DNA from: a virus
DNA: 24,201 nucleotides
Strand: one strand, 5' to 3'
Virus record (IMG/VR): IMGVR_UViG_3300009537_000172
Coordinates: 1 to 24,201 of that record
The notes under the pieces are model-generated. The model made no database searches, was not told the origin of the DNA, and saw nothing but the letters and a program-made list of their open reading frames with translations. Position 1 is the stretch's first letter; every line of letters begins with the position of its first letter. The position numbers and the translations under genes are program-made. Of this stretch, positions 1 to 24,201 are shown piece by piece.

Positions 1-467
1 GTTTCTGGGTTAAGAATAGAAGACGTATTTGCTGATGTTTGTTCATTAAGTGTTTTCTTCAAAGAGTCTAGTTTGGCGTTTGCTTGTGACTGAGTAAGTC
101 CTTCAAATTGTTTTCCACCAGTACCCAATGCTGCGCCCATAGCAGAAGCTGTCTGAGAAGATATTTTTGGTTCAACATAACTAATTCCCATTTGTTGATT
201 ACCATAAGCATTAGCTGCTGCTTGAGCATCTTCACCCTCTAATCCAAGACGTGCTCCTTGTTCATAGTTACGGATTGGAACTGTCGTACCTGGTACATAT
301 TGTGTATCAGAAGCTCCAGCAACTTGTCCTTTTGGTACAGCGCTATAACCACCACCAGATGTTGGTTGTAAAGTTACGCCACGTGATGTAGCAACGTCTG
401 TAACTTGTTTTTGTATATTTTGCGCCTGCTTGTATAGGTCGTCAATTTGTTTTTGTGTAATAGCCAT
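1..467 (-). CDS. Hypothetical virion protein, N-terminal part (cut by window edge)
   Basis: The frame starts at ATG 467 and runs off the left edge after 155 codons, so the C-terminus is missing. The first residues are MAITQKQIDDLYKQAQ, and the visible part is rich in Gln, Ala, Ser and Gly. A lysine- and glutamine-rich stretch near the end (QSQANAKLDSLKKTL) looks helical. It is the last gene of the leftward structural run and lies 29 nt beyond the LamG protein, with its own GTGGTATAAT element in that gap. The composition and position would suit a tail-tip or internal virion protein. No family is recognised, and that role is only inferred from the neighbours. Confidence 0.7.
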   Translation of the reverse strand, partial: MAITQKQIDDLYKQAQNIQKQVTDVATSRGVTLQPTSGGGYSAVPKGQVAGASDTQYVPGTTVPIRNYEQGARLGLEGEDAQAAANAYGNQQMGISYVEPKISSQTASAMGAALGTGGKQFEGLTQSQANAKLDSLKKTLNEQTSANTSSILNPE

Positions 468-480
468 GTTGTTTATATAT

Positions 481-490
481 ATTATACCAC
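481..490 (-). promoter_or_regulatory. Extended -10 promoter, late type, copy 1
   Basis: On the minus strand this reads GTGGTATAAT, a TGn extension plus a perfect TATAAT, 13 nt before the ATG at 467. No convincing -35 box lies 16-18 nt upstream. The same ten bases occur at 8535, 11214 and 13939, each just before a late-gene start or frame. Confidence 0.6.
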
Positions 491-496
491 GTTTGA

Positions 497-2770
497 CTAC
501 ATTGATATAATTTTGCTTAATTTATATAGTCTTGGTGAGTCTTGGGTACCTGTTAATGAAAACTGACAAATCGTGAATGTCTCATTTAATTTATTATTTG
601 AGAATTGTATTAAAATCGCCTGTCCTTTTTGAAGCATTGAAACTCTTTTCTTAACAAAAGGACTTGGTGATGTGCCAGTATTACCAACAACGAAGGTCTT
701 TGCTGTATTTGTTGTTGTATCATTAGCTTCTTTAGATACTGTGAGTGTCACATAGCCATCAAGATCCTTGAACATAACGTCTAGGTATCTATATAGGTCA
801 AAACGTGTGAGGTTTTTATCCTCTACTCGCTTGAATTTAACCGCTGAGTTAATAGGAAATATGTTTGTTAATGAGTTTAATGTCCAGTCTAGTATTGCAC
901 TTCCCGTAATAAGTACCCACATAACATCATCAACTGTTCCATCAAAAAGGTCTGACTTCTCAAAGATAAGCCCTGTAAGTCCTCCATATGTTCCTTGAAA
1001 TGTTGTTATACCTGCTCCGGCATTTATGACTTGTGATGTTCCTGTTGTACCAAGTTTGACTGTCACCGTACCTGTTGTGCCTGTCACATTGCATGATACG
1101 GAGTATGTCTGTCCTTCTATACCATTAATGTTTTTGTAGAATGTGTCAGCGTCAAGACCTAAGGTGGTGAAGATTACCTCTGCTCCGTAAGCTGTACCGA
1201 ATGAGTTTGTTGCGTAGGCTTTTAGATAATAGGTATTATTCTTTAGTAGTCCTGTAATATCTGAGGAGTATGAACCAATAGTCCCTGCCACTATTACTTT
1301 TGTACCTGTGACTATTGTTGGATTAGTTGTGTTGGAATATACAAAACCTCTTTCTGATACAGTTGCACCGTTATCTGAAATAACTGTACCATTTACTGTT
1401 ACAGAATCTATATCTAGGTTTGTTATAACGTCTGTTGTAAGAGATGGTGTAAACGAGAATGGGTATTGATTACCTAGTCCTGAGTTGTATAGTGCGGTTA
1501 TTTCGGTTTGGGAGAGTTCTCTTGAAAAAATTGATGTTTCATCAATTAATCCATTAAACCAGTTGTCACTAATAGAACTTACGCCAATATTTGGTACTTG
1601 TGGAGTCGCCCAATAAATAGAACTTCCACTTCCTCCAGTAGATACCAGAGTTCCATCAACATAAACCTTTTGAACTCCAGCATTATAAACTGCGACCACT
1701 AGGTGAAAGGTGTTATCATTATATGATTTTCCAGTTGTGTCTAAATCTGAAAAGGTTGCTCCAGATCCAGTTCTAACCCTCATTCTCAGGTTTCCTGTAG
1801 ATGGTATATTGGCATAAATACCATAACCTAAATAACCACCTAAAGCCTCAGAGTCTTTTGAATAAATAATTCCAGCTGAAGAAGATGACATTTTAAACCA
1901 CGACGCTATCGAAACCGCCGTGGTTAATTGCAGAGTTGATGTTGAACCAATAGCTAACTTAGCACTACTCCCATTAAACACCGCACCATTATTTATCTTT
2001 CCTGCTGCATAAGTGACATTCGTATTTGTAGCTGTATTACCCCCAATACTATCTACAGCATTACCTGTTGTTTCGTCTAGTTTATAGTAGGCTACTCCTC
2101 CGTATAGTGGTGGTGTTGCTGTAAATGGATATGAGTTACCACGACCAGAGTTAAAGATTTGTGATACTTCGTCGGCGGAAAGGGCACGGGACCAGATGGC
2201 GACTTCGTCAAGTTGGCCGTTAAGATATTCACCAGCACCATCACCAAGACCTAGGAAGAATGAACCTGTAGTATTATCCATTGTAGCTGTCGCAGAACCA
2301 GAACTAACCAATATTCCATTTATATATAAAGAACTAGTTGTTCCAGATTTTGTCCAAGTCACATGGTAAAAAGTTGATGTGCTTAACGTTGTGTTAAATG
2401 TGTGAAAAGTATAAGAAGACGATAGGACAGAAAACATGCCAAAACGTTTAGTTCCTGCGCTGTCCTGATAATAAATTCCATAAGTATTATCTTTTGTTAC
2501 CAACCCTTGCGTTTCGTTTGTTCCAGGTAAAGAAGATAGATTTAACCAAAATGAAACAGACATATTTGCCGATAAGTCTAGTGAAGTATCGTCTACTTTT
2601 GATAAATACTGGGAGCTTGCCCTAACAAAATTAGCCCCATTATTTATTTTTCCAGTAGAATATGTGACGCTGTTATTGTTTGTAAGTGTATTACTACCAA
2701 CAGAGTCAGTGGCATTACCACTTGATTCATCAAGTTTATAATAACTTATCAATGAAGTATCGAGAGCCAT
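497..2770 (-). CDS. Tandem LamG-like lectin domain protein, probable receptor-binding or tail protein
   Basis: 757 residues. Two homologous concanavalin A-like/LamG domains are visible: residues about 8-215, opening YYKLDESSGNATDSVG and closing LNGQLDEVAIWSRALS, and about 226-438, opening YYKLDETTGNAVDSIG and closing FNGLIDETSIFSRELS. These are the typical start and end motifs of LamG_3-type domains. Residues about 446-538 resemble an Ig/FN3-like module (GATVSERGFVYSNTTNPT). The remaining 220 residues are beta-rich and not recognised. Such modules bind carbohydrate, so host-surface binding is likely. The two lectin domains are clear internal duplicates. The start ATG 2770 follows the previous stop with a 1-nt gap. 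No enzymatic domain is seen. Confidence 0.8.
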   Translation of the reverse strand: MALDTSLISYYKLDESSGNATDSVGSNTLTNNNSVTYSTGKINNGANFVRASSQYLSKVDDTSLDLSANMSVSFWLNLSSLPGTNETQGLVTKDNTYGIYYQDSAGTKRFGMFSVLSSSYTFHTFNTTLSTSTFYHVTWTKSGTTSSLYINGILVSSGSATATMDNTTGSFFLGLGDGAGEYLNGQLDEVAIWSRALSADEVSQIFNSGRGNSYPFTATPPLYGGVAYYKLDETTGNAVDSIGGNTATNTNVTYAAGKINNGAVFNGSSAKLAIGSTSTLQLTTAVSIASWFKMSSSSAGIIYSKDSEALGGYLGYGIYANIPSTGNLRMRVRTGSGATFSDLDTTGKSYNDNTFHLVVAVYNAGVQKVYVDGTLVSTGGSGSSIYWATPQVPNIGVSSISDNWFNGLIDETSIFSRELSQTEITALYNSGLGNQYPFSFTPSLTTDVITNLDIDSVTVNGTVISDNGATVSERGFVYSNTTNPTIVTGTKVIVAGTIGSYSSDITGLLKNNTYYLKAYATNSFGTAYGAEVIFTTLGLDADTFYKNINGIEGQTYSVSCNVTGTTGTVTVKLGTTGTSQVINAGAGITTFQGTYGGLTGLIFEKSDLFDGTVDDVMWVLITGSAILDWTLNSLTNIFPINSAVKFKRVEDKNLTRFDLYRYLDVMFKDLDGYVTLTVSKEANDTTTNTAKTFVVGNTGTSPSPFVKKRVSMLQKGQAILIQFSNNKLNETFTICQFSLTGTQDSPRLYKLSKIISM

Positions 2771-2771
2771 A

Positions 2772-2975
2772 TTATACAGGTTTCATATTATTGTTAATGT
2801 TATCCCACTGCCACTGTGCACCTATCTGCCAATTTCTTAGTGTTGGGTCTGTTGTAAATGTCTCTTTGTTTATGGTCTGCACATTTATATCATTCAACGT
2901 GGAAAGACCTGTAATACCAGCGATACTCTCAGCTGTGATTATTTTTGAGTCTTCTGTTGTAAGTACTGTAGCCAC
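2772..2975 (-). CDS. Small structural-module protein, unknown function
   Basis: 67 residues starting at GTG 2975 (MATVLTTEDSKIITAESIAG); no in-frame ATG exists between this point and the upstream stop. It has Thr/Ile-rich N-terminal repeats and a Trp-rich C-terminus (NWQIGAQWQWDNINNN). It sits between the fibre-like protein (20 nt before) and the LamG protein (1 nt after), so it is probably co-translated with them and may be a fibre accessory or joining piece. No family is recognised. Confidence 0.6.
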   Translation of the reverse strand: MATVLTTEDSKIITAESIAGITGLSTLNDINVQTINKETFTTDPTLRNWQIGAQWQWDNINNNMKPV

Positions 2976-2994
2976 AATATTTATATGTTAATTA

Positions 2995-3651
2995 CTAAGC
3001 AACGGGTCCGTATGTATCCTGAACATTTGTTCCAATTGGTACAAATTTAATATATGAGTTAGCTGTCATTACTGGTGTTGTTGGTGCTGCTGAAAAGATT
3101 ATCTGTGGAGTTACTGTTCCTCCTGCGTTCATTCTGATAAGCCCTTTGAATTTAATCCACACTGCTGTTGTTGCTGTTGCTGTCACAACTGTTGCTGCAA
3201 CTTGGTTTACTGAACAAGTGTCCTGTGCTGTTCCTGTTGTGTTTATTGCTGCTGATTGTGAAAGAGTCCAGTAATCAATAGATGTTACTGATGCACCACC
3301 AGCAAGAGCAAAAGCCATACCAACTGTGCAGGTTGTACCTGACTTTGTAATTCTATAATATCCTTCAAATTCATAAGTTGTTGCTGCTACAAGAGTCCAC
3401 ACATCACCAGTTGTAGGAAATGCTGATTGTACTGATGTGCCAACTCCAAGAGCAAAAGTAGCTGCTGGAACGATTGAGTAGCCAACTGTAGCTAGATTTT
3501 TAGGAAAAACACGAGTAGCAAGCATAGACTCCACTGAGATTTTCTTTGTTAGAGGATTTCCTGTTGGATCTTCTACAATAGGAACAATGTCCGTATCTAA
3601 ACAAGATGTTTTTGCTGTTAATTCTGTAACTTTTATTAATGTATCTGCCAT
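2995..3651 (-). CDS. Tail fibre/spike-like protein
   Basis: 218 residues. The N-terminus (MADTLIKVTELTA...TDIVPIVEDPTGNPLTKKIS) has the pattern common at the start of phage fibre and spike proteins, with alternating short beta segments, a D-x-V-P-I-V-x-D motif and then T-x-K-I-S. The remainder is Ala/Thr/Val-rich beta structure (about residues 55-210), compatible with a jelly-roll or collar-type fibre domain. No catalytic motif is seen. It lies 4 nt from the beta-propeller-like gene upstream and just before the lectin protein, consistent with a host-recognition cluster. Fibre is inferred from N-terminal pattern and context. Confidence 0.6.
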   Translation of the reverse strand: MADTLIKVTELTAKTSCLDTDIVPIVEDPTGNPLTKKISVESMLATRVFPKNLATVGYSIVPAATFALGVGTSVQSAFPTTGDVWTLVAATTYEFEGYYRITKSGTTCTVGMAFALAGGASVTSIDYWTLSQSAAINTTGTAQDTCSVNQVAATVVTATATTAVWIKFKGLIRMNAGGTVTPQIIFSAAPTTPVMTANSYIKFVPIGTNVQDTYGPVA

Positions 3652-3655
3652 TTTA

Positions 3656-4813
3656 TTAAATATTAACTTCTAATTTCCTCTGGAGAGTTGTTGAATCGGC
3701 TGGTTCAACCTCCCACTTTAATGTACTAAAATTTGTACTAGAGACCGTTGTATATATTATATCATCAATTACCCTAAAGTCGTTAATTTTAGCCTTATCT
3801 CTACCTTCATATTTCGTCCAAGCGTTCTTATAAAGTAAGTGACATACGAAAGTTGTGTCTGTTGTGTCTCCTAGAAGTGGTACTGATAAATAAAATCGTC
3901 TTTCTGAATAACCAACAACGCACTTATTATAATTTAATCGGTTTATAGTCTTTAGTGTCTCTTTTATTGCGTCTGAAATAACAGAAGCATTAACACCAAG
4001 CACTCCTGTTTGATTGTCTTTATATCCAATAGAACGCACTTCAAGTCCTGTAAAGAACCAAAGGTCATTTTCCACCCATACAACTGCTTTTCGTGATACT
4101 GCTCCATAGTTTCCTGATTGAAGTTCTAATTTTGGAACAAAAAGAGACACAATCTGGTCATATATAAATGTAAGTTTCCATATAGAACCTTCCTTAAATA
4201 TCATTAAGATACCATAGTAATTTTCTAAGGCTTTTACATAATCTGTTCCTAATGGTTTTACAACCCCTCCAGCACTACTTGATACTGTAAAGTCTGTAGC
4301 ATCAGATGTCTTTGAATAATATACAGAAAGTGGTTCTGCTGTAACCCCAGAGACAAACATTCTGTCTTCAAAAACCTGTAGAACATTTCCTTTAGGAGCT
4401 GAAGCGTATTCTGTAAATGTTGTACCATCAAATTTAAAGTAATTCTGTACTGCATTACATCCATAAAGAGTATCGTTATATACAGCAAAGCCAAACTCAG
4501 CGTTTTCTGTATAAATTGTTGTACCTAGTCTATACCACTTCTTATCTACTGTAGAGAAATATTCAAGAATAGTACCGTTTCCTCTTATAATAAATGAAGT
4601 ACCATTTTTTTTCTTATAATAAAATAGTGAGTGGCAAAGAGTAGAACGTGTATCTCCAAGAATTGAAAAACCTACGTCCTTTGTGAGATAGCCACTATCC
4701 ACCCAGTTCATATTTGAAGGTACACTTCGTCCCGCGCTATCATCAACATCAACAACATCTGCTAAGTTATCAAAGATTTTATTGAATTCTTTTTTTGTTG
4801 GTGTTTGTGGCAT
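3656..4813 (-). CDS. Beta-propeller-like tail protein, candidate short-tail nozzle or stopper
   Basis: 385 residues without predicted membrane or catalytic motifs. Repeated short beta-strand units with aromatic residues and Gly-Asn/Asp turns are visible (LFYYKKKNGTSFIIRGNGT, FAVYNDTLYGCNAVQNYFKF, LQVFEDRMFVSGV, AVVWVENDLWFFTGLEVRSI), as expected of propeller blades. Position directly after the head-tail adaptor matches the tail-nozzle or stabilisation proteins of T7- and P22-like phages, which are also beta-propellers. The role is inferred from fold pattern plus gene order. It is 2 nt from the adaptor gene, so probably translationally coupled. Confidence 0.55.
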   Translation of the reverse strand: MPQTPTKKEFNKIFDNLADVVDVDDSAGRSVPSNMNWVDSGYLTKDVGFSILGDTRSTLCHSLFYYKKKNGTSFIIRGNGTILEYFSTVDKKWYRLGTTIYTENAEFGFAVYNDTLYGCNAVQNYFKFDGTTFTEYASAPKGNVLQVFEDRMFVSGVTAEPLSVYYSKTSDATDFTVSSSAGGVVKPLGTDYVKALENYYGILMIFKEGSIWKLTFIYDQIVSLFVPKLELQSGNYGAVSRKAVVWVENDLWFFTGLEVRSIGYKDNQTGVLGVNASVISDAIKETLKTINRLNYNKCVVGYSERRFYLSVPLLGDTTDTTFVCHLLYKNAWTKYEGRDKAKINDFRVIDDIIYTTVSSTNFSTLKWEVEPADSTTLQRKLEVNI

Positions 4814-4815
4814 AT

Positions 4816-5418
4816 TTATATAAGTTTCTGATAGTTAAACATAACTCCTCCCATTTGATTTTCTTCTTCGTAACTTGAAATACCACTAACTCGTTTTTTG
4901 AACTCTTCTTCATATATACTTCGGTAGTATTGTGCTCGTGCTTCGTCCTGAAGATCCTCTAATGTTCTATAAAGTGTTCCGTAAACGATAAGCTCATGTA
5001 GAAATTCGTGGAGTAGTGGGTTTGAAGTTGAAGATAGTGCTGCGTATGATGGATAGTATTTAACAATAAGGCTTGTTGTATCACTTGGATTTACTTTTAT
5101 GGTATTTCCTTCAATAGTAATCCCTTCAATCTCCGTATCTCTGTCAAAATCTGCAATAGATTTTTCTTCAAATGGTGTTTTGTCAGTTGTACTTTTATAT
5201 CCAGGTCCGTAAAGAGTTCCAAAGTCAGTTGGAAGTGTACCAACACCACTTGTAAATGTGATTGTCGCTGTATTTATTTGGTCATTTGTGAATGTTCTGT
5301 ATCGTAAATCCTTATATGTCTCATTCATATACAACAAAAGAGTTGTATCAGAAACAAGTTCGGTTGTATCCTCTAATATTTTTCTTCGTATAGTTGCTAG
5401 GATTTCGTTTGATGTCAT
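4816..5418 (-). CDS. Head-tail adaptor (connector) protein
   Basis: 200 residues. The N-terminal third is helical (MTSNEILATIRRKILEDTTE, LLLYMNETYKDLRYRTF), then beta strands (TATITFTSGVGTLPTDFGTL) with an Ile/Val-rich stretch about residues 95-120, then C-terminal helices (HEFLHELIVYGTLYRTLED). This layout is typical of the portal-proximal adaptor/connector family of podovirus-like phages. It follows the major capsid gene, where such a gene is expected. Starts at ATG 5418 without an SD. The assignment rests on pattern and position. Confidence 0.6.
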   Translation of the reverse strand: MTSNEILATIRRKILEDTTELVSDTTLLLYMNETYKDLRYRTFTNDQINTATITFTSGVGTLPTDFGTLYGPGYKSTTDKTPFEEKSIADFDRDTEIEGITIEGNTIKVNPSDTTSLIVKYYPSYAALSSTSNPLLHEFLHELIVYGTLYRTLEDLQDEARAQYYRSIYEEEFKKRVSGISSYEEENQMGGVMFNYQKLI

Positions 5419-5447
5419 TTTGTTTGTTTTGTTATCTTATAATCTCT

Positions 5448-5463
5448 ATCCAGTACACTGGAT
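5448..5463. repeat. Short inverted repeat between capsid and adaptor genes
   Basis: ATCCAGT / ACTGGAT arms of 7 bp around a 2-nt centre, in the 67-nt gap between the capsid stop (5486) and adaptor start (5418). In RNA two pairs would open to make a loop. There is no T-tract, so it may modulate expression or mRNA stability rather than terminate. Confidence 0.4.
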
Positions 5464-5485
5464 AAATCCAATGTACTGAGAGAAA

Positions 5486-6299
5486 CTATGAAACTGTTGC
5501 TCGCAAAACTGCACCTCGTCCACGGTTTCCAGCAAATACTTTTCGTCCGAAGACAAGAAGTCCTTTAACTGTTGTCATGAATGATGTTGGGTCATTTTCT
5601 GAACCAAGAGTTGAAACTTTCATAATCTGCATTGCCATTGCACAGAAATCTCGTGTACCAGCGATAAACCAGTAACCAGTTGTGTTATCTCCTGCAATAA
5701 GTTCAGATGTATAAACATCAAATCCTGCAATTCTACCAATCTTTGCCCCCTTCACTGCGTCCTCATATGCTGCGCCAACTGCAGGAATGAACTCTGGTGC
5801 CTGAAGAAGTGCTCCTTCAAATACTGAGTTTACAACGATGAATCGTCCCTCCTTTGGAGTTAGTTTCTTTCCAAGAGCTGTACGTAGAGAAACAATATTT
5901 GCATATATGTTTGACTTTGTGATAGCTGTTGCTGTTGCTGCGTTGATAACATATGTTGAAGCTGTCTCTACACCTCCTGTGTAAGCTACTCCATCAAGGT
6001 CTTTCACTGTGATAGCTGTTGCTGAAGAGTAAGCTGTAACCAAGTAGTAAGAACCACCTGTCCACTTAAAGTAACCACCTACCATCGCTGCTGTAAATGT
6101 TGTTCCAGAACCTGTAACAACACCAGTTGTAGCTGCTACTGAAACAGTACCTGTTGAGTAGTTTGTTCCAACTGCGTTATCTCCATCTACGTTCTTAGCC
6201 ATGTATGCTAGAAGGTTTGTATCCAAAAGTTCCTGCATATCTCGCTTTGATGTTGCTGCGTACTCGTTGATAGTATTAATATCGTTTTGTAACTTGTCT
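5486..6299 (-). CDS. Major capsid protein, exon 2 (C-terminal three quarters)
   Basis: This exon continues the capsid frame after the group I intron. Codon 92 is completed across the junction (AT from exon 1 plus A6299, Ile), then the frame reads DKLQNDINTINEYAATSKRD and on to the stop at 5486. The join gives FQVDDI-DKLQNDIN, the sequence expected for an HK97-fold capsid spine region, and a 362-residue protein. Residues about 136-210 of the spliced protein form a Gly/Thr/Ser-rich beta insert (TGVVTGSGTTFTAAMVG) that resembles an added surface domain. The following part (IVSLRTALGKKLTPKEGRF) returns to the capsid core. The first ATG (6238) would give only a fragment and is not the biological start. 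Confidence 0.85.
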
Positions 6300-7223
6300 C
6301 AATTTTGTTACTCCTCTTTCGAGTGGGAGAACCACTTCGGATTCTCCTCTTACGATTTCTCGTAAGTTCAGACTATATTATAATCCTGTTAGATTTTTTT
6401 AAATTCTCTTGTGCAAACAAAGGTTGTAAATTCGTATAATGAAAAGCTTTTTTCTGCTCTTCAACGTCTGTTAAATCAAAACTGTCTAGTGGTAAAATAT
6501 GGTCTATGTGCCAATTTTTACTATTCCAAGTCATTCCATCTTTAAATTGTTTTTCTAAATGAATTCTACATTCATCTATTGAACAACCTATAAGTTGAAT
6601 TGTGGTTAAAGATTTTGGGCCATAACATCTTCTAATTGCATGACTCACTCTTGCTCTTAGTAAATGTTGAAGTTTAAAATTTTCATCTGTAAGGTTTCTT
6701 TCCTTACGTTTGAGTTTGGTGGTCTCTTTACGGTTATATTTATTTGCAGTTTCTCTTATTTTTTCTATGTTCTGCTCTCTATATATTTTACCATACTTTA
6801 AGTATCTTAATCTCCTTTTTTCTTTAACTTTCTCTAGATTATTTTTTACATAATCCAAAGACCTTTTGATTTGTTCTTCTCTATTTTTATGATAAAACTT
6901 CTTATTAGCGATTTTTTGTCTTTCTTTTATTGACTCTCTATTTTTATTTCTATAGCGAGCACAAATTTCTTTTCTTGATAACATCACTATGAAGTTTATC
7001 ATACCAACCTTTATTTGTCAATGAACACAGGATTTTCCGTCTCTAGTCGTTGAACCTTCCTTTTCAGGCTTGGCTGCTGATTGACCCTATCAAGTAATTT
7101 TCAAGCTTTGTGCATCTGTACCCATACGGTACTCTGTTTTAGCTTACTTGCTTTACGGGTTATTCCAGCAATTTACGGAATTTTACATTGTTAGTTACCT
7201 AACAAAGGACACTAGATAGTTTA
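6300..7223 (-). other. Group I self-splicing intron in the major capsid gene
   Basis: 924 nt. All four conserved group I elements occur in order on the minus strand: P (AAATTGCTGGAATAACC, 7174-7158), Q (CAATCAGCAGCCAAGC, 7083-7068), R (GGTTCAACGACTAGAGACG, 7056-7038) and S (AATATAGTCTG, 6379-6369). R and S supply the two P7 strands (GACTA/TAGTC). P1 forms between exon GACAT and intron GTGTC, with the U.G pair placing the 5' splice site after 7224. The intron ends in G at 6300. Hairpins CTTACG...CGTAAG and GGAGAA...TTCTCC after S look like P9-type stems. The HNH ORF sits between R and S, in the P8 loop region. Confidence 0.9.
6373..7002 (-). CDS. HNH homing endonuclease encoded in the capsid intron
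   Basis: 209 residues. A long, very basic Lys/Arg/Asn-rich helical N-terminal region (residues about 10-105, probably DNA-contacting) precedes a C-terminal HNH domain. Its key motifs are WHIDHILPLDSF (about 163-174), with the catalytic His of the DH pair, and FHYTNLQPLFAQENLKKSNR, with the downstream Asn/His-type residues. The start at ATG 7002 has AAAGG about 5 nt upstream, one of the few good ribosome sites here. The stop codon TAG lies inside intron element S (P7 3' strand), so the ORF is fitted tightly into the ribozyme. It is expected to cut intronless capsid alleles near the junction and drive intron spread. Confidence 0.9.
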   Translation of the reverse strand: MINFIVMLSRKEICARYRNKNRESIKERQKIANKKFYHKNREEQIKRSLDYVKNNLEKVKEKRRLRYLKYGKIYREQNIEKIRETANKYNRKETTKLKRKERNLTDENFKLQHLLRARVSHAIRRCYGPKSLTTIQLIGCSIDECRIHLEKQFKDGMTWNSKNWHIDHILPLDSFDLTDVEEQKKAFHYTNLQPLFAQENLKKSNRIII

Positions 7224-7498
7224 ATGTCGTCTACTTGGAATTTGAAGTATTTCTGTTGATCTACAATCAAGTCCTCGTATGATGGTGCTAGTTCCTGAGC
7301 CACAAGAGTTGTTCCTTTTGTGTAATCAGAAAGTGTTAGCTTACCAAGTGTTCGTACTCGCACTCTGTCTCCTTCGCTTCTAATCTCACCTTCGTAGTTT
7401 GTGTTTGTGATCTTTGTATAAATTGTTTCGTTATACAAAAGCTCTACCAATTTAAGTGAATACTTAATTGGTGTGTTTGCTGCTAATGATTGAGTCAT
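7224..7498 (-). CDS. Major capsid protein, exon 1 (N-terminal part)
   Basis: ATG 7498 opens MTQSLAANTPIKYSLKLVEL, then the N-arm and E-loop type region (VRVRTLGKLTLSDYTKGT) and the strand YFKFQVDDI, where the exon ends within codon 92. The open frame continues eight codons into the intron (to 7199), but these would not be in the spliced protein. It pairs with exon 2 at 5486-6299. The scaffold gene lies 16 nt upstream on the same transcript. No SD is visible before the ATG. Without splicing only a useless 99-residue peptide would be made, so capsid production depends on intron removal. Confidence 0.85.
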
Positions 7499-7514
7499 TA
7501 TATTCTAAAGTTAA

Positions 7515-8258
7515 CTATTTTAACTTTCCAGATTCAATATCAGAATTGTATTCTTTAGATAATTGAGCAAATTTTGCAGGATTTGATTGTGCCATTTGAT
7601 GCCAGTCTTCTAGTGAACGACTTGCAGTTGGAGTATTATCTCCACCAGAAGCACGTTCAATTTCTATACGTCCAGCTTGTTCCATTGCTTGCTTAGCACC
7701 AATATCCTTAGCTTTATCAAATAGATATACTTTAGCCAAGTCTCCTAGAATAGCGTCAATGTTACTAGGAACATTATCCGCTCTAAAATACTTTGACTTA
7801 AATTCACTACTTGCTTCCTTAAGTTCTGGGTGTTGTGTCGCAACTTTTTCAAACGCACTATCCCACTGTCTCTCGTTATATGAACTCTTTGCATAAGCAA
7901 TCGCAGGGTCTTTATAGACACTTTCTCTTACTTTTTTTTCAATGCTCTGAGTATATGCGAGTAGATTTCTTTGCTCATCCTCTCCTAAAGTTTCAAATCC
8001 TGGATATAAGTTATCCGAATCGTTGCTATAGGTAGCGACATCTTGTTTAGAGTTTCTTAAAGTTTCTAACTCAGCTTCTAATGCTTTCTTTTCATCAAGC
8101 AAACGCTGTGCTTCTCTTGAAGAGGAACTAAACTTCTCTTTGTAATCAATAGTCTCTGTGTCAGGAGCTACTGGATTTACAGTTGTCTCTGTGTTTTCCG
8201 TTGCTGGAGGGTTAGTTGTTACGTCCTCATTCGCAGTTTGGATATTTGTATCTGTCAT
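7515..8258 (-). CDS. Capsid scaffolding protein
   Basis: 247 residues, highly charged and predicted helical. It has a disordered Thr/Asn/Pro-rich N-terminus (NEDVTTNPPATENTETTVNP), then a coiled coil about residues 40-70 (SSREAQRLLDEKKALEAELE), a helical middle and a charged C-terminal end (FAQLSKEYNSDIESGKLK). Composition, length and position directly upstream of the capsid gene are those of phage scaffolds, which shape the procapsid and leave or are degraded. The C-terminal helix is where scaffolds usually bind the coat. No protease motif is seen. A TGAGGGA lies about 16 nt before the start. Confidence 0.75.
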   Translation of the reverse strand: MTDTNIQTANEDVTTNPPATENTETTVNPVAPDTETIDYKEKFSSSSREAQRLLDEKKALEAELETLRNSKQDVATYSNDSDNLYPGFETLGEDEQRNLLAYTQSIEKKVRESVYKDPAIAYAKSSYNERQWDSAFEKVATQHPELKEASSEFKSKYFRADNVPSNIDAILGDLAKVYLFDKAKDIGAKQAMEQAGRIEIERASGGDNTPTASRSLEDWHQMAQSNPAKFAQLSKEYNSDIESGKLK

Positions 8259-8312
8259 CGTTTTTTTTAGCCGTCCCTCACTTATAAGGTTTGGGGTTTG
8301 GCAAGTTACTTA

Positions 8313-8528
8313 TTAAACCTTCTTACCTCGCTTCTTTGGTGCTTCTTCAGCACCTGTAAACTTCAAGTCTTCTTCCACAGTTTCAAGGATTTCAATATCC
8401 TCTTCAACTGTTTTTGTCTCAAAACCTAATCTTATTAAATCTTTTTGTGAAAGTAGGTGAATATTTGCGTTAATGATCTTTAAATCATTCTCATCCAACC
8501 ACTCTTTTTCTAATATTTCTTTTATCAT
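8313..8528 (-). CDS. Small acidic protein in head module, unknown function
   Basis: 71 residues from ATG 8528 (MIKEILEKEWLDENDLKI). The frame can be extended to a TTG at 8546, but that overlaps the GTGGTATAAT promoter element and is rejected. The body is acidic (TVEEDIEILETVEEDLKF), with a basic tail (PKKRGKKV). It may be a head-completion or regulatory protein. No family is recognised. It lies 54 nt upstream of the scaffold and directly behind its own promoter. Confidence 0.6.
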   Translation of the reverse strand: MIKEILEKEWLDENDLKIINANIHLLSQKDLIRLGFETKTVEEDIEILETVEEDLKFTGAEEAPKKRGKKV

Positions 8529-8534
8529 AACTAC

Positions 8535-8544
8535 ATTATACCAC
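8535..8544 (-). promoter_or_regulatory. Extended -10 promoter, late type, copy 2
   Basis: GTGGTATAAT on the minus strand, in the 18-nt gap between the stop at 8547 and the ATG at 8528. The -10 is so close to the start that the mRNA would be nearly leaderless. It would boost transcription of the small acidic protein, scaffold and capsid relative to the genes upstream. Confidence 0.55.
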
Positions 8545-8546
8545 AA

Positions 8547-8807
8547 TTATTTATTTTTCTTTAATCTGTCCTTTACTTCATCAGCTAAAAGTCTTGCTTT
8601 AAGTGCGTCTGTTACTCTTCCACTATTATCGTACTCAGGTGCTCCTTTGTATTTTCGTGCTTCTCTAAGTGTATTAAAATCTCTAGTTGATTGAGCAATA
8701 GACCTCTTTGATTTTATTATTGCCGGTGCCGCAATTATGGTGGCTGTTGTATTTATTGCTTTATCCCTAATAGCTTTCATTTTATTTAGTAGTGTTTCTT
8801 TTTTCAT
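8547..8807 (-). CDS. Small basic protein, unknown function
   Basis: 86 residues, strongly Lys/Arg/Ala-rich. It has an N-terminal helix and a hydrophobic stretch (INTTATIIAAPAII, about residues 18-31), then charged helical segments (LREARKYKGAPEYDN, ALKARLLADEVKDRLKKNK). The hydrophobic patch is short for a membrane span. It overlaps the end of the preceding gene by 26 nt and belongs to the portal-to-scaffold group of small genes. Possible roles are head decoration, ejection or DNA binding, but nothing in the sequence decides. Confidence 0.55.
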   Translation of the reverse strand: MKKETLLNKMKAIRDKAINTTATIIAAPAIIKSKRSIAQSTRDFNTLREARKYKGAPEYDNSGRVTDALKARLLADEVKDRLKKNK

Positions 8808-9042
8808 TTTTTTTAGCAGCCTTTTCAGACTCCATCTTAGCTTTTAATTCCTTCTGCTTTAACGCAAGCATTTCCGTAACAATAAAATCAACTTCTTTAC
8901 CCAGAGGACTATCTTCGGGTAATTCTGCCACGCTAGTAATACGCTCCATGCCAACAATATCTGTAATAATATCAATCCACATGGCTCGCTTGTTTTCACC
9001 TGTAGCATCTTTTCCATGTTCTATTTGTAAAATAACTTTCAT
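8782..9042 (-). CDS. Small head-module protein, unknown function
   Basis: 86 residues. An N-terminal globular part (MKVILQIEHGKDATGENKRA, then WIDIITDIVGMERIT) is followed by a charged helical tail rich in Lys/Glu/Ala (KQKELKAKMESEKAAKK). The start ATG 9042 lies 3 nt after the previous stop at 9046, and the end overlaps the next gene by 26 nt, so translation is probably coupled. No family is recognised. Confidence 0.6.
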   Translation of the reverse strand: MKVILQIEHGKDATGENKRAMWIDIITDIVGMERITSVAELPEDSPLGKEVDFIVTEMLALKQKELKAKMESEKAAKKNEKRNTTK

Positions 9043-9045
9043 AAT

Positions 9046-9363
9046 TTATCCGAGCATTCGCTCAATATTTTGTTCTAGGACCTCCTTCTCAACTCTAGGA
9101 CTGTCCAAGAAGTATTTAATCTTCCTAATAAAATCTAACTTCATTTTAAGGAATGTATCTTCCCTGTCCTTATTATGCTGGCTGACTAACTTCTGAATAG
9201 TCTCCTCCTCTTCTGTTTTCAAGAAACGTGAAACATCTTCATCTGTTAATTTTCGACCTTCTAACACGCTCTGCCAGTTTCTATAAGTTTCCTTTTCATC
9301 ATCCTGAAGTTCTGAAAATTCTTTTACATGTAATTTTGTTAAGTATTTTTCAAGTATATTCAT
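9046..9363 (-). CDS. Small helical protein after portal, unknown function
   Basis: 105 residues, acidic and predicted almost wholly helical (VKEFSELQDDEKETYRNWQS, LTDEDVSRFLKTEEEETIQK), ending in FLDSPRVEKEVLEQNIERML. The start ATG 9363 follows the portal stop (9365) with one base between. Many phages carry a small helical gene here. The LTDEDVSRFL segment may be a helix-capped motif, but no domain is recognised. Confidence 0.6.
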   Translation of the reverse strand: MNILEKYLTKLHVKEFSELQDDEKETYRNWQSVLEGRKLTDEDVSRFLKTEEEETIQKLVSQHNKDREDTFLKMKLDFIRKIKYFLDSPRVEKEVLEQNIERMLG

Positions 9364-9364
9364 A

Positions 9365-11050
9365 TTATTGTTGTGTCATTTGTTGCATCATCTGTGCATT
9401 ATTTGTTGGTGGTACAGCAGGATTTATTGGTTGTCCATCAGGACCCACTTGTGGGGTTGTTTGATTTTCATATGCCTGCATCGCTTGATCTATTTCCTCT
9501 GATGTCCAATCCATAAGTTCCAACTGTTTCCTTTTAGCAATTTTCAAAGCCACAGGATTATCTTGGAAGTTAGCGATTGTATATTGTGCTTTCTGTAATG
9601 CAAACTGGTCTAGTGCGTCAGACTCTGCTTTCATTATTACTTCACATTTAAAACCTTCTGGCATATTCCAGTCTGTAGGGAAAATCTCCTTACTTTGTAA
9701 GTCGCCGTTTGGTGCTTCCTTATATAATGTGATACTACCTCGTGAGTTGTTACTCAAAAGCTGGTAGAATATTTCTCCAAGCTCTTCCCATGCTCGTCTA
9801 TAATGCTTTGCTGCAACACTATTTCGTCCACTTGATTGTTCAAGGTTTAGTTGTACCTCTCCAAGAGTTGTTCGTGATTTTGTCTGCTCACCCCGCTCTG
9901 TTGGTGTCTGTGCCACAGAAGACTGTATCAAGTCTTTAAGAAACTGTATTTGCTGTGTTGTGTCATTCAAAGGCTCAATACGCATCTGCTGTAATACCTC
10001 AGCTGGATTACCTGGTACTCCATACATTCCGAAAGGCTTTGGGTCAAAAGCTTTTGGTTGGAAGGTTCCATTCATTGAGTTGAAGAAGTACATACCAAAG
10101 TTACGATATGTTCTGTTCTCTAGGTCTTGAGATGTATACATATTGATAACCTTGTTGATAGTTCGTACAGAGTCTCCCTTACCGTCACACCATATATCAT
10201 TTAGGTCTGGATCATCAGCCCAAGTAACAATTGGAAGTATAGAAATTCCAATAGCCTCTTTAAGTGGTTTGTTATAAAGGACAACTTTATCAGCCGCAAT
10301 TACAATAAGATGTCTTACAAACTGATTGTCCTTTACAGACCACACCTTCTTATAAGACTCATTTATTTCAACAAGTATCTCTGAAGCATTGAATTGGTCA
10401 TAATTCTGTGCACCTAAGTCTATAAGACGTTGTGTCTTTTGTTGATATGCCTCAGATGTTTCAGCACTTTTAATCAATCCCTCTTTACTATCTAGGTACT
10501 GTTTAAGTTCTTGTTTTGCATCAGCGTCATATTTAGCATTAGCCAAAATTTCACGAAGTGGTTTAAAGATATGTGTTCTTATGATGTATTGCGCACTATT
10601 AAGGTCAAGTGAATTTGTCCTTGGTGAGATTTCAATATCATATGGATCAATAATGTCCAAGAAAAATTCGTTTCTATTAAATCCAGCAATCTTAAAGGAC
10701 CTTCCTTGAAGACCTACAATCTTCTTGTCTAAGTTGTCTAATATATCCAACTTTAATTTATTAAAGTAATGTTTCCATATCTCATCCACAAGTATTTCTG
10801 CTGTCTTGTGACGAGTAGTAGCACCACGAGCCTTAAATTTAAGCTCTGGCGCTTCGTCAATTTTACTTACCCATGTCTGAATAGTCTCCCTCATTATAGG
10901 AATATTAATAGGCTGACGCTGAGTAAGACGATTCGCTACAACACGATCTCTAAAAAGGCTGTAGTTTTGGTTCCATTGGTCGAAACGCCTACTTTTAAAT
11001 TCTTCTGACTCCTTCTTTTCTTTTATGTGTTCGCTGATTAGTTTATCCAT
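9365..11050 (-). CDS. Portal protein
   Basis: 561 residues, within the usual size range for P22-type portals. Recognisable features are an N-terminal helical region ([19 protein letters not shown]), the early beta motif around [20 protein letters not shown], the central [15 protein letters not shown] and a long stem/crown helix region. [19 protein letters not shown] is a loop pattern seen in many portals. The C-terminus is a Gln/Pro/Asn-rich tail ([19 protein letters not shown]). It forms the dodecameric DNA gate to which terminase docks. Its ATG overlaps the stop of the HNH fragment by 8 bp. It follows the terminase genes and precedes the scaffold and capsid genes as expected. Confidence 0.8.
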
Positions 11051-11225
11051 GTTTCTTTTTATTAAAATGATTCCATCCGAAGGTATCTGTTGTTAAATGA
11101 CATTTTCTACACAAAGTTCTTCCGTTGTCTATTGCAAATCTTAATTCTGGATAATCTACAAATGATTTAATATGATCTGCTTGTATTTCTACTTTTGTGT
11201 GTCCATTAAATATATTATACCACAC
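11043..11225 (-). CDS. Truncated HNH endonuclease remnant upstream of portal
   Basis: 60-codon frame. The C-terminal half of an HNH domain is clear: [19 protein letters not shown], then [19 protein letters not shown], giving the D-H pair, the Asn and the final His with a C-x-x-C. The upstream half of the usual domain, with its first C-x-x-C, is absent. The only available start is GTG 11225, which lies inside a GTGGTATAAT promoter element, so transcripts from that promoter would lack it. It is probably a decayed homing endonuclease, or a minimal protein made from read-through RNA. Its stop overlaps the portal ATG by 8 bp, so it may still couple portal translation. Confidence 0.5.
11214..11223 (-). 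promoter_or_regulatory. Extended -10 promoter, late type, copy 3
   Basis: GTGGTATAATATATT on the minus strand, sharing 15 bases with copy 4 at 13939. It lies upstream of the portal gene, within the 5' end of the HNH remnant frame. Transcription would begin near 11207. Confidence 0.55.
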
Positions 11226-11230
11226 TTTCG

Positions 11231-11323
11231 TTATTTCAATAAAAATATACTAAAAAGTATCAAACCAATTACCCCCAATACCAACTTTGAATATTGAATT
11301 ACCCTAGCTTCCAACATGCTCAT
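11231..11323 (-). CDS. Tiny single-span membrane protein
   Basis: 30 residues from ATG 11323 ([14 protein letters not shown]), then a continuous hydrophobic span ([15 protein letters not shown]) and a final Lys before TAA. GGAG lies about 9 nt upstream of the ATG, a good ribosome site in a phage that mostly lacks them. It overlaps the end of the 56-residue membrane ORF by 20 nt in another frame. The size and single span allow a holin, antiholin or other lysis-related peptide. Function is inferred only. Confidence 0.45.
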
Positions 11324-11474
11324 CTCCGAACTCTCCACCACTGTTTTCTTTTTCTTCATAATATTTGTTTATTTCGTCCCACTCTTCTGGTGTAACAAAA
11401 AGCATTAAAATCAAACCTAATAATAAAAGCGTAAACATACCTCCACATAAAGTTAAAAATATTGCTGCTATCAT
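11304..11474 (-). CDS. Small membrane protein with acidic tail
   Basis: 56 residues from ATG 11474 (MIAAIFLTLCGGMFTLLLLG). A hydrophobic span (about residues 2-27) is followed by a strongly acidic, soluble tail (TPEEWDEINKYYEEKE). The ATG overlaps the TGA of the upstream 289-residue protein in an ATGA junction, which supports it as a real gene. An N-in or N-out orientation cannot be decided. Together with the next tiny membrane ORF it might form a lysis-timing pair, although no endolysin is in the window. Confidence 0.55.
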   Translation of the reverse strand: MIAAIFLTLCGGMFTLLLLGLILMLFVTPEEWDEINKYYEEKENSGGEFGDEHVGS

Positions 11475-12340
11475 CTTATTTTTTCTAAGGTTGGTAATGA
11501 CTTGTCCTTTATCATTTTCCTACGTTCTTCATTTGTTTTTCCCATATACTTATAGTCTGTTCTCACACAAGCCCAGTATCTATCCCCATCATCATATGAA
11601 AGTTTCCTCACATCTACCTCAGATACCGCTATCTTAAAGGCTTTTCTAAACTTCCTGAAGAACAACATAAAGGACAACCCAAGACCGACCAACTTGAATT
11701 TATTGTGTACGAAGACGCTATCTCTCTCGGCCATAATGGAAATAAGACGTTTGATTTCCTTAATTGGATTATTAAGAAGTTTTCCTTTGGTTGTTTCTGA
11801 GAAAATATCCAACACTCTAAACTGATATGCTCTATCGTACTCCACCATGTGCGAGAAAATAAGTGAGAACTTGTCTGCGTTTTCTGTCGATATTCCTAAA
11901 TTGATAAGAAAAGAATAAGTAGACCAACAAAGTTCCTGTGCCACAGGTGTTAAATATTCATTCTTCAGTATATAAGAACTCATTATTTCCCACGACTGAC
12001 GATTAAAAGAAGATAGAAGTTTTTCCAAGAAGCGAAGTTTTGATTTGTGTGGGTACAGTGAAAAAATAATAGATGTTGGTATAAATTCTTTTGAACCAAA
12101 AATTTTTACAGCCTCTATAAAGTTTTTCTTCACCATATTAACTGCCCACATTGTTTGAGGTAATGTTAACCCTTTCTGTGGATACTCCGCCCCTTCTAAA
12201 TATAAAAATATCCCTTTATCCCATGATAGTCTTTCTACAGGTGTAAACTGTACCTGTTCATTCATAATTTCCTCCTCCCTTTCCTGATTTACATAAGCAA
12301 ATTCAGGTATCTCTATTTGTGTTGGTGTTTTTTGTCTCAT
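11471..12340 (-). CDS. Unknown 289-residue protein between terminase and portal
   Basis: The start is taken at ATG 12340, one base after the terminase stop (12342), with GAGGAGTGGGG just upstream. The frame could be extended to ATG 12379 inside the terminase gene. The protein is mostly helical, with aromatic-rich segments (LSWDKGIFLYLEG, FIPTSIIFSLYPHKSKLRFL), one short hydrophobic stretch (FKLVGLGLSFMLFF) and a basic C-terminus (NEERRKMIKDKSLPTLEK). No catalytic motif or known family is recognised. Its place in the packaging module suggests a role in head assembly or membrane-associated assembly, but this is a guess from position. Confidence 0.65.
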   Translation of the reverse strand: MRQKTPTQIEIPEFAYVNQEREEEIMNEQVQFTPVERLSWDKGIFLYLEGAEYPQKGLTLPQTMWAVNMVKKNFIEAVKIFGSKEFIPTSIIFSLYPHKSKLRFLEKLLSSFNRQSWEIMSSYILKNEYLTPVAQELCWSTYSFLINLGISTENADKFSLIFSHMVEYDRAYQFRVLDIFSETTKGKLLNNPIKEIKRLISIMAERDSVFVHNKFKLVGLGLSFMLFFRKFRKAFKIAVSEVDVRKLSYDDGDRYWACVRTDYKYMGKTNEERRKMIKDKSLPTLEKIR

Positions 12341-12341
12341 A

Positions 12342-13637
12342 TTATAAACCCCACTCCTCATACATGGGGGTAATGCCATTAGTCTGAGAGCTTTGAGCTC
12401 TCATATTTTGATAAGTAAGTGGTCTTATTGGTATTTGCCACACAGCAAGTGCCAATGACATCATTCTATCGTCGTGTTTGTCATCAGGTACAACAATCTT
12501 TGTTCTTCCTTGTGCTGTAACATCAAAGAAAGCACTCTTGAGTTCCTCTAGTAACTCTGGATCATCAGGAATCTTTATTTTATCCTGTTCTAAGAGAATC
12601 TGAAGGTTTATTAATAGCTCATTACGGCTGTTATATGTAAAAGTAAATGGGCTCACGTTAATTCCTTTATTCACAAGGTCATCCACTACAGGATTTCCTA
12701 CCCCAGTTGAGTCCATCACCACAAGTGGCTTATTATATTTGTAATATGCCGCCTCTATCTTAGCTTTCTGCAAGGAGTAATCTATCTTATTAAAACTATC
12801 CTGTGGTCCTACTTTAAAAGTAGTCAAATTAAATGGTGTAAGTACCGTATAGTCATTAAATTTAGCCAAGTCCACTCCCAACTGGTACATAGCCATATCA
12901 TCATGCACCCACTCCTCCTGCTTATACGTATGTAAATCTACATCCTTAAAGACAGCACTCGCATTTTCTGTAAAGTCACATTCATACTCCTGCATATATA
13001 ATGCTTTGGACATATTCATCTTCTGTTCTAACAAATCTTCCTCTGGTACTGCGTGAGTTTTAGATACTGGAAGAACTTCTACGTGCCACTTAGGGTTTTT
13101 CTCACCGTTAAGTAGTAATTCATGAGCGTGATTGTTTCCTCTGGGAGTATACACAAACACCGCCCATCCTCCGTTTTCCGTAAGAATAGGTGAGATATAG
13201 TCCCATACCTCTGACTTCATCAGAGCGTATTCCGAAAACACCACACCCACAGGGTTAGTACCGACAATTCTGTCCACATTATCAGCTCCTACAAGCTGTA
13301 GAATAGAGCCATTGTGCAAAGTAATACGCATTTCAGTCTCATTTTTATCCTTTACAATCTCCTTTGGAAAGTGGTCCAAGAAACGAAAACCAGAACCATC
13401 AGCACCTGTCCAAATAACCTTCTTAGCTTGTGTATATGTAGGCAGGAAATAGAAATATGTACCTACACGTTCCATCATTTTCTTAGGAAGGTTGGCAAAT
13501 ACCATTTTATCCTTACCTGCACGTCTGTGAGCTACTAGAATAAGACGTTTATACCCTTCGTCCCACTTTTGTAGGAAAGGTAATTGATATTCACGAGGCT
13601 GGAATAAATGTGGAAGTGAGATTTGTGTTAGAGACAT
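12342..13637 (-). CDS. terL: Terminase large subunit (packaging ATPase and nuclease)
   Basis: 431 residues from ATG 13637; a TTG six codons earlier is rejected. The ATPase domain shows the Walker A variant AHRRAGKDK (36-44), Walker B VVFSE (132-136) and a coupling-type TPRG (164-167). The RNase H-like nuclease domain has its three acidic positions at GVDLA (Asp256), VVMDS (Asp309) and DDKHDDRMMSLAL (Asp389/390). All expected motors and metal-binding residues are present. It pumps DNA into the procapsid through the portal and cuts concatemers. Its start overlaps the HAD-protein stop by 10 nt, and it shares a leftward transcript with portal and capsid genes. Confidence 0.92.
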   Translation of the reverse strand: MSLTQISLPHLFQPREYQLPFLQKWDEGYKRLILVAHRRAGKDKMVFANLPKKMMERVGTYFYFLPTYTQAKKVIWTGADGSGFRFLDHFPKEIVKDKNETEMRITLHNGSILQLVGADNVDRIVGTNPVGVVFSEYALMKSEVWDYISPILTENGGWAVFVYTPRGNNHAHELLLNGEKNPKWHVEVLPVSKTHAVPEEDLLEQKMNMSKALYMQEYECDFTENASAVFKDVDLHTYKQEEWVHDDMAMYQLGVDLAKFNDYTVLTPFNLTTFKVGPQDSFNKIDYSLQKAKIEAAYYKYNKPLVVMDSTGVGNPVVDDLVNKGINVSPFTFTYNSRNELLINLQILLEQDKIKIPDDPELLEELKSAFFDVTAQGRTKIVVPDDKHDDRMMSLALAVWQIPIRPLTYQNMRAQSSQTNGITPMYEEWGL

Positions 13638-13930
13638 AAGTTTTCTTGGTTCCAACTAGTAAAATGTATAGCTTTATTATCAATATAAAAGTCAGCATCT
13701 GGTTTTATATTAGTAATATCATCATATGGTATGTCAAAATATTTCATCCAAGGCCCAATTATATGTTTTCTATTACCCCATACGGAATGAATAATTATAG
13801 TGTGTCCTTTGTCCTTGAATTTCTTTAATGCAAGTTGTGCTCCTTCTATAGGGGCTCCAAGAACTTTACCTTCTGGGGGTTTTTGATCATGTATTACTCC
13901 ATCAAAATCTATAGCTAGTATTAGTGACAT
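13628..13930 (-). CDS. Small HAD-superfamily phosphatase-like protein
   Basis: 100 residues. HAD motif I is clear at residues 8-12 (DFDGV), with both Asp residues. A Ser/Thr motif II is plausible at IIIHSVWGNRKH, and motif IV at PDADFYIDNKAIHF near the C-terminus (acidic pair). It is shorter than most HAD enzymes and has no large cap domain. The likely role is removal of phosphate from a nucleotide or nucleic-acid end. It lies between the terminase genes, begins directly behind promoter copy 4, and overlaps terL by 10 nt. The substrate cannot be read from the sequence. Confidence 0.75.
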   Translation of the reverse strand: MSLILAIDFDGVIHDQKPPEGKVLGAPIEGAQLALKKFKDKGHTIIIHSVWGNRKHIIGPWMKYFDIPYDDITNIKPDADFYIDNKAIHFTSWNQENLCL

Positions 13931-13938
13931 TTGAATAT

Positions 13939-13948
13939 ATTATACCAC
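13939..13948 (-). promoter_or_regulatory. Extended -10 promoter, late type, copy 4
   Basis: GTGGTATAATATATT on the minus strand, 8 nt before the ATG of the HAD-like gene. It should drive terL and the genes beyond it. As at the other copies, no -35 box at proper spacing is visible. Confidence 0.6.
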
Positions 13949-14108
13949 ACGAAGTTTAAAAATTCTATTTTGTAAAAAAAAATATAAAGGACATTTGACA
14001 TTGTACGATATGCGTTGTTAGTTACTTTTGAACTTGAAAAAATGGGTGGTGTAAAAATTGACTACCTTACTATATCTACTAGAAAAGAAAATGGTGCCGT
14101 ACCCGGTA

Positions 14109-14143
14109 CCCCTTACCCCGTACGCCTTACCCCTACCCCCCCC
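14109..14143 (-). other. G-quadruplex-capable tract
   Basis: The minus strand carries runs of 8, 4, 4 and 4 guanines separated by 2, 10 and 3 bases, with a further GGG just beyond. Four-tetrad folding is possible in minus-strand DNA and in the terS-side RNA. The plus strand is a run of TACCCC-like units, unlike the AT-rich surroundings. Confidence 0.5.
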
Positions 14144-14219
14144 ATTCTATATATAGCACTCATTTAATGTGCCTATTACATGGCTTTATATATGGGGCTT
14201 TTGGTATACGCTAGTATGT

Positions 14220-14291
14220 GGCTCAATAGAGCCGTACAAAGTATGTCGCACAATATACATTTGGCGACATTGTAAACGGCTCAACAGAGCC
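14220..14291. repeat. 72-bp nested palindrome beside the terminase gene
   Basis: The arms read GGCTC-4 nt-GAGCCGT-spacer-ATGTCGC and their inverse GCGACAT-spacer-ACGGCTC-4 nt-GAGCC. Each end can also fold alone as a GGCTC/GAGCC hairpin (14220-14233 and 14278-14291). The centre is 14 nt. There is no T-tract for a simple terminator. It starts 43 nt beyond the small-terminase stop. Confidence 0.65.
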
Positions 14292-14333
14292 ACTATATAG
14301 AATAAAGGCGTATAGAGCCTCGCTCATATTTGT

Positions 14334-14801
14334 CTATTCCACTGTACCATTTTCTGCATAGTCTGCTTCACGTGGCACGCTTTCAGGCTGTTCTGGGTCA
14401 TTCTGGGGGCTTGAATTATAGTTAACTATGTTGATTTGTACGTTTGGGGCTTGTATTTCTTTATCCTCGCTGTACTTGGCACGGGCTTGGGTTTTTAGAA
14501 TAAACTTGGATGCATCTATTTGCATTTTACCAACCTCTATGTCCCGCTTGGTCTTTATATTGTCAGGATCTAACTCATAATTGTTATATTTTCTAAGATT
14601 TTTTTCTGCTTTTTGTACTGCTTCTACGTCGTTTTGGGTATTTTCTGTTAGCCATGCGGGTTTTTGGCTTGTTAGTTGCCTTGCTGTAACTTCCGGATAG
14701 CCCGCAAGAAGTGCGGATCTGTACATATTTCCGAAAGTTTCGCTCTTTGGATCTTTATAACTTGCAATGCATAACGCTTGTTTTGGGTCTAATAGTGTCA
14801 T
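14334..14801 (-). CDS. terS: Terminase small subunit
   Basis: 155 residues. The N-terminus (LDPKQALCIASYKDPKSETF, then GNMYRSALLAGYPEVTARQL) is the helix-turn-helix DNA-binding part seen in small terminases, which recognise the packaging site. A central helical, charged oligomerisation region (VQKAEKNLRKYNNYE, KMQIDASKFILKTQARAKYS) follows, and then a disordered Pro/Asn/Glu-rich tail that may contact the large subunit. It is the first gene of the leftward late run, starting 8 nt from a TGTTATAAT element. The gene order terS-HAD-terL is slightly unusual because of the inserted phosphatase and the gap between. Confidence 0.85.
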   Translation of the reverse strand: MTLLDPKQALCIASYKDPKSETFGNMYRSALLAGYPEVTARQLTSQKPAWLTENTQNDVEAVQKAEKNLRKYNNYELDPDNIKTKRDIEVGKMQIDASKFILKTQARAKYSEDKEIQAPNVQINIVNYNSSPQNDPEQPESVPREADYAENGTVE

Positions 14802-14810
14802 TTGCTTTAT

Positions 14811-14819
14811 ATTATAACA
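14811..14819 (-). promoter_or_regulatory. Extended -10 promoter for small terminase
   Basis: TGTTATAAT on the minus strand (TGn plus TATAAT), 9 nt before ATG 14801. It resembles the GTGGTATAAT group but differs in the third base of the extension. No good -35 box is seen. Confidence 0.45.
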
Positions 14820-14897
14820 TTATTTTGCATTATCGCATATACCCACTTTACAAAAGCAAAAAACTATAACATAACCAAAAAGAAAATACTAAAAGAC

Positions 14898-14926
14898 TTG
14901 CATTTTCCCCCCTCCTGTGATATGCT
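14898..14926 (+). promoter_or_regulatory. Strong sigma70-type promoter
   Basis: TTGCAT, a 17-bp spacer and TATGCT. It drives the HNH/HTH-like gene at 14981. The -10 box overlaps the left arm of a palindrome (14924-14940). Confidence 0.75.
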
Positions 14927-14940
14927 GTACATTGTACAGC
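14924..14940. promoter_or_regulatory. Palindromic operator over -10 and start site
   Basis: GCTGTAC ATT GTACAGC has perfect 7-bp arms around a 3-nt centre. It covers the end of the -10 box and the expected start of transcription. A bound dimeric repressor would block the promoter; alternatively the RNA would begin with a hairpin. Confidence 0.6.
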
Positions 14941-14980
14941 GTAACACCGGAAGGAGACAACACTAAACATCACCAAACAC

Positions 14981-15385
14981 ATGAGATATAGAAGCCGATC
15001 AAAGCAACTCCAGCTACATGCTAACACTCCTTTCACAGCTCTAACAGGTATAGAAACATTCATAGTGCATAATGACAATGAGTGCCACATAACAAAAGCT
15101 CTTACCCATAAAGATCATCCCATTCAATCCCACGCTTATGGTCTTTATTCCGGTATATATCCAAAATACAAATATAATCATAAAATTAAAGTAACAAACA
15201 CGTGCGGTGTTAAAAATTGCGTTAAACAAGATCATTTGCAAGCCGTATATCACCCCTCAAAAGACGACATTGAACGCCTTACCACTTATTTACGCTTTTC
15301 TACTATTGAAAGCCTTGCACATCAACTAGATGTCACCCCGCAACTATTACAACAATATATTGATACACATATTGACATTATCTAA
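14981..15385 (+). CDS. HNH/His-Me-finger-like protein with HTH-like C-terminus
   Basis: 134 residues. The segment TCGVKNCVKQDHLQAVYHPS has the C-x4-C-x3-D-H-L signature of zinc-binding-loop His-Me (HNH-type) endonucleases. The C-terminal stretch STIESLAHQLDVTPQLLQQY looks like a helix-turn-helix. The start is ATG 14981, but the strong ribosome site GGAAGGAG is 24 nt upstream, so initiation is uncertain. The gene is monocistronic, between a promoter with an operator and a strong terminator, which suits an early regulator or a free-standing homing endonuclease. The candidate catalytic His is the one in QDHL. Which role is right cannot be decided here. Confidence 0.65.
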   Translation: MRYRSRSKQLQLHANTPFTALTGIETFIVHNDNECHITKALTHKDHPIQSHAYGLYSGIYPKYKYNHKIKVTNTCGVKNCVKQDHLQAVYHPSKDDIERLTTYLRFSTIESLAHQLDVTPQLLQQYIDTHIDII

Positions 15386-15408
15386 AAAATGTATCATAAC
15401 ATATAAAA

Positions 15409-15441
15409 GCGTATAATATCCATATTATACGCCTTTTTTTT
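15409..15441 (+). terminator. Rho-independent terminator
   Basis: GCGTATAATAT / ATATTATACGC arms of 11 bp with a 2-nt centre, followed by CTTTTTTTT. A strong intrinsic terminator 24 nt after the HNH/HTH-like gene. The A-rich left flank (AAAA) extends the stem. Confidence 0.85.
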
Positions 15442-15450
15442 GTTTCTGAG

Positions 15451-15459
15451 TTATCCACA
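15451..15459 (+). promoter_or_regulatory. DnaA box 1
   Basis: TTATCCACA, an exact match to the bacterial DnaA box, within GAGTTATCCACA, 10 nt after the terminator T-run. The same 12-mer occurs at 22348-22359, and an inverted copy of the box lies at 19665. Confidence 0.5.
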
Positions 15460-15477
15460 TATTACAGTATAAAACAC

Positions 15478-15505
15478 TTGTGCTATTGTATCATTATGCT
15501 ATTAT
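15478..15505 (+). promoter_or_regulatory. Promoter for small early genes
   Basis: TTGTGC, a 16-bp spacer and TATTAT, followed by AT-rich sequence, 40 nt before the membrane-protein ATG. It is the only candidate promoter between the terminator and the early gene cluster. Confidence 0.5.
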
Positions 15506-15545
15506 ATATATATAAGGCAACAACAATTAAAAAGCCTTTAAAATT

Positions 15546-15695
15546 ATGAACGGATACAGCAACTATAAAGAATATAAGAGACAACAGCGAAAAGAGTTTA
15601 TAAAGTCGATTATAAACGGCCTAGGCGTATTTTTAGGCCTTGTTATTACAATGCTGTTTATATGGGTGTTTTTTGTGGTGATCTTATCAATATAA
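15546..15695 (+). CDS. Small single-span membrane protein
   Basis: 49 residues. A basic, Tyr-rich N-terminus (MNGYSNYKEYKRQQRKEF) precedes a long hydrophobic segment (about residues 23-49, GLGVFLGLVITMLFIWVFFV). The charge pattern predicts N-terminus in the cytoplasm by the positive-inside rule. It is the first gene of the plus-strand early cluster, right after the promoter at 15478. The short size fits a host-takeover or membrane-modifying peptide. No family is recognised. Confidence 0.6.
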   Translation: MNGYSNYKEYKRQQRKEFIKSIINGLGVFLGLVITMLFIWVFFVVILSI

Positions 15696-15708
15696 TATAA
15701 ATAATAAT

Positions 15709-16254
15709 ATGAACAACGAATATACAAAACAAGCAAGAAAGTTTTTAACCGATACAGGCACAACGCTTGAAATAGTGGAAGCAATACCACAAAAAGCTCC
15801 TTTGTGGGCAAAGAAAGGAGAGAGGCACGGCATAAATTATACAGTAACACTACAAAATGAGAGGGCAAAATATACCTTTGATTTTTGGGACAGTATTGCG
15901 AATTCTGAAATAATAGAGGCAATAAAAAACATTAAAAGGTTATCTTTTCAAGAGGACTCAAAACACTATCAGGCCGAAAGGTTTTTGCAAAGCAAAGGCA
16001 TAAATTGGCGAACAGTTAGAACACCAGAACAAAAAAACAAAAAAATAGCAGAATATATGCCGAATGAATATGATATTTTAGCGTGTCTATCTCCTTTATA
16101 TGAAGATACTCTAGAAGATTTTTACTCAGCTTTTGGGTATGAAGAAGATAGTATAACAGCACTAAAGACTTTTGACGCTTGTAAAGAGCAAGACCGCAAT
16201 TTGCGAAAGCTTTTTACACTAGACGAATTAGAAGCTTTGAACGAAATACAATAA
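15709..16254 (+). CDS. Conserved-type phage hypothetical protein
   Basis: 181 residues, soluble. The N-terminal half is an alpha/beta domain (ARKFLTDTGTTLEIVEA, YTFDFWDSIANSE). The C-terminal part has the pattern DFYSAFGYEEDSITALKTFDACKEQDRNLRKLF...ELEALNEIQ (given here in part), which I know as a recurring motif in phage and metagenomic proteins of unknown role. No catalytic motif is seen. It begins 13 nt after the membrane protein gene, with no SD before ATG 15709. Early expression is inferred from its operon position. Confidence 0.7.
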   Translation: MNNEYTKQARKFLTDTGTTLEIVEAIPQKAPLWAKKGERHGINYTVTLQNERAKYTFDFWDSIANSEIIEAIKNIKRLSFQEDSKHYQAERFLQSKGINWRTVRTPEQKNKKIAEYMPNEYDILACLSPLYEDTLEDFYSAFGYEEDSITALKTFDACKEQDRNLRKLFTLDELEALNEIQ

Positions 16255-16255
16255 C

Positions 16256-16396
16256 ATGTCAGCAATAATATACAAATACGCAAAAGACTGGTACATCGCA
16301 CGAGGCCACGATCACAACGGACGCAACATCGTGGGCTTCGGTAGTACACATAGCGAGGCATTACAGGACTTTTTCAGCCGTTGCGTTAGTATATAA
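16256..16396 (+). CDS. Small protein, unknown function
   Basis: 46 residues (MSAIIYKYAKDWYIARGHDH ... FGSTHSEALQDFFSRC). The ATG is one base after the previous stop in a TAACATG junction. It is His/Tyr/Arg-rich with no clear domain, but the pattern of an N-terminal beta hairpin and a C-terminal helix (SEALQDFFSRCVSI) resembles small double-strand-beta DNA- or RNA-binding folds. A hairpin follows immediately. Confidence 0.55.
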   Translation: MSAIIYKYAKDWYIARGHDHNGRNIVGFGSTHSEALQDFFSRCVSI

Positions 16397-16429
16397 CCCG
16401 CTAGGCTTCACCAGCACACCACTGGCGGG
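16397..16429 (+). other. Intergenic hairpin without T-tract
   Basis: CCCGC ... GCGGG with an inner CCAG ... CTGG stem, starting directly after the stop codon at 16396. It is GC-rich compared with its surroundings. With no U-run it more likely stabilises or processes mRNA than terminates. Confidence 0.4.
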
Positions 16430-16487
16430 GCTTCTGGGGGCTTGTATAGTCAACAAGTTATCTCATTATTAGAATAATTATAAATAT

Positions 16488-16667
16488 ATGCAAAAACAAA
16501 CACCAACAACAAAAGACGAGGCGAGGCAATATGCTATTGACTGGCAAAACAGTTTTGATACTCATGCTTATTCGTGGGGAGAACTTGCGGAATGGTCAAG
16601 TGAGTTTGAGGCACTAGGCGAAAAGTTTGATTTAACAGAGGAGTTTGAGACTAACGGTATAATATAA
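16488..16667 (+). CDS. Small acidic protein, unknown function
   Basis: 59 residues (MQKQTPTTKDEARQYAIDWQ), Trp- and Glu-rich, predicted helical, ending in the LTEEFETNGI pattern that I know from small phage hypothetical proteins. It lies after a 91-nt gap holding the hairpin. It joins the next gene through TAACATG. No catalytic residues are apparent; a protein-protein interaction role is possible. Confidence 0.6.
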   Translation: MQKQTPTTKDEARQYAIDWQNSFDTHAYSWGELAEWSSEFEALGEKFDLTEEFETNGII

Positions 16668-16668
16668 C

Positions 16669-16806
16669 ATGACAACAAAACAACTACAAAACAAAATAGA
16701 TAAGATTAGAGAGAGTTTATCTTATGAGGTAGGAAGTAGCACAATGGACTTGATAAATGAGCTTGTCGAGCTTGAAACAGAATTAGAAAACAATTGTAAC
16801 AAATAA
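16669..16806 (+). CDS. Small helical protein, unknown function
   Basis: 45 residues, helical and charged with a heptad-like pattern (LQNKIDKIRESLSYE, MDLINELVELETELENN), suggesting a short coiled coil. TAACATG junctions lie on both sides, so it is probably translated by termination-reinitiation with its neighbours. No family is recognised. Confidence 0.55.
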   Translation: MTTKQLQNKIDKIRESLSYEVGSSTMDLINELVELETELENNCNK

Positions 16807-16807
16807 C

Positions 16808-17017
16808 ATGAAACTATTCTTAACCGCCTCCAGCGAAAGAGGCAAGCCAGTGACTAAGTCCGGGAATGAGTATATCAAATGTGAAATAATAGACGAGCAA
16901 CAAAATGAATTGATAACATTACACATTACAGCGTGCCACTCACAAATAAACGGTAAACACTATAATGTTTATATGAACAATCCACAAGGGCAATATCTAG
17001 CAGTAACAGAAAGGTAA
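16808..17017 (+). CDS. Small beta-rich protein, unknown function
   Basis: 69 residues. Alternating polar and hydrophobic strands (YIKCEIIDEQQNELITLHIT, KHYNVYMNNPQGQYLAV) suggest a small beta barrel, perhaps OB-like. There are two Cys residues. It is joined to the preceding gene by TAACATG and followed by a structured 100-nt gap. Function is unknown. Confidence 0.55.
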   Translation: MKLFLTASSERGKPVTKSGNEYIKCEIIDEQQNELITLHITACHSQINGKHYNVYMNNPQGQYLAVTER

Positions 17018-17059
17018 ACGCAAAGCTTCCACCTATCAAGGACAAAGGCAAAGCGACAA

Positions 17060-17086
17060 CCTCACAGCTCACAGCGAGCGGTGGGG
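17060..17086 (+). other. Two-step intergenic hairpin
   Basis: CCTCAC pairs with GTGGGG (one G-T pair) around an inner GCTC-5 nt-GAGC stem, followed by TTTG. It lies in the 100-nt gap before the next small gene. It could be a weak terminator or an RNA-processing site. Confidence 0.4.
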
Positions 17087-17117
17087 TTTGTTGCATTAAT
17101 AAATAACAACTAATAAC

Positions 17118-17264
17118 ATGAACAAAATACTAATAACAGCATTCGCATTTTTAACACTAGCCTTGCTAGTTATTACGCTTGACGTATTCATTACAAGGCA
17201 CCCCTTTGAACGAGAGAGAGAGCAAAAAGAGCTACCACTTAGAAATTATACTCAATGCAACTAA
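17118..17264 (+). CDS. Small membrane protein with N-terminal anchor
   Basis: 48 residues. A hydrophobic N-terminus (MNKILITAFAFLTLALLVIT) is followed by a charged soluble part with an Arg/Glu repeat (FERERE). It could be an anchored protein or an uncleaved signal. No lipobox Cys is in place. It starts in an AACATG context and ends one base before the next small membrane ORF, so the two are probably made together. Confidence 0.55.
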   Translation: MNKILITAFAFLTLALLVITLDVFITRHPFEREREQKELPLRNYTQCN

Positions 17265-17265
17265 T

Positions 17266-17391
17266 ATGATCTACATATTCGCCGGTATAATCGGCTACAG
17301 CATAGAACAGTGGACAGGCTTTGCTGTCTCTATGCTACTTGTAGGAGGTATACACTTAATAATTAACCGACAACGCAATGAAACTAACTAA
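17266..17391 (+). CDS. Small membrane protein
   Basis: 41 residues (MIYIFAGIIGYSIEQWTGFA, VSMLLVGGIHLIINRQRNETN). It has two short hydrophobic stretches around a QW turn, allowing one long or two short membrane passages, and a positively charged tail. The frame can be extended to a TTG at 17179, but that lies inside the previous gene and is rejected. Its end overlaps the HTH gene by 14 nt. Its function is not known. Confidence 0.55.
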   Translation: MIYIFAGIIGYSIEQWTGFAVSMLLVGGIHLIINRQRNETN

Positions 17392-17557
17392 AATATCAGA
17401 CATCATCCCTTTAATTGAAAAGGGCGAGACTGGTGCGAAAATTAGCAAGCACTTTGAAATAAGTATCCCATCATATTGGCGATATGTCCGTATGCTAAGG
17501 GAGGCAGGCTATAAAATACCACCCATGAAACGAGGGAGACGACTACCACCACTATAA
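17378..17557 (+). CDS. Small helix-turn-helix DNA-binding protein
   Basis: 59 residues. Residues about 6-45 form an HTH of the homeodomain-like/resolvase type: IIPLIEKGETGAKISKHF, then EISIPSYWRYVRMLREAGY. A basic tail follows (MKRGRRLPPL), probably touching DNA. The gene ends 15 nt before a consensus promoter with the TTTAGT element, so it could regulate that promoter. It overlaps the upstream membrane gene by 14 nt. Repressor or activator cannot be told from the sequence. Confidence 0.65.
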   Translation: MKLTKISDIIPLIEKGETGAKISKHFEISIPSYWRYVRMLREAGYKIPPMKRGRRLPPL

Positions 17558-17572
17558 GAGACTCAAATTGAC

Positions 17573-17601
17573 TTGACATTTTTAGTCAATTTTTGTATGC
17601 T
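17573..17601 (+). promoter_or_regulatory. Consensus promoter with TTTAGT element (site 1)
   Basis: TTGACA, a 17-bp spacer and TATGCT. The spacer begins with TTTTTAGTCAA (site 17578-17589), and TTGAC upstream can pair with GTCAA in the spacer. Transcription should start near 17608. Confidence 0.75.
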
Positions 17602-17607
17602 TAAGAC

Positions 17608-17661
17608 ATCACGATGGCTCAACATTCAAGAAAACAAAAGCACCACACTATGGTGCTTTTC
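17608..17661 (+). ncRNA. Candidate small RNA of about 55 nt
   Basis: A consensus promoter leads straight into a strong hairpin terminator about 50 nt downstream, with no gene with a ribosome site between. A 24-codon frame (ATG 17614, MAQHSRKQKHHTMVLF) crosses the terminator and has no SD. The RNA ends are estimated from promoter and hairpin positions only. It lies between convergent transcription units. The alternative is an attenuated leader with no downstream plus-strand gene before 19715. Confidence 0.5.
17636..17660. terminator. Bidirectional intrinsic terminator
   Basis: AAAAGCACCA / TGGTGCTTTT, a perfect 10-bp stem with a 5-nt loop. The AAAA and TTTT flanks are themselves paired, so the structure can act on both strands. 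It separates the plus-strand unit from the leftward replication genes. Confidence 0.75.
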
Positions 17662-17699
17662 TCGTTTATATACTCTTCCAGAGCATAAGACAAAAACTC

Positions 17700-17723
17700 A
17701 ACCCTCACATTTCTGCGAGGGTT
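17700..17723 (-). terminator. Terminator for the leftward ATPase gene
   Basis: AACCCTC / GAGGGTT, a 7-bp stem with a 10-nt loop. On the minus strand it is followed by GAGTTTTTG. It lies 55 nt beyond the stop codon at 17779. Confidence 0.55.
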
Positions 17724-17778
17724 AAGATAAATTTATAGTTTTGGGCTATTAACCACGCCGTTGTGGTACTTCTTAATC

Positions 17779-19014
17779 TTACCACTTATCACCAATCGTG
17801 TCAACAAACCCTTCCTCTGTTGTTCTTTCTCTCTCAACAATAACCTCCACCACTTCAATATGCTCAATACGCCTTACCACTCTATAATCCCTCTCATCCT
17901 TGAACTTCCAGTACAGCACACCGTTCTCAGCAGACCGCTCTACAACACCCACAGCAGACAGGTTCTGACATATAATACCGATGACATTAGTTGCTAGTCC
18001 TATTCTGTCAGCAATAATCTGGGAGGATACATAGTTATCAAAAGCAACACTTGCCAATACTTTCAGCACAGCTCGTTTCTCTTCATTTGCGAGAGAGTAT
18101 CCGCACCAGTCCAGTACAGAGAGATCAGACTCTAATAGCTCATAACTTCCAGACTCGTAGTTACGCATTACAGATAACGCCTTGGTGATAGACATCAACT
18201 GCAATGCTACACGCATAGGCATAGCTGGAACAGGTATTCTGTCTATCTCTTTACCGGACCAGTCCTTATGTGCGACTGTACGAACACGCTCGGCAAAGGA
18301 AGCAACTTCGATAAGTCGTGCTAGTACATCATCACTTATCTCTATATCACGTCCGTCATATGACTTAGTAGCTTCTGAGAGGTATTCTGCATATAGGTCA
18401 GATAGAGTGGTGTCTAGTCCTTTACCAAACTTCTTTCTGCTAAGTGCGAGGTGCGTCGCCTTGTATTGGTCAAACTCCTTCATTCTCCAATAGATAAATC
18501 GTTCTCCCATGTCTGATACTTCTTCAAAGTGAGAGTAGATAGATGGCGTAGAGCCTGCTAGTACACCTAAGTACCCATGCCAGTGTAACGGCTCTTTGCT
18601 ATTACCTGTAATCTTGGTCATCTCTCCGTCGTATATCATACGGAACTGCGATAGAATGGCTGTACGAGCCTCTGCTTGCTTAGAAAAGATAACAGTTAGA
18701 TCTGAGATGACGATTACACCATGCTCACCTATTTGATTGAGGAGAGAGATTTCACCCTCTTTAGACTTACCACCTGAGAGGAAAGTATTCTCTGTAAGGT
18801 CGTCCACTCTATGAAGGAATTTCTTATCTGTCAGGGCTAGTGGTCGTAAGATTTGCGACTTACCTCCAGACGACGCACCAATAATAATAAGCCACACAGG
18901 ATCACCTATCTGCAAGCGTGAAGCTATAATAGATGCCAAAGATATATCAATAATCTTGGTGTCCTCAAGATGTTGGTACTTCTTAATTTCGTTTTTTAAT
19001 TCAGCGAGCTTCAC
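17779..19014 (-). CDS. P-loop ATPase of the replication module, helicase-like
   Basis: 411 residues if GTG 19014 is used, five bases after the primase stop. A TTG at 19056 is possible but lacks a ribosome site; GGAGAGG lies 14 nt before the GTG. Walker A is GASSGGKS (46-53) and Walker B IVISD (101-105). The middle contains a sensor-like GVLAGSTPSI. The C-terminal 90 residues look like a winged helix (SSQIIADRIGLATNVIGI). Following a zinc-finger primase fragment, it probably acts as the helicase or ATPase half of a split primase-helicase. No exact family is recognised, so ATPase is firm and helicase is inferred. Confidence 0.75.
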   Translation of the reverse strand: MKLAELKNEIKKYQHLEDTKIIDISLASIIASRLQIGDPVWLIIIGASSGGKSQILRPLALTDKKFLHRVDDLTENTFLSGGKSKEGEISLLNQIGEHGVIVISDLTVIFSKQAEARTAILSQFRMIYDGEMTKITGNSKEPLHWHGYLGVLAGSTPSIYSHFEEVSDMGERFIYWRMKEFDQYKATHLALSRKKFGKGLDTTLSDLYAEYLSEATKSYDGRDIEISDDVLARLIEVASFAERVRTVAHKDWSGKEIDRIPVPAMPMRVALQLMSITKALSVMRNYESGSYELLESDLSVLDWCGYSLANEEKRAVLKVLASVAFDNYVSSQIIADRIGLATNVIGIICQNLSAVGVVERSAENGVLYWKFKDERDYRVVRRIEHIEVVEVIVERERTTEEGFVDTIGDKW

Positions 19015-19019
19015 TTTTA

Positions 19020-19526
19020 TTATTGTAACCTCTCCACCGCTTGCACGAAGGAGCAATTATTTAACTGTTGATAAATGGCTATGGAGTCGTACGACTTATT
19101 ACATCCTCCAAAGCAGTGACACTTGTTATCTTTCTTGTAATAATGTAGCGATGCCGTCGTCTCATTATGAAAGGGGCATCTCGCCACATTCCTATTAAAC
19201 TCAATCAACTCTTCCACTGGATATTCCTTCGCTCTTGCTATCATCTCTTCTGTCACACCCTTCCGACTTTTACTAGGCGATAGTGCCATCTGATTTCTCT
19301 TCAATCGCCTCTTCCAGTATTCCTCTCTGTTTACTTTTATAATCAACTCCTCTGCTATCATCCTCCAAAACTCTTCACTCTCTTTCTTTGCTTTCCTGTA
19401 AATAATATCTTCACATTGCTTTCTAACTTTCTCATTTTGTTTTAAGTATTCCAGAATATCTTTATTCTGCCTTTGCAGAATTTCTTTATGCTCTGGAAAT
19501 ACTTTTAGTGCTTCGTAGAAGGTCAT
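19020..19526 (-). CDS. CHC2-type zinc-finger primase protein
   Basis: 168 residues from ATG 19526. A charged, helical N-terminal half precedes a C-terminal CHC2 zinc finger: CPFH (Cys117, His120), ASLHYYKKDNKCHCFGGC (Cys138, Cys142), then NKSYDSIAIYQQLNNCSF. CHC2 fingers recognise the template in bacterial and phage primases. The last knuckle is CFGGC instead of the common CFGC. There is no TOPRIM catalytic domain, so it must work with another protein, perhaps the ATPase encoded just downstream. A TTG at 19571 would extend the protein by 15 residues into a hairpin and is thought unlikely. Confidence 0.8.
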   Translation of the reverse strand: MTFYEALKVFPEHKEILQRQNKDILEYLKQNEKVRKQCEDIIYRKAKKESEEFWRMIAEELIIKVNREEYWKRRLKRNQMALSPSKSRKGVTEEMIARAKEYPVEELIEFNRNVARCPFHNETTASLHYYKKDNKCHCFGGCNKSYDSIAIYQQLNNCSFVQAVERLQ

Positions 19527-19541
19527 GTTATTGCAAACAAA

Positions 19542-19588
19542 ATTCACCACCCGACTGCACGCCTCTTTCAAGGCATCGGATGGTGAAT
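19542..19588 (-). promoter_or_regulatory. Hairpin in the primase leader
   Basis: ATTCACCACCCGA and TCGGATGGTGAAT form a 13-bp stem with one C-A mismatch (G-T pair in the minus RNA), enclosing a GCCT/AGGC inner stem. It lies 16 nt upstream of the primase ATG and 38 nt downstream of its -10 box, so it is part of the 5' leader RNA. Confidence 0.6.
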
Positions 19589-19626
19589 ACTATTAACAAT
19601 GTGGTGAAAGAAATTTGCATTACTTA

Positions 19627-19654
19627 AGTATAATACTTTTATTTTTAGTTGCAA
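19627..19654 (-). promoter_or_regulatory. Promoter for primase-ATPase unit, with TTTAGT element (site 2)
   Basis: On the minus strand: TTGCAA, a 16-bp spacer and TATACT. The spacer contains the inverse of ATTTTTAGTTGC (19641-19652). The DnaA box 2 lies 11 nt upstream. Confidence 0.6.
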
Positions 19655-19664
19655 ACTTTTTGCC

Positions 19665-19673
19665 TGTGGATAA
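19665..19673 (-). promoter_or_regulatory. DnaA box 2
   Basis: TGTGGATAA, the inverse of TTATCCACA, between the divergent promoters of the primase and HTH/helicase units. Confidence 0.5.
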
Positions 19674-19679
19674 ACTAAT

Positions 19680-19708
19680 CTAGCCAAATTTATTTTTAGT
19701 GCTACAAT
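19680..19708 (+). promoter_or_regulatory. Promoter for HTH-helicase unit, with TTTAGT element (site 3)
   Basis: Extended -10 TGCTACAAT (TACAAT at 19703-19708) directly follows ATTTTTAGTGC (19692-19702). The -35 is poor (CTAGCC or TAGCCA). The ATG of the HTH gene is only 6 nt after the -10, so the message may be leaderless. Confidence 0.5.
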
Positions 19709-19714
19709 ATATCT

Positions 19715-19888
19715 ATGCCAAGACCTACAAAAATAGAGGAGTTAGACAAAAAGCTCCGCAAAGAACTTATCAAAGACCTTTATTGGACCGGGAATATTGA
19801 GATGGTTCGTATAGCTCGTATCTTTAAAATGTCCATACAGAATGTATGGGGAGTGATTAACAGCGACAAAGATGACAAATCTATATGA
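19715..19888 (+). CDS. Small helix-turn-helix protein
   Basis: 57 residues (MPRPTKIEELDKKLRKELIK). The HTH is visible at about residues 26-50 (GNIEMVRIARIFKMSIQNVW). The size is at the lower limit for a DNA-binding regulator. It sits immediately behind a promoter bearing the TTTAGT element, so self-regulation is possible. The end overlaps the helicase start (ATG 19872) by 17 nt. Another possibility is a DNA-end- or origin-binding partner of the helicase. Confidence 0.6.
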   Translation: MPRPTKIEELDKKLRKELIKDLYWTGNIEMVRIARIFKMSIQNVWGVINSDKDDKSI

Positions 19889-21137
19889 TCACCAGAAAAA
19901 AATAATAGACGAAGATAAAAAGAAGTGTGGACTCTGGCTTGGTACAGGTTCTGCAAAAACTTTGACAGCTCTACATCTTGCAAAAGGAAAGATACTTGTA
20001 ATAACTCCAAAGACACAAAAGGAAGAAGAGAACTTTAAACGTGAGGCAAAGAAGTTTGGTCTTGATAAGAACATAACTTCTTTATCAAAAGAACAATTCA
20101 AAAAAGTTGCTCATACACTTCCACGTTTTGATACAGTTATTGTAGATGAAGCTCACACAGTCGCAGGTGTTACCACAGCAACAAAACAACGTAGAGGAGT
20201 TATAAGCCCTCGTGCTTCGCAACTCTTTGATACTTTATATACATACTTACAGGAAAACCCTCCAGAAAGATTATACTTCTTAACGGCCACACCAATAAGA
20301 TCAGCGATGTCGGTATATGCTCTTGGAATATTGCTCGGCTATAAATGGAATTATCACGAGTGGCGTGACGCTTTCTACACCAGAATATCTCAAGGCTACC
20401 GAGAGTTTTGGATACCTCGTAAAACTTTAGAAGTAAAAGAAAGACTTGGAAGAATTGTGCAGACAACAGGATACACAGGACGACTGGAAGATTACTTTGA
20501 TGTTCCTACACAAATTTATAAAACAATTCACATAGAACTTACTGATGCTCAGAAGAAAAGACTTAAAGAAATTCCAATAGAATATCCAGAGCCAATTGTT
20601 CAGATAGGAAAGTTACATCAAGTAGAAAACGGAGTGCTTGGTGGTGATGAGTTTAATAAAGAAGAAGAGTTTGCAAATAATAAAATAGAAAAGATTTTAG
20701 ACCTAGCTCTTGAGTTTCCACAAATGGTGATCTTCGCAAAGTACACCGCACAAATTAAAAGTATTGTCTCCGCATTAACTAAGGCAGACTATAAAGTCTT
20801 AACACTTACAGGGCAGACAAAAAATCGTGATGAAGTTTTGAAAGAAGCTAACAGTAGTAAAAATTGTATTCTAGTTTGTCAGTCACAAATAAGTGCTGGG
20901 TGGGAAGTGCCAACATATCCATGTATGGTATTTGCTTCCATGACATATTCTGTGGTGGATAGAATACAAGCAGAGGGTCGTATATTAAGAGCCAATAATT
21001 TGAAGAAAAATATCTTTATAACTCTCGTAGTAAAAGGTGGTATAGACGAAGCAGTAGCCAAAGCAATAGAAAGTAAAGAAGACTTCATTGAGAAAATATA
21101 TGTTGAAAAGAGAAGCACAGTCCGCAATAAAATTTAG
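19872..21137 (+). CDS. Superfamily 2 DNA helicase
   Basis: 421 residues. The SF2 motifs are in order: Q-like HQKKIID near the N-terminus, Walker A GTGSAKT (24-30), DEAH (92-95), LTATP (137-141), and in the second RecA lobe VIFAKYTAQI (286-295), VLTLTGQ (309-315), SQISAGWEVPTY (338-349) and DRIQAEGRILR (363-373, motif VI with its two arginines). The overall layout is that of a phage replication or repair helicase related to the SNF2/RAD54-like and DEAH groups. Walker A has Ala where GKT helicases have Gly. It overlaps the resolvase-like gene by 38 nt and probably acts on replication forks or recombination intermediates. Confidence 0.88.
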   Translation: MTNLYDHQKKIIDEDKKKCGLWLGTGSAKTLTALHLAKGKILVITPKTQKEEENFKREAKKFGLDKNITSLSKEQFKKVAHTLPRFDTVIVDEAHTVAGVTTATKQRRGVISPRASQLFDTLYTYLQENPPERLYFLTATPIRSAMSVYALGILLGYKWNYHEWRDAFYTRISQGYREFWIPRKTLEVKERLGRIVQTTGYTGRLEDYFDVPTQIYKTIHIELTDAQKKRLKEIPIEYPEPIVQIGKLHQVENGVLGGDEFNKEEEFANNKIEKILDLALEFPQMVIFAKYTAQIKSIVSALTKADYKVLTLTGQTKNRDEVLKEANSSKNCILVCQSQISAGWEVPTYPCMVFASMTYSVVDRIQAEGRILRANNLKKNIFITLVVKGGIDEAVAKAIESKEDFIEKIYVEKRSTVRNKI

Positions 21138-21477
21138 ACATTGGCTCCGGGCTAATCCATTCCGCACTTGTTCCATTGAGAATAAAGACAGTCGTGGTAA
21201 AGATTATCTTAACTTCTCTGAAGTAAAAGAAGCACAACTCAATTATGGCCTCGCAATAAGTGGAGATAAAGGTGTACTAATTCGCACAGAAGGTGTTGAG
21301 GGGCTTCCAGATTATATTTATATGAGAGGAGAGCCATCATTTATAGTGATAAAATATCCAAAGTCATTACAGATCATATCGGTAGGAGCTTTTATAGAAG
21401 AGAAGAAGAAGAGCAAAAGAAAATCATTAACAGAAACACGAGCAGGAGAGATTAGTATTAAATCAATAAAATTATGA
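21100..21477 (+). CDS. Holliday-junction-resolvase-like PD-(D/E)xK nuclease
   Basis: 125 residues from ATG 21100. Residues 24-29 are CSIENK, matching the E-x-K of a PD-(D/E)xK active site (Glu27, Lys29). NFSEVKEAQLNYGLAISGD, EGLPDYIYMRGEPSFIVIKY and EEKKKSKRKSLTETRAGEIS follow the order seen in phage-encoded resolvase/RecU-like nucleases. It may cut branched DNA before packaging. The gene begins inside the helicase gene and ends in an ATGA overlap with the next gene. A TTG at 21088 would add four residues. The specific substrate is an inference. Confidence 0.7.
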   Translation: MLKREAQSAIKFRHWLRANPFRTCSIENKDSRGKDYLNFSEVKEAQLNYGLAISGDKGVLIRTEGVEGLPDYIYMRGEPSFIVIKYPKSLQIISVGAFIEEKKKSKRKSLTETRAGEISIKSIKL

Positions 21478-21674
21478 TAAACCTCCCCGGACATGTAAAT
21501 AATAATGGATGGATATGTAACTGTTATTATGGTGATGGCTTTCTTATGAGAAAAGATGACTACTGCTGTTTTGCTTGTTTAGCAATTAACCCACGATTTC
21601 ATGCCGAAGATAATAAAAGTGAAGTGCTTGTTCTGCAAGACACAGAGGGAGGTGTACAAGCCGGAGACGAATAA
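21474..21674 (+). CDS. Cys-rich small protein, probable zinc finger
   Basis: 66 residues. Cysteines are clustered at WICNCYYGDGFLMRKDDYCCFAC, shown here in part as C-N-C and C-C-F-A-C, which would form a zinc knuckle. The C-terminal half is acidic and polar (EDNKSEVLVLQDTEGG). ATGA overlap with the resolvase-like gene. The last 74 nt are also covered by a zinc-ribbon ORF in another frame. Role unknown; zinc binding is inferred from Cys spacing. Confidence 0.6.
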   Translation: MINLPGHVNNNGWICNCYYGDGFLMRKDDYCCFACLAINPRFHAEDNKSEVLVLQDTEGGVQAGDE

Positions 21675-21726
21675 TAAAGCATTCTATTGTTACAAGTGTA
21701 AGATGGTAAGAAGACCACTACATTAA
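21601..21726 (+). CDS. Zinc-ribbon protein overlapping the previous gene
   Basis: 41 residues from ATG 21601 (MPKIIKVKCLFCKTQREVYK). Two C-x-x-C knuckles (CLFC at about 9-12, CYKC at about 31-34) make a classical small zinc ribbon. It starts inside the preceding Cys-rich gene, in a different frame, with 74 nt shared. It ends just before the terminator at 21731. Both overlapping frames look coding because each has a complete Cys pattern. Confidence 0.65.
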   Translation: MPKIIKVKCLFCKTQREVYKPETNNKAFYCYKCKMVRRPLH

Positions 21727-21730
21727 AAAA

Positions 21731-21752
21731 ACTCCCATAAGGGAGTCTTTTT
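21731..21752. terminator. Terminator between convergent units
   Basis: ACTCCC / GGGAGT with a 4-nt loop, AAAAA on the left and CTTTTT on the right. It can serve both the plus-strand helicase unit and the minus-strand SSB gene. Confidence 0.75.
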
Positions 21753-21772
21753 ATGTAAGTGATGCTTTTTAT

Positions 21773-22276
21773 TTATCCTTCAAACGGAATGTCTTCTGGC
21801 TTGTTAAAATTCTTTACGTCCTCTGATTCTTCAGGAGCACCTGTGCCACCTTCAGCTTCATCGTGTTCATCTAATTCTTTAACAGTTGAATTACTTTCGT
21901 TCTCTGGAAGATTAGCTCCGTAGAAACTAAATATCTTTGTCGGGCTAAAACCTTTTGTTGAAGATTTTTCTTCTCTCTCAAATATTACTGTAAGAGGATC
22001 GCCTAGTCGTAGATGGTCTGTTTTGTCTAGTACGAATGAAAGTCTTTTAATTCCAACATTGATAAGCTCTCCATTTGGTTGTTCAAGTGTGATACCTCTC
22101 TGCTCCTTGAACATTCCTTCTGCTTGTCTATAGAAAGCATCTCTAATAAAACCCTGTACCTTGTCTCCCACCTTCTCAAATTTAGCCCAATTACTCCATG
22201 CGATGTCTCTAGGTTTAGTTAGAGCGTCCTTAGCGTAATCTTCAAAATTGTACCCACTTGCTTTTTCTTTTGTCAT
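21773..22276 (-). CDS. Single-stranded-DNA-binding protein
   Basis: 167 residues. An OB-fold-like beta region (VGDKVQGFIRDAFYRQAEGM, NVGIKRLSFVLDKTDHL, PLTVIFEREEKSSTKGF) is followed by a long disordered acidic linker (ELDEHDEAEGG, APEESEDVKN) and a tip EDIPFEG. The DIPF ending is the hallmark by which SSB proteins recruit partners such as helicases and nucleases, here with EG added. SSB coats single strands during replication and recombination. It is transcribed leftward from a promoter with the TTTAGT element. The DNA-contacting residues cannot be fixed without a structure. Confidence 0.75.
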   Translation of the reverse strand: MTKEKASGYNFEDYAKDALTKPRDIAWSNWAKFEKVGDKVQGFIRDAFYRQAEGMFKEQRGITLEQPNGELINVGIKRLSFVLDKTDHLRLGDPLTVIFEREEKSSTKGFSPTKIFSFYGANLPENESNSTVKELDEHDEAEGGTGAPEESEDVKNFNKPEDIPFEG

Positions 22277-22314
22277 GATTGTTTATTGCTTAGTTAATAA
22301 TCACTTACTCCTAT

Positions 22315-22343
22315 ATTTTATCTTTAGTTGCTACAAATAGCAA
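22315..22343 (-). promoter_or_regulatory. SSB promoter, with TTTAGT element (site 4)
   Basis: On the minus strand: TTGCTA, a 17-bp spacer and TAAAAT. The plus strand carries ATCTTTAGTTGCT (22320-22332) across the spacer. Confidence 0.6.
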
Positions 22344-22350
22344 GTCAGAG

Positions 22351-22359
22351 TTATCCACA
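22351..22359 (+). promoter_or_regulatory. DnaA box 3
   Basis: TTATCCACA inside GAGTTATCCACA, midway between the divergent SSB and nuclease promoters. Confidence 0.5.
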
Positions 22360-22367
22360 GGTACCTA

Positions 22368-22395
22368 TTGACTTAACTTTTAGTTGGCATATAAT
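22368..22395 (+). promoter_or_regulatory. Nuclease promoter, with TTTAGT element (site 5)
   Basis: TTGACT, a 16-bp spacer and a perfect TATAAT. The spacer is almost wholly the element ACTTTTAGTTGGCA (22376-22389). It drives the gene at 22424. Confidence 0.8.
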
Positions 22396-22423
22396 TTAGT
22401 TATTACTATTAAAGCAATAAACA

Positions 22424-23095
22424 ATGAAATATATCCTAGGCATAAAGCCTAATGGAAAGTATCGTGACTCTTTGTCTTATTCCGGCTGGAATTTATGGAA
22501 AACAAATAAAGAAGCGTATCGCAGAAGGTATTACGAAAATGAAAAACCTTTTGAGACCGTAGAAACAATTTTAGGCAAACAGATTGCAAAAAAAATTGAG
22601 AAAGGTGAACTACCATGGGTACCCACATACGATATGCCGGAAATAACATTGGAAGTTAATATTGACGGGGCAAAGTTCAATGGGCGACCAGATACGTATG
22701 ATTCTAAAACATTCGCCTTCATGGATCATAAAACAGGTCATGTAGATAAGGATGGTAAACCGCCTTGGAACAAATTAAAGGTCGCCAAGCACAAACAGTT
22801 GGACTGGTACAGTTGGTTGTTTAAGGAAAAGTTAGGAAAGGTAAAAAATCTTTGTCACATTGTATGGCTTGAAACAAAGTTTGAAGAAAAGAGTATTAAA
22901 TTTGGAAAACATACATTAACTTCGCAGACTAGAGAATTAAAATTAACAGGTAAGTATAAAAAGTTCTCACGTACCATTCAAGAATGGCAACGTAAGAAAA
23001 TTAGAGAAGAGGCACTATTAGCAATTAAAGAAATACACGAAGATTATGAAAACTACATACGAAAAGTACATAGAGATCAAGAAGCAAATAAGTAA
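22424..23095 (+). CDS. PD-(D/E)xK exonuclease, RecB/Cas4-like
   Basis: 223 residues. It starts with LSYSGWNLWKTNKEAYRRRY, the S-x-S-x-x-x-x-W pattern found at the start of RecB-type nucleases. The active-site residues follow: GRPD with Asp90, then DHK with Asp101 and Lys103, and the QxxxY motif at Gln125-Tyr129. Such phage enzymes process DNA ends in recombination or degrade host DNA. It is the first gene of a plus-strand unit behind a consensus promoter. The next gene overlaps its end by 50 nt. No iron-sulphur cysteine cluster of Cas4/AddB type is seen. Confidence 0.8.
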   Translation: MKYILGIKPNGKYRDSLSYSGWNLWKTNKEAYRRRYYENEKPFETVETILGKQIAKKIEKGELPWVPTYDMPEITLEVNIDGAKFNGRPDTYDSKTFAFMDHKTGHVDKDGKPPWNKLKVAKHKQLDWYSWLFKEKLGKVKNLCHIVWLETKFEEKSIKFGKHTLTSQTRELKLTGKYKKFSRTIQEWQRKKIREEALLAIKEIHEDYENYIRKVHRDQEANK

Positions 23096-23336
23096 ATTGG
23101 AGGACGAAGCAGAAGCACTTAATAAGAAGATAGTCGCAGATATGGAAGATAAAGGACTAAAGACTCTTCCTGTCGGTGAGGATAAACTAACTATCGCAAC
23201 AAAACTTTCATGGATATATTCTGGAAAGGTTACGAAGCTAGATGAAAGTTTGAAAATATTAAAGGTACAGGAGCAAGAGAAAGGTATTGCAAAAGCAAAG
23301 GAGAGTCATTACTTAAAATTATCATTAAAGAAATAA
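23046..23336 (+). CDS. Coiled-coil small protein, unknown function
   Basis: 96 residues. A helical coiled-coil N-terminus (EIKKQISKLEDEAEALNKKI) is followed by a beta hairpin and Lys-rich helices (LTIATKLSWIYSGKVTKLDE). It begins inside the nuclease gene in another frame, so it is probably translationally coupled to it and may be its partner. The pattern resembles phage host-nuclease inhibitor or nuclease-associated proteins, but this is weak. A later start cannot be excluded. Confidence 0.55.
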   Translation: MKTTYEKYIEIKKQISKLEDEAEALNKKIVADMEDKGLKTLPVGEDKLTIATKLSWIYSGKVTKLDESLKILKVQEQEKGIAKAKESHYLKLSLKK

Positions 23337-23337
23337 C

Positions 23338-23481
23338 ATGAAAACCTGTAGCGAATGCGACAAGCCACTATTTGACCAAGACTATGCAGACCCCGACTCT
23401 GGTCTATGTGACACTTGTTATATAGAAGCGGAGAAAGATGATAGTGATGAGTACGATAGTGAAACAAGACATTTAGTTTAA
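23338..23481 (+). CDS. Small zinc-binding acidic protein
   Basis: 47 residues (MKTCSECDKPLFDQDYADPD, SGLCDTCYIEAEKDDSDEYD). Two C-x-x-C pairs form a zinc ribbon, and the C-terminus is a run of acidic residues. It is linked to the coiled-coil gene by TAACATG. It may modify a host protein such as RNA polymerase, but no direct evidence exists. Confidence 0.65.
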   Translation: MKTCSECDKPLFDQDYADPDSGLCDTCYIEAEKDDSDEYDSETRHLV

Positions 23482-23486
23482 TAATT

Positions 23487-23765
23487 ATGAAAAATGAAGA
23501 AATATTTATCGTCACTGATGGTTGCATGTGGGAACAGAATAAGAAAAATTCTACGTATTACCCACACGCCATTGAAGTCGTCAATCAAGAAACCGGTCAA
23601 GTTAGATACATTAGAAGTGGCTCCAAGATTACCTTCGTTGAGGGTGAAATCTCGGAAGGTCGCTCACAAGAAGTTTATAATAAAGCCAAAATGCCCTGTT
23701 CTGTTCAAAACAAGTTACAACGAGGAGATCGCAAAGCAAGAAGCAAAGAAGATGACAAAAGGTAA
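23487..23765 (+). CDS. Small protein, unknown function
   Basis: 92 residues from ATG 23487. Beta-strand-like segments (IFIVTDGCMWEQNKKN, AIEVVNQETGQVRYIRSGSK) look like a small beta-rich fold, and the Lys/Arg-rich tail (LQRGDRKARSKEDDKR) is disordered. The last part shares 122 nt with a zinc-finger frame in another frame. The main fold is N-terminal, where this frame is the more plausible of the two. Confidence 0.55.
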   Translation: MKNEEIFIVTDGCMWEQNKKNSTYYPHAIEVVNQETGQVRYIRSGSKITFVEGEISEGRSQEVYNKAKMPCSVQNKLQRGDRKARSKEDDKR

Positions 23766-23838
23766 ATTAAAATTAAGAGCTTACCGGTGCGAATATTGTC
23801 CATTTTGGCATATGACCCACAAGAAACTAAAACAATGA
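23644..23838 (+). CDS. Small zinc-finger protein
   Basis: 64 residues if begun at GTG 23644. The frame is open from 23494, but its upper part looks non-coding. The C-terminus YRCEYCPFWHMTH has a C-x-x-C followed by H-x3-H, a classic zinc knuckle in small phage proteins. The preceding TSYNEEIAKQEAKKMTKGKL is a helix, as in that group. It overlaps the previous gene and joins the next gene by ATGA at 23835. The exact start is unresolved. Confidence 0.5.
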   Translation: MKSRKVAHKKFIIKPKCPVLFKTSYNEEIAKQEAKKMTKGKLKLRAYRCEYCPFWHMTHKKLKQ

Positions 23839-24010
23839 AAAAATATTATTCGTAAAACCTAAACAAACAGTAGAATTAGTTGTTTCAAATAAGATATACG
23901 CTGTTATTAAAGAAAACCCACGGCACCTTAGGATTAAAGTGATTGAAAACAAAATATTGAAAGATAGAAAATACAATTTAGCATTTATTGATGATGTAAT
24001 TAAAAAATAA
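23835..24010 (+). pseudogene. Small gene apparently broken by one missing base in an A6 tract
   Basis: ATG 23835 (ATGA overlap with the upstream stop) reads only MKKYYS before a stop. Shifting by one base at the A6 run (23838-23843) opens a 58-residue frame, MKKILFVKPKQTVELVVSNK and on to RKYNLAFIDDVIKK, ending at TAA 24008. The predicted protein has sensible beta-alpha composition. Either one A is lost in the genome or the read, or ribosomes or polymerase slip on the A-run. Confidence 0.5.
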
Positions 24011-24065
24011 CAACCAACCCTGCGGTGTACGACAGTGAGAGATAAACATCGGCACGTGTGGGGTA

Positions 24066-24077
24066 GCCCTTCGGGGC
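24066..24077 (+). other. GCCC-UUCG-GGGC hairpin
   Basis: An unusually stable UUCG tetraloop hairpin in the GC-richer 117-nt gap before the last gene. There is no U-tract after it, so mRNA protection or a translation block is likelier than termination. Confidence 0.5.
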
Positions 24078-24127
24078 AAAGAAAGTATTTGAAAGTGGAA
24101 TTATAAATAATTTAAAACCATAAAGAT

Positions 24128-24201
24128 ATGAAACAGATATATAAAATAAAAGATGCAGTAACTAATGAAGATGTAGATGTTGAGTTTGATTCGCAGGAAG
24201 A
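24128..24201 (+). CDS. Gene start, cut by window edge
   Basis: The frame from ATG 24128 (MKQIYKIKDAVTNEDVDVEF) is open to the end of the window, 24 codons. The N-terminus is short and acidic after residue 8. No family can be named from this piece. Confidence 0.4.
   Translation, partial: MKQIYKIKDAVTNEDVDVEFDSQE

Follow-up and report, generated by a model that had tools for sequence, protein, structure and literature searches.

The major capsid gene of mycobacteriophage LittleE is interrupted by a probable group I intron of ~820 bp, the splicing of which was demonstrated in 2013 by RT-PCR and protein sequencing (PMC3706429), and the same paper cites the lactococcal phage Tuc2009 as having a capsid subunit gene with a group I intron. 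The genomes of Jug phages contain 18.5 group I introns on average, and metatranscriptome reads have confirmed some of them (PMC12363816). In view of these reports the element described here, which lies in a virus record of 24,201 bases (the window, meaning the whole stretch of DNA that was analysed), belongs to a type that is already known. We put at roughly 0.95 the probability of the reading as a whole, in which a tailed phage carries a mobile group I intron within its major capsid gene, predicted splicing and homing included.

The window's intron resembles that of LittleE in residing in a major capsid gene, following an exon that ends in U, terminating in G and being accompanied by a homing endonuclease gene. 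It also resembles the Tuc2009 intron, as far as this is described in the citing paper (PMC3706429), in that a capsid subunit gene is the host. In contrast to the LAGLIDADG-related ORF of LittleE, which is on the opposite strand, the ORF in the window is of the HNH type, is on the same strand and occupies the P8 loop. The 5' core aligns with that of Lactococcus phage AM1 (KY554768) at 71% over 145 nt, and in AM1 an HNH gene likewise lies just downstream of the core, between two transglycosylase coding sequences. The AM1 host gene, however, is the transglycosylase, and its HNH protein displays no detectable similarity to the window's endonuclease. The window's intron is in itself an ordinary mobile element in a previously seen host gene, and its interest lies in the surrounding pattern of capsid insertions; a partial literature search found no description of a single HNH intron lineage that targets capsid genes repeatedly.

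An interrupted major capsid gene

On the minus strand, the capsid frame that begins at 7498 runs for 99 amino acids to a TAG stop (7201-7199), and capsid coding restarts at 6299. Joining T7224 to A6299 generates a continuous 362-amino-acid frame (7498-7224 plus 6299-5486), and in a PHROG profile search the product of the joined exons hits phrog_267, a major head protein family, with an E value of 5.6e-39. The next gene downstream encodes an SU10-type adaptor. The features of the locus are as follows.

7224-7498, minus strand: first exon of the major capsid protein gene, 91 codons plus 2 nt; alignable to residues 1-92 of relatives that lack the intron
5486-6299, minus strand: exon 2 of the same gene, from frame joining, profile match and relatives
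6300-7223, minus strand: predicted group I intron, 924 nt, last base G; RF00028 matches and fold; absent from 69 relatives with a readable junction
7208-7228, minus strand: P1, exon GACAU (7228-7224) with guide GUGUC (7212-7208); at the 5' splice site U7224.G7212 forms a wobble pair
7163-7180, minus strand: P3 5' strand UUCCGU (7180-7175) and P element/P4 5' strand (7173-7163)
7072-7082, minus strand: Q element/P4 3' strand
7042-7055, minus strand: R element, with the P7 5' strand GACUA at 7048-7044
7035-7040, minus strand: P3 3' strand ACGGAA
7027-7034, minus strand: P8 5' strand AAUCCUGU
6373-7002, minus strand: ORF for a putative 209-amino-acid HNH-type homing endonuclease in the P8 loop, with a conserved motif block; last codons encode the P8 3' strand, stop in S
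6382-6389, minus strand: P8 3' strand ACAGGAUU, within the HNH ORF and fully complementary to 7034-7027
6367-6379, minus strand: S element, with the P7 3' strand UAGUC at 6375-6371
6349-6366, minus strand: P9 hairpin CUUACGAgaaaUCGUAAG, 7 bp; another hairpin (P9.1-like) downstream

RNA core and putative endonuclease

The core elements P, Q, R and S are present in one copy each and in order, and the strands of P3 (UUCCGU/ACGGAA), P7 (GACUA/UAGUC) and P8 (AAUCCUGU/ACAGGAUU) are exact complements. The 5' splice site has the U7224.G7212 pair and the intron terminates in G6300; both were read directly and conform to group I rules. When a 1-kb stretch was searched with the RF00028 covariance model, both the 5' half of the intron (7233-7028, 44.9 bits, E 5.7e-10) and the 3' half (6484-6349, 22.2 bits, E 0.0035) were matched, each below the Rfam gathering score of 50 bits, as expected because a 0.6 kb ORF splits the core. 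An Rfam scan of the whole 24-kb window returned no intron match, and neither did an RF00028 search of the genome record, which likely reflects the splitting of the core by the ORF together with stricter filters on longer input. A further group I intron was not found at 12000-20500 of the window, a weak negative since the whole-window scan missed the known intron. With the ORF removed, the core folds at -87.3 kcal/mol compared with a mean of -60.1 (SD 4.9) for dinucleotide shuffles (z -5.6), and the expected helices are present.

The ORF sits between R and S, and its TAG stop codon (6375-6373) falls within S/P7. As the coding sequence takes in the 3' strand of P8 and terminates inside S, the RNA core and the protein overlap. 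The block IDHI.PL...EEQKKAFHYTNLQPL....N..K (also rendered IDHI.PL...TNLQPL....N..K), which reads as an HNH pattern, is invariant in eight aligned proteins, comprising the window's and seven relatives. Pfam HNH matches the ORF weakly and under its cut-off (E 0.1), the PHROG profile matched is phrog_1035 (endonuclease VII, E 3e-7), and the endonuclease gave no useful match when searched against PDB sequences.

The earlier note had proposed, from the letters alone, a capsid frame that stops at 7199 and resumes at 6299, an AT/A join (a slash marks the insertion point here and below) restoring 362 residues, the four core elements in order, a P1 of GACAT with GTGTC, a final G, and an HNH ORF between R and S whose stop lies inside S. 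All of these hold, and two of the checks that it suggested, covariance modelling of 6300-7223 and a survey of intronless relatives, gave the sub-threshold matches to both halves described above and the 69 loci described below. The interpretation of 7223-6300 as a group I intron is supported, with boundaries, ORF position and capsid identity as first read.

Intronless relatives and the splice junction

The capsid is encoded by 20 uncultivated-virus loci that run uninterrupted across the junction, where they read ...VDDI-DK... or ...VDDV-DK...; their identity is 57-82%, apart from an outlier at 45%. A wider scan for capsid relatives yielded 80 loci, the uninterrupted relatives being mostly 54-82% identical, and at 69 uncultivated-virus loci the junction codons were readable, in every case with no intron. 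Empty alleles are thus common.

The junction remains ambiguous by one nucleotide (AT/A or ATT), although Ile is encoded either way. The group I junction implies the Ile codon ATA, which none of the 69 intronless relatives use, while 31 use ATT. It could be argued that the splice points of the group I intron lie one base further downstream (after T7223 and after A6299), so that the codons read ATT GAC, as the resultant sequence, GACGACATTGACAAG, is identical to that of several intronless relatives (L167, L194 and others). Such a shift, however, would replace the U.G wobble at the 5' site with a U-A pair and leave an intron that ends in A, not the conserved G, and we consider it unlikely. Homing can co-convert exon flanks, and flank co-conversion is a plausible reason why the window has, under the preferred junction after U7224, an ATA codon that is absent from its relatives.

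A homologue at the same capsid codon

The closest relative of the window's endonuclease (49-54% identity) is encoded by IMGVR_UViG_3300020171_000073 (L021), within a 918-nt insertion that matches the group I model at 29.2 bits. Removal of this insertion (GATGACAT/AGACAG) generates a 397-amino-acid protein that matches phrog_267 (E 9.3e-22) and displays ~25% identity to the window's capsid over 118 amino acids. The insertion is at the same aligned capsid codon, and in the same phase, as the window's intron (DD-AT/A-D; DDI/D). The two introns are alike in their HNH region, in a near-identical 3' end (TAACAAAATTG/AGACA) and in having an ORF that ends in S, whereas the 5' half of the L021 RNA has strongly diverged. 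The presence of an insertion at the same codon of a distant capsid gene provides independent support for the window's splice site. It also suggests that a conserved capsid motif is the homing target.

It might also be proposed that the intron is a dead remnant, or that an assembly artefact has fused an intron to a capsid gene, such that the transcript is unspliced; both intron halves fall below the Rfam cut-off and the contig is metagenomic. The exact pairing of P3, P7 and P8, the open ORF with its conserved motif, the intact exons that join perfectly in frame, and the homologous intron at the same codon of L021, an independent contig, render this very improbable. That the capsid gene is broken, or split into two proteins, with an unspliced free-standing HNH gene in between, is scarcely credible even though such genes are often found between phage genes, since the break interrupts the conserved motif DDID, translation of the downstream frame from its first start codon (6238) would omit ~20 conserved residues, and the insert contains a complete group I core.

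For the mobile group I intron favoured here, the precursor RNA would bind guanosine and be cut after U7224, which would then be joined to A6299 to give the mRNA for the 362-amino-acid capsid protein. Splicing, and hence the dependence of capsid output upon it, is predicted from the architecture of the locus. The HNH endonuclease, translated from the intron, would cleave capsid genes that lack the intron, close to the DDI-D codons, and repair would then copy the intron into the cleaved gene. Since the targeted sequence codes for a conserved capsid motif, distant phages may be within reach of the intron, as L021 suggests.

Capsid genes as hosts of related introns

A Q-R core pattern, unbiased with respect to host gene, identified at least 120 loci, and 112 upstream exons were scanned. 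Among the matches listed, 11 of these exons match Pfam SU10_MCP and 10 match phrog_267. Because none of six exons taken to represent the window's capsid family matches SU10_MCP, at least 18 of the 112 upstream exons belong to major capsid genes, a rough figure that counts an apparent duplicate pair (L082 and L108) and derives from a sample that was not dereplicated and in which exons were chosen automatically. Ribonucleotide reductase, by comparison with these 18 or more capsid exons, accounts for ~4-6 of the 112, and major head proteins are the commonest identified host gene for this core type, again among the matches listed. The view expressed in the earlier note, that introns are uncommon in phage capsid genes compared with replication genes, is thus unsupported, and fails for uncultivated phages, in light of both this count and the capsid intron reported with RT-PCR in 2013 (PMC3706429).

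Among capsid genes, the insertion points for this core type include N/KVDDI, DDI/D, DDIEEAHS/W and IKEP/EI, with others besides, and several of the genes, such as those of L120 and L123, contain two introns. Near-identical introns were sought with a narrow DNA pattern and none was found. It may be that one lineage of HNH group I introns has come to specialise in major capsid genes among uncultivated phages, with short conserved motifs such as DDI-D as its homing targets, and that it thereby crosses between capsids that are only ~25% identical. We regard this as tentative, at slightly below an even chance, and the reading is based on a small and biased sample. If it were correct, capsid genes would be a main reservoir of phage introns and not an exception. 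As the open frames are split, capsid-based phage surveys may miss or truncate intron-bearing genes.

The window's enzyme family has relatives in at least one further capsid-like gene family. In L022-L026 these relatives are carried by what appear to be introns, inserted at another position and in a different capsid-like gene, ahead of an exon starting NGF; L031, read from its downstream exon only, probably has the same arrangement. Separately, nine loci (L120, L123, L044, L057, L082, L092, L125, L049 and L151) belong to the same broad capsid family as the window and have group I introns elsewhere in the gene. Placement of the L092, L057 and L123 introns at the window's site was considered and rejected, as their sequences locate them several codons downstream.

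Other genes in the window

Three other regions, all on the minus strand, merit comment. Adjoining the terminase, a short ORF at 13628-13930 is a host-like auxiliary gene with a match to phage phosphoheptose isomerase (phrog_1238, E 4.7e-17). At 17779-19571 a match to the N-terminal part of DNA primase ends within ORF 19020-19571, and an overlapping 425-amino-acid ORF with no family match comes next; a frameshift or split primase gene is possible. Finally, the 757-amino-acid product of 497-2770 is virion-like, contains two stretches of concanavalin A-like lectin type (Laminin_G_3) and is perhaps a receptor-binding or decoration protein.
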